Assembly: GCA_022822005.1 (NCBI GenBank) | Contig: JAJECO010000046.1 | Coordinates: 124,001-188,000, forward strand | Direction: 5' to 3' | DNA: 64,000 nucleotides | DNA from: Candidatus Poribacteria bacterium | GTDB lineage: Bacteria > Poribacteria > WGA-4E > PCPOR2b | Shown here: in pieces, positions 1 through 64,000 of the stretch | Position numbering within the stretch: position 1 is the first letter of the stretch | Layout of the letters: every line of letters starts with the position of its first letter | The notes under the pieces: model-generated | The model's input: the letters and a program-made list of their open reading frames with translations, nothing else | Databases searched by the model: none | What the model was told of the DNA's origin: nothing | Program-made: the position numbers and the translations under genes

Positions 1-1133
1 GCTTTGGTGTATTTCAACTGCGATTCGTCAATCTGCATGTTTTTCATCGGAAGCTTATTGACACCGGGGATCATCTCAACGAGTTGGTCCAACGGTCCCA
101 TATTCTTGATCTGTTCAAGCTGCACCAGCAGATCATTGAAATCCAAACCCTCCTGCCCAAGCAGCTTGCGCTCCAACTCGTCGGCTTGATCTTGGCTAAA
201 AACAGATTCAGCCCTTTCGAGCAGGGTTGCAAAGTCACCTTCCCCAAGTATTCGAGAAGCCATCCGATCCGGATGAAACTCCTCCAATGTTGTCGCATCG
301 ATCTTCTCGCCAACGCCAACAAACTTGATCGGTTTCTGCGTTACGGAACGAATAGATAGCGCTGCACCGCCACGCGCATCCCCATCAAGCTTGGTCAGGA
401 TAACGCCATCAATGTCCAAGTTGTCGTTAAAATGCTGGGCGACATTGACCGCATCTTGACCGGTCATCGCATCAACGACAAGTAGAATTTCGGTCGGATT
501 GACGGCAGATTTAATCTCCTCTAACTCACCCATCAATGCTTCATCAACATGTAGTCGACCTGCCGTGTCGATGATGACGAAATTATTCCCGCGATTCAAT
601 GCCTGCTTAACCGCCGCTTGAATAATGGTAGCAGGGGAAATGTCCGTGCCCATCGAAAACACAGGCACATCAATCTGTTCTCCAAGTAGCTGAAGTTGTT
701 TAATCGCTGCCGGACGGTAAATGTCTGCTGCGACCAAGAGGGGATTTCTGCCCTCTGATTTGAACCTCAGCGCCAGTTTGGCTGAAGCTGTCGTTTTCCC
801 ACCACCTTGTAGACCGACCATCATAATGATTGTTGGACCACTTGGCGCTATGGAGACGGGTACGGCTTCCTCTCCCATCAGTTTTGCGAGCTCATCGCCG
901 ATAATCTTTGCTATCTGAAGATCTGAGGTGAAGCTGCCGAGTACTTCCTGACCGATCGATCTTGTCCTGACACCGTTGATAAATTCGCGGACGGTTTTGT
1001 AATCCACATCCGCCTCAAGCAATGCGAGACGAACCTCGCGTAGTGCATCAGATATGTTCTTCTCGGTTAATTTGCCTTGCCCACGTAGCGATTTGAGGAC
1101 GCCTTGCAACTTGCCCGATAAACTCTCAAACAT
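1..1133 (-). CDS. ffh: Signal recognition particle protein Ffh, C-terminus outside window
   Basis: This is the SRP54-type GTPase that, with 4.5S RNA, delivers signal-anchor proteins to FtsY and SecYEG. Reverse-strand translation from ATG at 1133 gives MFESLSGKLQGVLKSLRGQG, an N-domain helical start. The P-loop GLQGGGKTT lies at about residues 107-115, DTAGR at 189-193 and TKLDG at 247-251. The methionine-rich M domain begins near residue 295 and is cut by the window edge after 377 residues of the roughly 450 usual. A GAAGGAAA ribosome site precedes the start. The gene is divergent from the LysM-TPR gene at 1363. Identification is by family knowledge of these motifs and is secure. Confidence 0.96.
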   Translation of the reverse strand, partial: MFESLSGKLQGVLKSLRGQGKLTEKNISDALREVRLALLEADVDYKTVREFINGVRTRSIGQEVLGSFTSDLQIAKIIGDELAKLMGEEAVPVSIAPSGPTIIMMVGLQGGGKTTASAKLALRFKSEGRNPLLVAADIYRPAAIKQLQLLGEQIDVPVFSMGTDISPATIIQAAVKQALNRGNNFVIIDTAGRLHVDEALMGELEEIKSAVNPTEILLVVDAMTGQDAVNVAQHFNDNLDIDGVILTKLDGDARGGAALSIRSVTQKPIKFVGVGEKIDATTLEEFHPDRMASRILGEGDFATLLERAESVFSQDQADELERKLLGQEGLDFNDLLVQLEQIKNMGPLDQLVEMIPGVNKLPMKNMQIDESQLKYTK

Positions 1134-1286
1134 GACATTTCCTTCGCGTGAGACGTAGTGTGTAAAACTTCGGATGAACTCATGAATATGTTCCTGACCT
1201 CCATCTGAATAAGGACAGGTTTGCGAATCAGTTAAGATACACCATCCGCGCCCATATTGTCAACAGAAAAATGAGTGTGAAAGTTC

Positions 1287-1315
1287 TTGACAGGCACACT
1301 AACGGTTGCTATAAT
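1287..1315 (+). promoter_or_regulatory. Consensus sigma-70 promoter for the LysM-TPR gene
   Basis: TTGACA at 1287-1292 and TATAAT at 1310-1315 are separated by exactly 17 bases, a perfect match to both hexamers. Transcription would start near 1322, about 40 bases before the GTG start at 1363. Confidence 0.85.
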
Positions 1316-1362
1316 CTAACGGATGCCACAAATCGCCAACTTTTTGGCTTGGAGGGGAACAA

Positions 1363-2670
1363 GTGAAAAAGGATAGAGTGAGTAACCACAAGCGAGATGA
1401 GAGCAGTGTGTTACCCTTCCCACCCCTACCGGCGCAGGTACACCCTGTTCCGCAGTCCCAATCAACAAACCGAGGTCCCCTGATAATAGGAACTATTGTG
1501 GGGGTTGGACTGATCGCACTCCTGATCTATGCCGTCCCTTGGAGTTTAGTGACGCAAACATTGACAGGATCTTTCGATTCGTTGTCCGACCAAGTCAAAC
1601 AGGTCCAGTTCGCTCAAGTTAAAAAATCCAAAAAGTCGAATGTTCCGCCAGAGGTTTCTACGCCAGCAACATTAACGGACGAAACCGCACCGGTTCAGGA
1701 AGACTCAACACTGACCACATCGACGGTTGAAACTACGCCCGATCCAGAAGTTTCAACACCAGAGACACTGGCAGCCGAAACCCCATCTACCCAAGAAGCC
1801 CCAGTCCCTACAACGCCGTCAGGCGAAACCTCACCTGTGCCGGAGGTTTCAACACCCGCGACACCTCCAATCGAAGCTGCTTCAGGAACTTCGTTTTCTG
1901 AGCCGGATTCGCGGCTGCTTGTTGGACGATATCCAGTCAGGAAATATACCGATATTCGACATAAGATTGCTCCTGGTGAGACACTCTACAGTTTTATTCG
2001 GGTATATGGCGATCGGATTTTTCCAAAAAAATATAAGAATTGGGAACTGTTGGCGGGGTATAACAATATACGTCCGCCTCAATACATAATGACACCCGGC
2101 GAGGTGTTTCTCATCCCAACATTGGCACACACCGTTCTTCCCAAAACCGGCTATGAAACTGAACTCAAACAGATCCAATCTGAACTCGCAAAACAGCCTA
2201 ACAATCCAGAGCTGCTCAACCAACGGGCGCTTATCCATTTCAAGCGCAACGAATTAAATCAGGCACGTTCAACGCTACGACAAGCTATCAGGTCAGCACC
2301 AAAGAACGGCATACTACACAACAATCTCGGTTTTATCTATCTGATTATTGAAGATGATAAACGCGCTCAAAACGAATTTGAACTTGCAATAATACATTCC
2401 GAGAATTCTGCAATCCCGCACTGCAATCTGGGAACGCTGTACATGACAATGGGCAAACCTGATCTGGCAATTAAGGCTTTTGAAAGTGCCTTAGATGCAG
2501 ATGCGAACCTACTCGATGCCAAGTATAACCTTGCTCTTGCCCATGAGAAGGTTGGGAATGCGGACTTAGCACGGCAACACCTTCGTGAACTCGCCCAACT
2601 TTTATCCGATGATCCTGAAGTGACATCGGCACTTGAACGCTTGACCTTGTCCCAAGCGACGGGCGAATAA
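1363..2670 (+). CDS. Membrane-anchored LysM-TPR protein
   Basis: The product is 435 residues and starts with GTG, placed 7 bases after GGAGGGG. Residues 39-61 form one hydrophobic membrane segment. Next comes a Thr/Pro/Glu-rich linker (about 75-185) in which PEVSTP recurs three times. A LysM-like module (about 197-253, PGETLYSF to PGEVFLIP) probably binds peptidoglycan. At least four TPR-like helical pairs follow (about 266-430), with NNLGFIYL and CNLGTLYM as typical helix A motifs. A plausible role is an envelope scaffold linking inner membrane and cell wall. This is inferred from architecture; no specific family was recognised. Confidence 0.8.
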   Translation: MKKDRVSNHKRDESSVLPFPPLPAQVHPVPQSQSTNRGPLIIGTIVGVGLIALLIYAVPWSLVTQTLTGSFDSLSDQVKQVQFAQVKKSKKSNVPPEVSTPATLTDETAPVQEDSTLTTSTVETTPDPEVSTPETLAAETPSTQEAPVPTTPSGETSPVPEVSTPATPPIEAASGTSFSEPDSRLLVGRYPVRKYTDIRHKIAPGETLYSFIRVYGDRIFPKKYKNWELLAGYNNIRPPQYIMTPGEVFLIPTLAHTVLPKTGYETELKQIQSELAKQPNNPELLNQRALIHFKRNELNQARSTLRQAIRSAPKNGILHNNLGFIYLIIEDDKRAQNEFELAIIHSENSAIPHCNLGTLYMTMGKPDLAIKAFESALDADANLLDAKYNLALAHEKVGNADLARQHLRELAQLLSDDPEVTSALERLTLSQATGE

Positions 2671-2705
2671 GCCGAGTTCCTTATTAAACGATGATGGAGA
2701 AGACC

Positions 2706-3725
2706 ATGAACCGCAGAAAATTCATCCAAGTCGCCGCAGTAAGTGTAGGAGGTTTAACACTACCGCTCCGTTCTCTACCCGCTGAAAACGACATTCCTAA
2801 AGAGATACTGAAACCTGCGTCGATGATTACACCAAACGACAAGTTCTATGTCCTTCAAATCGGAGAGGTGCCGGTTCTCAAAGCTGAACACTGGAGGATG
2901 GGGATAACAGGGTTAGTCGAAAAGCCGATCATGCTGAATTACGAGGATATAACAGGCATGGAGTCCGTGACAGCGATGCGGACCCTCAAGTGCATCGGCG
3001 ATCCCATCGGTGAAGAGCAGATGAGCAATGCAATGTGGACCGGCGTCCCCCTACGAAATATTCTTGACAAGGCGGGCGTCAAGGCAGAGACAAAGGTTGT
3101 GGTGTTCCGTTGTGCTGACCGTTATCACACCGCGGTCCCGATCGATCGTGCCCTTCGTGAAGAGGTACTCTTAGCCTATAAAATGAACGGCGAACCGCTC
3201 CCAACTGACCACGGTTTCCCAGTCCGTCTGCTTAACCCCGGTCACTACGGCACGAAAAACCCGAAATGGATCATGAACATCATGCTGGCAAAATCGCATG
3301 TAGGCTATTGGGAGAAAGAGGGTTGGGACCCCGTTGCCCGTGTCAAATTGGCGACGGTCATCGGCACCCCCGGCAATGATGCGATAATTCAAGCGGGTAC
3401 GACATATACAATCAGCGGTGCCGCCTTTGATAGCGGTAACCATGGCGGGATTGAGCGGGTCGAAGTGAGCATTGATGACGGCATGACCACCAGCGTGGAT
3501 GATGTCGGCAGTTGGGAAGCAACGGAGATTTGGGGGGAAGGTTCACCGCTGACGTGGTATCTTTGGAAATATGAATGGCAGGTGCCCGACACTCCGGGAG
3601 AAGTAGAGATCTCCGCCAGAGCGATCGCCAACGATGGACTAACGCAAAAAGGCACCGGCTTCGATGCAGAACCCGCTGGTGCGGTGGGCTATCACTTTGT
3701 TCGGGCGGAAATCGTAAAGGGATAG
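2706..3725 (+). CDS. Tat-exported molybdopterin oxidoreductase, sulfite oxidase family
   Basis: An oxidoreductase of the sulfite oxidase/SorA/MsrP type that would bind mononuclear molybdopterin outside the cytoplasm. The ATG at 2706 is preferred over 2691 because GGAG at 2696-2699 is correctly spaced for it and it directly begins MNRRKFIQ, a twin-arginine signal. The Moco domain carries the likely molybdenum-ligand cysteine in TLKCIGDP (C96). The C-terminal 100 or so residues resemble the Mo-co dimerisation immunoglobulin-like domain (IERVEVSIDDG, WYLWKYEW). No cytochrome or membrane partner lies next to it, so its electron acceptor is unknown. Substrate cannot be read from sequence. Confidence 0.87.
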   Translation: MNRRKFIQVAAVSVGGLTLPLRSLPAENDIPKEILKPASMITPNDKFYVLQIGEVPVLKAEHWRMGITGLVEKPIMLNYEDITGMESVTAMRTLKCIGDPIGEEQMSNAMWTGVPLRNILDKAGVKAETKVVVFRCADRYHTAVPIDRALREEVLLAYKMNGEPLPTDHGFPVRLLNPGHYGTKNPKWIMNIMLAKSHVGYWEKEGWDPVARVKLATVIGTPGNDAIIQAGTTYTISGAAFDSGNHGGIERVEVSIDDGMTTSVDDVGSWEATEIWGEGSPLTWYLWKYEWQVPDTPGEVEISARAIANDGLTQKGTGFDAEPAGAVGYHFVRAEIVKG

Positions 3726-3851
3726 CTGTGTGCCCCCCATACGCCCTTAATTTTTCTGTTGATTTGGAACTGAACACTATGATACAGTGTCAATCAGTTA
3801 CGAGGTTTTGAGATTCCGGCAGCTCAAACGAAGACTAAAAGGAGAAAGCAA

Positions 3852-4193
3852 ATGGCGAAGAAAATTGTTCTGCTCAGTTTTTGTATAGCGATTGGCTGCA
3901 TCGTTGCCGCATCAATGTGGTCAGCCCCAGCCAATGCACAGGAAGCGGGTGAAGGCGCGGCAGCGGACGCGACGTTCATTGATTTCAAGCATCTCGCGCT
4001 GCTTGTCATCGAAAGCGTTATTTTCAGCATCGTCGGGGTGGTTGTTTTGATGGTGGGCTACAAGATTTTCGACTTGGTTACCCCCTTTGACCTCGATCAT
4101 CAGATCGCTGAAGATAACAATACGGCGGCGGGAATTGCTGTTGCAGGCGTAATCATCGCATTGGGACTCATTGTCGCTGCAGCAGTCGGCTAA
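3852..4193 (+). CDS. DUF350-like small membrane protein
   Basis: A 113-residue protein preceded by AAAGGAGAAAGC. It opens with a signal-like hydrophobic stretch (residues 5-28, possibly cleaved at NAQ). A second membrane segment spans about 50-75 and a third 93-113. The sequence between them, YKIFDLVTPFDLDHQIAEDN followed by AAGIAVAGV, matches the pattern of DUF350 (YjfL-like) integral membrane proteins, whose function is not established. It appears monocistronic, with a palindromic repeat beyond its stop. Confidence 0.72.
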   Translation: MAKKIVLLSFCIAIGCIVAASMWSAPANAQEAGEGAAADATFIDFKHLALLVIESVIFSIVGVVVLMVGYKIFDLVTPFDLDHQIAEDNNTAAGIAVAGVIIALGLIVAAAVG

Positions 4194-4286
4194 ACTATAC
4201 GTAACCCCACTGTCACAGCAGTAAAATTGGTATCTATTCCAGTTCTTTTCTTCATTACAAAATAAATTGCTACAAACTTTCTGGAT

Positions 4287-4362
4287 TTAACGCAGAGAAC
4301 GCAGAGAAGCATAGATACGGTTTCTCTCCGTGCCCTCTGTGTCTCTGCGGTTAGTTCTCATT
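4287..4362. repeat. Palindromic CGCAGAGAACGCAGAG element
   Basis: CGCAGAGAACGCAGAG on the left faces CTCTGTGTCTCTGCG on the right, around a 26-base centre, so the stretch can fold into a long imperfect hairpin. Elements of this appearance are dispersed between genes in many uncultured bacterial genomes. Here it lies between two convergent genes and could also terminate transcription from either side, although no long T-run is present. Confidence 0.55.
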
Positions 4363-4385
4363 GCAACTTTATCACTTCCTGCCCA

Positions 4386-5573
4386 TTAATCCCAATACGG
4401 CTCACCTTCGATTAGATTCTCACGCAACACCTCTGGAATCAATGTAATTCCCAGTCCTGGACCATCCGGCACAGCCAATTTCCCATCAGCGACTTGGACT
4501 TTTTCCTCAGCCATTTCGTCAATGAGCGTGTTTTGGCTGATCCGCGTCTCCGTTATAACGAAATTCCTGACCGACGCGCCGAAATGCGCCGTCGCCATGT
4601 TCTGCACAAAGCTGCCGACATTATGCGTTGCGATCGGGATATAGAACATCTCTGCAAGATCGGCAATTTTCCGGCACCCCGTCAGTCCGCCTGCGAAAAC
4701 AAGATCTGGATGGATGGCGTCCAACGCTTCATTCATCAGAAACGGTAAGAATTCACGGGGCAGCTCCAGCTTCTCTCCGGTGATAATCCGCACCGGAGAT
4801 GCCTGCTTCAGCGCCTTCCAAGAGTCCGAGTACCACACCGGCAGTGCATCTTCCACCCAAAGCGGATTGCTGGATGCGACCGCCCGCGTCAGTCCAATCG
4901 CGGTGGCCAGATCCCATTCGTTGTGACAATGGACGATAAAATCAGTCTCATCCCCCAACGCCTCCCGACAGTTCTCATACCCGCGCCGAATCAGGTCTAA
5001 TTCGGTTGCCCGCAACGTTTGGGACATCTGTCCGGGGCTATATCTACCTTCGGGCAGCCCATTTCCCATTAAGCGTTCAAACCCAAATTTTAAGGTGCTC
5101 CAACCTTGCGGTGCCTCCTTCATCCGTTGCGACCAGTCTTGACACGAGACGGGATCAAACCAGTCATCAGGACCGGGGGTATTGATGTAGAGCGGGATTT
5201 CGTCCCTGAATCTGCCAGAAATCAACGTTGAAATCGGTCGATTCAGTAACTTGCCAACCGCATCCCAGAGCGCAATGTCTACGCCGCTGACGGTCGGGAT
5301 GTTCGATCTGTAGGGGTGCTGCATGTTGACCATACGGGTGTACAACTTATCTATCTCAAACACATCCTGACCGATAAGTGTCCCTCGCAGATGCTGTAGA
5401 TGCGCTCTCACCATCGGACCAGAAGCCCCCGCCTCGCCGATTCCGTCAACACCGGCATCGGTTTCAACCTTTACGAGGGACTGACCCGCTTGGTCTTTCA
5501 GCTGCATGGCTTTCACATCTATGATCCGCACACGATTTTTCTCAGATCCCGAAAGTGCTTCTAAGGTTGTCAT
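4386..5573 (-). CDS. Enolase-superfamily (MR/MLE) dehydratase-like enzyme, paralog 1
   Basis: A 395-residue enolase-superfamily protein of the mandelate racemase/galactonate dehydratase type, which abstracts a proton alpha to a carboxylate. Capping-domain (1-130) and barrel motifs are clear: WVEDALP (E241), ITGEKLE (E267), D290 and H317 as the probable base dyad. The first metal-ligand position, normally Asp in a DxH motif, reads HCHNEWD (H215-C-H217), so the usual Asp appears to be His. It is the second gene of a pair with 5608-6735, 34 bases downstream. Acid-sugar dehydration is inferred; the substrate is unknown. Confidence 0.85.
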   Translation of the reverse strand: MTTLEALSGSEKNRVRIIDVKAMQLKDQAGQSLVKVETDAGVDGIGEAGASGPMVRAHLQHLRGTLIGQDVFEIDKLYTRMVNMQHPYRSNIPTVSGVDIALWDAVGKLLNRPISTLISGRFRDEIPLYINTPGPDDWFDPVSCQDWSQRMKEAPQGWSTLKFGFERLMGNGLPEGRYSPGQMSQTLRATELDLIRRGYENCREALGDETDFIVHCHNEWDLATAIGLTRAVASSNPLWVEDALPVWYSDSWKALKQASPVRIITGEKLELPREFLPFLMNEALDAIHPDLVFAGGLTGCRKIADLAEMFYIPIATHNVGSFVQNMATAHFGASVRNFVITETRISQNTLIDEMAEEKVQVADGKLAVPDGPGLGITLIPEVLRENLIEGEPYWD

Positions 5574-5607
5574 AGAATCCCTTTACCTTTCTTTCGCAGG
5601 CAGGTTA

Positions 5608-6735
5608 TTACGCTTCAACTATATGTCGAGCGAGAACCTCCTCATTCAACTCAGCTCCCAACCCCGGTGCCGTTGGTGGGGCGATGTAACCGTTGTCAAA
5701 CACGAGAGGCTCCTGGAAAATATCGGCGTGGAGATCTGTCCGATTAAATTCGAGTATCAGGAAGTTTGGACTGCATGTCGCCACTTGAACCGCTGCTGCA
5801 GCTGCGACGGGACCGCAGTACATGTGCGGTGCAATGCTTGCATAGTGTGCCTCCGCCATGCTCGCAATCTTCTTGGACTCCAAAATACCCCCACAATGAC
5901 CGACATCCAGCTGAATGATCTGTGCCGCTTGCTTCTGAAAGACCTCGACAAACTCGTACTTGGTCAATAGACGTTCGCCGGTCGCAATCGGAATGCTGGT
6001 ATGGGATGCCACCCGTGCCATCTCATCAACGTTTTCCAATGACACCGGTTCCTCAAACCAGAATGGATAGTATGGCTCCAGCATCTGTGCAATCCGAATC
6101 GCACTGGAGGTGGTCAACTGTCCATGGGTGCCGAGTCCGACTTCCACTTCATAACCGACCGCATCCCGGATGCACTTGAAGATTTCTCCCACACGCGCTA
6201 TATCTTTTAACTGAATATCCCGTGGTGCGGGAAAGATCGGGAACGGATCAAACTTCATTGCGGTGTTGCCTTTCTCCATCAAATCGGCAGCAATTTCGCC
6301 TGCCTTTTCGGGGTTCTCCCAAACCCCTCCGTGCGGCATGTAGGCATACGCCCTCAATTTTTCATGGTATTGACCACCGATCAGATTATAAACGGGCTGA
6401 TTCAAGGCTTTACCAACGATGTCCCAACACGCCATCTCAATCGCACTTAACGCCGGTGTCAGAGCCAATCCGGGGTGCCTGAAGTCATGATCCGTAGCAT
6501 AGATTTTCTGCCACAACAACTCAATTTTGAACGGGTCAGCACCGATGACAAACTGTGTCGCCAAATCCTTGATTATCTCAATCGACGATTTTTCTCTGCC
6601 AGTCTGACCGGTTGACCACTCTCCTATTCCTTCAATGCCCTCATCGGTAATCAGTTTTACGAACAGCCAGCGGCGTCCGCCCTGATAGGGTGGAATGTTC
6701 TCGACCACAAACGTCTGCACATCAACAATTTTCAT
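5608..6735 (-). CDS. Enolase-superfamily (MR/MLE) dehydratase-like enzyme, paralog 2
   Basis: A 375-residue MR/MLE protein resembling D-galactonate dehydratases. The capping domain (1-125) precedes a barrel with FWFEEPV (E228/E229), IATGERL (E254), QLDVGHCGG (D277) and APHMYCG (H304). At the first metal-ligand position it reads LGTHGQ (202-206) where galactonate dehydratase has DFHGR, so the Asp is apparently Gly. It is the first gene of a two-gene unit behind the promoter at 6796-6823. A role in acid-sugar catabolism is inferred from the superfamily. Confidence 0.86.
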   Translation of the reverse strand: MKIVDVQTFVVENIPPYQGGRRWLFVKLITDEGIEGIGEWSTGQTGREKSSIEIIKDLATQFVIGADPFKIELLWQKIYATDHDFRHPGLALTPALSAIEMACWDIVGKALNQPVYNLIGGQYHEKLRAYAYMPHGGVWENPEKAGEIAADLMEKGNTAMKFDPFPIFPAPRDIQLKDIARVGEIFKCIRDAVGYEVEVGLGTHGQLTTSSAIRIAQMLEPYYPFWFEEPVSLENVDEMARVASHTSIPIATGERLLTKYEFVEVFQKQAAQIIQLDVGHCGGILESKKIASMAEAHYASIAPHMYCGPVAAAAAVQVATCSPNFLILEFNRTDLHADIFQEPLVFDNGYIAPPTAPGLGAELNEEVLARHIVEA

Positions 6736-6795
6736 TTTTTAGTCTCCTTCTTCTGATTAAAGAATTGCTTTTTCCTAATTACGGCTGATTTTTTC

Positions 6796-6823
6796 ATTAT
6801 ATGCATTATACTTCCACTGTCAA
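6796..6823 (-). promoter_or_regulatory. Consensus sigma-70 promoter for the MR/MLE pair
   Basis: On the minus strand TTGACA (6823-6818) and TATAAT (6801-6796) are separated by 16 bases. A second overlapping TATAAT lies 9 bases upstream. The start site would fall about 55 bases before the ATG at 6735. Confidence 0.8.
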
Positions 6824-6868
6824 CGACAAAAGCGTGGGCGTACGGCTGCATTCGAGCTAAACTTTTGC

Positions 6869-6897
6869 TTGATTTGGACTGAGCTTGGTGTTACACT
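6869..6897 (+). promoter_or_regulatory. Probable promoter for the cupin gene
   Basis: TTGATT (6869-6874) and TACACT (6892-6897) are 17 bases apart. It lies about 90 bases upstream of the cupin start and back-to-back with the promoter at 6796-6823. Confidence 0.45.
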
Positions 6898-6989
6898 GAA
6901 GCCAATCAATTCGCCAATACACAACCGCAAAGCTAAGCATAACAAGGCGGTTGGAGTTTTCGGACATTCCAATATTAAGGAGAAATTCT

Positions 6990-7394
6990 ATGGCACTGAG
7001 CAATCCAATTCTTGATGCAACGCTTAACACTATCAGTCTGGAAGAGATTAAGAAAGAAATGGGACCTCCCCCTTGGTCTCATGCAGTTGTTCTCGCAGAC
7101 CATGTAGCGGGAGTAGTAATTTATCAAAATTCAGGTCAGATCAATGATAATCATTGCCACAACTACGACGAATGGTGGGTAGTGCTCGAAGGAGAGATCG
7201 ACTGGGTTATTGAGGGACGTGAAGAACCGGTCCGCGCAAAGGCAGGGGATTTCGTCTATGTGCCCGCAATGACCTTCCATCACATTTTTCCAAAGGGAGG
7301 CAAACCGTCTGTACGCTTAGGAATCGCGCTCCCGGGAACAGGAGGGCATCTACACGAGAGACCGGATCGGAAGGTAAAGGTCACAGTCGAGTAA
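6990..7394 (+). CDS. Small cupin-domain protein
   Basis: A 134-residue single-domain cupin. Start ATG 6990 is chosen because TAAGGAG lies 7-8 bases upstream; an in-frame start at 6951 lacks such a site. Cupin motif 1 is HCHNYDEWWVVLEGEIDWVI, with the two histidines and the following Glu as metal ligands. Motif 2 is AGDFVYVPAMTFHHIFP, giving the last histidine. Such proteins can be sugar or keto-acid isomerases, lyases or sensors. It is divergent from the two MR/MLE dehydratase genes, so a part in the same pathway is possible but unproven. Confidence 0.82.
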   Translation: MALSNPILDATLNTISLEEIKKEMGPPPWSHAVVLADHVAGVVIYQNSGQINDNHCHNYDEWWVVLEGEIDWVIEGREEPVRAKAGDFVYVPAMTFHHIFPKGGKPSVRLGIALPGTGGHLHERPDRKVKVTVE

Positions 7395-7477
7395 AGACAG
7401 GATACGGGAATCCTACCTCGTCTTAATCTCCACGCTCCTGATCTAAATTGAACCGTGTTTGCTTCACCTCTATCGAA

Positions 7478-7960
7478 TCACGCGCGCTCTGCAATGGAGG
7501 CAATTTGAGCACCAGCAGCCCTGATTAGGTCTTGGGTGTTAAGTTCCAAACCCAATACAGGGTCGCCGCTGCTAATATTGACTTTTTGGCATCGTGTAAT
7601 CGCTTCATCAAAAATCACCGGTACACTATCAGGCAGCCCCAACGGCGCAACAGCACCTTGGACGCAGCCGGTCACAGATAGAATCTCGTCCGCTGTAGCG
7701 AAACTCAAGCGTCTCCAGGTTTCGGGAACGTAGGTGCGCACCGTTTTCGGGTTGACTCGCGCATAGCCGAGCACACACGCCATGATGTAGTGCTCATCTT
7801 TGTCACGGAGCAGGATAGACTTGACCATTTCATCTTTGGACACGCCCCGTTGGGCTGCTGCCTCCTCAACCGTGAAAACGGGTCCGCTGTGCCGCAACAG
7901 TCGATAGGCGATTTTGTGTGCATCCAGTATGTCCAAGATCTTCGTTCTAATGGTGGTCAT
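7478..7960 (-). CDS. YbaK/EbsC-type aminoacyl-tRNA deacylase
   Basis: A 160-residue member of the YbaK/ProX editing family, which hydrolyses mischarged aminoacyl-tRNA. Family features are the VEEAAAQRGVSKDEMVKSIL block with its lysine, the ARVNPKTVRTYV segment and GCVQGAVAPLGLPDSVPVIFD near the C-terminal third. The ATG at 7960 is preferred because AGGA is 5 bases upstream; the ATG at 7975 has no ribosome site. It lies about 116 bases downstream of argG on the same strand. Which tRNA it edits cannot be told. Confidence 0.85.
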   Translation of the reverse strand: MTTIRTKILDILDAHKIAYRLLRHSGPVFTVEEAAAQRGVSKDEMVKSILLRDKDEHYIMACVLGYARVNPKTVRTYVPETWRRLSFATADEILSVTGCVQGAVAPLGLPDSVPVIFDEAITRCQKVNISSGDPVLGLELNTQDLIRAAGAQIASIAERA

Positions 7961-8076
7961 TTGGTCCTGCGACATGTGCGAAATTTGCGGGTAGAGGTAT
8001 TCGGAAAGTCGTGGGTATATCTTTTGTCCAGAAGGAAAGAAGGGGAGAGAAAGTCTTCTCCATTCTCTCCTTGCTG

Positions 8077-9312
8077 CTACTTCGTTTGGCCGGCAGCAGA
8101 CAGAGCCTTCGCGCTGACGCCAAGAACGGACAAGAATCCTTCCGAATCCGCATGGTTGAAATCACCAATCGCTTCCATTGAGGAGGTCTCCTCCGAATAG
8201 AGCGAGTGCATAACACCGGCAGCGGAGTGGAATGCGATATTCCCCTTATACAGCGCAACGGTAATATCCCCAGATGCCATGATAGTGAACGGTTCAAGGG
8301 AGGCGAGCATCGATTGCGTCGCGGGATCAAACCAGTAGCCTTGATAGATCTGTTCTGCTACAAGCGTCGATACCTGATCGAAAACACGCCGTGCCCGTCG
8401 ATCCAAAATGAGTTGAAGCAGAAGCTCGTAACACTGACCGAGCAATTCCATCCCCGGTGATTCATAAACCCCCCGGCTCTTAATCCCGACGAACCGATTT
8501 TCCACGGTATGAATCCCGATACCGACGCCATTTCTTCCGGCGACGCGATTGGCTTCCGCAATAGCTTGGAAGGGGATCACCGGGCTCCCATTGACCTCCA
8601 ATGGTATTCCTCTATCAAAGGTAACCGTGAAGTGTTCCACTTCATCAGGGGCATCCTTGGGATGGAGGCCCATACCCGGTGTAATAAAACCAGCGGGCGT
8701 TTTCAGGGATTCTAACCTACCCGCCTCATGGGTTAAGCCGAGCATGTTCGCATCGGTCGAGTACGGCTTTTCATGGGTCGCTCGAATTGGCAAGCCGTGT
8801 GCGTTGCAGAAATCGATCATCTCTTTCCTGCCGCCAAACTGTTCAAGGAAAGCCGGATCACGCCACGGGGCATAGACCTCAAATTCAGGATTTAACATAT
8901 TGGTCGCAATCTGAAACCGCACCTGATCATTGCCTCGACCGGTGCAGCCATGACCCAATATATTAATGTCACGCTTCTCCATTTCAGGTAAGAGCGCTTC
9001 GACAGTAACATGTCGGGCGATACCAGTCGTATTCCAGTATCCCCCTTCATATTTTGCTTGGGATTGGATGACCTTGATCCCCGCCATCGCCAACTCATCC
9101 TTCGCGTCGACGATAACCGCTTCTTGTGCGCCACATGCAAGCATTCGCTCGCAAATTTCGTCCATGTTTTTTTCATCGGGTTGTCCAAGATCGGCAGTGA
9201 AGCAGACCACATTGACCCCGTTATCGACTAACCATTGTGTGATGGTACAGCTATCGAGTCCACCCGAAACCGCAGCACCAACAGTTTTGCCTTTTAATTG
9301 ATCGACAGTCAT
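8077..9312 (-). CDS. argG: Argininosuccinate synthase
   Basis: ArgG condenses citrulline and aspartate using ATP to form argininosuccinate, the penultimate step of arginine synthesis. The 411-residue product has the ATP PP-motif AVSGGLDSCT at 14-23. Further family blocks include GHGCTGRGNDQVRF, WRDPAF and ENRFVGIKSRGVYESPG. AAGGAGACAAAA precedes the ATG. A TACAAT box at about 9349-9344 on the minus strand could be the -10 element. No other arginine gene is adjacent in the window. Confidence 0.96.
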   Translation of the reverse strand: MTVDQLKGKTVGAAVSGGLDSCTITQWLVDNGVNVVCFTADLGQPDEKNMDEICERMLACGAQEAVIVDAKDELAMAGIKVIQSQAKYEGGYWNTTGIARHVTVEALLPEMEKRDINILGHGCTGRGNDQVRFQIATNMLNPEFEVYAPWRDPAFLEQFGGRKEMIDFCNAHGLPIRATHEKPYSTDANMLGLTHEAGRLESLKTPAGFITPGMGLHPKDAPDEVEHFTVTFDRGIPLEVNGSPVIPFQAIAEANRVAGRNGVGIGIHTVENRFVGIKSRGVYESPGMELLGQCYELLLQLILDRRARRVFDQVSTLVAEQIYQGYWFDPATQSMLASLEPFTIMASGDITVALYKGNIAFHSAAGVMHSLYSEETSSMEAIGDFNHADSEGFLSVLGVSAKALSAAGQTK

Positions 9313-9444
9313 TTTTGTCTCCTTATGATAGATTTTACGCTTAATTGTACACTAATTTTAGTCTGGAATAAAGTCCAAAATTCAGGCTTAGCGCATCTCC
9401 ATCAAACTTCGGTCATCAGCAATTCCCGTTGACAGATAATCTGA

Positions 9445-9678
9445 GGGTGGCTTTCAGATCAGTACGGTCAGACGCCCACGATCCTTATGTGGTCCGTTGG
9501 GAATGCAGGTGTGCTTGCTCTGTTTGGTACAGCGGAGAGTTTGCTTTGGCTATTTATTGGGATGCTTTCTGCAGCCATCCTGCGAACGGAAATGGCTTAC
9601 GTCGCGGATGTCACGACAGAGGAGGATCGGGAGGAATGGGGCGGATTTATTCGGGAGATGCATCGGGAGATGGACTGA
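9445..9678 (+). pseudogene. Relic of a major facilitator superfamily transporter
   Basis: Read in frame from 9445, the segment begins GWLSDQYGQTPTIL, a decayed copy of the MFS loop 2-3 signature (G-x-L-x-D-R-x-G-R-R/K). It continues through two hydrophobic stretches to AYVADVTTEEDREEWGGF, matching the helix-5/loop region AY-ADVT-EE-R. The frame is closed by TGA at 9430 and 9442 upstream and stops at 9678, giving about 77 codons of a normal 400. No start or ribosome site is convincing. Its last 32 bases overlap the 3' end of the FtsB-like gene on the other strand. An ATG at 9487 would give a 63-residue protein, so expression of a fragment cannot be excluded. Confidence 0.6.
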
Positions 9679-9937
9679 TTTTATATACAACTTCACCGGG
9701 CTTAATGTAGCTAAGTCGTCGTGCCAATCGCTCTTTTGTGAGTGCGTCCGTTTGCAGTTTTTCTACCCGAACTTTTAAGCGATCACGGTCACGCTCGAGT
9801 TCTGCCAACTCGTCCAAGGAACGTTGTTTGATGTCGCGGGCTTCCTGCCAGTTCTGAAACCCTTCCACAAACCGATACAGACTAATCAATAACATAATGA
9901 CCGCGAGAACAGATAGCCCAGGTTGGATCAATCGCAT
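9647..9937 (-). CDS. FtsB/DivIC-family septum formation protein
   Basis: A 96-residue bitopic membrane protein. Residues 7-25 form a single membrane helix. Residues about 30-70 (SLDELAELERDRDRLKVRVE) form a coiled coil. The C-terminal block ARRLSYIKPGEVVYKI is the family's signature. FtsB/DivIC proteins bridge FtsL and FtsQ in the divisome periplasm. The gene lies 18 bases downstream of coaD on the same strand and is probably cotranscribed with it. Confidence 0.85.
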   Translation of the reverse strand: MRLIQPGLSVLAVIMLLISLYRFVEGFQNWQEARDIKQRSLDELAELERDRDRLKVRVEKLQTDALTKERLARRLSYIKPGEVVYKISPSPDASPE

Positions 9938-9955
9938 GGTACGGTCTTCCTCACT

Positions 9956-10486
9956 CTATTTATTTGATTCGTCCCTTGGCGGACCATATTTCTTGACTAA
10001 CATCTCAGCAACAACCGGCGGCACCATCTCTAACAACTTTTTATTATTCATCTGCAGCCCGCCCATCTGTGCCACCTGCATAACCAGTGTTGAACTTAAA
10101 TGGGCGTACTTAGTATTTGCCATCATGAACAACGTATCCACCTGTGGTGCGATTTGGCGATTCATCAGCGACATCTGGAACTCGTTTTCAAAGTCGGAGA
10201 ATGCCCGCAGCCCTCGAACGATTGCAGAGGCACCGCGCTCCTGTGCGTATTGCGCTGTAAGCCCTGAATACTGACCGATGGTAACACTCGGATAAGGTTG
10301 GATAACAGCTTCTAACATCTCAATCCGTTCTTCGAGTGTGAAACGCGTATTCTTGGTAGGATTAATGCCAATCAGCACAGTCAACTCATCGAAAACGGAG
10401 AGCGCGGAAACTCGATCTATTAGGTCTACATGACCGTTAGTGAGCGGATCAAAGCTGCCGGGGTAGACGGCGATTTTTTTCGGCAA
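9956..10486 (-). CDS. coaD: Phosphopantetheine adenylyltransferase
   Basis: CoaD transfers AMP to 4'-phosphopantetheine, the penultimate step of coenzyme A synthesis. The 176-residue product opens with AVYPGSFDPLTNGHVDLI, containing the T/H-x-G-H nucleotide-binding motif. It has the VRGLRAFSDFENE block and the C-terminal HLSSTLV (ISST-like) motif. It starts at TTG (10486), with a GGGGA site upstream; no better start is present. It has about 15 more C-terminal residues than the E. coli protein. Confidence 0.94.
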   Translation of the reverse strand: MPKKIAVYPGSFDPLTNGHVDLIDRVSALSVFDELTVLIGINPTKNTRFTLEERIEMLEAVIQPYPSVTIGQYSGLTAQYAQERGASAIVRGLRAFSDFENEFQMSLMNRQIAPQVDTLFMMANTKYAHLSSTLVMQVAQMGGLQMNNKKLLEMVPPVVAEMLVKKYGPPRDESNK

Positions 10487-10592
10487 GGATATCGTCCCCT
10501 TCTCGCAAGAATGCCATTAAACGATGCTCAGTCAATTGGAATCTTAACACACGGCTATTATATCCGTCAACCCCAAAATCTATGTTGGTTTG

Positions 10593-10645
10593 TTAGCGCA
10601 TTGGTTCATTAATGTGCCAATGAACTCTTGAACGAACGAACTCCT
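10593..10645 (+). repeat. Degenerate GGTTCATTAGTTCATT repeat, copy D
   Basis: GCATTGGTTCATTAATG followed by CCAATGAACTCTTGAACGAACGAAC resembles the repeats near 29.4, 30.9 and 38.5 kb but lacks their ACGTGAAACGTG half. It lies upstream of the CaiB-type gene. Confidence 0.4.
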
Positions 10646-10692
10646 TCTTTCGGGAGAAGAATCTGCCCTCTACAAACAGGAATAAAGTATGG

Positions 10693-10698
10693 TAAAAT
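10693..10698 (+). promoter_or_regulatory. Possible -10 box for the CaiB gene
   Basis: TATGGTAAAAT ends in a -10-like TAAAAT 39 bases before the start. The -35 (TACAAA, 16 bases upstream) is weak. The same string TATGGTAAAAT occurs before uvrA. Confidence 0.35.
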
Positions 10699-10736
10699 AG
10701 GAAACGACATTATCCTCAAAGGAGAAAGGAAGATAA

Positions 10737-11924
10737 ATGGCAGGTCCATTAAAAGGAATACGGGTTTTAGATCTCACGCGTATTTTAGCAGGTCCCTACG
10801 CGACAATGATCTTGCGAGACCTTGGTGCGGAGGTGATCAAGATTGAGCAGCCGGAAACGGGAGACGAAGCAAGGGATTTCGGTCCCTTTAAGAATGACTT
10901 CAGTCTCTACTTTATGAGTGTTAATCGAGGGAAAAAAAGCGTTACTTTGAACCTGAAATCTCCACGCGGCAAGGAGCTCTTTCTGGAATTGGTCAAAGGT
11001 TCGGACATCCTCGTCGAGAACTTTCGACCGGGGACGATGGAAAAACTTGGATTGGATTATGAGTCGCTCAAAAAACACCACCCGTCTCTGCTCTATGCCG
11101 CCTGCTCAGGATTTGGACAGACCGGACCGTATGCAATGCGGGGCGCATACGATATGATCATCCAAGGGATGGGAGGAATCATCAGTATAACCGGCGAACC
11201 AGATCGCCCACCTGTGCGCGTAGGCACCTCGATTGGCGATATAACATCGGCGTTGTTCACCACTATCGGCATCCTGTCCGCACTTAGGCATCGCGACCAA
11301 ACCGGCGAAGGGCAGCTCATTGACGTTGGGATGTTAGATTGTCAGGTAGCAATTTTGGAGAATGCAATGGTCCGCTATTTTTCCAACGGCGACATTCCAC
11401 GTCCATTGGGTAGGCGGCATCCGGCAATAACGCCGTTCGAGGTTTTTGAATCCGCAGATGGCTATGTGGTTATCGCAATTGGAAATAACGAACTGTGGCG
11501 GAAGTTTTGTGAACATGTCGGTCGGCCTGAATTGATTGACGATGAGCGGTTTCACACAAATGCGCTGCGCACTGAGAACCACGAGTCCCTTTTCCCGATC
11601 CTCACTGAAATCATGTGCCGTCGCACAACCGATGCGTGGGTCGAAGCGTTGGAGGCGATAGGTGTACCGTGCGGCCCAGTAAACACCGTCGATAAGGTGG
11701 CAAATGACCCCCAAGTATTGGCGCGAGATATGATTGCTGAGGTAGAACATGGGGTGACCGGCACCGTTCAGATCCCGGGAATCCCAATTAAACTCTCAGA
11801 GACACCCGGTCAGATCGATGCTCCCGCACCAAATCTGGGCGAGCACACATCAGAAGTGTTGAAGGACTTGCTGAAGCTAACGGCAGAAGAGGTTAATCAA
11901 TTGAAACAGGACGGGGTTCTATAA
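10737..11924 (+). CDS. Class III (CaiB/BaiF) CoA-transferase
   Basis: A 395-residue family III CoA-transferase, which moves CoA between carboxylic acids through an aspartyl-CoA thioester. Family blocks visible are GIRVLDLTRILAGPYATMIL, LGAEVIKIEQP, SVNRGKKSVTLNLK and GQTGPYAMRGAYDMIIQ, where D139 is the expected catalytic aspartate. The C-terminal domain has FEVFESADGYVVIAIGN. AAAGGAGAAAGGAAG precedes the ATG. It is followed 20 bases later by a large hydrolase gene, suggesting an operon for activating and degrading a carboxylic acid. The acid is unknown. Confidence 0.92.
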   Translation: MAGPLKGIRVLDLTRILAGPYATMILRDLGAEVIKIEQPETGDEARDFGPFKNDFSLYFMSVNRGKKSVTLNLKSPRGKELFLELVKGSDILVENFRPGTMEKLGLDYESLKKHHPSLLYAACSGFGQTGPYAMRGAYDMIIQGMGGIISITGEPDRPPVRVGTSIGDITSALFTTIGILSALRHRDQTGEGQLIDVGMLDCQVAILENAMVRYFSNGDIPRPLGRRHPAITPFEVFESADGYVVIAIGNNELWRKFCEHVGRPELIDDERFHTNALRTENHESLFPILTEIMCRRTTDAWVEALEAIGVPCGPVNTVDKVANDPQVLARDMIAEVEHGVTGTVQIPGIPIKLSETPGQIDAPAPNLGEHTSEVLKDLLKLTAEEVNQLKQDGVL

Positions 11925-11944
11925 AACGTGGAGGAGGATTTCCT

Positions 11945-14239
11945 ATGTATACTTCTACATTTGGTCTTTGGTTTTTGGCTGCAGCGGTATCAGCAGAGGG
12001 TGACACGTTGCCGGGAACAGACCATCTAACGATGGAAGGCGATCTCGCCGCCAAAATGGTAGCGAGCATGGACGAGTATGTAGCGCAAGCGGTCGAGGAT
12101 TCTGTCAAATCCCGTCAGCAGCTATGGGACCGGGATTATCGCTCACATGAAGCCTATGCCACTTCGGTTGCACCAAATCGTGAACGTTTCAGGAATTATA
12201 TCGGTTGCGTGGATGAACGGACACCGATTGATGCCCTCCACTATATCGCCACAACGGCGCAGACAGCCGAAATCGCAAAGACCGAAGATTATACCGTGTC
12301 CGCTGTGCGGTGGCCCGTATTTGACGGCGTGGATGGAGAAGGACTTCTACTTGAGCCGGAGAGAGAGCCTGTCGCTCAAATAGTAGCACTTCCCGATGCG
12401 GACTGGACACCGGAGATGCTTGTGGGGTTAGCGGACGGAGTATCACAGGAGGCACAGTTTGCCCGTCGCCTGGCTGAACAAGGATGTCGGGTTGTCGTAC
12501 CCACGTTGATAGATCGGGATGACAGATGGTCGGGCAACCCGAAAATTGGTCGCATGACCAACCAGACCCACCGTGAATTTATCTATCGCATGGCGTTTGA
12601 GTTAGGGCGACACATCATCGGCTACGAGGTCCAGAAGATCATCGCATTGGTGGATTGGATGAGCGGTAAGGAAAATCATCCGCCGATTGGAGCGATGGGC
12701 TACGGCGAGGGTGCGCTGATAGTACTTTACAGCGCTGCTGTGGACACACGGATCGACGCAGCGGTTGTCAGTGGCTATTTTCAATCGCGTGAAGAGGTTT
12801 GGAAAGAACCGATTTATCGAAATGTTTGGGCGCTGCTGCACGAATTTGGCGATGCAGAGATAGCGAGCCTCATTGCGCCACGAACGTTGATTGTTGAAGC
12901 CAGCCAAGGTGTCGAGATTGATGCCCCCCCGCCGGTCCGTGACGGGCGATCGGGCGCTGCACCGGGAAGCTTGACCACACCACCACTGGAATCGGTGAAA
13001 GCAGAATTTGATCGGGCTCAGGCATTGTATGAGCAGTTAGGGGTCGGGCAGAATCTCAGCCTTGTGGAGTCGGGCAACGGCGTTGGCTCACCCGGATCTG
13101 ATGCTGCGCTGGTTGGTCTCCTTAACGCACTCGGTCAGGATCAGTCGCTCGTCCCGTCAGGGACGCCGCCACAGGACAAACGCACAGGGTTTTCGTCCGA
13201 GACACGGCTACACCGACAGTTTCATCAACTGATAGGATTCACACAAGATGCAATGCGTCAAGCCGCATCTCGACGTGAAGCACTTTGGTCACAATCAGAT
13301 CGTTCGTCTATTGAGCGGTGGCAGGAAACCTGTCAGCACTATCGTGATCATCTCTGGGATGAAGTTATCGGCAGATGTCCACCGCCGAGCGTCCCAACCA
13401 ATCCCCGGACCCGATTGGCTTACGACGAACCGGGTTTTAAGGGATATGAAGTTGTACTTGACGTTTGGGAGGACACATTTGCGTACGGTATCCTACTCGT
13501 CCCCAAAGGGATTGGGCCGGACGAGCGTCGTCCGGTGGTGGTCTGTCAGCACGGATTGGAGGGCAGATCACAGGACGTAGTCGATCCGAGAATCGAATCT
13601 CCATACAACGCTTACGGCGCTGATTTGGCAAATCAGGGTTTCGTCGTCTACGCGCCTCAAAATGCCTACATCGGTCAGGACGCCTTCCGCGTCATCCAAC
13701 GCAAAGCAAACCCCGTCAAGTGGTCGCTCTTTTCGCTGATCACCCGCCAACATGAACGGACGCTTGCGTGGCTTGGGGAACAACCCTTTGTGGACGCTGA
13801 ACGGATCGGATTCTACGGACTCTCCTACGGTGGCAAGACCGCTATGCGCGTTCCTGCGCTGCTCGACGGTTATGCGTTGTCTATCTGCTCGGCGGATTTC
13901 AACGAGTGGATCGTCAAAAATGCGACATATGATTCTCGCTACAGCTATATGTTCACCGGCGAATATGAGATGCCAGAGTTCAATCTTGGCAACACTTTTA
14001 ACTATGCGGAGATGGCGTGGCTGATCGCGCCCAGACCATTTATGGTTGAGCGTGGGCATCACGATGGCGTGGCACCGGACGAATGGGTCGCCTACGAATA
14101 CGCAATTGTAAGACACCTGTATGCCAACCTCGGCATCTCGGATCGGACGGAGATTGAGTTCTTCAACAGCGGGCACGAGATTAACGGCGAGGGAACGTTC
14201 GAATTTCTGCACCGCCATCTGACTGGAGGAAGCTCATAA
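11945..14239 (+). CDS. Two-domain alpha/beta hydrolase with an apparently inactive first domain
   Basis: A 764-residue protein with two hydrolase-like halves, resembling dienelactone hydrolase/acetyl-xylan esterase (abhydrolase_7-like) proteins. The second half (about 420-764) has the nucleophile elbow G625-L-S627-Y-G-G, an acidic region near E702-D707 in MVERGHHDG, and H744 in NSGHEING as the probable catalytic histidine. The first half (about 90-350) has G252-Y-G-E-G256 at the matching elbow, so the nucleophile Ser is Gly and this half is probably not catalytic. Residues 1-18 are hydrophobic and may be a weak signal peptide (AVSA/EG). It follows the CaiB gene by 20 bases behind GGAGGA. The substrate is unknown. 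Confidence 0.78.
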   Translation: MYTSTFGLWFLAAAVSAEGDTLPGTDHLTMEGDLAAKMVASMDEYVAQAVEDSVKSRQQLWDRDYRSHEAYATSVAPNRERFRNYIGCVDERTPIDALHYIATTAQTAEIAKTEDYTVSAVRWPVFDGVDGEGLLLEPEREPVAQIVALPDADWTPEMLVGLADGVSQEAQFARRLAEQGCRVVVPTLIDRDDRWSGNPKIGRMTNQTHREFIYRMAFELGRHIIGYEVQKIIALVDWMSGKENHPPIGAMGYGEGALIVLYSAAVDTRIDAAVVSGYFQSREEVWKEPIYRNVWALLHEFGDAEIASLIAPRTLIVEASQGVEIDAPPPVRDGRSGAAPGSLTTPPLESVKAEFDRAQALYEQLGVGQNLSLVESGNGVGSPGSDAALVGLLNALGQDQSLVPSGTPPQDKRTGFSSETRLHRQFHQLIGFTQDAMRQAASRREALWSQSDRSSIERWQETCQHYRDHLWDEVIGRCPPPSVPTNPRTRLAYDEPGFKGYEVVLDVWEDTFAYGILLVPKGIGPDERRPVVVCQHGLEGRSQDVVDPRIESPYNAYGADLANQGFVVYAPQNAYIGQDAFRVIQRKANPVKWSLFSLITRQHERTLAWLGEQPFVDAERIGFYGLSYGGKTAMRVPALLDGYALSICSADFNEWIVKNATYDSRYSYMFTGEYEMPEFNLGNTFNYAEMAWLIAPRPFMVERGHHDGVAPDEWVAYEYAIVRHLYANLGISDRTEIEFFNSGHEINGEGTFEFLHRHLTGGSS

Positions 14240-14261
14240 ATAGAATGGAGTTAGGATAGTT

Positions 14262-14312
14262 GACTCTGTTTAGCCACGAATTAGACAACAATTATCTACA
14301 CTGATTTCAAAG
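14262..14312. repeat. Intergenic GCCACGAATTAGAC element
   Basis: The stretch TTAGCCACGAATTAGAC...CACTGATTTC looks like a dispersed repeat of a kind seen between genes in other bacteria. Only one copy occurs in this window, so the call rests on general recognition. Confidence 0.3.
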
Positions 14313-14319
14313 GAATAAA

Positions 14320-15102
14320 ATGGATCAAATTCACGACGCTGTGCGTCAACAGTTTAGTCAACACGCCGAATATTACGCCCAGAGCAAGGTGCACTCAGAG
14401 GGAGAAACGCTGGGGGTGCTTGTCGATTTTGCAGAGCCAACTGGCACCGAAAAAGTTCTCGATATCGCCACCGGGACAGGTTTCACAGCCTTCGCCTTCG
14501 CCCCAAAGGTTGCACACGTTACCGCGACAGATCTGACCCCAGCGATGTTGGATCAGGCGGAAGCACTTGCCGGTGAGCGCGGACTACAGAACATCGACTT
14601 CCAAGTCGCTTCGGCAGAAGCCTTACCTTTTGAAGATGAATCTTTCGATTTGGTGACGTGCAGGATCGCCCCGCACCATTTTCGGGAGGTTCCACAATTC
14701 CTGTCGGAAACCCATCGGGTGTTGCGTCCGGGCGGACTGTTCTGCATGGTGGATTCCGTCTGTCCAGAGTCGGAGCAACTCATCGAGTGGCAAAACCGTG
14801 TCGAGAAATTGCGGGATCATTCTCACGTATGGGGGTATCCGCCCTCGCAGTGGCGAGAGATGATTGAGGGAACCGGATTCACGATTGAGAACGAGGTGCA
14901 CACGCATAATGCGCTTCAACCGTTTTCGTGGTGGGCAGACCGCCCCGGCAACTCGCCGGAGCGGGTTCGGCAGATCCGCGCTGCCTTTGATGAGTTGGCA
15001 CCGGAAGAGGAACCGATCTTTGCCATTCGGCGGGAGACGGGAGAGTTTTACTTCGCATGGCCCATGTACTGCGTCAAAGCGCGAAAATCAACTTCATCGT
15101 GA
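14320..15102 (+). CDS. SAM-dependent class I methyltransferase
   Basis: A 260-residue methyltransferase of the UbiE/Methyltransf_11 type. SAM-binding motif I is VLDIATGTG (46-54). The acidic loop follows in HVTATDLTPAMLDQA, and motif IV is about FDLVTCRIAPHHF. HRVLRPGGLFCMVD is the post-motif strand-turn typical of the group. The ATG follows AAAGGAATAAA. It is about 80 bases downstream of the hydrolase and on the same strand, so it may belong to the same transcript. The substrate is not indicated. Confidence 0.9.
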   Translation: MDQIHDAVRQQFSQHAEYYAQSKVHSEGETLGVLVDFAEPTGTEKVLDIATGTGFTAFAFAPKVAHVTATDLTPAMLDQAEALAGERGLQNIDFQVASAEALPFEDESFDLVTCRIAPHHFREVPQFLSETHRVLRPGGLFCMVDSVCPESEQLIEWQNRVEKLRDHSHVWGYPPSQWREMIEGTGFTIENEVHTHNALQPFSWWADRPGNSPERVRQIRAAFDELAPEEEPIFAIRRETGEFYFAWPMYCVKARKSTSS

Positions 15103-15138
15103 TAAACCGGTACTCTACAACACGATTGCAAGCCGCTT

Positions 15139-15972
15139 CTAACCGTCGCCAACGATCTTATCCGGCTCTCTTGGTATAAGTTCCAGCGGTTGGACAATCT
15201 GCCGACGTTCGGGGGTCAGACGTTCCAACAGTTCCGGTGAGGGTTGATAACCGTATCGGAAATTGCCCCACGATGGACCATAGCGATAGACGATAGTTCG
15301 GCGGATGCCCGGATTTGTTCGTTTCGCTGAACCGTGTGCGGCTCCATCTACGAAAAGCAGCGCATCACCTGCTTTCATGTGGATTTCAACCGCCCCTTCA
15401 ATCCCTTCGACCGTCGCTCCCACCGCCATTCTGTGTTCATCGTAGTGCGGGTGTCTGAAGTTAGATTTATGACTACCGGGGATAATCATCGTACCGCCAT
15501 CGCCGGGGTTAAAGTCAGTCAGTGCGATGAGAATATCAATCTGCCCGCACATGAACCGTCCATTGTGATAACGGAACTGGTTTCGATGGATGGGTGGATA
15601 GCCACCAGAGTGCAATCCAATGGCTTCTCCGGGACCGCGAAAAGTAGCGAAGTTTTCATCTATAAACAGAGGACCGTGGTGGTAATCAAAAGAACCTTCT
15701 CCCCCGACAAAGTGTTTAACCTTATCAATCCACGAAGGGTGATCAATCAACCGCTCGAACGGTTCGCCTGCCTCATAAATCTGTTGTAGATTGAAACCGT
15801 CAGTCGTGCCATAGCGGTGTGCGTGAACGTAACCGTACCATTCACCCTGTTCCAATGGCGGTATTGCATCGAGACATTCGTTGAGTTCTGCAACCTCTTC
15901 GGAGGTCAAGGCATTTGGCAACACGACATAGCCACGTAAGTCAAATAGATAGATTTCGAGATCAGAAACCAT
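15139..15972 (-). CDS. Phytanoyl-CoA dioxygenase-like protein, HxG variant (PhyH 1)
   Basis: A 277-residue Fe(II)/2-oxoglutarate enzyme of the PhyH superfamily. The double-stranded beta-helix region carries LHSGG (H121-S-G123), GDGGTMIIPGSHKSNF (158-172), the distal histidine in AAHGS (H213) and the 2-oxoglutarate-binding arginine in GIRRTIVYRYGP (R224/R225). The Asp of the canonical HxD iron motif is replaced by Gly. GAGGAGGA precedes the ATG. It is followed upstream on the same strand by a second PhyH gene. Hydroxylation of a small or lipid-like molecule is the family expectation. Confidence 0.87.
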   Translation of the reverse strand: MVSDLEIYLFDLRGYVVLPNALTSEEVAELNECLDAIPPLEQGEWYGYVHAHRYGTTDGFNLQQIYEAGEPFERLIDHPSWIDKVKHFVGGEGSFDYHHGPLFIDENFATFRGPGEAIGLHSGGYPPIHRNQFRYHNGRFMCGQIDILIALTDFNPGDGGTMIIPGSHKSNFRHPHYDEHRMAVGATVEGIEGAVEIHMKAGDALLFVDGAAHGSAKRTNPGIRRTIVYRYGPSWGNFRYGYQPSPELLERLTPERRQIVQPLELIPREPDKIVGDG

Positions 15973-16025
15973 AAGTCCTCCTCTGATTCATTGTTCGTTA
16001 TCTCAGTATGTAAGTCCTATTGGGT

Positions 16026-16760
16026 TTAATCGTCATCCAACGCCAGGACATTGCGAACAAGCGGGGAGAGTCGATCCTGAACTTCGGGCGACAGATATTT
16101 CCTTTGTTCAAGCTGCTGTGGCAATCCACGCCGTGTGAAATAGCCGTGCATGACCCGTCGTCGTCGGCCTGATGGATTGGCGGACGCCCCGTGAAGGATG
16201 TGCGCGTTAATGATGATGACGCTGCCGGCCGGGATTTTAGCATAGACCACACCCGCCTCATCGTCGGGCGGAGGGGCATCGGTTTTATGGCTGCCCGGAA
16301 CCAGCCGGGTCGCCCCGTTAGCTTTGCTCATGTCATCGATTGCCCACAGTGAATTGGCAACAATGGGTCCCGTATCGGGTACGGGTGGTCCATCGCGGTG
16401 GAGGCCTTGGTTGCCTTGGTTCTTCAACGGCTCCAAGGAATTGAGACTGGAAAGGATGCAATCTTCCCCAAGCAGGTGACGGGCGAGGTCATAGACAGGG
16501 CTTCGCAAAAATATCGACTCAAAGAAGGCCCCCTTGTTTACAAGGTTAGAGGCAAAATGGTAACCTTCAACCTTCCGAAGTCCATCGCGTTCAGGATCAT
16601 AGGTTGCATAGATGCTATCTATTGCACCTCGGAGAAAGCGAAGTTCATCTTCGGTCAGAACATTCGAAGCTATGGTAAATCCATTCTCCTCCAGATTTTG
16701 GATGTGGTTTTGGAAAGCAGCATCGGCTGTCGGAGATTTACTGTTAAGAGATTGCGTCAT
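16026..16760 (-). CDS. Phytanoyl-CoA dioxygenase-like protein, canonical HxD (PhyH 2)
   Basis: A 244-residue PhyH family protein with an intact iron triad: GLHRDGP (H121-x-D123) and ILHGAS (H190), followed by RRRRVMHGYF containing the 2-oxoglutarate arginine. The PGSHKTDAPPPDDE segment is typical of short bacterial PhyH proteins. It lies 53 bases upstream of PhyH 1 on the same strand, so the two probably form an operon. No good ribosome site precedes the ATG at 16760. A dispersed repeat lies about 40 bases upstream of the start. Confidence 0.9.
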   Translation of the reverse strand: MTQSLNSKSPTADAAFQNHIQNLEENGFTIASNVLTEDELRFLRGAIDSIYATYDPERDGLRKVEGYHFASNLVNKGAFFESIFLRSPVYDLARHLLGEDCILSSLNSLEPLKNQGNQGLHRDGPPVPDTGPIVANSLWAIDDMSKANGATRLVPGSHKTDAPPPDDEAGVVYAKIPAGSVIIINAHILHGASANPSGRRRRVMHGYFTRRGLPQQLEQRKYLSPEVQDRLSPLVRNVLALDDD

Positions 16761-16800
16761 CTTCGCACGCTTAGTGTGGACGGAACCGTAAGTTATATCT

Positions 16801-16879
16801 GGTAGATTTTAGAATTACTTAGACACTTTCAATGCACAGCCAACCCCCTAAATCCCCCTTGTCAGGGGGACTTTGGCAA
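16801..16879 (+). repeat. 79-base dispersed repeat R1, copy 1
   Basis: This matches the reverse complement of 26680-26758 at about 72 of 79 positions by eye. It contains the hairpin CCCCCT-TGTC-AGGGGG. The core CAACCCCCTAAATCCCCC is identical in both copies. It lies upstream of the PhyH pair. Confidence 0.85.
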
Positions 16880-16949
16880 CTTCACGAATGTCGGAGTATT
16901 AGTAAATGTCCACTTATTTCTCTAATTCACCATCTGTGGCATGACCTGT

Positions 16950-18080
16950 TTATCGGTCTTGCACAGACCCGTCAAAGCCAATAGGTGTATCCAATATCTT
17001 GTCCTGAACGGGATAGCTCAAAGCCGCTTCGTTCAGTTCAATCCCTAATCCCGGTCCCTCAGGCACTGTCAGATACCCCTCCTTCAGTTCTAACGGTTCA
17101 ACAAGCAGATCGCTCTTGGGCGGTTCCGCCTCGCCGGTGTACTCTTGAAGCGCGAAGTTAGGAATTGCCGCATCCAACTGCACACACGCCGCAGTGCTCA
17201 CCGGACTAAGCGGGTTATGTGGAATAACTTTGACGTGGTGTGCCTCCGCCATCCCTGCCACCTTCTTGCACCCCGTCAGTCCACCGCAGAGGCATAGATC
17301 CGGACGGATGTAGGAGGTCGCCTTGGCTTCAAGGAGTTGTTGGAATTCAAAGATGCTCGCGAATCGCTCCCCTGTTGCGATAGGCAGGTTGCACTGGTCT
17401 TGTACGTCACCCATGATCGCCGGACTATCCGGCAGCATCGGGTCTTCGTAAAAATAGGGGTTGAACTGTTCCAACCGCCGTCCCAACCAGATTGATTCCG
17501 CAGGATTCATCTGCCGGTGAATCTCGACACAGATATCAACCGAATTACCGACAGCATCGCGCACCGCCCCTACACGACGCACCGCCTCGTCTGCCCATTC
17601 TGAGTATGATTTATGGAGATGAAAATCTTGGGGAAATGGTGAGAAACGGAGTGCAGTAAAGCCTTGCCCCGCCTTTTTCACGGCATCCGCCGCTAAGTCA
17701 TCCACGGTTGCGCCGCCCACGTGCATGTAACAACGGACACGGTGGCGCGTCATACCGCCCATCAGGTCGTAGATCGGCACACCAAGCCGCTTCCCTTTGA
17801 TGTCCCACAGCGCGATGTCAATGGCAGAAAGCGCGCCTTGAACGACTGACCCCATGAAGTGCGATGAGCGATAGAGCCACTGATAGTGGTGTTCGATAAG
17901 CGACGGATCTTTGCCGATCAGATACGGTGACATAACCTCCAGCATCGTTTTGGTTGGGCGTTGCCAACCGTGAACGCCGCCCTCTCCAATACCAACTGTG
18001 CCATCTTCGCAGTGAATCTTGATTAGAAGCCACCGATCCCAGAGAATCGTTTCTACCCGTTCAATCTTCGTTTTCTGCAT
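16950..18080 (-). CDS. Enolase-superfamily (MR/MLE) dehydratase-like enzyme, paralog 3
   Basis: A 376-residue MR/MLE protein of the galactonate-dehydratase-like group. The barrel motifs are VEIHRQM (E186-I-H188), FYEDPML (E212), IATGERF (E238), RPDLCLCGGLTGC (D261) and IPHNPLSP (H288). A Glu replaces the usual Asp at the first metal ligand, a conservative change compared with paralogs 1 and 2. AAGGAAAA precedes the ATG. It follows the metallo-hydrolase gene (18138-18935) by 57 bases on the same strand. Acid-sugar dehydration is the likely chemistry, with the substrate unknown. Confidence 0.87.
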   Translation of the reverse strand: MQKTKIERVETILWDRWLLIKIHCEDGTVGIGEGGVHGWQRPTKTMLEVMSPYLIGKDPSLIEHHYQWLYRSSHFMGSVVQGALSAIDIALWDIKGKRLGVPIYDLMGGMTRHRVRCYMHVGGATVDDLAADAVKKAGQGFTALRFSPFPQDFHLHKSYSEWADEAVRRVGAVRDAVGNSVDICVEIHRQMNPAESIWLGRRLEQFNPYFYEDPMLPDSPAIMGDVQDQCNLPIATGERFASIFEFQQLLEAKATSYIRPDLCLCGGLTGCKKVAGMAEAHHVKVIPHNPLSPVSTAACVQLDAAIPNFALQEYTGEAEPPKSDLLVEPLELKEGYLTVPEGPGLGIELNEAALSYPVQDKILDTPIGFDGSVQDR

Positions 18081-18137
18081 TATGTTATTTTTCCTTTCAG
18101 TATATGAACAGCGTTGCGGTGCTTCACCGATGATATG

Positions 18138-18935
18138 CTATGAAAGCTCAAATACCTGCCCATCATGCGCCAGATAGACATTTTCGGGCAGATCAATGTC
18201 CTGTTCCGTGCATTGCTCCCGGAAGTACCGGTGATCAAGCCGGTGCATGATATGCGTGAAATAGGTCTCCTTAGGCTGTAATGCATCGACAACTTCCAGC
18301 GCTTCCCCGACCGAGAAGTGGGTTGGATGGCGCGGATTGAAACTGAGTGCGTCAATGATTAGCAGGTCAACCCCTTGTAGTAAGGCTCTGGAAGAATCGG
18401 GCAGCCGTTTCACATCGGGTACATAGCCGAAGTTATCAATTCGGTAGCCGTAGGTCTGCACAGCAGCGTGTTCAACCGGAATTGGGATGAGCTCAAACCC
18501 GTGTAAATGGAACGGTTCTTGCACGACATTAGGTAACAGATGCCCCACGCCACCGCCCTGAAAAGTTTCCTTGCTAAACATATAATCAAAATTGCGCTGC
18601 AGGATACGCATGGTCTCTTCCGGTCCGTAGATAGGCATATCCATCTGTTGTTTACGGCACGGCATGACGATGTCATTTGTCCCGCTCACATGGTCTGCGT
18701 GGCAATGGGTAAAGACAACGGCGTCAATCCAGTCGATTTCGTTTCGGTCGATTTGGTCTATGAAATTGGGACCAAGATCGAATTGTAGATGTTGCTCATC
18801 CCTTTCGATATGAATTGATGGACGCGTCCGGTAATTTTTTGACTCAAACTTTCGGGCATCCTCGCAGGTTTCACAGTCACACTTATATTCGGGAACACCT
18901 GTCGAAGTGCCTGAACCGAGAACAGTAATTTTCAT
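18138..18935 (-). CDS. Metallo-beta-lactamase-fold phosphodiesterase-like hydrolase (PhnP-like)
   Basis: A 265-residue MBL-fold hydrolase. Start ATG 18935 is chosen because GGGAGGG lies 5 bases upstream; a longer frame to 18995 lacks a site. The metal motif is THCHADH (H77, H79, D81, H82). The start LGSGTSTGVPEYKCDCETC, with GSGTSTGVP and a cysteine cluster (C19, C21, C24), resembles PhnP/RNase Z-like proteins in which cysteines bind a structural zinc. Later histidines in PVEHAAVQTYG and THIMHRLDH complete the site. Phosphodiester hydrolysis is the family expectation. Confidence 0.86.
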   Translation of the reverse strand: MKITVLGSGTSTGVPEYKCDCETCEDARKFESKNYRTRPSIHIERDEQHLQFDLGPNFIDQIDRNEIDWIDAVVFTHCHADHVSGTNDIVMPCRKQQMDMPIYGPEETMRILQRNFDYMFSKETFQGGGVGHLLPNVVQEPFHLHGFELIPIPVEHAAVQTYGYRIDNFGYVPDVKRLPDSSRALLQGVDLLIIDALSFNPRHPTHFSVGEALEVVDALQPKETYFTHIMHRLDHRYFREQCTEQDIDLPENVYLAHDGQVFELS

Positions 18936-19353
18936 ACACCCTCCCTTATGTCCTGTTGAGAATAGCTGCCAGAACCCCCGCGGATTGTGGCACAATTCAT
19001 AATATATTAGAGGCAGAAAAAATGCAACTTCAAAATCAGGAGAATCAGGTCCCGATTCTTACAGAATAATGGATCCCCAATTTGCTAAATTTTCAACGCT
19101 TAAAAACGGCGAAATCTGAACTTGCCAATACGTCTAATCTGTGTTAGAATCTTCCTAATTATAGTGACCCTTAGAGTGGATCTTAGAATTAATGAGCCAC
19201 TCCAAACCGGTGCGGTTAGAAACCGCACCTACCGGCCCCGATAAATCGGGACCGAAACCGAGGAGCGAAGGTGCCTATTTATTTTTAGAATTCACTATAT
19301 AATGAACTTTTGATAGTTGAAAGGTAATTGATATCTCACAAGGTATTGAACCG
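18936..19353. repeat. Intergenic stretch with GGTGCGGTT palindromes
   Basis: No gene is seen in these 418 bases between divergent genes. At about 19209-19255 two hairpins lie side by side. The first is GGTGCGGTT-AGA-AACCGCACC, with a 9-bp stem. The second is built on CCCGAT-AA-ATCGGG with flanking GC pairs. A -10-like TATAAT at 19298-19303 may serve the nucleoside hydrolase gene, but its -35 is poor. Confidence 0.55.
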
Positions 19354-20316
19354 ATGCAGCGTATTCTATTAGACACCGATACCGGCGTAGACGACGCTTT
19401 GGCAATCATCCTCGCGCTCAACTCGCCGGAGTTGAAGGTAGAAGCAATCACCTCCGTCAGCGGTAACGTCCATGTCGATCTCTGCACGCGCAATCTGCTG
19501 ATGACACTGGAGACGATGGGGATAGATGAGTATCCGGTCTGTGCGAGGGGTGAGTCACAGCCGCTGATTAAGCCACTTGTCACAGCATCACACGTCCACG
19601 GATTGGATGGCATCGGAGATGCGACACAGTTACTAAGGGACGATGGCTCGCGTCTCTACCCTGATCCCGAACCGCGATTGACAGCGATTTCCGCTGTTGA
19701 CCTCATCATAGACCTCGTTGGACAGTATCCGGATGAACTCGTTCTCGTTCCGGTTGGACCGCTGACAAACATCGCCAAAGCCATGATCAAGCACCCTGCG
19801 CGGATGCGGAGGGTTCGGGAGATTGTGCTGATGGGCGGTGCCTTTGAAACTTACGGAAACGTCACGACAACTGCTGAGTTCAACATCTTTGCCGACCCCC
19901 ACGCGGCGCAGCTTGTCCTCGATTTTGGTGTACCAGTCACGATGGTACCGCTCGATGTAACACACCAAGTTATGCTGACGGGAAAACGATTGAACGCTGA
20001 AATCGGTGAACGCACAGATAGGTTGTCACAGTTTCTACGAGATGTTACGCGAGCCACCATGGGGTATCATCAGGACCTCGAAGGATTTTATGGAACCTAT
20101 ATTCATGATGCACTTCCTATCGGTCTGCTCACTCATCCCGAACTGTTTGAAATCGTGGAGGCTTTTGTGCAGGTAGAAACTTCGAGCGACCTAACCCAAG
20201 GAATGACCATCGCAGACCTGCGCCCGGAAAAGCCGCGTCCAAAACCGAACGCTCGCGTCTGTGTTGGGGTGAACGCTGAAGCCTTTCTGGCAAACTTCTT
20301 TGATCGTATACTCTAA
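19354..20316 (+). CDS. Inosine/uridine-preferring nucleoside hydrolase
   Basis: A 320-residue nucleoside N-ribohydrolase, which cleaves nucleosides to base and ribose with a bound calcium. The diagnostic metal motif DTDTGVDDAL is at 7-16. Further family blocks are SGNVHVDLCTRN, HVHGLDGIGD, PVGPLTNIAKA, EFNIFADPHAAQ and the C-terminal HDALPIG, containing the Asp ligand. The gene lies 21 bases upstream of an unknown 124-codon gene on the same strand. Salvage of host- or detritus-derived nucleosides is a plausible role. Confidence 0.93.
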   Translation: MQRILLDTDTGVDDALAIILALNSPELKVEAITSVSGNVHVDLCTRNLLMTLETMGIDEYPVCARGESQPLIKPLVTASHVHGLDGIGDATQLLRDDGSRLYPDPEPRLTAISAVDLIIDLVGQYPDELVLVPVGPLTNIAKAMIKHPARMRRVREIVLMGGAFETYGNVTTTAEFNIFADPHAAQLVLDFGVPVTMVPLDVTHQVMLTGKRLNAEIGERTDRLSQFLRDVTRATMGYHQDLEGFYGTYIHDALPIGLLTHPELFEIVEAFVQVETSSDLTQGMTIADLRPEKPRPKPNARVCVGVNAEAFLANFFDRIL

Positions 20317-20337
20317 TTAAACTAAGGCAGTTACATT

Positions 20338-20712
20338 ATGGAATGGGTACTTAATCTTTTTTCCGAATATCTCGAAAACGACTTCAAAAAACGGCTCGGC
20401 GTTCCCAAGCCGACCCTTGATCAACTCTGGGAAGTTTTCCAAGTGCTTTTCCCCACAACCACTGCGCGCCTTTTAGTGCAAGAACCGGTGGGTAACACGG
20501 TGAGATTCAAGCCGCTCGCTTTCTATCATGCTGACGAGATGGGACCGCTGATTGACGACCCAATGGGCTACATCAAGGACAATTTTGGCGGCGGGAAGTT
20601 TAAAATAAACTTCTATCAGGGAATGCAGTTCATTGCAACAATAAACTTCAAGCCGGAGGGTCCCGAAATCTGGCGTGATTTGCCGGAACTGGATGAATCA
20701 CAGGCACAATGA
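20338..20712 (+). CDS. Uncharacterised acidic 124-residue protein
   Basis: I do not recognise the family. The product is soluble, with no signal or membrane segment. It has an amphipathic start (MEWVLNLFSEYLENDFKKRL), a central beta-rich part (ARLLVQEPVGNTVRFKPLAF) and a glycine turn NFGGGKFKINFYQGMQF. It appears to be translationally coupled to the next gene, sharing an ATGA overlap at 20709-20712, and follows the nucleoside hydrolase by 21 bases. Tight coupling and codon-like composition support a real gene. Confidence 0.75.
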   Translation: MEWVLNLFSEYLENDFKKRLGVPKPTLDQLWEVFQVLFPTTTARLLVQEPVGNTVRFKPLAFYHADEMGPLIDDPMGYIKDNFGGGKFKINFYQGMQFIATINFKPEGPEIWRDLPELDESQAQ

Positions 20713-21143
20713 ATTCTCAACCAAAACTCACAGAATGCCCAAGTTGTCATAGCCAAAACGTGCAGGTAGTTGGTAAAAATGGGTGGTTCTGCCTCGATTG
20801 CGACTGGGATGATCTACCTGCTGTCACCGGAGAGATGGATGCGCTGATTTCCACGCTACGGCACGGTGATAAAGAGGCACGGCGGGAGGCAGCACAGGCG
20901 TTAATCAATATCGGTGATTTTGAACGTCATCTCGCAACAAACGACGACCTGACCCCGCTGCTCGAAGCCCTCGATGATGCAGATGATGATGTCCGTTATT
21001 TTGCAACCGTTGCACTCGGACAACTTGGGGATAGGCGCGCCCTGCCGAAACTGAAACAGGTTGCCCAAGAGGACACTGCGACTCTGGCACGAGAGGGAGC
21101 GAAGACTGCGATTGAACGCCTTGAAACAGTGAGCGAACAATGA
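20709..21143 (+). CDS. Zinc-ribbon HEAT-repeat protein
   Basis: A 144-residue protein. An N-terminal zinc ribbon has C10-x2-C13 and C28-x2-C31. Two to three HEAT-like (PBS lyase type) helical repeats follow, with DALISTLRHGDKEARREAAQ, DDVRYFATVALGQLGD and LAREGAKTAIERL as repeat cores. HEAT repeats usually mediate protein-protein binding. Its start overlaps the previous stop by four bases (ATGA), and its own stop overlaps the next start the same way. The three genes are therefore very likely cotranslated. Confidence 0.8.
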   Translation: MNSQPKLTECPSCHSQNVQVVGKNGWFCLDCDWDDLPAVTGEMDALISTLRHGDKEARREAAQALINIGDFERHLATNDDLTPLLEALDDADDDVRYFATVALGQLGDRRALPKLKQVAQEDTATLAREGAKTAIERLETVSEQ

Positions 21144-21556
21144 TTGCTATCTCTGATCTACCCACAGTAAATGCTACACTGAATACAACTAGCGCGGTTC
21201 TTCTGACCATCGGTTTCTTGATGATCCGGCGTCGCAAAATTATCGCCCACAGAAACTGTATGATTGCAGCGTTTGTGGTATCGGGACTGTTCCTCACATC
21301 CTATCTGATTTACCATTACCACGCCGGATCAACCCCTTTTGAAGGGAGTGGGTGGATCCGTACCATTTACTTCGCCGTTCTTATCCCTCACATTATCCTC
21401 GCTGCTTTAATCCTCCCGCTCGCCTTGATAACACTGTACCTTGCTCTGCGGAAACAGTTCACCAAACACCGGCGCATTGCTCGCTGGACGCTCCCGATCT
21501 GGTTGTATGTATCCGTAACCGGAATCATCGTCTATTGGATGCTCTACCATCTTTGA
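21140..21556 (+). CDS. DUF420-family membrane protein (CtaM-like)
   Basis: A 138-residue integral membrane protein with four predicted helices: about 12-28, 42-61, 75-100 and 112-135. Histidines in RRRKIIAHRNCM, YLIYHYHAG, LIPHIILA and KHRRIARWTLP are those expected of DUF420. Some DUF420 members (CtaM) help assemble cytochrome aa3 oxidase. A HemQ-like gene lies about 100 bases downstream, so a link to haem or oxidase maturation is reasonable but inferred. It overlaps the preceding gene by four bases. Confidence 0.85.
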   Translation: MIAISDLPTVNATLNTTSAVLLTIGFLMIRRRKIIAHRNCMIAAFVVSGLFLTSYLIYHYHAGSTPFEGSGWIRTIYFAVLIPHIILAALILPLALITLYLALRKQFTKHRRIARWTLPIWLYVSVTGIIVYWMLYHL

Positions 21557-21655
21557 GGATAACCCAATTCAGATTGAAATTGGGGCGGGCAGTATAGTAT
21601 ACTGTGAATCAAATCTGCCAGAAAAATCTACAGCAACAACGAGGAAAATAAATTC

Positions 21656-22459
21656 ATGCGTTCCCAAAATTCTGCTAGCCCCCAACAGCCCCATTCAGAG
21701 AGCCCCCGTTCCGAGGGTCAGCGCCCTGAAAGGGCTGCTCAGTCGACCGATGCCCCAGAAATTCGTGAGATAGGCGCACCGATTGATGGCGAGCTCCAAT
21801 ACAGTACACGCCGTCTATTTTTGCAGCTTCAAGTCTTCACCGGATGTTCTCAACCACCTGAGCTAATTGAGTCGTTAAAAGCAAGCGAGCTGGAAACCGT
21901 TCTCTATCACGATCTGAACGATCCCAAGGGCGTCGGTGTGCTTTTTATGACAGAGGATGCAGATACCCTTGTGACTGAAACGAGACGGATCCTTACGAGC
22001 GAACCATTCGGGGCACTTCACTCAAAGCCTGAGTTCACCATGGTCGGCAGAACCTATGCCTCTGGACGGGAGCCGGACTTGGAGGATTGGCTGCTCGTTA
22101 AACCGCGCCGTAATACGCTTAATCCCGAACTCTCGTGGGCAATCTGGTATCCGCTCCGTCGGAAACCAGAGTTCTATCGGCTCCCCAGACAAGATCAGGG
22201 CAAAATCTTGATGGAACATGCGATGATTGGCAGGACATACGTGGAGGCAGGATACGCACACGATATTCGACTGGCATGTTTCGGATTGGACGCACGTGAT
22301 AACGATTTCGTAATAGGATTGATGGGCACAACACTTCATCCCTTGTCACACCTTGTAGGGGAGATGAGAAAGTCTCAACAGACCGCTCAATATCTCGAAT
22401 CACTTGGTCCATTCTTCGTCGGCAAAGTTTGCTGGCAGAGTCCTTGTAACATAGACTGA
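21656..22459 (+). CDS. Chlorite dismutase-family protein, probable coproheme decarboxylase (HemQ/ChdC-like)
   Basis: A 267-residue member of the Cld/HemQ superfamily. The C-terminal half has the HemQ landmarks WAIWYPLRRKPEFYRLP (Y165 at the reactive tyrosine position), the proximal histidine in LMEHAMIGRTY (H188) and the closing ESLGPFFVGK block. HemQ oxidatively decarboxylates coproheme to protoheme in the last step of the coproporphyrin-dependent pathway. Residues 1-45 form a Ser/Pro/Glu-rich extension not typical of the family. The distal arginine that marks true chlorite dismutases is not obvious, so HemQ is preferred. Confidence 0.8.
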   Translation: MRSQNSASPQQPHSESPRSEGQRPERAAQSTDAPEIREIGAPIDGELQYSTRRLFLQLQVFTGCSQPPELIESLKASELETVLYHDLNDPKGVGVLFMTEDADTLVTETRRILTSEPFGALHSKPEFTMVGRTYASGREPDLEDWLLVKPRRNTLNPELSWAIWYPLRRKPEFYRLPRQDQGKILMEHAMIGRTYVEAGYAHDIRLACFGLDARDNDFVIGLMGTTLHPLSHLVGEMRKSQQTAQYLESLGPFFVGKVCWQSPCNID

Positions 22460-22467
22460 GGGAAACA

Positions 22468-23193
22468 ATGAAAAACATCGCTGTAATCATCACCAAAGAA
22501 TTGTATACCTATTTTGTCTCACCCATCGCCTACTTTGTGTTCTTTATTTTTACAGCGGTGTCCGGGTTCCTATTCTATGTGATTCTGGTGGGTTTCACGG
22601 CATATCAGTATTCTACAACTGATGTGATCCAGACTCTGTTTAACAACATCAGTGTGACTCTCCTTTTTTTCGCCCCGGCTCTGACCATGAAACTGTTCGC
22701 GGAAGAGAAGAAGACAGGGACAATCGAACTGATGATGACCTCCCCGCTCAAAGATACCGAAGTCGTGCTCGGGAAATTCTTAGCGAGCTGGATCATGCTG
22801 TTGATAATGCTGCTGTTAACCTTGATTTTTCCGCTGATAACGACCCGATTCGGGAATTTGGACATCGGTCCAATAATTAGCGGATATTTGGGGTTACTGC
22901 TGCTCGGTTCAACCTTCCTCTCACTCGGTGTGATGATATCGTCAATGACAAAAAATCAGATCGTCGCCGCCTTGACCAGTTTCGGACTATTACTCTCGCT
23001 TTGGATCATCGGCTTTTTGTCGAGCCGCGGTGGTCGGATTGGTGATTTCTTGGGATATCTGTCTCTCACTGAACACTTTAGCGACTTCTCGCGGGGAACT
23101 GTCTCCCTCAAGCACGCTGTCTACTATTTGAGCTTCACAATCGTCTGTCTTTTCTTTACAGTTAAATCGTTTGAATCATCGAAGTGGAGGTAA
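22468..23193 (+). CDS. ABC-2-type permease, GldF-like
   Basis: A 241-residue inner-membrane permease with about six membrane helices. The start KNIAVIITKELYTYFVSPIA, the block MKLFAEEKKTGTIELMMTSPLKD and the helix VVLGKFLASW are the GldF/ABC-2 signature. GldF-type permeases work with a GldG-like partner, encoded here 5 bases downstream, and an ATPase (GldA) that is not next to them. It lies 8 bases after the HemQ-like gene, so it is probably in the same transcript. In gliding bacteria the system supports motility; elsewhere its role is unclear. Confidence 0.87.
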   Translation: MKNIAVIITKELYTYFVSPIAYFVFFIFTAVSGFLFYVILVGFTAYQYSTTDVIQTLFNNISVTLLFFAPALTMKLFAEEKKTGTIELMMTSPLKDTEVVLGKFLASWIMLLIMLLLTLIFPLITTRFGNLDIGPIISGYLGLLLLGSTFLSLGVMISSMTKNQIVAALTSFGLLLSLWIIGFLSSRGGRIGDFLGYLSLTEHFSDFSRGTVSLKHAVYYLSFTIVCLFFTVKSFESSKWR

Positions 23194-23198
23194 TTTCG

Positions 23199-24863
23199 AT
23201 GCACGAAACGCCACGCCCGGAAGATACAAAATCACGAACAGGCGATAAGTGGGCACCGCTGCTCGGTTTCCTTACACTTATCCTTCTGTTTGCCACACTG
23301 TCGAGCGTTTTACTGCGTCAACATCTCGCTATATGGATTTGCCTCGTGCTCGGAATCACATCTCTGACCGCTTTCGTGATTCTGAAACGTCAGGTGATAT
23401 TCCGCTTCTTCGTGAGCCGTCAAGTTCGCTACGGCACCAATGTCGGCGTCACCGTTCTGCTGGTGACCGGGATTGCCGTCATCGCCAATGTTATCGTCGT
23501 GCAAAGGTTCGATACCTCCGCAGACTGGACAGGGGATAAGATATATACCCTGTCGGATCAGACGAAGAAAATTCTGCACGGATTGGACCGGGAGGTTAAG
23601 GTACTTGCCTTCTTCAGCCTCAATCCCGATAATGATCAGATAGGACGTGAGCGTCAACGTGCAACATATCTGTTGGAGATGTATCAGCGCGAGACTGACA
23701 AGCTCACCGTCGAGTTTGTAGACCCCTATTCAGGGGCGATGCAGAGTCAGGAATATGAGATTCAGTTTGATGGGACAACGGTGTTCGAGAGTGGTAGCGT
23801 ACGAGAACGTATCAGAACTGTCGGTGAGCAGGAGTTTACCAGCGCGATCCTGAAAGTGATCCGTGACGAATTAGTGAAAATCTATTTCTTGACGGGCCAC
23901 GAAGAACAGGCAATTGACGATTTTGATCAGAACCGAGGATACAGCCAGACCAAAGAGGAGTTGGAAAAGCAGAATTACCGGGTCGAAACACTGTCTCTGG
24001 CAACGCAGCCGGAAGTGCCCGCCGATTGTGCGGCACTCGTTATCCCCGGTCCCAAAGCACCGATGTTGGCGCACGAAGTCAATGCGATTTCCAAATACTT
24101 GGATAAGAATGGGAAGATGCTCCTGATGCTTGATCCCTCACTGAACTCGCCAAAAGACCCGAATCAAGGGTTGGTTGACTTGATGAGCAGATGGGGGGTT
24201 ACGATTGGTAATGATCTCGTTTTCGATCGGATCCGGCCCGCTTTCTTCCTCGTTGGCGGCAGTCGCCCGGAAGCGCCCACACCTATCGCCTTTGAGTTCC
24301 ATCAAATCACACAGCATGTAAATCGGCAGGTGACATTTCAACTCGCCCGGTCTGTTACTCCAAAAACGAACGCAGGGGATAACCTCAATGTCAATTCACT
24401 CGTCAAGACCACTGATGAAATTGGCGGCAGTTGGGGCGAAACAAAACGGCAGGCTGATGGCACCTTTGAAACGGATCTTTCGTATACAGAAGGCGAGGAT
24501 ACACCGCCACCGGTTTCTCTCGCTGTTGCTATCCAGCGCGAAGGCGGTGAATCAAACACGGGGGACGCTCCATCCGCTGATACATCGGAAGCGAATAGAA
24601 CGCGAATCGTTGTTGTAGGCGATTCTGATTTTGCGGGCAACTTCTTCTTTTATGGGACCGGCGGCGGCGATTTCTTTCTAAACGCGGTGAACTGGTTGAC
24701 CTTGGAGGAAGATCTGATTGCTATCCGCCCGGTGGACCCAACTGAGCGCAGCCTTCGCCTAATGACTCCACACGAAAAAGCGTTCGTACAACTCACGTCA
24801 ATTTTTCTGATCCCGTTAATCATCTTTCTGATTGGCGTGGGGGTGTGGTGGCGACGGCGGTAG
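23199..24863 (+). CDS. GldG-like ABC-associated auxiliary protein
   Basis: A 554-residue membrane protein of the GldG/ABC_transp_aux type. ATG 23199 is chosen since GGAGG ends 8 bases upstream, inside the end of gldF; the upstream GTG at 23184 has none. Three N-terminal helices span about residues 20-105 and one sits at the C-terminus (LTSIFLIPLIIFLIGVGVWW). The soluble part holds the family's NKIYTLSDQTK-like start (DKIYTLSDQTKKIL), the FVDPY-containing strand, VYFLTGHEE-like KIYFLTGHEEQ and LLMLDPSLN. It converges with the SCP2-like gene, ending 9 bases from it. Confidence 0.86.
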   Translation: MHETPRPEDTKSRTGDKWAPLLGFLTLILLFATLSSVLLRQHLAIWICLVLGITSLTAFVILKRQVIFRFFVSRQVRYGTNVGVTVLLVTGIAVIANVIVVQRFDTSADWTGDKIYTLSDQTKKILHGLDREVKVLAFFSLNPDNDQIGRERQRATYLLEMYQRETDKLTVEFVDPYSGAMQSQEYEIQFDGTTVFESGSVRERIRTVGEQEFTSAILKVIRDELVKIYFLTGHEEQAIDDFDQNRGYSQTKEELEKQNYRVETLSLATQPEVPADCAALVIPGPKAPMLAHEVNAISKYLDKNGKMLLMLDPSLNSPKDPNQGLVDLMSRWGVTIGNDLVFDRIRPAFFLVGGSRPEAPTPIAFEFHQITQHVNRQVTFQLARSVTPKTNAGDNLNVNSLVKTTDEIGGSWGETKRQADGTFETDLSYTEGEDTPPPVSLAVAIQREGGESNTGDAPSADTSEANRTRIVVVGDSDFAGNFFFYGTGGGDFFLNAVNWLTLEEDLIAIRPVDPTERSLRLMTPHEKAFVQLTSIFLIPLIIFLIGVGVWWRRR

Positions 24864-24872
24864 CTTCCCAAA

Positions 24873-25277
24873 TCACCTATCCTTCCCTAAACATTCCTGA
24901 TAGTGCTGTGGGTAGATCTTGATGCCCGCCTTAATCAGAGGCGTAAGCGCCATAATCTTCGAGAGTGAACCTGTGGGCACAATCTGTCGCTTAGTGATTG
25001 CGCCCATGACGTTAACCTCTCCCAACCAAAAGTGATGCGCGATATCGCCAGTCATAGCAAGTTCCACATCCGGTTTCTCCTCGCACTCACCATAGTGGAT
25101 GGCACTCTTACCCTCATGCGTAGTGAGCGTAATGGAGGAGGTTGGTTCTGTGTGGTTGAACCTCACTATTAAGTTGAGCGATGCCAGTTCCTCCTGCACT
25201 TGCACCTGAGATTTCATCCGCTCAAACAACCCACCGATGCAGGTATAGAGCTCATCCGCAGTTTCAAAAACTGGCAT
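24873..25277 (-). CDS. SCP2-like sterol/lipid carrier domain protein
   Basis: A 134-residue single-domain protein. The beta strands LNLIVRFNHTEPTSSITLTT, the block PDVELAMTGDIAHHFWLGEVNVMGAIT and the closing GSLSKIMALTPLIKAG match the SCP2 fold, which binds lipids or acyl-CoA. ATG 25277 has AAGGA upstream. It lies 38 bases downstream of MR/MLE paralog 4 on the same strand and may be cotranscribed. The ligand is unknown. Confidence 0.75.
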   Translation of the reverse strand: MPVFETADELYTCIGGLFERMKSQVQVQEELASLNLIVRFNHTEPTSSITLTTHEGKSAIHYGECEEKPDVELAMTGDIAHHFWLGEVNVMGAITKRQIVPTGSLSKIMALTPLIKAGIKIYPQHYQECLGKDR

Positions 25278-25315
25278 CACTGAAAATCCTTCTTCTTACC
25301 TTCACGTTGCAGGCA

Positions 25316-26575
25316 TTAGCTCCAGAGCCTATCGTGCGATCGTTCTTCATCCCACTCCGTTGTCGGTGCAAAGTACTCTGACTCGTTCGGATGGAGATTC
25401 CGATTTATCGCCTCCGGATTGAGTTCGATACCGAGGCCCGGTGTATCCGGTACTTCCATAAATCCGTCTTGGATAATTGGGTTGGGAAGCCCAGTCACTA
25501 GATCATTCCACTCCGGATCATCGACCGAATGGTTTTCCAAAACAAGGAAGTTCTCCGTCGCCGCAGCACAGTGGATGCTCGCCATCGCGCACACCGGTGT
25601 TCCCGCCATGTGCAGTGCCATAGCGATGCCGTGTTCTTGAGCGAGATCGCCGATCTTCTTGGTTTCCAGAATCCCACCCGACGTTGCGATATCCGGATGG
25701 CAGATGGAAATGGCTTTTGCCTCAAATAGTGTCTTAAACTCTTCCTTGCAGTAGATATCCTCACCCGTACAGATTGGTGTGGCACACGCGTTTGAAAGTC
25801 GGACGTACTGATCGGTGAACTGCCACGGCACCATATCCTCTAACCACGCCAAGTTATATTTTTCCAAAGCCCTACCGAGACGGATACAATCCTCGATTCC
25901 AATATGACCAAAATGATCGGTCGCAAGCGGAATCTCATAGCCAATAATTTCGCGCACAGTCTCGACATATTCACATAAAAGTGAAATCCCTTTGTCCGTC
26001 AGGCGAATGCCGGTGAAGGGATGCATCAGGTTGCTCGTATCAAGATTGCCCGACGGCGCGGAGAGGGTGCCCGGAATGTCTCTAACGAGTCCAATACCGA
26101 CGTCCATCTTCAAGAAGGTAAACCCACGATCCATCCGTTCTTTGAGTTTGTTTCCCATCTCTTCGGGATCTTTAAGCGACGGTGTGTCGGCATAGCAGCG
26201 GATCTTGTCACGGAACTTTCCGCCTGCGAGTTGGTAGCAGGGAACACCGTAAGCTTTGCCTGCGAGATCCATTAGTGCCATTTCGATCCCGCATACGCCG
26301 CCACCTTGACGGGCATGGTGTCCGAACTGCTGAATCTGGCGAAAGATCTTATCGACATTGCAAGGATTTTCGCCCAATATCCGACTTTTGAGTATCAGTG
26401 CGTATGTTTTGCTGGCTCCGTCACGCACTTCACCGAGTCCATAGATCCCTTGATTTGTGTCTAACTTGAGAATTGGACCGCCGGTCCTTGTCTGAGTGAG
26501 GCGCATGTCGGTAATTTTCAGTTCAGATGGCCGTGAATTTGTGTTCACATTTGATGAAATTTCTGTGGTTGTCAT
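25316..26575 (-). CDS. Enolase-superfamily (MR/MLE) enzyme, paralog 4
   Basis: A 419-residue MR/MLE protein, the longest of the five here, with an N-terminal extension of about 18 residues. It keeps the canonical set: K156-M-D158, D220-H (ATDHFGH), LEDMVP (E246), CTGEDIY (E272), HPDIATSGG (D295) and ALHMAG (H322). AAGGAGA precedes the ATG. It sits at the 3' side of a minus-strand run of catabolic genes. Chemistry is probably acid-sugar dehydration or racemisation, and the substrate is unknown. Confidence 0.88.
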   Translation of the reverse strand: MTTTEISSNVNTNSRPSELKITDMRLTQTRTGGPILKLDTNQGIYGLGEVRDGASKTYALILKSRILGENPCNVDKIFRQIQQFGHHARQGGGVCGIEMALMDLAGKAYGVPCYQLAGGKFRDKIRCYADTPSLKDPEEMGNKLKERMDRGFTFLKMDVGIGLVRDIPGTLSAPSGNLDTSNLMHPFTGIRLTDKGISLLCEYVETVREIIGYEIPLATDHFGHIGIEDCIRLGRALEKYNLAWLEDMVPWQFTDQYVRLSNACATPICTGEDIYCKEEFKTLFEAKAISICHPDIATSGGILETKKIGDLAQEHGIAMALHMAGTPVCAMASIHCAAATENFLVLENHSVDDPEWNDLVTGLPNPIIQDGFMEVPDTPGLGIELNPEAINRNLHPNESEYFAPTTEWDEERSHDRLWS

Positions 26576-26679
26576 TAAATCTCCTTAAAACAGATATGAT
26601 AAATAATAATACTGCCTATTGCGGCATTATCTGAAATGCTATTATCCCCATTTCCATAAGAGGTTCATTGGGTAAGAAA

Positions 26680-26758
26680 TTTCCAAAGTCCCCCTGATAA
26701 GGGGGATTTAGGGGGTTGGCTGTGCATTAGGAGCGTCTAAGTAGTTCTAAAATCTACC
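26680..26758 (-). repeat. 79-base dispersed repeat R1, copy 2
   Basis: Inverted copy of 16801-16879, with about 7 differences in 79 positions. The hairpin is retained as CCCCCT-TATC-AGGGGG on the minus strand, with the change falling in the loop. Confidence 0.85.
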
Positions 26759-26767
26759 ATAGTTCTC

Positions 26768-26793
26768 CTGTAGGAGGGATCTCCGAATCCCGA
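26768..26793 (+). repeat. Repeat R2, copy 1 (GTAGGAGGGATCTCCGAATC)
   Basis: CTGTAGGAGGGATCTCCGAA plus TCCCGA. It matches the minus strand of 60760-60785 at 24 of 26 positions. It abuts repeat R1, forming a composite repeat block between two genes. Confidence 0.75.
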
Positions 26794-26819
26794 CTGCCTA
26801 CTTCTTTTTCACATGTGCT

Positions 26820-27545
26820 TTAACTCAGAGTCTCAAGTGCAACATCTAGCGCCGTTAGATGCGCTGCTATCCGCCGATCCATGTGCCAACTTGTTGGGGT
26901 TTCACAAGTCATCACGTGATCCGCATTAAAGTGGAAAACGTAAGGAGCAAAACCCACATTTCCCCACTCAGGATCGGTCTGAAAGACACCGTCAGCGATC
27001 GGCAGGTCGCTTTCCCCCATTTCTCTATCAATCGGACCAATCTTTTCGATCTGGGGAGTTATTTCAGGTCCTATCCACCGGTTCTCGCGTTGCGCTTCGT
27101 AGAAATATACCCCCTTCGCTTCCCAATCTTCGTGGAAGTCGATGCAGAAATCGAAACGCTGTCCTTCAACTGCTTTTTTGATGATGTCTATTTCAGCGAT
27201 GCTGCTTTCTTCAAATGAACGATTCAGGTCTATACCCCGTTTGTTTTCCCTTGTGTTGCGCACGTAACCGTAGGGATTGATACACGGTAGAATCAGAAAC
27301 TTGAAATGCTGCAGCAGAGGGCTGTTATCCCGCTCCAAGAAACGCAAAATCGCCGATGGACCGGCTGGCTCGTCGCCGTGAATGCCTCCGGCGATCAGGA
27401 TGTTCTTATCCACACGGCGATCGGCTGCCAGTAGAACGCGATGGATAGGATAATCGTCCACAACCCCTACGGTTTCTATCCGCGTGCAGGGTGAACTTAG
27501 GGATATCAACCGTTCCACGAAGCGGCTATAATCTCGGTGTGCCAA
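26820..27545 (-). CDS. M14-type zinc carboxypeptidase / aspartoacylase-like hydrolase
   Basis: A 241-residue zinc hydrolase of the M14/succinylglutamate-desuccinylase superfamily. The first zinc motif is GGIHGDEPAG (H56, E59). The substrate-binding pair is in RGIDLNRSF (N108, R109), the third zinc ligand in DFHEDWE (H138), and the general base is probably the Glu of CETPTSW. At 241 residues it is a minimal catalytic domain. It starts with TTG at 27545, 10 bases after GGAGG, just beyond the RraA-like stop. The substrate may be an amide or peptide. Confidence 0.82.
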   Translation of the reverse strand: MAHRDYSRFVERLISLSSPCTRIETVGVVDDYPIHRVLLAADRRVDKNILIAGGIHGDEPAGPSAILRFLERDNSPLLQHFKFLILPCINPYGYVRNTRENKRGIDLNRSFEESSIAEIDIIKKAVEGQRFDFCIDFHEDWEAKGVYFYEAQRENRWIGPEITPQIEKIGPIDREMGESDLPIADGVFQTDPEWGNVGFAPYVFHFNADHVMTCETPTSWHMDRRIAAHLTALDVALETLS

Positions 27546-27561
27546 CTTTCGGGCTCCTCCA

Positions 27562-28371
27562 CTAAAGTTCCTGAGTCTTTACCCACTCCGCAAAGTCAGC
27601 GTTGATCTCGTCCGACCACGCCCCATCAATTTCACCGGGGGTATACTTCCCTTCTTGCAAGCGTAGATGCCCGAATCGGTCGCGCATCCGGATGTCCTCG
27701 GAACGCTCAACAACCTCCTGTGCCAAGTGTGGCGGGATGAAAATAACCCCCTCACGCCTTCCGAGCACAATATCTCCTGGCAGAACTGTGACCTCACCGA
27801 TGCGGACCGGAATATTGATGCCCGTCAAGGTTACATCCGCGATGGCACTGGGATCCACCCCACGCACAAAAGTCGAGAAGTCCGGGAGACTATAAATGCC
27901 GTCGAGGTCACGGATACCACCGTCAATGACCATACCTGTTTTGCTACGCGCAAAAATTGCATTGCCGAGATTGTCGCCCGCAAAAGTGCCGTTTTTCACC
28001 TTGCCAAATAGGTCGACAACAATGGTGTCGTTTTCGAGAAGCGTATCAATTACCCACGAGTTTTGTCCGCCGATCCGCTTATCCTTCTCACCCTGTTCCG
28101 CAACGAGGTTTTGGAAATCCGGACGGAGTGGAACGAACATACACGTCACCGCCCTTCCGACCAAGACACGATCTGGGTGCAGATTCATCCAATCCCCATC
28201 AAACTGAAACCGGTAGCCATGCCCTTGCAGCACGCCCCATGCCTCCTCAATCGTTACCTTTTTCATCCGTTCAACGATGTCGTCCGATACATGGGGTCTC
28301 CCATCGGGAAATCGGTCACCTTCCCACTCTCTCGTAATTTCGAGTATATTCTCTTTATTAACAAGTTGCAC
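27562..28371 (-). CDS. RraA-like protein / 4-hydroxy-4-methyl-2-oxoglutarate aldolase family
   Basis: A 269-residue member of the RraA/HMG-aldolase fold, longer than the 160 residues of RraA itself. Recognisable blocks are GNLGNAIFARSKTGMVIDGG (one residue altered from GE-G-A), IRDLDGI with the catalytic Arg-Asp, and LPGDIVLGRREGVIFIPPHL. Family members with this length are typically lyases or aldolases for keto acids rather than RNase E regulators. The GTG start at 28371 has AAGGA 13 bases upstream, which is long. It is flanked by peptidase and sugar-isomerase genes on the same strand. Confidence 0.84.
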   Translation of the reverse strand: MQLVNKENILEITREWEGDRFPDGRPHVSDDIVERMKKVTIEEAWGVLQGHGYRFQFDGDWMNLHPDRVLVGRAVTCMFVPLRPDFQNLVAEQGEKDKRIGGQNSWVIDTLLENDTIVVDLFGKVKNGTFAGDNLGNAIFARSKTGMVIDGGIRDLDGIYSLPDFSTFVRGVDPSAIADVTLTGINIPVRIGEVTVLPGDIVLGRREGVIFIPPHLAQEVVERSEDIRMRDRFGHLRLQEGKYTPGEIDGAWSDEINADFAEWVKTQEL

Positions 28372-28468
28372 AGTTATTAATTATCCTTCCATGTTAAGTA
28401 AGTTCATATCTTCAAGAGGTCGCATTTGACTCGACCTGGACCCATGTATGTAGCTCAGCTATACCAAT

Positions 28469-29326
28469 CTACGCCAACCCCGCTTGCGCCCACACTGTAT
28501 CCAATGACTCCGCAGCGGTTTGTGCGGCATCTTGTGGCTCCATCGCGTTGATTTTTGCGCTGAAAGGCTCAACCGTTACCGGACCATCATAGCCAATACC
28601 GTCGAGAATCTGCATCAATTCAGCAAGCGGAATCACACCCGTTTCGGCGGGGATGCAGCGCACACTGTCGATCTGGTCGTCCGGGTCAATTCCCGCAGGG
28701 GCATCGTTGATGTGGACATATACCACATCCGCTTTAGAAAGCTTTCTAACATCATCAAGCGTGGAACGGCAGGTGTACCAATGCCACATATCGAACAGCA
28801 GTCCGACGTTGCCCGTACCGATCCCAGCGGCGAGTCCAAGCACAGCGTCCATCGTGTAGGTGAACAGATACTTGGCTGATTGACGGCTCGTTGCAGGACC
28901 GATAAACTCAAGACCGAGCGAATGCCCATAATCCTTCAGAACTTCTGCGACAGGGCGCAGCCGCTTGACGTGAAAATCCCAATTCTCTTGGAATGAGCGG
29001 TCACTCGAACTCGGCGATACAACGGTTGTTGTGCGATGGCAGCCGAGGTCTGCAGCAAGTTTTGCTAAATCGGGGAACGTTGATAGACTTTCGTCGAACT
29101 CCGCATCGCTCCCACGATAGTTGACCGGCAATCCCCAACCGCCCATCTTCAAGTCCGCCTCTGCCCAGAGATTCTTGACATAATCGACGGAGTGCTCGTT
29201 CGCCAGTGTATTCGCTTCGCTGATATTCAGGTCTAACCCCTCAAAGCCCGTTGACTTCGCCAACGTTAATCCTTCTTCAATATTCGCCTGAATGCCAATG
29301 GCACCCGGGCTCAGATTTTTGAACAT
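28469..29326 (-). CDS. Sugar phosphate isomerase/epimerase-like TIM-barrel protein
   Basis: A 285-residue xylose-isomerase-like TIM barrel. ATG 29326 follows GGAGG by 6 bases and is preferred to the track-length start at 29374. Metal-site blocks are GLEFIGP (Glu), LLFDMWHWYTC (Asp and His), VVYVHINDAP (His, Asp) and GPVTVEPFSAK (Glu). Such enzymes act on keto-sugars, inosose or related polyols. It is the first gene of the run 29326-26820, with dispersed repeats upstream. Confidence 0.87.
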   Translation of the reverse strand: MFKNLSPGAIGIQANIEEGLTLAKSTGFEGLDLNISEANTLANEHSVDYVKNLWAEADLKMGGWGLPVNYRGSDAEFDESLSTFPDLAKLAADLGCHRTTTVVSPSSSDRSFQENWDFHVKRLRPVAEVLKDYGHSLGLEFIGPATSRQSAKYLFTYTMDAVLGLAAGIGTGNVGLLFDMWHWYTCRSTLDDVRKLSKADVVYVHINDAPAGIDPDDQIDSVRCIPAETGVIPLAELMQILDGIGYDGPVTVEPFSAKINAMEPQDAAQTAAESLDTVWAQAGLA

Positions 29327-29344
29327 ATTATACCTCCGTGTACA

Positions 29345-29432
29345 GTAGTGAAACGTGAAGCGTGAAACGTGCAAACAATTAGTTCATCGGTTCATTTTGT
29401 GGGTTCATTGGTTCATTAAATGAACTAGTGCG
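29345..29432 (+). repeat. Repeat R3, copy A (ACGTGAAACGTG / GGTTCATTAGTTCATT)
   Basis: Contains GAAGCGTGAAACGTGCAAAC followed by ATTAGTTCATCGGTTCATT and a second GGTTCATTGGTTCATT. The same two-part layout occurs inverted at 30872-30930 and 38541-38580. It overlaps the 3' end of the 79-codon gene at 29379-29618. Confidence 0.75.
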
Positions 29433-29618
29433 CTCATGTACTAATGGACTAATCCCATCAAGCACCTCAAAAGGTAGCTGTTTGTCCTGTAATAATTCGA
29501 TTTGACGATCCGAAACGATATAAACGTGATTTTTAGAAATCCGCGTTGTTCCGCCTTCCTGAATCAATAATCGCCACGCTTCTCCCCAATCCGCTTCGGG
29601 AAGTTTGATAACTGGCAT
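29379..29618 (-). CDS. Uncharacterised 79-residue protein with repeat-derived C-terminus
   Basis: No family is recognised. A good ribosome site, GGAGG, lies 7-8 bases before the ATG at 29618. The first 60 residues (PVIKLPEADWGEAWRLLIQE, then SKNHVYIVSDRQIELL) read like a small globular soluble protein with mixed alpha/beta composition. The last 15 residues contain NEPMNPQNEPMN, encoded by the GGTTCATT repeat read on the minus strand. The natural end may therefore have been replaced by the repeat. Its location, between MR/MLE paralog 5 and the sugar isomerase, suggests the same transcript. Confidence 0.65.
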   Translation of the reverse strand: MPVIKLPEADWGEAWRLLIQEGGTTRISKNHVYIVSDRQIELLQDKQLPFEVLDGISPLVHERTSSFNEPMNPQNEPMN

Positions 29619-29724
29619 TTTTTAACCTCCAGTCCGTCCTAGCTAAATGAGTTCAGGTTTCGCCACACCTCAATTTCTGGATCGGGACTTACAAATGCAT
29701 CCCCTAAGAGTAGACATTTCCCAC

Positions 29725-30858
29725 TTAGTTGTCCTCCACCCGAAACTTCTCCAACGCATCCAGATCCAACTCACAGCCCAACCCGGGCGATTGTGGCACA
29801 GGCGTGTAGCCCTTCTCAAAGATGAACCCTTCGGTAATCAGATCATCGCTGCGGGTCCAGCTACCGACGAAATCGCTGGCAAGAACACAGTTTGGCGCAA
29901 CCGCCGCGGCGTGGAGATATGACCGCTCCATAATACCGAGATCGTTCCCTGATCCGTGCCAGACGGGGATGCCCGCTGCCTGTGCAATCGCAGCTGTCTT
30001 GACAAAGTTGACCATCGACCCACCGAGGTTAAGATAGTCCACCGCGTCCGCTCGAATTGCTTTAATCACATCCGACGCGCCGCCGAGGTGAAGTGCCAGC
30101 GGAAATGGTAACTCCTCGCGCATATAACGATACTGTGCCAAGACATCATCCCGCAACCCCTTCTTTGGGATGGGATCTTCAAACACTTCGACGTTCTCAA
30201 GTTCCCTGATCTGTTCGGCAAGTTCAAGGGTTTGTTCGACGGTATAAAAACGTTCATTCGGATCAACTGTCATTTTGAAGTCCGATCCGCCAACCTCCCA
30301 GACCGCGCGTATCCGTTCCACCATCGGCTCTTGGATTCGGCATTTCGTCTTGAGTCCAGTGAAACCTCGCTCAATAGCAATTTCTGTGCTGCGTCCCGTA
30401 TGTTCTGGTGTCTGGTGCCCAATCCAAAAATCCGCCCGTACTTTGTCCCGACAGGCGCCGCCCAGAAGCGTATGGACGGGCACATCCAACCGCTTACCCA
30501 TAAGATCAAAGACAGCCATCTCAAACGCCTCGTACCCGGTGGGATAGGGACCGGGATCGATTTCCCAATCTTCCGGCGATTCGGGGTTCGGCTTGAGCGG
30601 TTCGGAACGAAAGACGTTCTGCAAACACATCTTCATCACGTCCCTGCCCTTTAACTTCTCAGCTGCTTGAGCCACTGCTTGTGTTGATTGACCTCTCCCT
30701 GTTTCACCAATGCCAGTGATGCCTTCGTCGGTATGCAGCCGAATAATTTGTTTGGACATCCTTGCCCAGTCAGGATAACCGCCGTATTCCTCGCTATGCA
30801 CCGCTTCAGGAAAAACTGGAACAACCACTGTCCAAACATCAATTTGCGTAATTTTCAT
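29725..30858 (-). CDS. Enolase-superfamily (MR/MLE) enzyme, paralog 5
   Basis: A 377-residue protein of the muconate-lactonizing branch. It has a K-x-K pair (K170-T-K172), TVDPNERF (D199) and EVFEDPI (E227). Where the third ligand is expected it reads LALHLGGAS (H257), with no clear acid. VWHGSGNDLG (H301) contributes the far-side histidine. The N-terminal capping domain has GETGRGQST. It differs from paralogs 1-4 in most barrel motifs and probably acts on a different substrate. AAGGAGGA precedes the ATG. Confidence 0.84.
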   Translation of the reverse strand: MKITQIDVWTVVVPVFPEAVHSEEYGGYPDWARMSKQIIRLHTDEGITGIGETGRGQSTQAVAQAAEKLKGRDVMKMCLQNVFRSEPLKPNPESPEDWEIDPGPYPTGYEAFEMAVFDLMGKRLDVPVHTLLGGACRDKVRADFWIGHQTPEHTGRSTEIAIERGFTGLKTKCRIQEPMVERIRAVWEVGGSDFKMTVDPNERFYTVEQTLELAEQIRELENVEVFEDPIPKKGLRDDVLAQYRYMREELPFPLALHLGGASDVIKAIRADAVDYLNLGGSMVNFVKTAAIAQAAGIPVWHGSGNDLGIMERSYLHAAAVAPNCVLASDFVGSWTRSDDLITEGFIFEKGYTPVPQSPGLGCELDLDALEKFRVEDN

Positions 30859-30871
30859 CGGAGTCCTCCTT

Positions 30872-30930
30872 CTAATGAACTAATGAACCAATTATCTTCA
30901 CGTTTCACGCATCACGTTTTACGTTTTTTT
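30872..30930 (-). repeat. Repeat R3, copy B
   Basis: Read on the minus strand it gives AACGTGATGCGTGAAACGTG and then ATTGGTTCATTAGTTCATT, matching copy A with the two halves in the same order. It fills the gap between the Gfo/Idh stop and the MR/MLE paralog 5 start. Confidence 0.75.
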
Positions 30931-30934
30931 ATGC

Positions 30935-31990
30935 CTACCAATTCTCTCGCCCAACGTAAAGCCCTCGATCCGCCAACGGCATCGATACCTTCGCGCCGCC
31001 GTGCCGCTGCGATTCGATGAAGCCAAGAATCATCTCCTGGCTACGGCATGCGATCCGAATATTGCCAGCTGTTTCACGCCCCCCTTCAATCGCCGCAACG
31101 ATATCATCAATCGCCCCAACGGTACCGCTCATGCGCGAGGGTTCAGGGAACGGCACCTCTTCGAGGATATTCCACTTGTCCTGAATTGTGCGCCACTGAC
31201 ATGCTACACTGTCGTTGAGCGTGCGGAGTTTGCCCTTTGAACCGCTCACCTCAAACTCAAAACCTCCACTCGCTAACAAGTAGCCACGGACCCCGTTCTT
31301 GAACGTCACATATCCCATCGGAATCCCCGGATCATCGTCCACACGATTCCCGACAAAATCTGCCAAATCTACATTCACATCGCCCTGCACATATTCAATT
31401 TCCGAATCGCCCGCCAAATAGAGCAGCATGTCAGAGGTGTGCGTGTGTCCCCATTGCGCGGAACCAACACCGACGTGCCCTATTACGGCTTGAATCTCAC
31501 CCAACTCTCCCTGATCTATCAGTTCCCGCATCTTCTGAAAGATTGGCATATAGCGCCGCTGTGTGCCGTAATTGAATTTGACACCGTGCTTTTCGCACGC
31601 TTCCAGCATTGCGTCTGCCTCTTCCATCGAGCAACAGAGCGGTTTTTCACAGTAGATACCTTTGACTCCGTTCTCCGCCGCGAAAATCGTGGTTTCGGCA
31701 TGTGTCGCCGGACGGGTAGCGATGCTCACAATATCCGGTTTCTCTTTCAGAATCATCTCACGATAATCGGTGTAGCCTGCCGGCACATTGTACCGCTCTT
31801 GAATCGCCTTCACCTTCTCCGGGAGGACATCCGAGACAGCAATCAGATCCGAGTACGCTGAAGCCGTATGCCCGGCGGCGTGCGAGTACGGAATCCATCG
31901 AAAACTTTGGGGGTGATCTCGAACTTCGTCATCGATTGTCGCTCCCATCCGACCGCAGCCGATGAGGCAAGAACTGTATCGTTTCGCCAT
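30935..31990 (-). CDS. Gfo/Idh/MocA-family oxidoreductase
   Basis: A 351-residue NAD(P)-dependent oxidoreductase. ATG 31990 has GAGGAG upstream; a start at 32005 lacks it. The Rossmann motif is IGCGRMG (residues 10-16). The conserved EKP lysine lies in GIYCEKPLCC. The C-terminal domain has YGTQRRYMP and the HTHTSDMLLY block, with the usual histidine-containing active-site helix. Such enzymes oxidise sugars or inositols. It is the first gene of a minus-strand run behind the promoter at 32063-32092. Confidence 0.92.
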   Translation of the reverse strand: MAKRYSSCLIGCGRMGATIDDEVRDHPQSFRWIPYSHAAGHTASAYSDLIAVSDVLPEKVKAIQERYNVPAGYTDYREMILKEKPDIVSIATRPATHAETTIFAAENGVKGIYCEKPLCCSMEEADAMLEACEKHGVKFNYGTQRRYMPIFQKMRELIDQGELGEIQAVIGHVGVGSAQWGHTHTSDMLLYLAGDSEIEYVQGDVNVDLADFVGNRVDDDPGIPMGYVTFKNGVRGYLLASGGFEFEVSGSKGKLRTLNDSVACQWRTIQDKWNILEEVPFPEPSRMSGTVGAIDDIVAAIEGGRETAGNIRIACRSQEMILGFIESQRHGGAKVSMPLADRGLYVGRENW

Positions 31991-32062
31991 GTTTGGACTC
32001 CTCAATCGATTCTCAGCATCTCCATAGAATAGTCGAGCACGTATCCATTCAATTAGCGCGTT

Positions 32063-32092
32063 ATTCTATTACGCAGGTAGCATTACTGTCAA
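32063..32092 (-). promoter_or_regulatory. Promoter for the Gfo/Idh gene and downstream run
   Basis: Minus-strand TTGACA (32092-32087) and TAGAAT (32068-32063) have an 18-base spacer. It lies 73 bases upstream of the ATG and 20 bases from a divergent promoter. Confidence 0.72.
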
Positions 32093-32112
32093 GCAGAAAT
32101 CTGCAAACACCC

Positions 32113-32140
32113 TTGATGTTCTGACGTGTTCTGGTATAAT
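32113..32140 (+). promoter_or_regulatory. Promoter for the P1 peptidase gene
   Basis: TTGATG (32113-32118) and TATAAT (32135-32140) are 16 bases apart, 43 bases before the ATG at 32183. Confidence 0.72.
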
Positions 32141-32182
32141 GTATATCAGATTATATCCACCCTACAAAAGGCGGACTTTCTA

Positions 32183-33262
32183 ATGCAAACACCAGTTAAA
32201 CCGAATCGACCTCGCGCCCGTGAAATTGGCGTCCAAATCGGGGTTCTGCCGACCGGCAAACTTAACGGAATGATCGATGTTCCCGGCGTCAAGGTGGGGC
32301 ATGTCACCCGTATAGTGGGTGAAGGACATCTCTCCCCCGGCAACGGTCCCATCCGCACAGGCGTAACAGCCATCTTGCCGCACGATGGCAACATTTTTCG
32401 TGAGAAGGTGACTGCAACAGCGCATATCATCAATGCCTTCGGCAAATCAATCGGTTTGCCGCAACTGCTCGAACTGGGAAATATTGAGACCCCAATTCTC
32501 CTAACAGGCACACTCAACGTCTGGACCGCTGCTGACGCACTCGTGGATTACGTCTCAGCGCAGAATCCGGGTGTCTATTCGTTTAATCCAATCGTCGGTG
32601 AATGCAACGACAGCTTTCTCAACGATATTCTTGGGCGTCATGTCCAAAGGGAGCATGTCTTTGAAGCGTTGGAAACCGCCTCCCACACAAATATCGAGGA
32701 AGGCGTTGTCGGTGCCGGTGTAGGTATGAGCGGCTTTGGCTGGAAAGCCGGGATTGGAACCGCCTCGCGGGTGGCTCAAGTGGACGGAACTGCGTACACA
32801 ACCGGTGTTTTGGTCTTGACCAATACCGGCGCAGCCTCCGATCTCAGGATAGACGGTTTTCCGGTTGGGGAGCACTTGACACCAAAAGATATCTCAGAAG
32901 ACCGACCGGGATCAATTATGATTATCGTTGCGACAGATGCACCGCTTTCCCACCGACAACTCACCCGCGTTGCCAGACGGGCAACCTTTGGGCTTGCACG
33001 CACCGGGGCGATTGCCTCGCACGGCAGCGGTGATTTCGTCATCGCTTTTTCAACAACCAACCGCATTGGGATCTCTCCCCTTGAATCACCTTCAATCTTT
33101 CATGATGAAGGCGCACTAAGTCTTCTCTTTCGTGCCGTCATTGAAGCGACCGAAGAGTCAATCATTAACTCGCTGCTCAAGGCACACACAGTCGTCGGTC
33201 GTGACGGCAACACCAGACATGGCATTCCAATCCGCCGCATCCTCGAAATCATGGAACTCTAA
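32183..33262 (+). CDS. P1-family (DmpA/S58) aminopeptidase
   Basis: A 359-residue N-terminal-nucleophile hydrolase of the DmpA/BapA type, which releases N-terminal D- or L-amino acids or beta-peptides. ATG 32183 is taken because AAAAGG lies upstream and the frame before it contains the -10 box. Family blocks are LNGMIDVPGVKVGHVT, GVTAILPH, GVVGAGVGMSGFGWKAGIG and GAIASHGSGDFVIAFSTTNR. The Gly-Ser of RPGSIMIIVATDAPL is the expected autocleavage site producing alpha and beta chains. It is divergent from Gfo/Idh. Confidence 0.9.
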   Translation: MQTPVKPNRPRAREIGVQIGVLPTGKLNGMIDVPGVKVGHVTRIVGEGHLSPGNGPIRTGVTAILPHDGNIFREKVTATAHIINAFGKSIGLPQLLELGNIETPILLTGTLNVWTAADALVDYVSAQNPGVYSFNPIVGECNDSFLNDILGRHVQREHVFEALETASHTNIEEGVVGAGVGMSGFGWKAGIGTASRVAQVDGTAYTTGVLVLTNTGAASDLRIDGFPVGEHLTPKDISEDRPGSIMIIVATDAPLSHRQLTRVARRATFGLARTGAIASHGSGDFVIAFSTTNRIGISPLESPSIFHDEGALSLLFRAVIEATEESIINSLLKAHTVVGRDGNTRHGIPIRRILEIMEL

Positions 33263-33491
33263 CCGCCCGAAGCAGTGCATTGGGACGAATAATACCTCAG
33301 CAGCATAAGCGGTACTGACGGGTTCTGCTTTCCCCTGCTCGGCTACACGTTCACATATCTCCAAACCGCCAATTTTCCACGTGACATCGGTATCGATCTT
33401 TGCTAAAATACGTCAAATTCTTATCCGGTTGAGTATCCAAAACCGAGATAGAATCTGAGACACTAAAATCAAAATATAAATAGGAGCGAAT

Positions 33492-35009
33492 ATGGAACAA
33501 TCCAACACAAATATCAGTGACTCTTCAGAGGAGAAAGTCGATGGTGGCTGTCTGCCAGATTGGGAAGTCGCAGATCTGCCTGCTCCGCCGCCCTACCGCT
33601 TCAGCCGTGCGTTTCGGACTGTTTTGGGACCGGGGATTATCGCGCTGGGCGGGTCAATCGGCAGCGGCGAGTGGCTGCTCGGTCCCGCAATCACCGCCCA
33701 ATACGGTGGTCAACTCCTTTGGATTGCGACGATTGCCATCCTGCTCCAATCCTTCATTAATACGGAGGCAATTCGCTATACGATTTATACCGGAGAGCCC
33801 ATGTTCAGCGGCTATATGCGCTGCAAACCGGGCTCGCGGTTCTGGGCGTTTTTTTATTCCGGTATAGATTTCTTCGGGATTTGGCCCGGATGGGCTGCGA
33901 CCGCCGCCACAGCCATTGCAGCGGCGTGGTTGGGATATATGCCGGGGGAAGCCGACCAAGGCACAGTGCGATTCTTCGCGTACTTGGCTTTCTTCCTATG
34001 TCTGGGAATTGTCCTGTTCGGCAAGAAGATATACAACGCCCTTGAAAAAGTCCAACTGGCAATGGTTATCTGGATTATCGGCTATCTGCTCCTGATCGAT
34101 CTGTTTATGGTGCCGCCCAAGGTGTGGTGGACTGTGATCAAAGGATTCTTTAGCTTTGGTGCGTTTCCTGCAGCGGAGGGCGGTCAGGTCGACTGGTTGT
34201 TAGTCGGTGCTTTTGCCGCCTACGCAGGCAGCGGCGGATTGGGCAACGTCGGTATCAGTAACTACGTCCGTGATAAGGGCTGGGGCATGAGCAGCCTTGT
34301 CGGCGCAATCCCCTCTCTGATTGGTGGGCAGCAGGTGACCCTGACGCATATCGGCAAAGTTTTTCGGATAACCCCCGAAAATTTGGAACGCTTCCGAGAA
34401 TGGTGGAAATATAACCGTTTCGAGCAGTACTACATCTGGGTGATTGGCTGTTTCTTTGGTCTGGCATTGCCCGCCATGTTGACAATTGAATTCGTTCCTG
34501 CCGGACAAGAGATCGATCAATGGTCAGCAGCAGCGTTTCAAGCGGACGGGCTTGCCGCAAAAGGCGGACGGATTTTCTGGTATCTCACGCTGCTGTGTGG
34601 ATTTTGGGTACTTTTCTCAACCCAGTTGGGCGGTGTGGACGGCGTTCCACGTCGTTACACGGACATCATCTGGACCGGATTTGCAAGTGCGCGGAAAATG
34701 GAAGAGCACAGTGCAAAATGGATCTATTATCCGATCCTTGTTATCTATATTCTTTGGGGCGTTATTGCACTCTACCTGGCAAAGCCATTTTTTATGATCT
34801 TGGTTTCCGCGACAATCGGCGGATATCTGCTCGTGGTCACGGCGCTGCATACCCTCTACGTCAATCGAAAGTTTCTGCCGAAAGAGATCCAACCTTCGGT
34901 TTGGCGGCAAATTGGACTCATCGCGTGTGCAGGATTCTACTCAATCTTCGGAACATTGACAGTTATTCGGAATGTAATTCCTAAGTTGATTTCGCTTATT
35001 TCTGGATAG
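33492..35009 (+). CDS. Nramp-like transporter lacking the usual metal-binding motif
   Basis: A 505-residue membrane protein with about 11 helices. The first helix, LGPGIIALGGSIGSGEWLLG, keeps the GPG start of Nramp helix 1 but lacks the DPGN metal ligand set. The helix-6 counterpart, AYAGSGGLGNVGISNY, has no MPH motif. It therefore belongs to the LeuT/APC fold near Nramp but probably carries something other than Mn2+ or Fe2+. The N-terminal 30 residues are acidic. TAGGAGCG precedes the ATG. It is coupled to an SDR gene downstream. Confidence 0.78.
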   Translation: MEQSNTNISDSSEEKVDGGCLPDWEVADLPAPPPYRFSRAFRTVLGPGIIALGGSIGSGEWLLGPAITAQYGGQLLWIATIAILLQSFINTEAIRYTIYTGEPMFSGYMRCKPGSRFWAFFYSGIDFFGIWPGWAATAATAIAAAWLGYMPGEADQGTVRFFAYLAFFLCLGIVLFGKKIYNALEKVQLAMVIWIIGYLLLIDLFMVPPKVWWTVIKGFFSFGAFPAAEGGQVDWLLVGAFAAYAGSGGLGNVGISNYVRDKGWGMSSLVGAIPSLIGGQQVTLTHIGKVFRITPENLERFREWWKYNRFEQYYIWVIGCFFGLALPAMLTIEFVPAGQEIDQWSAAAFQADGLAAKGGRIFWYLTLLCGFWVLFSTQLGGVDGVPRRYTDIIWTGFASARKMEEHSAKWIYYPILVIYILWGVIALYLAKPFFMILVSATIGGYLLVVTALHTLYVNRKFLPKEIQPSVWRQIGLIACAGFYSIFGTLTVIRNVIPKLISLISG

Positions 35010-35020
35010 GAGAACACGAA

Positions 35021-35791
35021 TTGGATTTAAATCTGAAAGACAAAGTTGTCATCGTTACCGGTGCCAGTCGAGGCATCGGAAGAGCAATCACGCTCGGTTT
35101 TGCAGCAGAAGGTGCAAAGTTGAGTATCTGTGGCAGAACCCCGGAGACGCTCGACGCAGCTGCCAACGAGGTTAAGGCACTTGGAGCAGAGGTCTTCACC
35201 CAACTCGCCGATGTCACACAAGGTGCGGACGCTGACGCATTTGTGAAAGCAACATTAGAGCAGTATGGACGGGTTGATGTATTAATCAATAATGTCGGTG
35301 GGAGCAAGTGGACGCCGACCCCTGAGATTTCCGACGAGGAGTGGCACGAAATCATCGACCTGAACCTCGTTTCCGCTGCTCGCATGAGTCGGGGTGTTAT
35401 CCCAACAATGCAGGCGCAAGGAAGCGGTGTTATCATCACCATTTCGTCCATTTACGGGCGGGAGGGCGGTGGACACATCACCTATAATGCGGCGAAGGCG
35501 GCAGAGATTAGCATGTCGAAATCTCTCGCAGGTGAGCTTGCTAAGGACAACATCCGTGTCAACAGCGTCGCTCCCGGTTCGATTCTATTCCCCGGTGGCG
35601 GTTGGGAGCGGCGGCAAAACGAAGATCCAGAAGGGATCGCTGCATTCGTCGAAAGCGATATGCCGCTGGGACGGTTCGGAAAGCCTGAAGAGGTCGCAGA
35701 CGTTGTGGTATTTCTCGCCTCTGAACGTGCAAGCCTCGTCACCGGTGCATGTCTCAACGTCGATGGTTGTCAATCAAAATCGAATATTTAG
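35021..35791 (+). CDS. Short-chain dehydrogenase/reductase
   Basis: A 256-residue classical SDR. The cofactor motif is TGASRGIG (13-20), the NNVGG strand is at 90-94 and the catalytic set is S142/S143, Y155 and K159 in YNAAK. A C-terminal GACLNVDGC matches the FabG-like end. The start is TTG at 35021; GGAG from the end of the transporter gene lies 8-9 bases upstream, and no other start fits, so translation is probably coupled. Substrate is probably a sugar or hydroxy-acid, judging from the neighbours. Confidence 0.92.
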   Translation: MDLNLKDKVVIVTGASRGIGRAITLGFAAEGAKLSICGRTPETLDAAANEVKALGAEVFTQLADVTQGADADAFVKATLEQYGRVDVLINNVGGSKWTPTPEISDEEWHEIIDLNLVSAARMSRGVIPTMQAQGSGVIITISSIYGREGGGHITYNAAKAAEISMSKSLAGELAKDNIRVNSVAPGSILFPGGGWERRQNEDPEGIAAFVESDMPLGRFGKPEEVADVVVFLASERASLVTGACLNVDGCQSKSNI

Positions 35792-35841
35792 CAGAAGTAT
35801 ATTCAGTAAATAGGTTCCATGCAAATATACGTGATAGCATT

Positions 35842-36666
35842 TTAATGGAAGTTACTCTTTATCTCTCCCCAAGTGGTTGTGAGTTGCTTCTGGGGCTGCA
35901 CTGAAAGAGCCTCGTATCGAACCTCAAAATCGTCGAAGTGGACACGGTTCCCCCATCCTGACGACAGATAAATTCTCCCTTTCGTATAGGTGTCGTCAAG
36001 AAAATCTAGCATTTCTTTGTCATCAATAAAACATTGAAACCGATTCCCTTTGGCAATAATCTTCAACCGATACCACTTGTGCAGTTCAAAATCAAATAGC
36101 CGAAATATGTGTAGCTTGCCTCTATTAATAAGAATTTTCCGTTCGTCCGGAATAACCTTCATCTGTTGAATGGCCGCTGCAAGACCTCTTCTTAAATTTC
36201 TGAGGTCTTGAATATGTATATTATTTTCAATATGTACATTACCTAGGTGGAACCTGTAAGATTGCCTGTACAGGAATATTCGGGCATCCTTGTTCCTCTC
36301 GTCCTCCTCTAAATCTAAAGTCCACGACTCAAGGAGCGGATGTATATGAGCGCGCAGCCCAATGGCTGCACCACTGCCAACATTCGTAACGATCTTGCTG
36401 ATTTTTAGGGATACCGACACTTCGTAGTCGCTTGAGATTATACCATCAACTGCAATCATCACCTCCGATTCCTCCTCCAATTTAGCTTCATCCACCACTT
36501 TAGGGGAACCGAGAACCAATTCGCCATTTTCAATACCACCATCTTCAGCACCCTCTACAAACGTCCATCCCTTTAGGTCACCATCGTTAAAATTATCACG
36601 AAATATCTCTGCCCATACTGATGACACCAATAACGTAAGTATCAACATAGCCATCATCTGCTTCAT
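35842..36666 (-). CDS. Secreted LamG-like protein, paralog 1
   Basis: A 274-residue exported protein. ATG 36666 begins a clean signal peptide (MKQMMAMLILTLLVSSVWA). The start FRDNFNDGDLKGWTFVEG, followed by strand-rich blocks and HKWYRLKIIAKGNRFQCFID near the end, is typical of concanavalin/LamG-like or 3-keto-disaccharide-hydrolase-like (DUF1080) domains that bind or process glycans. It is a close paralog of 38663-39472; the C-terminal 70 residues are almost identical. The two flank a sigma-factor gene on the same strand. Confidence 0.8.
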   Translation of the reverse strand: MKQMMAMLILTLLVSSVWAEIFRDNFNDGDLKGWTFVEGAEDGGIENGELVLGSPKVVDEAKLEEESEVMIAVDGIISSDYEVSVSLKISKIVTNVGSGAAIGLRAHIHPLLESWTLDLEEDERNKDARIFLYRQSYRFHLGNVHIENNIHIQDLRNLRRGLAAAIQQMKVIPDERKILINRGKLHIFRLFDFELHKWYRLKIIAKGNRFQCFIDDKEMLDFLDDTYTKGRIYLSSGWGNRVHFDDFEVRYEALSVQPQKQLTTTWGEIKSNFH

Positions 36667-36715
36667 GAGATAGCCCCTTCCTTCTCCACTGCAAGCCAAT
36701 ATATTATTGTGCAAC

Positions 36716-36791
36716 AGAAACCGAGTTTTTTCCCTGGTCTCGTTTCTTAATCCGGATGAATCGGGGGAACGGACTTTAAAACTCGGTTTCT
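36716..36791. repeat. 14-bp inverted repeat AGAAACCGAGTTTT
   Basis: AGAAACCGAGTTTT (36716-36729) and AAAACTCGGTTTCT (36778-36791) are perfect inverted repeats around 48 bases. It lies directly upstream of secreted paralog 1. Elements with AGAAACC-GGTTTCT ends are common dispersed repeats; it could also act as a terminator for the sigma gene upstream. Confidence 0.7.
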
Positions 36792-36953
36792 CTTCGTGCG
36801 CTGCACTTTCTTTTTTTAGATGAGTCTTAAGATTAAATCCTAGTGAACCTCCACTTGCTGACCTCGGGAGAGGTTAGGTTCCCAATCCTTTGGAGCGGGA
36901 ACCCCACTCTTACCATCGATCCAGGGGCCCTACTTGACTATCGCGCTCTATTC

Positions 36954-38474
36954 CTATCTGTCTTCACGTAGCGGCATGTTGGTATTGCTTTCGGGAGGGG
37001 GGTGTCGTTGATGCCGCATCTCTTGTCTCACGGCTGGGTTAACGGGCGGTTCCTCAATGACTCCTTCAATCTGCTGCTCTTGTTTAGTATTGAGCGGTCC
37101 CTGCTCATCCTGTCGAGGCGTTTCCCCTGCCGTGGTGATTCCCAACAATCTTTCCAATTCTGTCCACTCCTCATCTGAAAATTCGCTCAACAGTTTCTCA
37201 ACTTCTGCCCAACCTTCATCTGAAAGCTGGGCAGGTATTTCAGATGTTTCGGAGGAGGGCGCAGTGGATTCAACCCGCGAATCCGACGGGGTTAATGCAG
37301 AATGATCGGAATCGTGTACCTCCAGCTCTATGACTATGCTTGTTTCGACCCCATGCTGCTCATTCATGAACATGAGCTCACCTTTATTTTCAAGCACCTG
37401 AGTAATTATATTGTCACCACTATCACGGCGGTGTTCCAGTGTTTCTATTACCACTTGAGCAGCCTTTTGAACAACCTCTTCTACATTTTCGATCGACATC
37501 CCAGGCATTGCTTCCGACAGTCTCTCTTCCAGGAATTCCTGCACAGCCTCCCGTATATCTGCAATCTCAACGGCCTTCGCATACTTCATGCCGCGGTCAT
37601 CTGTTGACATTTCAAAGCGATCCGCTTCATCTGCCGTAGGGATAGATGCGTCATTCATTGGGGAACTATTATCCGACGTTGTGTCTGCCTGATGTACAAC
37701 CTTCGTTGATGAATTCTCTGTAGCAGTGTTCGGTTCCGAAATCGCTTGGGCGTTTACTCCCACAGGATTTGATTCAAATGCGTGGTAATACACCACACCG
37801 CCCCCACCGATTCCGATAATCGCCGCAACCCCGACTGCTGCGAGTTTTGCTTTCACCGATAATTTCACGGCTTCTATACCTCCTAAAATAAATGTTCGCC
37901 CCGGCAATATCGCCACACAGCCCAACAGTTTTTCGATTCGGCAGCGAATCTCCCGCTTTGCACGCTTGAGGCGGTTGGCGACCCCAGCATACGACAAGCC
38001 GGACTCGACCCGCAGCTGATCGTAACTTGCCCCGTCAATATAACGGGCTTCCATCAGTCTGCGGTCAGTCTCTTGTAGGGCACTGATTGCCTGTCGAACA
38101 ACGGTTTCGATTTCAGCCTTCAGGATAATCTCTTCAGGGGATGGAGATACTTCAGCGAAATCTGTGTCGTTAGTTGTCTCAAAACGAGTCGTCGAACCGC
38201 TTCGTCGCCGGAGCCAATCCTTACAAGTATTGTGTGCAATCTGTAGAAGCCACGCTCGAAAGCGATCCAACTCCCGCAAGGTTGCCAACCGCTCGTATGC
38301 CCGAATAAATATCCGTTGTGTGAGGTCTTCGGCATCTGCCGGATTTTTGATATATGACAGAACCAGCGTATAGATCCTTGTTCGGTGTATCTTGACCAAC
38401 CGATCAAACGCCGACGTATCGCCATTTAGTGTTTGTCGGACAAGATCAATTTCATTGGAACATTCAATCTTCAT
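36954..38474 (-). CDS. ECF-type sigma factor with C-terminal membrane and extracytoplasmic extension
   Basis: A 506-residue protein. The first 185 residues are a sigma-70 family ECF factor. Region 2 holds PADAEDLTQRIFIRAYERL and FRAWLLQIAHNTCKDWLRRR. Region 4 holds LMEARYIDGASYDQL and a helix-turn-helix in SYAGVANRLKRAKREIR. A single membrane helix follows (about 208-230, LAAVGVAAIIGIGGGGVVYY). About 275 extracytoplasmic residues follow, acidic, with two similar DEGW-AEVEKLLSEFS / DEEWTELERLLG blocks. ECF factors are normally soluble and about 190 residues. It lies between two paralogous secreted proteins in the same orientation. Confidence 0.88.
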   Translation of the reverse strand: MKIECSNEIDLVRQTLNGDTSAFDRLVKIHRTRIYTLVLSYIKNPADAEDLTQRIFIRAYERLATLRELDRFRAWLLQIAHNTCKDWLRRRSGSTTRFETTNDTDFAEVSPSPEEIILKAEIETVVRQAISALQETDRRLMEARYIDGASYDQLRVESGLSYAGVANRLKRAKREIRCRIEKLLGCVAILPGRTFILGGIEAVKLSVKAKLAAVGVAAIIGIGGGGVVYYHAFESNPVGVNAQAISEPNTATENSSTKVVHQADTTSDNSSPMNDASIPTADEADRFEMSTDDRGMKYAKAVEIADIREAVQEFLEERLSEAMPGMSIENVEEVVQKAAQVVIETLEHRRDSGDNIITQVLENKGELMFMNEQHGVETSIVIELEVHDSDHSALTPSDSRVESTAPSSETSEIPAQLSDEGWAEVEKLLSEFSDEEWTELERLLGITTAGETPRQDEQGPLNTKQEQQIEGVIEEPPVNPAVRQEMRHQRHPPPESNTNMPLREDR

Positions 38475-38540
38475 CGTGAATACTGTCTATTTTTCAGATT
38501 CCAAGGTAGTAGGCATACGCCGTATGCTGTAAAATCATTA

Positions 38541-38580
38541 ATTACCCAATGGACCAATTGTGTTCACGTTTCACGTCCTG
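38541..38580 (-). repeat. Repeat R3, copy C
   Basis: Minus-strand GGACGTGAAACGTGAACACA then ATTGGTCCATTGGGTAAT, a shorter, degenerate copy of the repeat at 29.4 and 30.9 kb. It lies between the sigma gene and secreted paralog 2. Confidence 0.6.
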
Positions 38581-38662
38581 ATACATCGGGAAGCGCATTA
38601 ACAGTTACGAACTAGCACTATTGATTAGTATGTAATGGGATTTCCGAGTTTCGTTGCTGCGA

Positions 38663-39472
38663 TTATCTGGTATGGAAGCCTCCCTTTATCTCTCCCCAAG
38701 TGGTCGTGATTTGCTCTCGGGGCTGCACTGCAAGAGCCTCATATTGAACCTCAAAGTCATCAAAGTGGACGCGGTTCCCCCATCCTGACGACAGATAAAT
38801 TGCCCCCTTTGTGTAGGTATCATCAAAAAAACCTAGCATTTCTTTGCCATCAATAAAGCATTGAAACCGATTCCCCTCGGCGATGATCTTCAAGCGATAC
38901 CACTTGTGCAGTCTGAAATCAAATATCCGAAACGCGCGCAGCTCGTCTCCAACAAACTTATCAATAACCAATTTGTTTCTTCCCTCAAACCCCTCCTCCA
39001 TACGCCGCATGGTCGCTCCAAGACCTCTTCTTATATCCTGAATGTTTACATCTTGAGTCCCAAGGAAGAAATTATAGGATCGCCAGTGCAGAAGCGTTGA
39101 GATTATCTTGGGGAGTATCTTCCCTTCTGTACGAGCCTCCTCAATGAGCGATTCAAGGATCGGAGGTGTGTGAGCGCGCAGCCCAATGGTTGCCCCACCG
39201 TTAGTCTCTCTATCTAGCCTGCTGATTTTTAGGGACACCGCCACTTCATAGGTACCTGAGAGTATACCATCAAGCGCAATGATAACCTCCGTCTCATGCT
39301 CCGCTTTAGGAGAACTGAGAACCAATTCACCATTTTGAATACTACCATCTTCAGCACCTTGCAAAAACGTCCACCCCTGTAAGTCACCATCGTTAAAATC
39401 ATCACGAAATACCTCTGCCTGGACTGATGGCACAAACAACGTAAGTATCAACATAACCATCATGTGCTTCAT
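38663..39472 (-). CDS. Secreted LamG-like protein, paralog 2
   Basis: A 269-residue exported protein with a signal peptide (MKHMMVMLILTLFVPSVQA) and the same domain layout as 35842-36666: FRDDFNDGDLQGWTFLQG at the start and HKWYRLKIIAEGNRFQCFID near the end. The middle differs in length and sequence, so the pair has diverged there. It is the first gene of a same-strand set with the sigma factor and paralog 1. Glycan binding is a possible role, inferred from the fold. Confidence 0.8.
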   Translation of the reverse strand: MKHMMVMLILTLFVPSVQAEVFRDDFNDGDLQGWTFLQGAEDGSIQNGELVLSSPKAEHETEVIIALDGILSGTYEVAVSLKISRLDRETNGGATIGLRAHTPPILESLIEEARTEGKILPKIISTLLHWRSYNFFLGTQDVNIQDIRRGLGATMRRMEEGFEGRNKLVIDKFVGDELRAFRIFDFRLHKWYRLKIIAEGNRFQCFIDGKEMLGFFDDTYTKGAIYLSSGWGNRVHFDDFEVQYEALAVQPREQITTTWGEIKGGFHTR

Positions 39473-39807
39473 GAGGTATCACCTACCTTTTCTGCTGCAA
39501 GTCAACTCAGAACCTAACTCCGTTCCGTCCCGACTTGTTGAGGATCTCCTGATTTCATCAAGGACTCCTCCGTATCAGCGAAGTTCTCGGAACGGAATCG
39601 GCGGAGCCGGAACCGATGTATCGGGAAGAGTCTTCGACCTACGCTACTATCAAATGTCAATAGAGTCACTATAGCGTAAGACGATATAGCCGGGATTTTT
39701 TATCATCAAATTTCTGGTATTCAATGGGGACGGATGATACAATTATTTTTCGCAGACTTAGTTTTGCCTAAAAACCGCTTTCCCTGTGAGCTTATGTCAC
39801 GCAGCGT
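39473..39807. other. Intergenic stretch without recognised gene
   Basis: These 335 bases between two minus-strand genes hold no convincing ORF. There are degenerate GC-rich repeat remnants around 39560-39640 and a short inverted repeat CTATA-TATAG near 39670-39690. No clear terminator follows the selenoprotein gene. Confidence 0.4.
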
Positions 39808-40149
39808 TTATACCGTTGGAATCGCATCGTATAACAGCACATTGAATCCAACGAAAAGAGTATCTCCGAACTGTAGCGTAGGTGCACGTAGATTTCCGCT
39901 TCGTCCCATAACCGCTTTGAGGATGGCATCTTGTGAGTCAACATTTGGGTCGAAAACATCGACTTTCTTGCCTTTGGCGACGTGAATGGATTGAGCGGCT
40001 TTAATACGGTCCCAAACCTCGGTTGGATTCAACTTCTCCTTACGGGCATCCGTTCGACTGTCCACCCGAATGTTGTTTGCGTCAAGAAACTCTTGCGCTT
40101 TTCGACACGAAGTTCAGCTATTCCTAAAAAACATCCAATTTGCTGTCAT
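39808..40149 (-). CDS. Probable selenoprotein, ArsC/Spx-like thioredoxin fold, in-frame UGA as Sec
   Basis: Reading from ATG 40149, preceded by GGAGG with a 6-base gap, the frame is M-T-A-N-W-M-F-F-R-N-S-UGA-T-S-C-R-K-A-Q-E-F-L, continuing to a normal TAA at 39808. Codon 12 is TGA (40116-40114). Read as selenocysteine, it gives U12-x-x-C15 followed by RKAxEFL. This is the redox motif and helix of the ArsC/Spx/YfgD family, where the first position is Cys. The total of 113 residues is the usual family length. Later blocks are NPTEVWDRIK and GRSGNLRAPTLQFGDTLFVGF, with the cis-proline before TLQ. A SECIS-like hairpin follows at the correct spacing. It lies 58 bases after the amidohydrolase gene. 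A pseudogene is the alternative. Confidence 0.82.
40079..40098 (-). promoter_or_regulatory. Bacterial SECIS-like hairpin
   Basis: On the minus strand, GCG-CAAGA pairs with TCTTG-A-CGC around a GTT loop. This gives eight pairs with one bulged A on the 3' side. The loop begins 23 bases after the UGA and its first base is G. Bacterial SECIS elements are described as lying within about 16-37 bases of UGA, with a G early in a small apical loop. Confidence 0.7.
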
Positions 40150-40207
40150 CAATTTCCTCCATTCCTTGTGATTTGTGTTAGGGGCAGCAGAAAGATTTTG
40201 CCTGCTA

Positions 40208-41422
40208 CTACTCCTGGTGGTTCGATGAGTAGCAGATTTTTCCGCCAACAACTGTTAATAGATTCTCGGAAGCGCTATCAAGAATCTGTTCAATAGCAGG
40301 ACGACCATCATTTGGAATTTTCACAGCGATGATATCTGCCTGCCAGCCTCTCTCCAATCGTCCGACCCGCTCTAGACCAAGCGCCTTTGCGCCGTTATAG
40401 GTCACCATGTCGAATAACGTTTCAGGGTGGATGCGCGGTTGGGTACGGCCGAGGAACTTCAACTCATCGAGCAGACTCAAGGACCAATTACTCGCCAGAC
40501 TATCGGTCCCAATGGCGACATTAATACCCCGTTCAATCAACTGTAGAACAGGGTGGTCGGTATGATAGAAGTAATGGTGGCTCCGTGGGCAGAACACCAC
40601 AGATGCACCACTCTCAGCAAGGATTGTCACATCTGCGTCAGTCAGGTAATTGCAGTGGGCTAAGAGCGATTTTTTGTCTAAGACACCCAACGTTTCCATA
40701 TACTGCATCGGTGTTGCTTGCGGCGGGCGCCACCCGGCTGTTGAGATGCCAAACGCTTCCAGATAGTCCACAAACGCACCCGTACCGCTGGAGAGAAATT
40801 CAAGCTCCTCCTTGGTTTCCGCTATATGGGTGCAAACTGACAAACCAGATGCGACACATTGACGATAAATATCAGCTGATGTAGAATAGGGGGCGTGTGG
40901 TGACAACGCAGGTGTCAACAACGAATCGAGCACAGGAGCGGCATCTAAATATGCCGTAAGTCGAGCGAGTCCTGTGGTGGCGTGTTCACCGGAAAAACCG
41001 AGTACCTCACAGAAAACCACCTTCCGAATCGGCGTATCCCTCAGAATCTGTGCGGATCCCCCGGTGCCGTCGATATCTCCCACGGCTGTCACACCACCGG
41101 CTAAACTTTGCTGCACCCCTTCTCGAATAGACGGTTCTATTGTTGAAGGGTTCCGCTTCCCAACGATTTGGAATACCCAATCGGTAAATTTGGGGACCCG
41201 CTGAACTGAATCGGCACTGCTTGTTAGATCAAGGTGGGTATGTGCGTTCACCAAGCCGGGGGTGAGGATCGCTTCGCCGAGGTCGTGTATTGGGAGAGTG
41301 CCGCTGTGCTGAATCGTCGGATACGGTCCGACATCGACGATCTCCGACCCTTGAATGGCAACCGCGCCATTCTCAATAATTGTGTAGCTATTTGGCATTA
41401 CATATTTTGCGCGTAAGATCAT
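40208..41422 (-). CDS. Amidohydrolase of the MtaD/SsnA/chlorohydrolase group
   Basis: A 404-residue metal-dependent hydrolase. ATG 41422 has GTAGGGAC upstream and begins MILRAKYVMPNSYTIIENGA, the family's N-terminal beta-sandwich. Metal ligands are in VNAHTHLDLT (HxH), CTHIAETKEE and LLAHCNYLTD (His), with the final Asp in AIGTDSLASN. FCPRSHHYFYHTDHP is the substrate-loop block. This is the adenosine/guanine/S-adenosylhomocysteine deaminase type. The exact substrate is not readable. The probable selenoprotein gene follows 58 bases downstream. Confidence 0.9.
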   Translation of the reverse strand: MILRAKYVMPNSYTIIENGAVAIQGSEIVDVGPYPTIQHSGTLPIHDLGEAILTPGLVNAHTHLDLTSSADSVQRVPKFTDWVFQIVGKRNPSTIEPSIREGVQQSLAGGVTAVGDIDGTGGSAQILRDTPIRKVVFCEVLGFSGEHATTGLARLTAYLDAAPVLDSLLTPALSPHAPYSTSADIYRQCVASGLSVCTHIAETKEELEFLSSGTGAFVDYLEAFGISTAGWRPPQATPMQYMETLGVLDKKSLLAHCNYLTDADVTILAESGASVVFCPRSHHYFYHTDHPVLQLIERGINVAIGTDSLASNWSLSLLDELKFLGRTQPRIHPETLFDMVTYNGAKALGLERVGRLERGWQADIIAVKIPNDGRPAIEQILDSASENLLTVVGGKICYSSNHQE

Positions 41423-41479
41423 ACAAGTCCCTACAGTGAAACTTAAAACTAATCCTCTACCAACAAACAAGGAATCTCT

Positions 41480-43069
41480 ATGAATTCCAAGATTACCGGA
41501 CACGCCACATCACAAGCGACACAAGCCTTCGGGGACCGAATGAACGCCCAGTACCCTGCCTTCGAGGCAAATGCGTATCGCCGGCTCACCGGCACGGGTC
41601 TGATAACGTCCAAGATCGGCTACGGCACCTACCGCGTACATGACCAAGATGAAACACAGACTGAAACGCTGGAATCAGCGATCGAAGCGGGGTGTAATCT
41701 GATTGATACCTCCAGCAATTACACCGACGGCGGCAGTGAAACCTTAATCGGTAATGTCCTACAAAAGATGATTTCTGCTGGCGAAATCGCGCGGGAAGAA
41801 ATCATCGTTGTCTCGAAAGTCGGCTACATGCAGGGGCAAAACCTCGAGCAGGCACAGCAACGGGAAACTGCGGGCAATCCGTGGGAAGAGGTCGTCAAAT
41901 ATATGGAAGGTTGCTGGCACTGCATCCACCCTGATTTTCTGATTGACCAGTGGACGCGTAGCACAGATCGACTGGGTTTGGAAACCATCGATGTTTACCT
42001 ACTACACAACCCAGAGTACTTCCTGTCCGATGCCAAGAACCGATCCTCCCAATCTAATAACTGGGACGCAATACGTGATGCCTTCTACGACCGTGTCTAC
42101 CGCGCATTTGTGCAGATGGAACAGTTCGTGGCGGATGGAAAAATTCGCCACTACGGTGTCTCATCGAATACCTTCCCGTCATCACAAACCGACCTTGAGC
42201 ACGTCTCCCTCAATCGCGTGGTTGAGGCAGCTGCCAAAGCCGCAGAGACTGTGTATGGTGATCATGCGGTGAGCCATTTCAAGGTGATTCAACTTCCATA
42301 CAACCTCGTTGAACCCGAGGCATTAACCGAAACGAATAACGAAATCGACGGAAAACGGGTAACCGTCCTTGGGGCAGCAGAGTCCCTTGGACTTGGTGTT
42401 CTCGTGAATCGTCCCCTGAACGCTTTCAAGGACAATCGGATGACCCGCTTGGCACAATATGAGCACCATCCAAACGCCAATTACCCTCAGATGATGTCCT
42501 TAGCAGAGAGCGCATTAACCCAAGTCGAAACCAGGATGGAGCAAACACTGAAAAGTTGGGGAATTTTCGATTCGGTGCAAAATCAGGTCAATGTACATCT
42601 TTTTTACGATGTCGCCCAACAACTCGGCGGATTTATGCCGCGCGTCCAAGATCGCAATCATTGGGAACAGATTCTACAGCAGCATCTGATTCCACAGATC
42701 AATGCCTATCTGCGCCAAACCGGGGTCGCCTGCCTAAATCAACATCAAACAGAGTGGGAAGGCTTGCTCGCCCAATATGTCGATGCACTTAATACCCTGT
42801 TCGCAGTCATATCGGAAATTTTTAACCGTGTGGATGCGGAAAAGGTTGAACCGATCTCTCAGGCGTTGAACCAGCACCTCTCCGACGATGAGGGGGCGCT
42901 GAGTCTCTCTCAACGAGCATTGAACTTCGTGACTTCGTCGCCGGGGGTATCTGTCGTGCTAAATGGGATGAAACGCGAAGAATATGTTGAGGACGCAATG
43001 GGCATTATGGAAGTGTCTGATTTCCCACAGCCGCTCGCGCTGATCGAAAGCGTAGCGCATACGGTGTGA
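41480..43069 (+). CDS. Aldo/keto reductase with a large insertion
   Basis: A 529-residue protein with clear aldo/keto reductase landmarks. These are GYGTYRV at the start, NLIDTSSNYTDGGSETLIG (the catalytic Asp and Tyr), VVSKVGYMQG (Lys), IDVYLLHNPEYFL (His) and a C-terminal LNFVTSSPGVSVVLNGMKREEYVEDAM. Normal members are about 330 residues. The extra length is a roughly 140-residue helical segment (about residues 320-465) before the NADPH-binding C-terminal block, plus about 35 residues at the start. AAGGAATC precedes the ATG. It is divergent from the amidohydrolase. Confidence 0.86.
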   Translation: MNSKITGHATSQATQAFGDRMNAQYPAFEANAYRRLTGTGLITSKIGYGTYRVHDQDETQTETLESAIEAGCNLIDTSSNYTDGGSETLIGNVLQKMISAGEIAREEIIVVSKVGYMQGQNLEQAQQRETAGNPWEEVVKYMEGCWHCIHPDFLIDQWTRSTDRLGLETIDVYLLHNPEYFLSDAKNRSSQSNNWDAIRDAFYDRVYRAFVQMEQFVADGKIRHYGVSSNTFPSSQTDLEHVSLNRVVEAAAKAAETVYGDHAVSHFKVIQLPYNLVEPEALTETNNEIDGKRVTVLGAAESLGLGVLVNRPLNAFKDNRMTRLAQYEHHPNANYPQMMSLAESALTQVETRMEQTLKSWGIFDSVQNQVNVHLFYDVAQQLGGFMPRVQDRNHWEQILQQHLIPQINAYLRQTGVACLNQHQTEWEGLLAQYVDALNTLFAVISEIFNRVDAEKVEPISQALNQHLSDDEGALSLSQRALNFVTSSPGVSVVLNGMKREEYVEDAMGIMEVSDFPQPLALIESVAHTV

Positions 43070-43092
43070 GAATTCTTAATCTCACGCATGTA

Positions 43093-43902
43093 TCAATAAT
43101 CCCATCGAGCCAGTTCCATCCAAGCGGTAAGTTCGCGCTGCTTCGGTGTGAGACGTTCCCGGATCTCCGGCGGAAAATAGAAGTGATGACAATTTCCGCG
43201 CTCGCGAGTCATGACATTGTAATGTGCATGGACATAGTTGTAGTAGAGGTTTGATCGGACAGGCTGCGTGGTTTTAGGCAAGCCGTCGTGGATGACGGTT
43301 TCGGAAAACATCAGAACATCTCCCGCCTTTCCAGTGACCGCGATAGCGCCGGGCATATCCAAGCCTTTGTAATCCTGCCAACCGAGATCAAAGTTGCTCT
43401 TGTGGGAGCCGGGCAAAGCGACGACGCATCCGTCCTCTGCACCATTATCTGTGAGAAAGAATACAACATTGAACATACGGCTTCGAATAACACCGTTGCT
43501 GTACGAATAGTCTGTAGTAGGCACGCCGCGATGCCAGCCACCCTGTTCTGCTCCACGGAATTTGGAGATGGACCAGGTGTTGATAAGCTGTGGTTCTCCC
43601 ACAAACTCATACAGATAGGGCAGGATACGCGGATGGTCAATAAGTTGATCGAAGATACTGTGCAGTCGAGGCAGACCGTTGAGCCGAATCTGGTGGATCC
43701 GCCTGGTTTCGCGGGTAGGTCGACCGGGGCCGACAGCCTCTATCCATTTGTCCTCATAGTCCTGATTTTCAAGCGTCCCCAAGGTTTCCAAGTACCCTGC
43801 ACACTCCTCAGAAGAGAGAACATTTCGGAGAATCAAGAATCCGTTGAGGTCAAAGAGAAAACGCTCCTCAATACTAACCCGTGTGTTTTGGCATTCTGCC
43901 AT
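43093..43902 (-). CDS. Phytanoyl-CoA dioxygenase-like protein, HxG variant (PhyH 3)
   Basis: A 269-residue PhyH family protein. ATG 43902 is preferred since AAGGA is 7 bases upstream; an ATG at 43920 adds six residues. The first iron histidine is in GWHRGVP (H124-R-G126), so the usual Asp is Gly. DGCVVALPGSHKSNF, the distal histidine in VIHDGLP (H205) and the arginine in QPVRSNLYYNYV (R216) are conserved. It is related to PhyH 1, sharing the PGSHKSNF block. It converges with the aldo/keto reductase, the stops being 23 bases apart. Confidence 0.87.
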   Translation of the reverse strand: MAECQNTRVSIEERFLFDLNGFLILRNVLSSEECAGYLETLGTLENQDYEDKWIEAVGPGRPTRETRRIHQIRLNGLPRLHSIFDQLIDHPRILPYLYEFVGEPQLINTWSISKFRGAEQGGWHRGVPTTDYSYSNGVIRSRMFNVVFFLTDNGAEDGCVVALPGSHKSNFDLGWQDYKGLDMPGAIAVTGKAGDVLMFSETVIHDGLPKTTQPVRSNLYYNYVHAHYNVMTRERGNCHHFYFPPEIRERLTPKQRELTAWMELARWDY

Positions 43903-43974
43903 TTTTCTATCCTTGCTCATAGTATAATTGATTGTGTTTCTACGGGGACGGTAAATCCACGATGTTATACTTCA

Positions 43975-44376
43975 TTAGATGACTCCTGTGAATATCTCCG
44001 CTTTGACCCATTCGGCTAGGGTTACTGCCTGCTCCGCCTGTTTTTGCGAAATTACCTCAAACTCTTCAGGATAGCGCATATCCACCCCGTATGGCGTCAA
44101 CACATCGGCCCTCTCCAATCGTTCTGCCAAAGTAGCATCCCGGCGCGCTACTAACTGCCGCAATCGTCCAATATCGTGGGTTTTGGGAAACTCAATCTGA
44201 TGGCGTACTAAAAATGCCTTGATATATTTCTCAACAGCTTGCTGGGCGTGAAATCCACTGACGAAATAGTCGTCCAATTCGCCTGCACAAAGAAGCCTTG
44301 CTGCCTGAAGATCTAGATCAGCTTTTTTCAACCACTGTTGTACAAAATCCGCTACCACTTGCTCAGGATGCCTCAT
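43975..44376 (-). CDS. HEPN-domain protein of a HEPN/MNT pair
   Basis: A 133-residue all-helical HEPN protein. The block VSGFHAQQAVEKYIKAFLV followed by EFPKTHDIGRLRQLV is the standard signature of the family (PF05168 type). Many such genes, paired with a nucleotidyltransferase gene, act as toxin-antitoxin modules in which HEPN is an RNase neutralised by adenylylation. The canonical R-x4-6-H motif is not evident, so RNase activity is uncertain. Its start overlaps the end of the MNT gene by 14 bases. Confidence 0.85.
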   Translation of the reverse strand: MRHPEQVVADFVQQWLKKADLDLQAARLLCAGELDDYFVSGFHAQQAVEKYIKAFLVRHQIEFPKTHDIGRLRQLVARRDATLAERLERADVLTPYGVDMRYPEEFEVISQKQAEQAVTLAEWVKAEIFTGVI

Positions 44377-44695
44377 GCAAAACCACCCCGTATTTGTACG
44401 CAGGAAAGGCTAAGCCCCCGATGATCTCTTTGGTTTCCTCAAACTCCATCTCCCCCATGACCCACACATCCACCTCGTATGGTACGTCCGTTAAATACGC
44501 CCGCAGTCGATGCCTCTCATCGCGCTTGATCACCGGATCGGCTGCGACCACCAACAGGTCGAAATCGCTATCGGGGTGTGCCATCCCCTGTGCCCGCGAG
44601 CCATACAGAATGATCTGGCGTATCGGTTGATCCGTTCCAGTGAGAATCCGATCCTTCAAGAGCAGAGCGGCTTGTCGTTCTTGTTCGGCGGTCAT
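44363..44695 (-). CDS. MNT-type minimal nucleotidyltransferase of a HEPN/MNT pair
   Basis: A 110-residue minimal nucleotidyltransferase. ATG 44695 has AAGGAGA upstream and is preferred to an earlier in-frame start. The catalytic block IILYGSRAQGMAHPDSDFDL has the GSRA..G turn and the two metal-binding aspartates. A third acid is probably in PYEVDVWVMGE. It lies upstream of and overlaps the HEPN gene, the normal order in such pairs, and would be the antitoxin that adenylylates HEPN. Confidence 0.88.
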   Translation of the reverse strand: MTAEQERQAALLLKDRILTGTDQPIRQIILYGSRAQGMAHPDSDFDLLVVAADPVIKRDERHRLRAYLTDVPYEVDVWVMGEMEFEETKEIIGGLAFPAYKYGVVLHEAS

Positions 44696-44718
44696 AGTCT
44701 TCTCCTTAGCAGACGGAT

Positions 44719-45516
44719 TCACTGAAGGGCGTAAGTCCTATCTGGTTTAATCGCTCGCACCTTGATACTCGCAACCTCCGCCTTTCCAATTTTGGCGTAA
44801 GGGGATTTGTTGAGTACCTGAACTCCCTCCAATCCCGCCCGACGGATTGAGTCCAGATATTGGTCTTCAGGCAGTGCTCCAGAAATACAATTCGCCCAAT
44901 TGCTAATCGTTGATCTCAACCACTTGGGCAGATGGTTCGCGACGATGTCCGACACCAATAATTTTCCGCCCGGTTTGAGGACGCGATACGCTTCCCGAAA
45001 GACCAAATCTTTGTCCGGGGCAAGGTTAATCACACAGTTAGAGATGATCCAATCCACACTTCCATCCTCGACCGGCATTGACTCAATTTCGCCTAATCGG
45101 AATTCGACATTTTTTGCCGCCGCTTCTTCTGCATTCTTTCGCGCTTTCTCGATCATCTCTGGCGTCATGTCGATACCAATCGCTCTTCCGCTCGCACCAA
45201 CGAGTTGTGCCGCAAGCAGCACATCAATACCCGCCCCTGACCCAAGGTCAAGCACGACGTCCCCTTCACAAATATCAGCATACATCAGTGGGTTCCCACA
45301 ACCGAAAGAATTTTCAATGGCATCGTTAGGGATACTGGAAAGCTGTACATCGGTATATTCGTTCTGATTTGCGAAGTCCCCTTTAAGCGCTTCTTCAATG
45401 TTGATCTCTGTACCGCAGCAGTCAGAAGGTGAGCAACAAGATTCATCGCTCCTTACCAAATCTGCGTAATGTTCGCGGACAGTTGATTTAATCTGTTCTG
45501 CGTTGTGGACTGTCAT
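44719..45516 (-). CDS. arsM: Arsenite methyltransferase
   Basis: A 265-residue SAM methyltransferase of the ArsM family, which methylates arsenite. SAM motif I is VLDLGSGAGID (88-98), then ELI-type GIDMTPEMI. Three cysteines at the expected places, C73 (FGCGNP), C161 (SNCVINL) and C210 (WANCISG), are the arsenic ligands. An N-terminal cysteine cluster SCCSPSDCCG (26-35) adds possible metal-binding sites seen in many ArsM. No arsR or arsB gene is adjacent, although the ArsC-fold selenoprotein lies 4.6 kb away on the same strand. Confidence 0.9.
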   Translation of the reverse strand: MTVHNAEQIKSTVREHYADLVRSDESCCSPSDCCGTEINIEEALKGDFANQNEYTDVQLSSIPNDAIENSFGCGNPLMYADICEGDVVLDLGSGAGIDVLLAAQLVGASGRAIGIDMTPEMIEKARKNAEEAAAKNVEFRLGEIESMPVEDGSVDWIISNCVINLAPDKDLVFREAYRVLKPGGKLLVSDIVANHLPKWLRSTISNWANCISGALPEDQYLDSIRRAGLEGVQVLNKSPYAKIGKAEVASIKVRAIKPDRTYALQ

Positions 45517-45554
45517 ATTACGTCCCTTTGTGTCGAATCAGTGACTATCTCACA

Positions 45555-46322
45555 TTAAGACAGGTTCACGCAAAAGTCCAACAGATCAATCAGCAGAGAG
45601 CGCATCTCACTCCGCTGAACAATCCTGTCGATCATCCCGTGTTCTAACAAAAACTCTGCCTTCTGAAAATTCTCAGGAAGTTGTTGTTTAATGCTTGCAG
45701 TTGCGAGCGGACCGGCGAAACCGATCCGGGCACCCGGTTCTGCGAGAATGATGTGCGCCAACGAAGCGTAACTCGCGGTTGATCCACCAAAGGTTGGATC
45801 CGCCATCACAGAGATGTAGGGGAGACCTGCTTCGGCGTGCTTCACACACACCGCTGAGGTTTTTGCCATTTGCATTAGCGATAGTGTGCCTTCCTGCATT
45901 CGCATCCCACCGCTCCGAGAGACGATAATCAGAGGCAATCTGTTCTGCGTGGCGTATTCAATATTGCGAGTGACTTTTTCGCCAACGACTGCTCCCATCG
46001 TCCCACCTCTGACACCGAAATCACTGATCGTAATTGCGACAGACTGACCATCAATCTTCGCTTCACCGGTAAGAATCTCCGACTTGAGTCCCGTTTTAGC
46101 GTAATCACGTGCGAGTTGTTCTTCGTAGTCTGGGAAATCTAACGGGTTAGTCGAATACAGACCGGCGTCATGTTCATCAAAGCTGCCTTCATCAGCCAAA
46201 AGTTCGAGCCGCTCATAGGCGGTCATGGGATGATGATAGCCACATTCTGGACAGACCTTACGTGCTTCTAAAAATGTTTCCTCAGAAATTTCTGTGCCGC
46301 AACCTTGACAGGTAATCGCCAT
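45555..46322 (-). CDS. accD: Acetyl-CoA carboxylase carboxyltransferase subunit beta
   Basis: AccD joins AccA to transfer the carboxyl group from biotin carboxyl carrier protein to acetyl-CoA, the first step of fatty-acid synthesis. The zinc ribbon is C5-x2-C8 and C24-x2-C27. The carboxyltransferase core has AKTGLKSEILTGEAKIDG, FGVRGGTMGAVVGEK, SRSGGMRMQEGTLSLMQMAK and FAGPLATASIKQQLPENFQ. The 255-residue length from ATG 46322 starts just before the zinc ribbon, shorter than the 290-300 of many homologs. An ATG at 46337 is also possible. No accA or folC gene is adjacent. Confidence 0.93.
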   Translation of the reverse strand: MAITCQGCGTEISEETFLEARKVCPECGYHHPMTAYERLELLADEGSFDEHDAGLYSTNPLDFPDYEEQLARDYAKTGLKSEILTGEAKIDGQSVAITISDFGVRGGTMGAVVGEKVTRNIEYATQNRLPLIIVSRSGGMRMQEGTLSLMQMAKTSAVCVKHAEAGLPYISVMADPTFGGSTASYASLAHIILAEPGARIGFAGPLATASIKQQLPENFQKAEFLLEHGMIDRIVQRSEMRSLLIDLLDFCVNLS

Positions 46323-46893
46323 GTCTGTGCACCCCATCTTTGTGTTGGAAATGGTGTTCCAGAGTTGATAATTTGTATGCACATGATACCTTTGGGGGTG
46401 ACGTTTGTCAAGCCGAAATAGAGAATTCAACTTATGCAAGCAGTACGTGCCATTATGCCGTATCACAACGGAAATAGCGCTAAATTCATCCTTGAAGAAC
46501 ATAGCCGTTTGTGATATTATTTTGCGGCTCTGCCTTGAAATACGAGCGGAACTGATTTGCATTGTTGCAGAATTACAACAACGGGGTATCAAAAAAAACT
46601 CAACTGAGCTCGAGTGCAGTCGCCGAAGGTTTCAAATTCCTTAATATACTCACAGGTAAATTGAAAACCCGGATGGTAGTGCAGCACCACGCTATCACGG
46701 TTGTTTTGTTGGTATGCTTTGCGATTTTTATTCTTGACTGACTTTCTCCCTGGCTAAAGTTGGCACAGAGTTTGCCACAGCGTAATGGTGTAATAGCTAT
46801 TGATTTCAGAAAACCTCATAGGCAGTGATTCGAAAAGGCCCTTATTGGATTGAGTGGCTTTGACGACGACTGCCAATTGGAAGGAGAAAGTTC
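46323..46893. other. Intergenic region between divergent accD and lipoprotein genes
   Basis: No gene is seen in 571 bases. A weak promoter for the lipoprotein may be TTGACT (46734-46739) and TAAAGT (46755-46760) with a 15-base spacer. A 10-bp palindrome AATAGCTATT lies near 46790. Longer frames here carry no recognisable motif. Confidence 0.45.
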
Positions 46894-47754
46894 ATGTCAA
46901 CGCAAATACACCGACTTATCACCGCATTTCTTCTTGTAATAACTGTAATAACACCGTTTGGCTTAATCTTAGGCTGCGGTTCTGATAACGATGATCCAGT
47001 TAATCCAGTTGTGGAAGATACGGAACCACCGGCGATACCACGGGGTGTAAGAAGTATCACCGGCGATGGCGAGGTGACAGTTGAATGGTTCCCGAACGGT
47101 GAAGCAGATCTTGCCGGATACAGAATCTGGCGCGACGAAGATGGCGACGAAGAATTTGACCTGCTTGGTGAACTCTCATCAACTGACTCTCAGGATGTGG
47201 ATAGATTTAGCTTTGTGGACGATCAAGTTATCAACGGACGCACCTATTCTTATGCCGTTTCCGCTGTCGACTACGATGGCAATGAAAGCGAATTAAGTCC
47301 GGAACAGGTATTCGATACGCCACGCCCATCGGGGAACAATATCACCCTAAACGACTTTAGCCTGACACCTGCCCGAAGCGGCTTTGACTTCTCGCAGCCG
47401 TCCAGGGGTGCTATCACTTGGGATCTACCTGCTACTGATATCTATTTCGGTTTTGATACAGTGGTCAATGTCCCGTACCTCTATTCGGACAACTTGACAG
47501 AAATGCAGGACATGGGCTATCATGAATATTTTGATGAGGTCGATATTTCACCGGTGCGAGGTTTCACGACTGATTTTGTTGAACTTATCGAGGGGCATGT
47601 GTACGTACTACTGACTCCCGACGGAAACTTCGCCAAGATCCACGTTATTGCTGTTTCCGACTCGGCAATAACTTTTGATTGGGCATACCAGATTGATACG
47701 GGTAATGCACAACTCGCGCCAGCTGCCCATCGAACCAACCAGCCAAATGGATAG
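46894..47754 (+). CDS. Lipoprotein with fibronectin type III domain
   Basis: A 286-residue exported lipoprotein. GGAAGGAG precedes the ATG. The signal ends in LILGC, giving a lipidated C28. A fibronectin type III domain spans about residues 46-145 (PPAIPRGVRSITGDGEVTVEW to YAVSAVDYDGNESELS). The C-terminal half, rich in aromatic and acidic residues, is not recognised. A cell-surface adhesion or binding role is plausible. It is followed 15 bases later by another exported protein. Confidence 0.82.
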   Translation: MSTQIHRLITAFLLVITVITPFGLILGCGSDNDDPVNPVVEDTEPPAIPRGVRSITGDGEVTVEWFPNGEADLAGYRIWRDEDGDEEFDLLGELSSTDSQDVDRFSFVDDQVINGRTYSYAVSAVDYDGNESELSPEQVFDTPRPSGNNITLNDFSLTPARSGFDFSQPSRGAITWDLPATDIYFGFDTVVNVPYLYSDNLTEMQDMGYHEYFDEVDISPVRGFTTDFVELIEGHVYVLLTPDGNFAKIHVIAVSDSAITFDWAYQIDTGNAQLAPAAHRTNQPNG

Positions 47755-47769
47755 GAGCCCTCAACAAAA

Positions 47770-48432
47770 ATGAAAAAACACCTCTTTGTGCTAATTGCCT
47801 TTACAAACTTCGTCATAGGCTGGAACATTGTAGCAGCAGAATCGACTGCCGGTGAGACAGCTACGGATCCAGAAATGGCACAGGCAAGTACCAATATCGA
47901 AGATGCCTCAGTCTCGCTGAGTTTGACAGGAAGCGTTCTTCCCCGCGATCCAAATCGTCAAGCGGAGTCGCAGGATTATCCCCTTTTCCGATCACACGCG
48001 TCAAAGTACTATCCCCCGAAAACCGCTCGAACAGCGATCCTTCTATCCGCGACATTGCCCGGTTTGGGACAAACCTACTCCGGCCGTCCGGTGAGAGGTT
48101 TAGCTTTTCTGACTGCGGGGATTGGATTGATAGCAGCTGGAGGGTTCCACTTGGACCGCGCAGTCAACTATAATGACCTCTCAAATCGCTTCAACACAGG
48201 ATTTTACGATCCACATGGCGATGGTTTTCTGACTGCGGATCAGGGGCATGTTAAATCACGGGGTCATGCCCAATTTGGAGTGCTCTTCCTGGCAGGCGGA
48301 ATTGGTGTCTATCTCTGGAATATTTTCGACGCATCCAAAACGACCGATCAATATAATGAGCGAAGATTTCCTGTGCAGGCGCAACAAAGTGTGTATGGAG
48401 AAACTTATTTCACAGTCAATCGCCGCTTTTAG
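47770..48432 (+). CDS. Exported protein with DUF5683-like core
   Basis: A 220-residue protein with an N-terminal signal peptide (residues 1-20). After a variable acidic region, ARTAILLSATLPGLGQTYSG and RPVRGLAFLTAGIGLIAAGG resemble the DUF5683 membrane domain of envelope proteins. Another hydrophobic stretch, FGVLFLAGGIGVYLWNIFDA, lies near the C-terminus, and the protein ends VYGETYFTVNRRF, with a terminal Phe as in outer membrane proteins. It sits between envelope genes. Function is unknown. Confidence 0.68.
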   Translation: MKKHLFVLIAFTNFVIGWNIVAAESTAGETATDPEMAQASTNIEDASVSLSLTGSVLPRDPNRQAESQDYPLFRSHASKYYPPKTARTAILLSATLPGLGQTYSGRPVRGLAFLTAGIGLIAAGGFHLDRAVNYNDLSNRFNTGFYDPHGDGFLTADQGHVKSRGHAQFGVLFLAGGIGVYLWNIFDASKTTDQYNERRFPVQAQQSVYGETYFTVNRRF

Positions 48433-48559
48433 ATGATATAAAGACGGAGGGTAATCCGCTCTATAAGCCGCGAGTTAGGATGCGAAACTATCCATTTGTT
48501 GCGTGTCTCAGCCCTATATGACCCTTCCGAAGGTTTCATCGAATAAGGAGAGTTATCCC

Positions 48560-49309
48560 TTGCGATTCGCCCAAATTGTATTGGTTAGTTGTTTCATTTT
48601 TCTGAGCTTTTCTCTAGCCATTTCAGCAACATACCCACTGCTGGACACCAAAAATCTTGATCAGGACCCCATTCAAATTGGCGAGATCTTGACCTACAGC
48701 GTCAAAATTAAGGGGTTGCCTGCTGGCACACAGGTTACAAAGGTCGTTGAAAAGACAACGCTGGCAGATCAGCCCGTGTATCGCTTCAGATCGGAAAGGC
48801 AGACCGGAAGCCTGCTTGGTAAATTGTACCACTTTTATGATCAAACAGAAAGTTATGCGACAACCGATCAGCTATACCCACTGAAATATGTTAGAGATTT
48901 AGAAGACCAGAAGTATCGAGCACATGTTGAAGTCGATTTTGATCATGACGAGGGAACGGCGCAATACACCAAAAATTCAGATAACAAAGGTTTGCACATC
49001 CCAATCGGTATACAGGATGATTTGTCGATGCTTTACTTCCTGCGTTCAAAAGAGCTGGAGGTCGGTCGAACCTATAAACTTCCGGTGTTAGTCAAGGATA
49101 AGTGCCAACATGTTACCCTTGAAGTCCTTCGTCGGGAAGTGATAAAAACGAAAGCATTGGGGCGTGTGGAAACATTAGTGCTGCGCACCTCGCACGGCTA
49201 TCTGATGTGGCTCACAAACGATGAGCGCCGTATTCCTGTTAGAATCGAAGCCGAGGCTCGCATCGGCAAGTTAGTTGGCGCATTGGAGAAAGTTGATTTT
49301 TTGGATTAG
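48560..49309 (+). CDS. DUF3108-family periplasmic protein
   Basis: A 249-residue exported protein. TTG 48560 is chosen since AAGGAG lies 8-9 bases upstream and it starts a signal peptide (LRFAQIVLVSCFIFLSFSLA). The longer frame from GTG 48503 gives no good signal. The beta-rich core QIGEILTYSVKIKGLPAGTQ, FRSERQTGSLLGKLYHFYDQ and the C-terminal VRIEAEARIGKLVGALEKV follow the DUF3108 pattern. It is 9 bases upstream of mfd and probably cotranscribed with it. Its function is unknown. Confidence 0.78.
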   Translation: MRFAQIVLVSCFIFLSFSLAISATYPLLDTKNLDQDPIQIGEILTYSVKIKGLPAGTQVTKVVEKTTLADQPVYRFRSERQTGSLLGKLYHFYDQTESYATTDQLYPLKYVRDLEDQKYRAHVEVDFDHDEGTAQYTKNSDNKGLHIPIGIQDDLSMLYFLRSKELEVGRTYKLPVLVKDKCQHVTLEVLRREVIKTKALGRVETLVLRTSHGYLMWLTNDERRIPVRIEAEARIGKLVGALEKVDFLD

Positions 49310-49318
49310 AGAAGGAAC

Positions 49319-52300
49319 GTGATAGATTTTCTGCAGCAGTCAAACACCTATCAATCGCTTGTTAAAGCCCTGACCGCTCAGTTTTCGAGGGTGGAGTGTG
49401 CCCCAATCTCGCTAAATCAGCAAGCAGATCTCGCTAAACCTTGGTTGCGCGGTCTGCATGGTGCATCAACCGCTTATCTGCTCAGCACATTGGCAGCCGA
49501 TTTTGCCGATAAATCTTTTCTCGTCGTCCTGCCCACCCAGCATGAAGCAGATAAGATCATCCAAGACTTACCCGCCTATCATTTTGAAGAAGCCCATCTC
49601 TTCCCACAATGGCAGAATTTCCTGTATGACGGTATCCCCCCAACAAAAAACGTTGTTGCAGAACGGTTGATCTGTTTGTATCAACTGTTGAAGGGAGACC
49701 GCGCATTCATTGTCACATCAATCCAAGCATTGATGCATAAAATTTTGCCGCAATCGGTTGTAGAATCTGCCTTCCTGACCCTCCGCATCGGCGATGAGAT
49801 TGCCCCCGACAAAGTGGTCGAACAACTGCTGCGTAACGGTTATCAGCGCGTAGACCTTGTAGAAGTCAAGGGAGAATTGGCTCGTCGTGGTGATATTCTG
49901 GATGTCTACCCATTGACCACCGATGCCCCCATCCGGATTGAGTTCTTTGGCGACGAAATCGACGCTATCCGCTTGTTCGATCCGACGTCACAACGCTCTG
50001 CTCCCGATGGAATTGATGACCAACCGAAAGAAATAACGCTGTGCCCAGTTCGAGAAATCATCCTATCCCCCGAAACCCTCGATCTGTGGAAAGCCCGATC
50101 AGAGATATTGATCCAAGACAATGAATCACCCAAGTACCGAAACGCAGTCAATGAGATTACGCACCGTCTCGAAACAGAAACAAATCCGGATGGACTGGAA
50201 GCCTTGCTCCCGATGTTATATGAAGACACCAATATCCTTATGGATTATCTATCCCCACAGACTATCGTCCTCCTGATTGAACCAGCTTGGATGGAGCGTG
50301 AGGGCGCCCAACTCATAGAGGATACGAAAGAGCTATATGAACGAAAATTAGCATTCGATCAGTTTATGGTGTCACCCGATGAGACATTTGTACCGTTTGA
50401 ATCGGTAATCTCCAATTTACATGCGTATCCCCTCGCTCGCACATCGCTAACTCCGCCTGCACTGAATACCGAGGAGCCTGTTGAGGAAATTGCTTTTGGT
50501 ATGCGTCCGCTCGGTCTGCCGCGCAGCAATTATCGGATGGTCATGGATCAGATTAAGGAGTGGACTGATGAAGGCTATTTCGTCAACTTCCTCTGTGATA
50601 ATCCAAAGAGCGCAGATCGGCTACACAACATTTTAGCGGATAGGGATTTACCTGCAACCCAAACGGCAGTGAACATCGGCAGCATCAGTGAGGGCTTTGT
50701 CAATGAAACTCTCAAGTTCATCACGCTGTCCGAAGACGAGTTGTTTGGACGCGAGCATCGTCGGCACCGCAAAACCTCCTTTAAAGAAGGAACTCCTCTC
50801 TTAAGTCTAATTGACCTTAAGGAAAAAGATTATGTGGTGCATATCTCACATGGGATTGGCCGTTACGCAGGGATTCGTCGCCTTGACGTTGATGGAAAGC
50901 CACAGGACTTCCTCGCATTAGAGTATGCAGACGCGGGTAGGCTCTATGTTCCAACCTATCAAATTGATCTTGTCCAGAAATATATTGGTGGACAAGAGGA
51001 CGGCAGAATACGTCTGGACAAACTCGGTGGAACGTCATGGGAACGGGTCAAAGCCAAAGCGCAAGCCTCCATAGAGCAAATGGCGGAGGAACTGCTGGAG
51101 CTATACGCGATTCGCGAATCCCGAAAGGGTCATGCCTTCCCGGCGGATGCTCCTTGGCAGAAAGAGTTTGAGGTGCTCTTTCCTTACGAAGAAACCCCGG
51201 ACCAACAGAAGGCGATCGAAGAGGTCAAACAGGATATGGAACACCCTCGACCCATGGATCGGCTAATCTGCGGAGATGTCGGATACGGGAAGACCGAGGT
51301 GGCGCTTCGTGCGGCGTTCAAGGCAGTGATGGCAGGAAAACAGGTCGCCCTTCTTGCCCCAACCACAATTCTTACGCTGCAACACTTTAATACATTTCAG
51401 CAGCGTTTTGCCCCTTTTCCCGTTCAGGTCGAAATGCTGAATCGCTTCCGGACGGATAAAGAGACGAAAATGGTGGTGGAGGGAATGGCAAACGGAACGA
51501 TCGATATTGTCATCGGCACCCACGCCTTACTCTCAAAAAATATTAAGTTCCGGGAACTCGGTCTGCTCGTAGTTGACGAGGAACATCGTTTCGGTGTGAA
51601 ACACAAAGAAAGGATTAAACAGCTGAAGCAGACGGTTGATGTATTAACCTTGACAGCGACGCCGATTCCGCGTACACTTCATATGTCTCTTGTCGGTATC
51701 CGCGACTTCAGTGTCATTAATACACCTCCGGAAAACCGCCTGCCGATTGAAACGTACGTCATGGAGTATAATTCTGACGTAGTTCGAGATGCGATTTTGC
51801 GAGAAATGGAACGGGGCGGACAGATCTTTTTTGTTCACAACCGTGTCCAGAGTATCGCAAGTATTGCCGCCACAATCCAAGACCTCGTTCCACACGCTAG
51901 AGTCTGCATCGCACACGGGCAAATGCCTGAACGTCAATTAGAAAAGGTGATGTTGGAATTCATCAGCCACAAATATGACGTTCTGGTTTGCACCATGATC
52001 ATCGAATCTGGCGTGGATATTCCAACCGTCAACACAATCTTGATTAATCGCGCAGACGCGTTTGGATTGGCCCAACTTTACCAGTTACGCGGACGAGTTG
52101 GTCGCGATCAGCATCAGGCTTACGGTTATCTGTTTTATCCACAAGGCTGGGCAATTACGGAAGGTGCACAAAAACGGCTGCGCGTTATTGAAGAATTTAC
52201 TGACCTTGGCTCTGGATTTAAGATTGCGCTCCGCGACCTTGAGATCCGAGGAACCGGCAATATTCTTGGCTCGGAGCAGCACGGTCATATCACCGCTGTG

Positions 52301-52807
52301 GGTTACGACATGTACTGCAAACTCGTTGAAGAAGCAGTACAAAAACTCAAGGGTGAGGAAATCGAAGAGAGGGTAGAAACGCGCATTAACCTTCCTATCG
52401 AAGCCTATCTGCCCGATGAATATGTCCCCGACAGTCGACAGAAGGTAGCGCTTTACAAAAAGATTGCTGCCTTAGAAACGGAAGTAGACCGGAAAGAACT
52501 TGAAGAGGAGATGATAGATCGGTACGGAAAGATTCCCGAACCGGTTGAAATGCTCCTCGAAATCGCTGACTTAAAACAACTCAGTCAACAACTTGGAGTT
52601 GATGGAATCGTCGCGGGCAAGGAAACCGTCAAGGTAACATTCGACGAGGCAAAAACAAGCCTTGATCCCCGTAAGCTGATCCACCTGATTGAGCAAGATC
52701 GGCGAATCTCGATTACACCGCCTGTACGCATGGCAATCCGTATGACAGAAGTGCAGGGGAAAACACTCCTGTCTGAGCTTAAGCGTATCTTGGATAAATT
52801 GATGTGA
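49319..52807 (+). CDS. mfd: Transcription-repair coupling factor Mfd
   Basis: Mfd dislodges stalled RNA polymerase and recruits UvrA to DNA lesions. The 1162-residue product has the UvrB-like N-terminal module (about 1-300), the RNA-polymerase-interacting block KDYVVHISHGIGRYAGI (near 500), the helicase P-loop GDVGYGKTEVAL (652-663), DEEHRFG (around 753) and TLTATPIPRTL. The TRG motif region and VRTRINLPIEAYLP-like ETRINLPIEAYLPDEYV end the protein. The start is GTG at 49319, with AAGGA upstream. It is followed by three parvulin-like genes. UvrA is encoded 8 kb downstream on the same strand. Confidence 0.97.
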   Translation: MIDFLQQSNTYQSLVKALTAQFSRVECAPISLNQQADLAKPWLRGLHGASTAYLLSTLAADFADKSFLVVLPTQHEADKIIQDLPAYHFEEAHLFPQWQNFLYDGIPPTKNVVAERLICLYQLLKGDRAFIVTSIQALMHKILPQSVVESAFLTLRIGDEIAPDKVVEQLLRNGYQRVDLVEVKGELARRGDILDVYPLTTDAPIRIEFFGDEIDAIRLFDPTSQRSAPDGIDDQPKEITLCPVREIILSPETLDLWKARSEILIQDNESPKYRNAVNEITHRLETETNPDGLEALLPMLYEDTNILMDYLSPQTIVLLIEPAWMEREGAQLIEDTKELYERKLAFDQFMVSPDETFVPFESVISNLHAYPLARTSLTPPALNTEEPVEEIAFGMRPLGLPRSNYRMVMDQIKEWTDEGYFVNFLCDNPKSADRLHNILADRDLPATQTAVNIGSISEGFVNETLKFITLSEDELFGREHRRHRKTSFKEGTPLLSLIDLKEKDYVVHISHGIGRYAGIRRLDVDGKPQDFLALEYADAGRLYVPTYQIDLVQKYIGGQEDGRIRLDKLGGTSWERVKAKAQASIEQMAEELLELYAIRESRKGHAFPADAPWQKEFEVLFPYEETPDQQKAIEEVKQDMEHPRPMDRLICGDVGYGKTEVALRAAFKAVMAGKQVALLAPTTILTLQHFNTFQQRFAPFPVQVEMLNRFRTDKETKMVVEGMANGTIDIVIGTHALLSKNIKFRELGLLVVDEEHRFGVKHKERIKQLKQTVDVLTLTATPIPRTLHMSLVGIRDFSVINTPPENRLPIETYVMEYNSDVVRDAILREMERGGQIFFVHNRVQSIASIAATIQDLVPHARVCIAHGQMPERQLEKVMLEFISHKYDVLVCTMIIESGVDIPTVNTILINRADAFGLAQLYQLRGRVGRDQHQAYGYLFYPQGWAITEGAQKRLRVIEEFTDLGSGFKIALRDLEIRGTGNILGSEQHGHITAVGYDMYCKLVEEAVQKLKGEEIEERVETRINLPIEAYLPDEYVPDSRQKVALYKKIAALETEVDRKELEEEMIDRYGKIPEPVEMLLEIADLKQLSQQLGVDGIVAGKETVKVTFDEAKTSLDPRKLIHLIEQDRRISITPPVRMAIRMTEVQGKTLLSELKRILDKLM

Positions 52808-52958
52808 GCTGTAAGACGTGATGTGCGCTGCATAGCCGTGTTTGTGAGGCATACCTATCAGCGTACATGTTATTTCGAATAAGTATGAAAATACCACTAA
52901 CTGCGAAGACGGGGTCTTTGCAACCTACTTTTTTAACCAGAAAGGAACAACACACACA

Positions 52959-53921
52959 ATGAAAAAAATATTGATAATTTTCGTCGTGGCTGTGGCAATC
53001 GGTTTGAGTAGTCCCGCCCCATCGGGATCGCAAGATGTAGCTGGACCGATGGACGAAAGCCAAGTTGTTGTAGCCCGGTACGAATGGAACGGTACACACG
53101 AAATTTCGCTTGCAGCACTTAATGCGGAAATTGCGGCACTACCGGCATACAAACAGAAAAACTATCGATCCAAAGCCGCCAAGCTAATATTTCTTGAGGA
53201 CATGATCAATCAAAAGCTGATGCTCCTCGCAGCGAATGAGGCAGGATTCGATAAAAATAAGGAGTACCTCAAAAAAGGTGATGACTATAAACATCAGTTA
53301 ATGGTTGAACGCTTGACCGAGATCGAGGTTGACGAAAAAATTCTCGTCAACGACGATAGACTCCGACAGTATTACGAGGAAAACAAAGATGTGTATGTGG
53401 ATAAGGAACAAGTGCGAGCAACCTGCGTCACGGTATTCGATAAAGAGCTCGCACAGACAACGCTGGAAGAGATTCAAGCCGGTAAGGATATCTTTGATGC
53501 AGCGAAGGAACTTTCAGAAAAAGGTGTATTGACCGGTCCGGGCTCAAATCCGGATGATCCAGGCAACACCGGTCTCTTTACTCGAGACGTTTCCGCACGC
53601 GCACAGGCATTCGTTGACGAGGTCTTTGCAATGGAAGTCGGTGAAATGACCGAAGAAGTTTTTGAGCAGGACGTCGAAGAGGCCACCTATTATATGATTT
53701 TCCGAAAGGAAGAACACCAGCCAGAACGCCAACAAACCTTTGAAGAGGTTAAGCCTCGACTTAAGTATCCGTTAAAACGCGAGATGAAGCGGAAGCGCAT
53801 CCTTGAATGGCTCGAAGTGCTTACTGCAGAGGCTAAACTCACAACGTATCCAGAACTGCTCCCTCCACCGGTGACACCCGAAGAGGAAGAAGATCCAGAA
53901 AATGAGCAATCTGAGCAGTAG
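52959..53921 (+). CDS. Periplasmic SurA/PpiC-like chaperone, paralog 1
   Basis: A 320-residue exported protein with a signal peptide (MKKILIIFVVAVAIGLSSPA). SurA-type helices occupy about 45-130 (LNAEIAALPAYKQKNYRSKA, then MINQKLMLLAANEAGFD). A parvulin-like domain covers about 148-250 (QVRATCVTVFDKELAQTTLE, GLFTRDVSARAQAFVDEVFA, EVGEMTEEVF). The usual first active-site histidine is absent, so isomerase activity is doubtful. The C-terminus is acidic. It is the first of three related genes between mfd and the LptD-like gene. An AGAAAGGAAC site lies upstream. Confidence 0.82.
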   Translation: MKKILIIFVVAVAIGLSSPAPSGSQDVAGPMDESQVVVARYEWNGTHEISLAALNAEIAALPAYKQKNYRSKAAKLIFLEDMINQKLMLLAANEAGFDKNKEYLKKGDDYKHQLMVERLTEIEVDEKILVNDDRLRQYYEENKDVYVDKEQVRATCVTVFDKELAQTTLEEIQAGKDIFDAAKELSEKGVLTGPGSNPDDPGNTGLFTRDVSARAQAFVDEVFAMEVGEMTEEVFEQDVEEATYYMIFRKEEHQPERQQTFEEVKPRLKYPLKREMKRKRILEWLEVLTAEAKLTTYPELLPPPVTPEEEEDPENEQSEQ

Positions 53922-54027
53922 GAAGACGCAAAATGGACCAGACTCATCGTGCACAGAAGTTGACTGGAGATAGTCATCAAAATTGGGTAACTATATATCA
54001 CGCAAAATTTTTTATGGAGGTATAACT

Positions 54028-55020
54028 GTGAAGTTATTGGGAATTATCGGTTTTATCTTAGTCGGTGCCGCGGTTATTAGTATTTCGTTGAACGGTTGCG
54101 GTGGAAAAGCTGGGGCTGAAGGTACCGTGATCGCTGAATTTGAATGGGATGGAAAACATCATATCACGCTTGAAGAGATGCTCCAAGAAATAAGCGAACT
54201 CCCTAGCTACAAACAACCACAGTATCAGGAAGCAGAAGGTGGATATGAGGAATATATGAATCTAATGGCGGAGAGCCGTCTCATACTTTGCCTTGCCAAG
54301 GATAAGAAACTTGACGAGGATCCTGTGGTTCTGAAAAAAGTGCAGGACTATTACCATGAACTGCTCGTTGACAGAATCACAGAAATCGAAGTAGAGGAGA
54401 AAATTAAGCTGACCGAGGAAGATTACCAGGCCTATTATGAAGAAAATAAAGGTGATTACCTCGTGCCGGAAAAGGTACGACTGACCTGCATCACCGTCCA
54501 AAATGAGGAACGAGCAAACGAGGTCTTTCAACGAATCAAAGATGGGGAAGACATCGCTGAGCTTGCTAAGGAACTCGCGGCAAATGGGGAGTTAATTGGC
54601 CCAGGATCAAATAACGAAATCCCGGGCGACACCGACTTTTTCGATGACACGATGTATTCACGGCGCGCAAAGCCTTTTAGCGATGCAGCATTTGAATTGG
54701 AAGTCGGTCAGATGAACGACGAGATTCTCCATGTCGAACTTGACGAGGAACACTATTATCTAATTTTTCGTAAGGAGGAAGTCCAGCCGGAACGCCAGCA
54801 AACGCTTGAGGAAAATAGTGTACGACGCAATGTGGAAAGACATGTCGAGAACCAGAGGCGTGAAGAACTTATGACCGACTGGCTGATCCGACTTCATGAG
54901 CAGGCGGAGGTTAAAACTTTTGCAGATCGAATCCCTGATACACCGGAGCCGGAAGAGGAAGCAGAAACGGAATCAAATGATGAGAGTGACGCTTCTGCCG
55001 AACCTGAAACAGAACAGTAA
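54028..55020 (+). CDS. SurA/PpiC-like lipoprotein, paralog 2
   Basis: A 330-residue lipoprotein. GTG 54028 has GGAGG 7 bases upstream; the signal ends at LNGCG, so the cysteine would be lipidated. The mature part resembles paralog 1: SELPSYKQPQYQE aligns to ALPAYKQKNYRS, LTCITVQNEERANEVFQRIKDG is the parvulin start and LEVGQMNDEIL lies near its end. Histidines usual in active parvulins are missing. The C-terminal 30 residues are Glu/Asp rich. Because it is lipid-anchored it would work at a membrane, unlike paralog 1. Confidence 0.82.
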   Translation: MKLLGIIGFILVGAAVISISLNGCGGKAGAEGTVIAEFEWDGKHHITLEEMLQEISELPSYKQPQYQEAEGGYEEYMNLMAESRLILCLAKDKKLDEDPVVLKKVQDYYHELLVDRITEIEVEEKIKLTEEDYQAYYEENKGDYLVPEKVRLTCITVQNEERANEVFQRIKDGEDIAELAKELAANGELIGPGSNNEIPGDTDFFDDTMYSRRAKPFSDAAFELEVGQMNDEILHVELDEEHYYLIFRKEEVQPERQQTLEENSVRRNVERHVENQRREELMTDWLIRLHEQAEVKTFADRIPDTPEPEEEAETESNDESDASAEPETEQ

Positions 55021-55060
55021 AACGTCAACCCCTGAATGAATCAAGGAGGTATGTCCCCAA

Positions 55061-56371
55061 ATGAAGATATTGCGCTTCTGTGCGCTGATTCTACTGATCT
55101 TTTATTGCGGGATCAATCCTGTGGATGCGCGAAGGTTTGATCAGATCGTCGCGTATGTCAACGAAGATGTGATCACCAGGTGGGAACTCGACAGCGTTGT
55201 TAAGCAAAAAGGGCTGGAACTTCAGCAAATTTACCGATTCAGTGAACGCGAAGCAATGCAAAAGGCAGAGGAGGAACGAGCCGCACTCCTCGACCAATTG
55301 ATCCGTCAAATGCTTCTCGTTGAAACGGCATTAACGCTAAAAATCGAAATCACGGAGGCTGAAGTTGAGCAATATCTGCAAAACTTCAAAGACCAGTATA
55401 AGATTGAGACTGAAGCGGAACTTGCTCAAGCATTAAAGAAGGAAGGTTACACGCTGATGTCTTTCCGTGAACAGGCTAAACGCAACCTGATGGCGGACAG
55501 ACTCGTCATGCAACGTATCCTCCCAAGGCTACAAATACGGGATTCAGATATACAGAAGTTTTTTGAAGAAAACCGTTCGCAATTGCCCACTAAAACGGAT
55601 AGCGTCCACCTCCGACACATCTTCGTTGCTTTCAAGCCAAGCGAGGCAGATCGAACCCTCGCCCTCGGGAAAATCAACACGATTCTTCAAGAATTAGAGG
55701 CTGGAGCAGATTTTGAGAAACTTGCGCAAGCCTATGCTGATGCTGAACATAGACAAGCAGGGATTGGGGTATTGAACGAACTCCCCATATCAGAAGTAAG
55801 CGTCCTCTCTGCCACCTTCCGTGATGCACTTTCCGGGCTTAACGCCGGCGAGATTAGCGAGCCGGTTGAAGGCAACGATGGGTTTTATCTCTTCAAAGTC
55901 GAGCGCAAAGATGAGCAGATCGTCGCTTTTCGTCATCTCGTTATCAGTTTGAAGCCGAGTGAGGAGGCGATTGAAGCCGCTTATGAACGCGCAGATAGTC
56001 TCTTGCAGCGGCTAAATCAGGGTGAAGATTTCGACACGCTCGCACGACAATATTCCGACGATGCACAGACAAAGGCCAACGGTGGTGACCTCGGGATTCG
56101 CTCCCTCAGCGAATTAAATCCCGACACTCGAAAAATTATCGAAGGACTCTCCATTGGATCACATAGTACGCCGATCAGAACGACGTACGGTGTGCATATC
56201 TTTAAGATCGATAGCCGCGCTGCCCCTGAGTTAAGTGATGCTGAAAAAGACCAGATCCGGATGATGCTGCGTCAGCAAAAGTTCCAAGAGGAATGGCAAA
56301 TCTACACGGATCTGCTTAAGGAAAATTCCTTCATAAAAATTAAATCTGAATTATTTGATAGCGAGGATTGA
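55061..56371 (+). CDS. SurA-like chaperone with two parvulin domains
   Basis: A 436-residue periplasmic chaperone like SurA. The signal peptide is at 1-23. The SurA N-terminal domain (24-165) begins RRFDQIVAYVNEDVITRWEL. Parvulin domain 1 starts at about 181 with VHLRHIFVAFKPSEA, and parvulin domain 2 at about 288 with FRHLVISLKPSEEAIEAAYE. Domain 2 has the fuller active-site set: FRHLVIS, GGDLGIRS and YGVHIFKI. SurA escorts beta-barrel proteins, LptD among them. GGAGGT precedes the ATG. The LptD-like gene follows 78 bases later. Confidence 0.9.
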   Translation: MKILRFCALILLIFYCGINPVDARRFDQIVAYVNEDVITRWELDSVVKQKGLELQQIYRFSEREAMQKAEEERAALLDQLIRQMLLVETALTLKIEITEAEVEQYLQNFKDQYKIETEAELAQALKKEGYTLMSFREQAKRNLMADRLVMQRILPRLQIRDSDIQKFFEENRSQLPTKTDSVHLRHIFVAFKPSEADRTLALGKINTILQELEAGADFEKLAQAYADAEHRQAGIGVLNELPISEVSVLSATFRDALSGLNAGEISEPVEGNDGFYLFKVERKDEQIVAFRHLVISLKPSEEAIEAAYERADSLLQRLNQGEDFDTLARQYSDDAQTKANGGDLGIRSLSELNPDTRKIIEGLSIGSHSTPIRTTYGVHIFKIDSRAAPELSDAEKDQIRMMLRQQKFQEEWQIYTDLLKENSFIKIKSELFDSED

Positions 56372-56449
56372 GGCAGAAAAATCCGACTTTCGGATAGACT
56401 CTATTGCTTTCGAATAGTTGATACTACAGCGTAGCAGAGGGAAAATAGG

Positions 56450-59400
56450 ATGGAGAGGAGGGAACAACGGAAATGGCAAGAGATTGTAGGCAATGCAGAG
56501 AAATCGACCAGCCGATTTCCTAACCCTCCCTGCTTCCAATTCCTTGATCGATTATTGCGGGAAACGCGCCATGTCCTACGTTTTGGTCCCCGTGTATCCC
56601 GTCTCGGCCTGTGTGTCCTATTAGTTGCGATTTTCACGCTTAGCCTAACCTTGTCCGTGGGCGAATTAGCCGCCCAAACCGACCCTCTTTCTACCACCGA
56701 TGAAGAGGTGCCCAGCGCCCAAACTGAGCCGCCACCAGAAACCTCCTCAACCACAGATTCACCCACTCCCGAAACTTCCACCGATGCGGATGATGCCCCA
56801 TCCGCAGTACCTCCTGAAGAAACATCAGAACCTCCACCAGCGACAGATCCACCTACGCCTGACGAACCCGCCCAAGCCAGTCGAAAACTCGATCCGGAAA
56901 ACATGACACCTGAAGCGGGGGACCTCCTCGCAAAAGGCGACGATCTTTCCTTCCACAAAAATCTGATCCAGATTCACGGAAACGGATTAATCAAATATGA
57001 CGAAGTCATACTCTATGCAGACCACATCTGGGCGGATTTCGATGAAAATGTCATGCGGGCAGCGGGAAACGTACACCTATTCGTTGGAAAGGAAGAAACT
57101 TTTGCAAACGAACTGGTTTATAACCTTGAGACGAAAAAAGGAATTGTTCGTGAGGGCTTCACATTCAGCGACCCGTGGTACTATCGCGGCACGGAAATTT
57201 TCAAGATCGAAGATGATGAATCCTATATCCGTGGTGGTGCTCTGACGACATGTTCCCTCAAACACCCCCATTACTACTTCAGCGCGTCACAGATTATCGT
57301 CAAAGTAAACAGAGAGTTGATTGCCAAAAATATTGTCCTGAGAGTTGGGGGCATTCCGCTCTTCTATTTTCCTGCCTACCGTCGTGATTTGCGCCAAGAA
57401 GACAAAATTGCAAAAGTAATCGTCAAAATCGGAACAAATAGCCATCAAGGGGTATTCCTCAGCGTAATTTTACCGCTTGCACGCCGCTTTCGCTATGACG
57501 GTGCTCTGCTGTTTGATCATTCCAGTCGTCGGGGAAGCGGCACCGGTTTTGACGGAAAATATCGGGTAAACGATGCCAAGATTCAAGAAATCATCGTCCC
57601 TCTGCCTCCCAATGCAACGCCAAGTGAGCGAACAAAATTGGAAGAGAAGGCACAAGAGTTAGCAGACCGTCTTGATGGCGAGTATGACCGGTACAAGCTG
57701 CGCCAACTCTTCCTGGAGTATAAGATTTCCGAAGAAGACATCGCCGCTGCTCGCGAAAAGGCGGACAACACCTATATTCAATTACAGGAAGCAGATGCAG
57801 ATTTTGCAGCAATTGCACAAGAGAAATCGACTGATCAGGAAACACGCTTTCAGGGAGGCGATATGGGGTTTCTGGTGCCCGGAGAACGGGATGAAGAAGG
57901 TGAACTTCGACTGGACCCTATCCTCGAAGAAGCGGTTTTTCAACTGGAGCCGGGGGAAATTACGCCGGTTCTCAGCACGGAATCTGGTTACCACATCTTG
58001 AAGGTTGATCATGTGCTTGATGTGTACGGCGAACGAGAATTCCAGATCAGCCGAATTGATATAGCGATTGAACCGAGTCAAGAAACCCGTAACACAATCC
58101 AAAGCACTGCAAAGGAAATCCAAGAACGTGCAGAGGCAGGAGAGACGCTTGAAGAACTGGCAAAACAATATGAGGGAGTTGAAATCTCCGAAGCTAACGA
58201 CGGCGCAGGCTTTCTGCTGAATGAAATGGATCGGCGTTGGAAACACCCCGTAAGTCGACTAGAAGGACCCGGAGCAGTAACGTGGCCCGTGAACACCGAG
58301 CGGGGTACCTACATCTTTGAATTAATCGAAAAGGAACCGACCCCGACCTTTGAAGAAATCGCACGTCAGTTTGAAATGGAGTGGGCAGCCATGGAGGCGG
58401 AATTCGGGCAGCCGCCAACGACAGAAAACAGTGAAATAGAACAACCAAAAGAGGGAACGGATGAACAGAGCGATAGGGATCGCAATATAAGCGCAGAAGA
58501 AGATAGTACGCAGATCGTTCGGGAGCCTGATAAAACTGAGGAAGATGAGACCGCGGAATTGCCCGAAGGAGCGGCGGAAGAGGAACCGCTACAGGTCTAC
58601 CAGAAATACGATTATCGAGGAAAGTGGGAGATGCCGACCGTAATCCACTCACAAGCACAGCGACTCTACAGTGGTGATCATACCGGAATAATCAATACCC
58701 GCAAAGGGTATCGTCTGATTAAGATCGATAAAAGACGCACTTATCGAGGAGATCTTTACTTCTACACCAACGATGAATTTTCTTACGATCGCCGAAGACC
58801 GTTCAAAACTGGACGGCGATGGAATATGCGATGGGGACACCGGCACACCTTCTACACCCCTTGGGATAGTCGAGCAAGATCGCGACGACCTGTGAGTTTT
58901 GTGGGGCGTGTAGCGTGGCGCGCAAGAGAATTTGAAGAGGAGGGATTCGGAATCAATGAATCGGCGGTTAATTCTTTTGGTGTGCTCACATGGGGAAATG
59001 CCTTTTCTGGACTGGATCATGAGGATAAAGACCAAGACGGAAACCTAAAATTTTCGTACAAGACACTCGGAGAGTTCTTAGGACGGTTGCAGGTTAACCA
59101 CACCTTAAACCTTAGTGACGAAGGCACAACAAACCTACAAAAGTTACCCGCGCTTGAACTTTCGCTTTCGCGTATGCGCTTAGATGGCCTGCCCGTTTTC
59201 AAGACTATCAATTCGCATCTGACTAAAGCTTCCGAAGCATTGCACACCGACCTTCCGATTCTTTCGATGTTCGCTTTTCCAACGCTTGAGAGCACCAGTT
59301 TTGATTTAGATGTAGGTCTCGGTAACTTTTTCCGCGAACGATTTCGAGACGAAGAGAACATCTACCTGCAAACGATGGATCTCGGTTTTGATCTCCGTAA

Positions 59401-60406
59401 ACAATCCGTCCTACAAATTATCCCAAATCGCGAGTTGCGGCTCGACATGGATCTCGACACCAACCTTATCTGGCATGACAAAGACCGAGAAGGAAACCAG
59501 AATATTTTCCGGAGTATATACAGCTCACGACTGTCTGCCAGTAATCTACTGTTTCGGATCTATGACATCAGTTTTATTCCGGGAGCGCGCCGAATGCGCC
59601 ATCAGATCAACTCAAGGGTATCGTTTGATTACTCACCGCCTGTCGAAAGGGAAGACGCCCCCCAACTCTATCCCTTTGGGCCCAGCGTCTACTTCTTTGA
59701 AAGGAAAAACCTCTCTTATAACTTCGATACCAGTATTGAAGTTAAAACTCGCGGCAGCAGATCTGCGCTTCGTGTGCTTCATTTTAATACGCGAATTGCG
59801 GCGGATTTTACCAAATTTGAGGCGTTGGGTGAACGTCGGTACGTACCGATTGAAAGTAGGATGACGATAGTTCCGCTGGCGAGCCGAAACCTGAATATCA
59901 CGCTCACGTCGACACATGATCCGAATGAATCGCGCTACGATGGAAAACGACTCAAGCAGGTCGGTTTCCGATCTAATGTCAGTTACCGCCGTGAAAAATG
60001 GAACTTCACGTTTGGAAACGCCTTCAACAAAAGGACACAACGCGCCTTCCGAAGCCTCACCGGTAGTCTACGGATCCGCCCGAGCCATCTATTCGAATTG
60101 AACCTCAGCGTCAACTACGACTGGATCGAAAAACAGTTCTATTCACAAAGCATAACGTTCCGGCGAAACTTACACAATTGGAATATGACAATCCGATGGC
60201 ACCGCATCGGGATTAAGCGGGAACCTCCCTTCGATAACGTGCGACAAGATTTCACCTTTCAGATTAACCTGATTGCCGAACCTGCTGCCTCGGTTGGAGT
60301 TGGCTATGACGCCACAACGGATACATGGGGATTCCGTACCCTGCCAGCCGGTGTACCTTACGACTCCTTCGGTGTCGGCAATTCACTTGGCAGATCTTAC
60401 TTCTAA
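56450..60406 (+). CDS. lptD: LptD/OstA-like outer-membrane protein with internal parvulin-like domains
   Basis: A 1318-residue protein. A long cytoplasmic-like start (1-50) precedes a membrane or signal helix (about 50-72). A Pro/Thr/Glu-rich linker (75-150) follows, then an OstA jelly roll (about 160-340, ending in the LptD-like GGIPLFYFPAYRRDLRQED). Strands resembling the first part of the LptD barrel follow (SHQGVFLSVILPLA, YDGALLFDHSSRRGSGTGF). From about 377 to 760 there are parvulin-like units (GGDMGFLVPGERDEEGELRL, then FQISRIDIAIEPSQE) and an acidic linker. The rest of the barrel runs from about 765 to the terminal SYF. Typical LptD is 700-900 residues. The protein inserts lipopolysaccharide in the outer leaflet. 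Confidence 0.83.
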   Translation: MERREQRKWQEIVGNAEKSTSRFPNPPCFQFLDRLLRETRHVLRFGPRVSRLGLCVLLVAIFTLSLTLSVGELAAQTDPLSTTDEEVPSAQTEPPPETSSTTDSPTPETSTDADDAPSAVPPEETSEPPPATDPPTPDEPAQASRKLDPENMTPEAGDLLAKGDDLSFHKNLIQIHGNGLIKYDEVILYADHIWADFDENVMRAAGNVHLFVGKEETFANELVYNLETKKGIVREGFTFSDPWYYRGTEIFKIEDDESYIRGGALTTCSLKHPHYYFSASQIIVKVNRELIAKNIVLRVGGIPLFYFPAYRRDLRQEDKIAKVIVKIGTNSHQGVFLSVILPLARRFRYDGALLFDHSSRRGSGTGFDGKYRVNDAKIQEIIVPLPPNATPSERTKLEEKAQELADRLDGEYDRYKLRQLFLEYKISEEDIAAAREKADNTYIQLQEADADFAAIAQEKSTDQETRFQGGDMGFLVPGERDEEGELRLDPILEEAVFQLEPGEITPVLSTESGYHILKVDHVLDVYGEREFQISRIDIAIEPSQETRNTIQSTAKEIQERAEAGETLEELAKQYEGVEISEANDGAGFLLNEMDRRWKHPVSRLEGPGAVTWPVNTERGTYIFELIEKEPTPTFEEIARQFEMEWAAMEAEFGQPPTTENSEIEQPKEGTDEQSDRDRNISAEEDSTQIVREPDKTEEDETAELPEGAAEEEPLQVYQKYDYRGKWEMPTVIHSQAQRLYSGDHTGIINTRKGYRLIKIDKRRTYRGDLYFYTNDEFSYDRRRPFKTGRRWNMRWGHRHTFYTPWDSRARSRRPVSFVGRVAWRAREFEEEGFGINESAVNSFGVLTWGNAFSGLDHEDKDQDGNLKFSYKTLGEFLGRLQVNHTLNLSDEGTTNLQKLPALELSLSRMRLDGLPVFKTINSHLTKASEALHTDLPILSMFAFPTLESTSFDLDVGLGNFFRERFRDEENIYLQTMDLGFDLRKQSVLQIIPNRELRLDMDLDTNLIWHDKDREGNQNIFRSIYSSRLSASNLLFRIYDISFIPGARRMRHQINSRVSFDYSPPVEREDAPQLYPFGPSVYFFERKNLSYNFDTSIEVKTRGSRSALRVLHFNTRIAADFTKFEALGERRYVPIESRMTIVPLASRNLNITLTSTHDPNESRYDGKRLKQVGFRSNVSYRREKWNFTFGNAFNKRTQRAFRSLTGSLRIRPSHLFELNLSVNYDWIEKQFYSQSITFRRNLHNWNMTIRWHRIGIKREPPFDNVRQDFTFQINLIAEPAASVGVGYDATTDTWGFRTLPAGVPYDSFGVGNSLGRSYF

Positions 60407-60520
60407 TGCTAAATCTACCGTGCGGAAATGAGTAGTTTTCTTTCTTAGTAGCGTTCCTTCGCGCTGACTGGGATATGCCCCCACCACCAAACAGAAACTA
60501 TGATCTCGCGTAACGCCATC

Positions 60521-60554
60521 AAAGCCTTGTCTTGCACAATCAGGATGAGGCTTT
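60521..60554 (+). terminator. Possible terminator after the LptD-like gene
   Basis: AAAGCCT (60521-60527) pairs with AGGCTTT (60548-60554), around a 20-base loop, and TTT follows. The long loop and short stem make it moderate only. Confidence 0.45.
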
Positions 60555-60573
60555 TTTGTCCCTCAATTTTCTC

Positions 60574-60602
60574 TTGACCACTTAACGTATATGTGCTATA
60601 TT
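60574..60602 (+). promoter_or_regulatory. Strong promoter 350 bases upstream of uvrA
   Basis: TTGACC (60574-60579) and TATATT (60597-60602) have a 17-base spacer. Transcription would start near 60609, leaving a leader of about 350 bases before uvrA or a separate short RNA. Confidence 0.65.
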
Positions 60603-60663
60603 AGAAAACATGAAATTATGAGGGAATGTCCTCAACGCCGCTTCAGTGTCTCCCTACCTGCTA

Positions 60664-60820
60664 CCCTTCCCTCTGTCGCGATAGGGCTATTCAGTTTTAG
60701 GCTTATTACCCATTTTGTTTGAAAAGTCGGAGTCGGGAAGTCGCTCCTATATCGACGTGTCGGGATTGGGAAATCCCTCCTACAGAAAAACTAAATGACC
60801 CTACTGTCGCGAGAAAGGGT
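60664..60820 (+). other. Twin hairpins with loop CTGTCGCGA
   Basis: CTGTCGCGA occurs at 60673-60681, framed by CCCT and AGGG, and again at 60804-60812, framed by ACCCT and AGGGT. Both are loops on GC stems of 4-5 pairs. TCGCGA is self-complementary, so the loops could pair. They lie between the promoter at 60574 and the uvrA start. Confidence 0.5.
60727..60785 (-). repeat. Repeat R2, tandem copies 2 and 3
   Basis: Minus-strand 60785-60760 gives CTGTAGGAGGGATTTCCCAA plus TCCCGA, matching 26768-26793 at 24 of 26. Minus-strand 60749-60727 (TAGGAGCGACTTCCCGACTC plus CGA) is a second, more degenerate copy. Confidence 0.65.
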
Positions 60821-60821
60821 G

Positions 60822-60850
60822 TTGTCGATGCCTGAAATCTATGGTAAAAT
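60822..60850 (+). promoter_or_regulatory. Promoter directly upstream of uvrA
   Basis: TTGTCG (60822-60827) and TAAAAT (60845-60850) have a 17-base spacer, about 107 bases before the ATG. No clear SOS operator was seen. Confidence 0.55.
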
Positions 60851-60957
60851 GGAACTTACCAACCACCTAAGTTTGAAAAGCCATTAGTATGCAGAATCTC
60901 GCCAGATAGGTCGAATCACCTCTAATCACGGAAAGCCCTTCAGTCAAAGGAAATTCA

Positions 60958-63900
60958 ATGCCGGAAGAATTCATTGATATCCGCGGTGCACGCGAACATA
61001 ATCTCAGGAATATCGATCTCAAACTCCCCAAAGACAAACTCATCATATTCACCGGTGTCAGCGGCTCCGGGAAATCATCGCTGGCATTCGATACAGTCTA
61101 CGCTGAAGGTCAACGCCGCTACATCGAATCCCTTTCCGCTTATGCCCGCCAATTCCTTGGACAATTAGAAAAACCCGATGTTGATTTCATCGGTGGACTC
61201 TCCCCATCCATCTCGATCGATCAGAAATCAGGTGGGAATAACCCACGCTCTACGGTCGCAACAATCACGGAGATCTATGACTATCTGCGCGTCCTGTTTG
61301 CGCGTGTGGGCACGCCGCACTGCCTAAAGTGTGGTGCGCCGGTCGGTGCCCAAACAGCGACAGCGATCGTCGAGCAAATTACCAACCTACCAAAGGGGAG
61401 TCGCATCATAATCCTTGCACCAATTGTCAGTGGGCGGCGCGGAGAGTATCGCGAACACCTTGAAGACGCCCTTAAAGCGGGGTTTGTTCGTGCCCGAATT
61501 GATGGACAGATCTATGACCTACCCGCTGAAATTCAACTTGACCGTAATCAGCGACATAACATTGAAATTGTCGTTGACCGAATCGTTATCAAACCTGATA
61601 TTCGCAGCCGGGTTGCAGAATCGGTTGAAACCGCGCTCCGCATGGGAGAGGGACGCCTGATTGTGAACATCGTCGATGGAGAACCAGGTGAGGATGACCT
61701 CTTGTTTGGGGTGGACTACACCTGTGTGCAATGCAACATCAGCTACGAACCCCCTGCTCCACGAAATTTCTCCTTCAATAGCCCCGCCGGAATGTGCCCA
61801 ACTTGCAAAGGGCTCGGAACGCTAACGAAGATGAATCCCGATCTGGTGGTCCCTGACCCAACACAATCGATCCGCGAAGGAGCGATTGTCTTTTGGGGGC
61901 AACTCGGCACACTACAAACGCGACATCACGCCGAGAGTTTGGCAGCGCACTTCGGTTTTCATCTTGATACACCGTGGGAACAGTTGGACGAAGCGCACCA
62001 GCAAGCTATCCTTTATGGTACTGGAAAAGAGGAGATTCCTTTCGTTTATCGCTCCCGCCGCAACCGCCGCTATAAGTACCAAGCCGCATTTGAGGGCGTA
62101 ATCCCGCCCGAGGAACGAAAGTATTTCCAAGCCACTTCAGAACTTGTGAAACGTTACTACGGAAAATACATGGTCTCTGGCACATGTCCAGATTGCAATG
62201 GGACGCGGCTAAAGCCAGAAGTAAAGGCTGTGACAATTGATGGGCAGTCCATCCTTGATGTCGTCGAAATGGCGGTGGGAGATTGTTTTAGGTTTTTCGA
62301 AAAGCTCCAACTGCCGGAACGCGAGGCATTCATTGCAACAGACCTGCTGAAAGAGATTCAAGGACGTCTCAGATTCTTGATGAACGTTGGGTTGCACTAT
62401 CTCACCTTAGACCGAACGGCACCGACACTTTCCGGCGGAGAAGCGCAACGGATCCGGTTAGCCAGTCAGATTGGGGCAGGGCTGCGAGGGGTAGTCTACG
62501 TCCTCGACGAACCGAGTATTGGTTTGCACCCGCGCGATAACCTGCATCTCCTCACGACCCTCAAGCACCTCCGAGACCAAGGTAACACGGTAATCGTTGT
62601 CGAGCACGACGAAGATACCATGCGGGCGGGGGATATGATCGTTGATTTTGGACCGGGACCGGGAATCAAAGGCGGCGAAATTGCAGCAATCGGCACACCC
62701 CAAGAGGTCGCCAAGGATTCATCCTCCCTGACAGCGCAATATCTTCGTGGCGAACAACAGATCGAAATTCCTACCGACCGTCGCCCAATCGGTAATCAGT
62801 GGATTGAGATCTGCGGAGCACGCCATAACAATCTCAAAGACATTGATGTGCGAATTCCGCTCGGAATTTTCACCTGCGTGACCGGTGTCAGCGGTTCCGG
62901 CAAAAGCTCACTTATCAACGACATTCTGCATGAAGCGCTTGCGCGAGACTTGATGAAGGCACAGGCGCAGCCGGGGGAGTACGATCTCATACGGGCAATC
63001 GCTACAGAGGAAAAACAATCCAACGACGATACACAATGCGAATCTACATCTCCAGTTGACGCAGTCATTGACAAAGTTATTGACATCGATCAATCCCCTA
63101 TTGGACGGACCCCGCGGTCGAATCCTGCCACGTACACCAAAGTGTTCGATCAGATCCGTGCCCTTTACGCCGAGATGTCTGAGGCAAAAGTGCGCGGCTA
63201 TAAGCAGGGGCGTTTCAGCTTCAACGTTAAAGGCGGTCGATGTGAGGCCTGTGAAGGTAACGGCGCGAGACGGATCGAAATGCACTTTATAGCCGATGTT
63301 TGGGTGAAGTGCAATATTTGTCAGGGGAAACGATACAACGACGAAACATTACAGGTCGAATACAGGAGCGCGAGTATCTCCGATGTGCTCAATATGGATG
63401 TACAGGAGGCTTTAGAACACTTTGCGAATGTACCAAAAATTGCGAAGATTCTGCAAACCCTACACGATGTCGGTCTCGACTACATCAAGCTGGGACAGCC
63501 AGCACCGACACTCTCCGGCGGTGAGGCACAGCGGATTAAGTTGGCGCGGGAACTTGCTAAGCGTAGCACAGGCAAAACCCTCTATATCCTCGATGAACCC
63601 ACAACCGGATTACATTTCGACGATGTAAAAAAACTCCTCGAAGTTTTGCACCAACTTGTTGATGCAGGCAACACCGTTGTCGTTATTGAACACAACCTCG
63701 AGGTAGTAAAGACAGCGGACTACCTGATTGACCTTGGCCCCGAAGGGGGTGAAGAGGGCGGCTATGTTGTCGCAACGGGGACACCAGAAGAAGTGGCAGC
63801 GGTCGAAGAGTCGCATACCGGACTCGCATTGAAGCCGACACTGAAGCTGGAAGAGGCGGAAAAATCCTTAATCAGTAACACACAATACGCAATACACAGC

Positions 63901-64000
63901 GCCTCGCCTGTCTTACAGGAATCCACCGCCCCTTATGGACTGACCAACACGAACAGTCAAAAACATATCTCTGTGCATGGCGCACATGAACATAATCTGA
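60958..64000 (+). CDS. uvrA: UvrA excinuclease subunit, probably tandem-duplicated, C-terminus outside window
   Basis: UvrA is the damage-recognition ATPase of nucleotide excision repair. From ATG 60958 (AAAGGAAATTCA upstream) it starts MPEEFIDIRGAREHNLRNID. It has Walker A GVSGSGKSS at 33-41, the CLKCG zinc finger, LSGGEAQR at about 491, a second Walker A at about 643, CEACEGNGARR zinc and LSGGEAQR again near 850. A single UvrA ends near 940-960. Here the frame stays open and at about 1004 reads ISVHGAHEHNL, a second copy of the IDIRGAREHNL start. The gene therefore seems to encode two UvrA units, as known in Chlamydia. The end is outside the window. Confidence 0.93.
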   Translation, partial: MPEEFIDIRGAREHNLRNIDLKLPKDKLIIFTGVSGSGKSSLAFDTVYAEGQRRYIESLSAYARQFLGQLEKPDVDFIGGLSPSISIDQKSGGNNPRSTVATITEIYDYLRVLFARVGTPHCLKCGAPVGAQTATAIVEQITNLPKGSRIIILAPIVSGRRGEYREHLEDALKAGFVRARIDGQIYDLPAEIQLDRNQRHNIEIVVDRIVIKPDIRSRVAESVETALRMGEGRLIVNIVDGEPGEDDLLFGVDYTCVQCNISYEPPAPRNFSFNSPAGMCPTCKGLGTLTKMNPDLVVPDPTQSIREGAIVFWGQLGTLQTRHHAESLAAHFGFHLDTPWEQLDEAHQQAILYGTGKEEIPFVYRSRRNRRYKYQAAFEGVIPPEERKYFQATSELVKRYYGKYMVSGTCPDCNGTRLKPEVKAVTIDGQSILDVVEMAVGDCFRFFEKLQLPEREAFIATDLLKEIQGRLRFLMNVGLHYLTLDRTAPTLSGGEAQRIRLASQIGAGLRGVVYVLDEPSIGLHPRDNLHLLTTLKHLRDQGNTVIVVEHDEDTMRAGDMIVDFGPGPGIKGGEIAAIGTPQEVAKDSSSLTAQYLRGEQQIEIPTDRRPIGNQWIEICGARHNNLKDIDVRIPLGIFTCVTGVSGSGKSSLINDILHEALARDLMKAQAQPGEYDLIRAIATEEKQSNDDTQCESTSPVDAVIDKVIDIDQSPIGRTPRSNPATYTKVFDQIRALYAEMSEAKVRGYKQGRFSFNVKGGRCEACEGNGARRIEMHFIADVWVKCNICQGKRYNDETLQVEYRSASISDVLNMDVQEALEHFANVPKIAKILQTLHDVGLDYIKLGQPAPTLSGGEAQRIKLARELAKRSTGKTLYILDEPTTGLHFDDVKKLLEVLHQLVDAGNTVVVIEHNLEVVKTADYLIDLGPEGGEEGGYVVATGTPEEVAAVEESHTGLALKPTLKLEEAEKSLISNTQYAIHSASPVLQESTAPYGLTNTNSQKHISVHGAHEHNL

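Follow-up and report, generated by a model that had tools for sequence, protein, structure and literature searches.

We conclude that UGA at codon 12 of a small poribacterial gene almost certainly encodes selenocysteine (Sec), a reading that would account for the recurrence of the codon in homologues, its exchange with Cys, the pairing of a SECIS hairpin downstream and the Sec machinery of the genome. The account that best joins these results, in which the product is a selenoprotein of family NF041106 with Sec at UGA12 that would serve as a Sec/Cys thiol-disulfide oxidoreductase, is very likely to be correct. The gene lies within the window, by which we mean the whole 64,000-nucleotide stretch of DNA that was analysed, and its source genome, that of a sponge-associated bacterium, is a Poribacteria MAG of 6.0 Mb in 97 contigs; among named genomes, its nearest relatives all belong to Candidatus Poribacteria. 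The elements of the locus are as follows:

39808-40149, minus strand: predicted ArsC/Spx-fold selenoprotein gene, 113 codons plus TAA, with a single in-frame UGA
40114-40116, minus strand: UGA codon 12 (predicted Sec), first residue of UxxC; TGA conserved in homologues, Cys in five Desulfobulbales
40105-40107, minus strand: codon for Cys15, presumed resolving residue of UxxC; Cys in 80 of 80 UGA homologues
40156-40160, minus strand: GGAGG ribosome-binding site, 6 nt before the ATG at 40149
40079-40098, minus strand: putative bacterial SECIS hairpin of 8 pairs, with a bulged A at 40082 and a GUU loop at 40090-40088
40208-41503, minus strand: amidohydrolase gene, the upstream neighbor, 58 nt before the selenoprotein ATG

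The initial annotation had described an ATG with a good ribosome site and a frame interrupted by one TGA at codon 12, and both descriptions agree with the elements listed, as the frame is open after that codon through the TAA at 39810-39808. Standard ORF calling begins at a GTG (40065) and retains just the final 85 codons, a loss that had also been pointed out correctly. Translated with Sec at codon 12 the sequence reads ...FFRNSUTSCRKAQEFLDA..., in which the motif U12-T-S-C15 (UxxC) opens the first helix.

Within the phylum, homologues were found in 71 of 85 genomes, each with exactly one TGA. A species-level scan of 84,980 genomes yielded 80 kept homologue loci from Poribacteria, Desulfobulbales/Desulfobacterales, Anaerolineales and Calditrichota, and in all 80 of these named homologues the aligned codon is TGA, with Cys three residues on. 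Sampling 146 genomes of the order that includes Desulfogranum (Desulfobulbales) gave 85 matches, with one TGA in 80 and none in the other five. In these five the codon is TGT or TGC, and the motif is CxxC in four and CxxS in one, which places Ser at the Cys15 position. Among sequences whose codon was read the site is therefore Sec or Cys and nothing else, and the suggestion in the initial annotation that homologues should have Cys or UGA here is borne out wherever the codon was read. Its author was right to read Sec, and the case is stronger than could have been known at that point. The gene represents one near-universal Sec target in Poribacteria of the source order, clipped by standard ORF callers.

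The gene had also been put forward as a probable new selenoprotein, and at the level of the family this claim fails. In an NCBIfam search the protein scored 121.3 bits against NF041106 (ArsC_rel_Se_1), for which the cut-off is 85, over positions 2-106 of the 107 in the profile, and NF041106 also matched all 36 members of a diverse homologue alignment. Spx, ArsC and glutaredoxin models gave weak matches in the profile search. The likeness to NF041106, an "ArsC family (seleno)protein", consists of a whole-length match above the cut-off, Sec as the first residue of UxxC and equal length, with no family-defining difference from the poribacterial protein; the UxxC/CxxC motif of the family is present, as UxxC in 80 of 80 named homologues and with Cys variants in five. 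This kind of selenoprotein is already known: a 2026 review (PMC13188914) includes NF041106 under the name "Arsenate reductase-like protein, UxxC", PMC9312934 had earlier catalogued an arsenate reductase-like selenoprotein with UxxC, and ArsC-like selenoproteins date back to PMC1794560 and PMC2398784. The arsenate reductase selenoprotein of marine surveys (TIGR00014; PMC2398784, PMC13188914) likewise has an ArsC fold; however, it carries UxxS and belongs to another NCBI family, whereas the poribacterial protein carries UxxC. None of the papers covered by the literature search mentions selenoproteins together with Poribacteria. We conclude that the poribacterial gene adds a well-supported member to a known family and is not a new kind of selenoprotein.

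An AlphaFold2 model built on the homologue alignment (pLDDT 94.9, pTM 0.88) matched Spx best in the PDB, followed by ArsC-related and YffB proteins, with TM-scores of only about 0.5. The ArsC/Spx fold proposed earlier is supported. Invariant residues include W5, R9, Sec12, C15, K37, W46, G60, G82-R83-S84-G85, L87-R88-A89-P90, G101 and N103. The product would be small, with a thioredoxin fold of the ArsC/Spx/YffB type. From the fold and the motif we infer that Sec12, at the start of helix 1, would be the nucleophile, that it would form a selenenyl-sulfide with Cys15, and that a cellular thiol or thioredoxin would reduce this bond. The protein would most probably reduce a disulfide or another oxidised thiol, as glutaredoxin-like YffB/ArsC-fold reductases do. 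A role as Sec/Cys thiol-disulfide oxidoreductase is the one we predict, and we hold it to be reasonably probable. The protein is probably neither an arsenate reductase with the Arg triad nor a transcription regulator of the Spx type that binds RNA polymerase.

We considered whether the protein is a true arsenate reductase in which Sec replaces Cys12 of ArsC. The ArsC-like fold, the name "arsenate reductase-like" given to NF041106 in reviews, and an arsenite methyltransferase gene nearby (44719-45516) in the window's genus are all consistent with this idea, which we nonetheless judge unlikely. ArsC and YffB (PF03960, COG1393) share the fold and the position of the catalytic residue with the poribacterial protein, but they have a single Cys and an Arg before Pro, whereas the poribacterial protein has UxxC, has apparently not kept the Arg and falls below the Pfam cut-off (12 bits against PF03960, cut-off 24). 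In a profile alignment made with Spx only, the invariant Ala89 of LRAP precedes the presumed cis-Pro where Spx has Arg (LRRP). In ArsC the Arg before Pro is part of the anion (oxyanion) site. A search of the source genome with PF03960 found no canonical ArsC-family protein. The arsenite methyltransferase gene is near the selenoprotein gene only in the window's genus, where the whole neighborhood is conserved, and near no homologue elsewhere in 5 kb flanks. An arsenic link through this gene was set aside because of that restriction.

Other neighbors also differ by lineage. The amidohydrolase gene is conserved directly upstream in the window's genus only. One other poribacterial family mostly has a Gfo/Idh/MocA oxidoreductase gene before the selenoprotein gene and an NAD-dependent epimerase gene after it, and eight Desulfobulbales/Desulfobacterales loci encode a rhodanese-rubrerythrin protein next to it. 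A further poribacterial family includes two genomes (loci L168, G011:C22, and L169, G014:C268) in which the gene directly follows selA, at a gap of 22 nt in the one genome measured. The comparison found no gene partner common across lineages, with mostly unrelated genes elsewhere, and the neighbors pointed to no general function. A search of plasmid records found no encoded relative.

The position after selA in those two genomes and the near-universal presence of the gene in an order that uses selenium, together with a signature (GRSGNLRAP, GYN) unlike those of ArsC and Spx, suggest a dedicated redox partner in selenium metabolism or Sec synthesis, such as a reductase acting in the path of the selenium donor; we regard this as very unlikely. 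A redox-sensing regulator that binds RNA polymerase as Spx does is likewise highly improbable. Spx is the best PDB match by both sequence and fold, TIGR01617 (Spx/MgsR) is matched weakly, and the proteins have in common the fold, an N-terminal redox pair and G-x-L-R-x-P in the C-terminal half. However, the scores lie far under the cut-offs of the Spx and TIGR01617 models (20.7 against 75.05 bits and 21.9 against 123 bits, respectively), and where Spx has a first Cys, a polymerase-contact stretch and Arg before Pro, the poribacterial protein has Sec, no such stretch and Ala. In the profile alignment with Spx this stretch, the four residues TEDG, is an insertion relative to the NF041106 family, from which it is absent. 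TEDG holds Gly52, which contacts the C-terminal domain of the RNA polymerase alpha subunit.

The predicted Sec codon is followed by a hairpin of the sequence GCGCAAGA-GUU-UCUUG(A)CGC, with five pairs, one bulged A and three further pairs around a 3-nt loop with G first, so that the stem of eight pairs, single bulge and GTT loop 23 bases after the UGA claimed in the initial annotation are all present at 40098-40079. The bSECIS model specifies a loop of 3-9 nt with G at loop position 1 or 2, an upper stem of 4-16 bp, a distance of 16-37 nt from the UGA and an energy of -7.5 kcal/mol or below (PMC13188914). When the hairpin was compared with this model, as had been proposed, the loop (GUU), the stem (5 bp, bulge, 3 bp) and the distance (23 nt) agreed. 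The energy was borderline: the 20 nt taken in isolation form the described hairpin at -7.0 kcal/mol (z -2.3), narrowly short of the limit, and a longer single-sequence context prefers a different hairpin (-11.7 kcal/mol, z -1.4). An Rfam search returned no relevant match. We also counted 21 read-through frames in the window that have an ATG ahead of the TGA and 80 or more open codons past it, and found a consensus-like stem with at least five continuous pairs in eight of them, the selenoprotein gene included. The hairpin and open frame alone are not above chance, and homology and comparison carry the case.

We regard the comparison across genes as decisive for the predicted SECIS hairpin. With a null model in which the synonymous codons of each gene were redrawn and the expected full pairing counted, all eight positions were paired in 40 of 56 poribacterial genes (1.07 expected) and all seven positions tested were paired in 10 of 25 genes from other phyla (0.07 expected); the genes compared share ancestry, and these counts are not independent events. 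Codons 17, 19, 20, 22 and 23 show zero synonymous variation in Poribacteria, and codons 32, 33, 35 and 36 vary freely. Compensated pairs occur in the lower stem (U-A/C-G, from Val/Ala18 with Thr/Ala24), next to the loop (A-U/C-G) and in the upper stem of other phyla (G-C/A-U). Among UGA forms, the five core pairs are intact in 48 of 58 genes from Poribacteria and 26 of 34 from other phyla, and the loop begins with G in 58 of 58 and 27 of 34, respectively, the seven exceptions being TGT loops with G second. Core pairing is incomplete in every one of the five Cys forms, whose loops start with A or T. Exchange of Sec for Cys alongside SECIS decay in NF041106 thus provides a clear natural control.

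These results bear on the reading of UGA as an ordinary stop or a nonsense mutation, under which the gene would be a pseudogene or would encode an 85-codon protein with a downstream start. Standard ORF calling does end there, and several other hairpins in the window are as good as this one in a single sequence. However, the same UGA and never another stop recurs in 71 genomes within the phylum and in 80 named ones from several phyla, as expected from the earlier claim that it is no chance nonsense mutation; W5 and R9, upstream of the UGA, are invariant; the hairpin region is synonymously frozen; relatives have Cys at the UGA position; and the genome has Sec machinery. An ordinary stop is hardly credible and appears already refuted in practice by conservation.

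The initial annotation had predicted selA, selB, selC and selD in the host genome, and all four were found:

C78:285-374: tRNA-Sec gene (selC), 76 bits; called tRNA-SeC by ARAGORN, anticodon UCA (tca)
C78:432-2324: selB, score over the cut-off
C78:2400-3758: selA, 602 bits
C66:75130-76050: selD, with an in-frame TGA

The first three are consecutive in one cluster on contig C78, and selD is on C66. The comparative evidence and this machinery suggest that tRNA-Sec and SelB would decode UGA at codon 12, guided by the hairpin just downstream. A general reassignment of UGA in the host, for example to Trp or Gly, could give a UGA inside a conserved open frame but has a negligible chance of being right, as selA, selB, selC and selD are all in the genome, Cys is the sole replacement seen at codon 12, and neighboring genes are full-length under table 11 with no interior UGA. 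Across the 85 genomes of the phylum, selA was found in 72 and the selenoprotein gene in 71, with both in 62, the selenoprotein gene only in nine, selA only in 10 and neither in four. The nine gene-bearing genomes (of 71) in which the selA search gave no match are mostly, though not all, incomplete MAGs. Outside the phylum selA is present in 20 of 23 gene-bearing genomes, and it is still present in four of the five Desulfobulbales genomes with the Cys form. SelA and SelB are noted in most sponge-symbiont bins in a passage of PMC5649159 that gives no target protein, and the selenoprotein gene is likely one client of the symbiont SelA/SelB.

Several other genes of the source genome merit description. 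The in-frame TGA of selD (L055:1460-1600, G000:C66) stands in a CG-U-AAK context, which indicates that SelD of this genome would itself be a selenoprotein, as is known for SelD in general. The arsenite methyltransferase, whose gene lies on the minus strand about 4.6 kb upstream of that of the selenoprotein, scored 300.6 bits against NF008823 (cut-off 263). Two small overlapping genes, also on the minus strand, lie at 43975-44376 and 44363-44722; the protein of the latter weakly matches the type VII MntA antitoxin (36.9 against 60 bits) and that of the former is HEPN-like by eye, and the two are possibly a HEPN-MNT toxin-antitoxin pair. Two similar proteins are encoded at 35842-36714 and 38663-39472 on the minus strand, the second of which matches PF06439, the 3-keto-disaccharide hydrolase family; by eye, its C-terminal sequence is shared by the first. 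Between them, at 36954-38474 on the minus strand, is a gene for an ECF sigma factor (TIGR02937) whose long C-terminal extension contains a hydrophobic stretch by eye.
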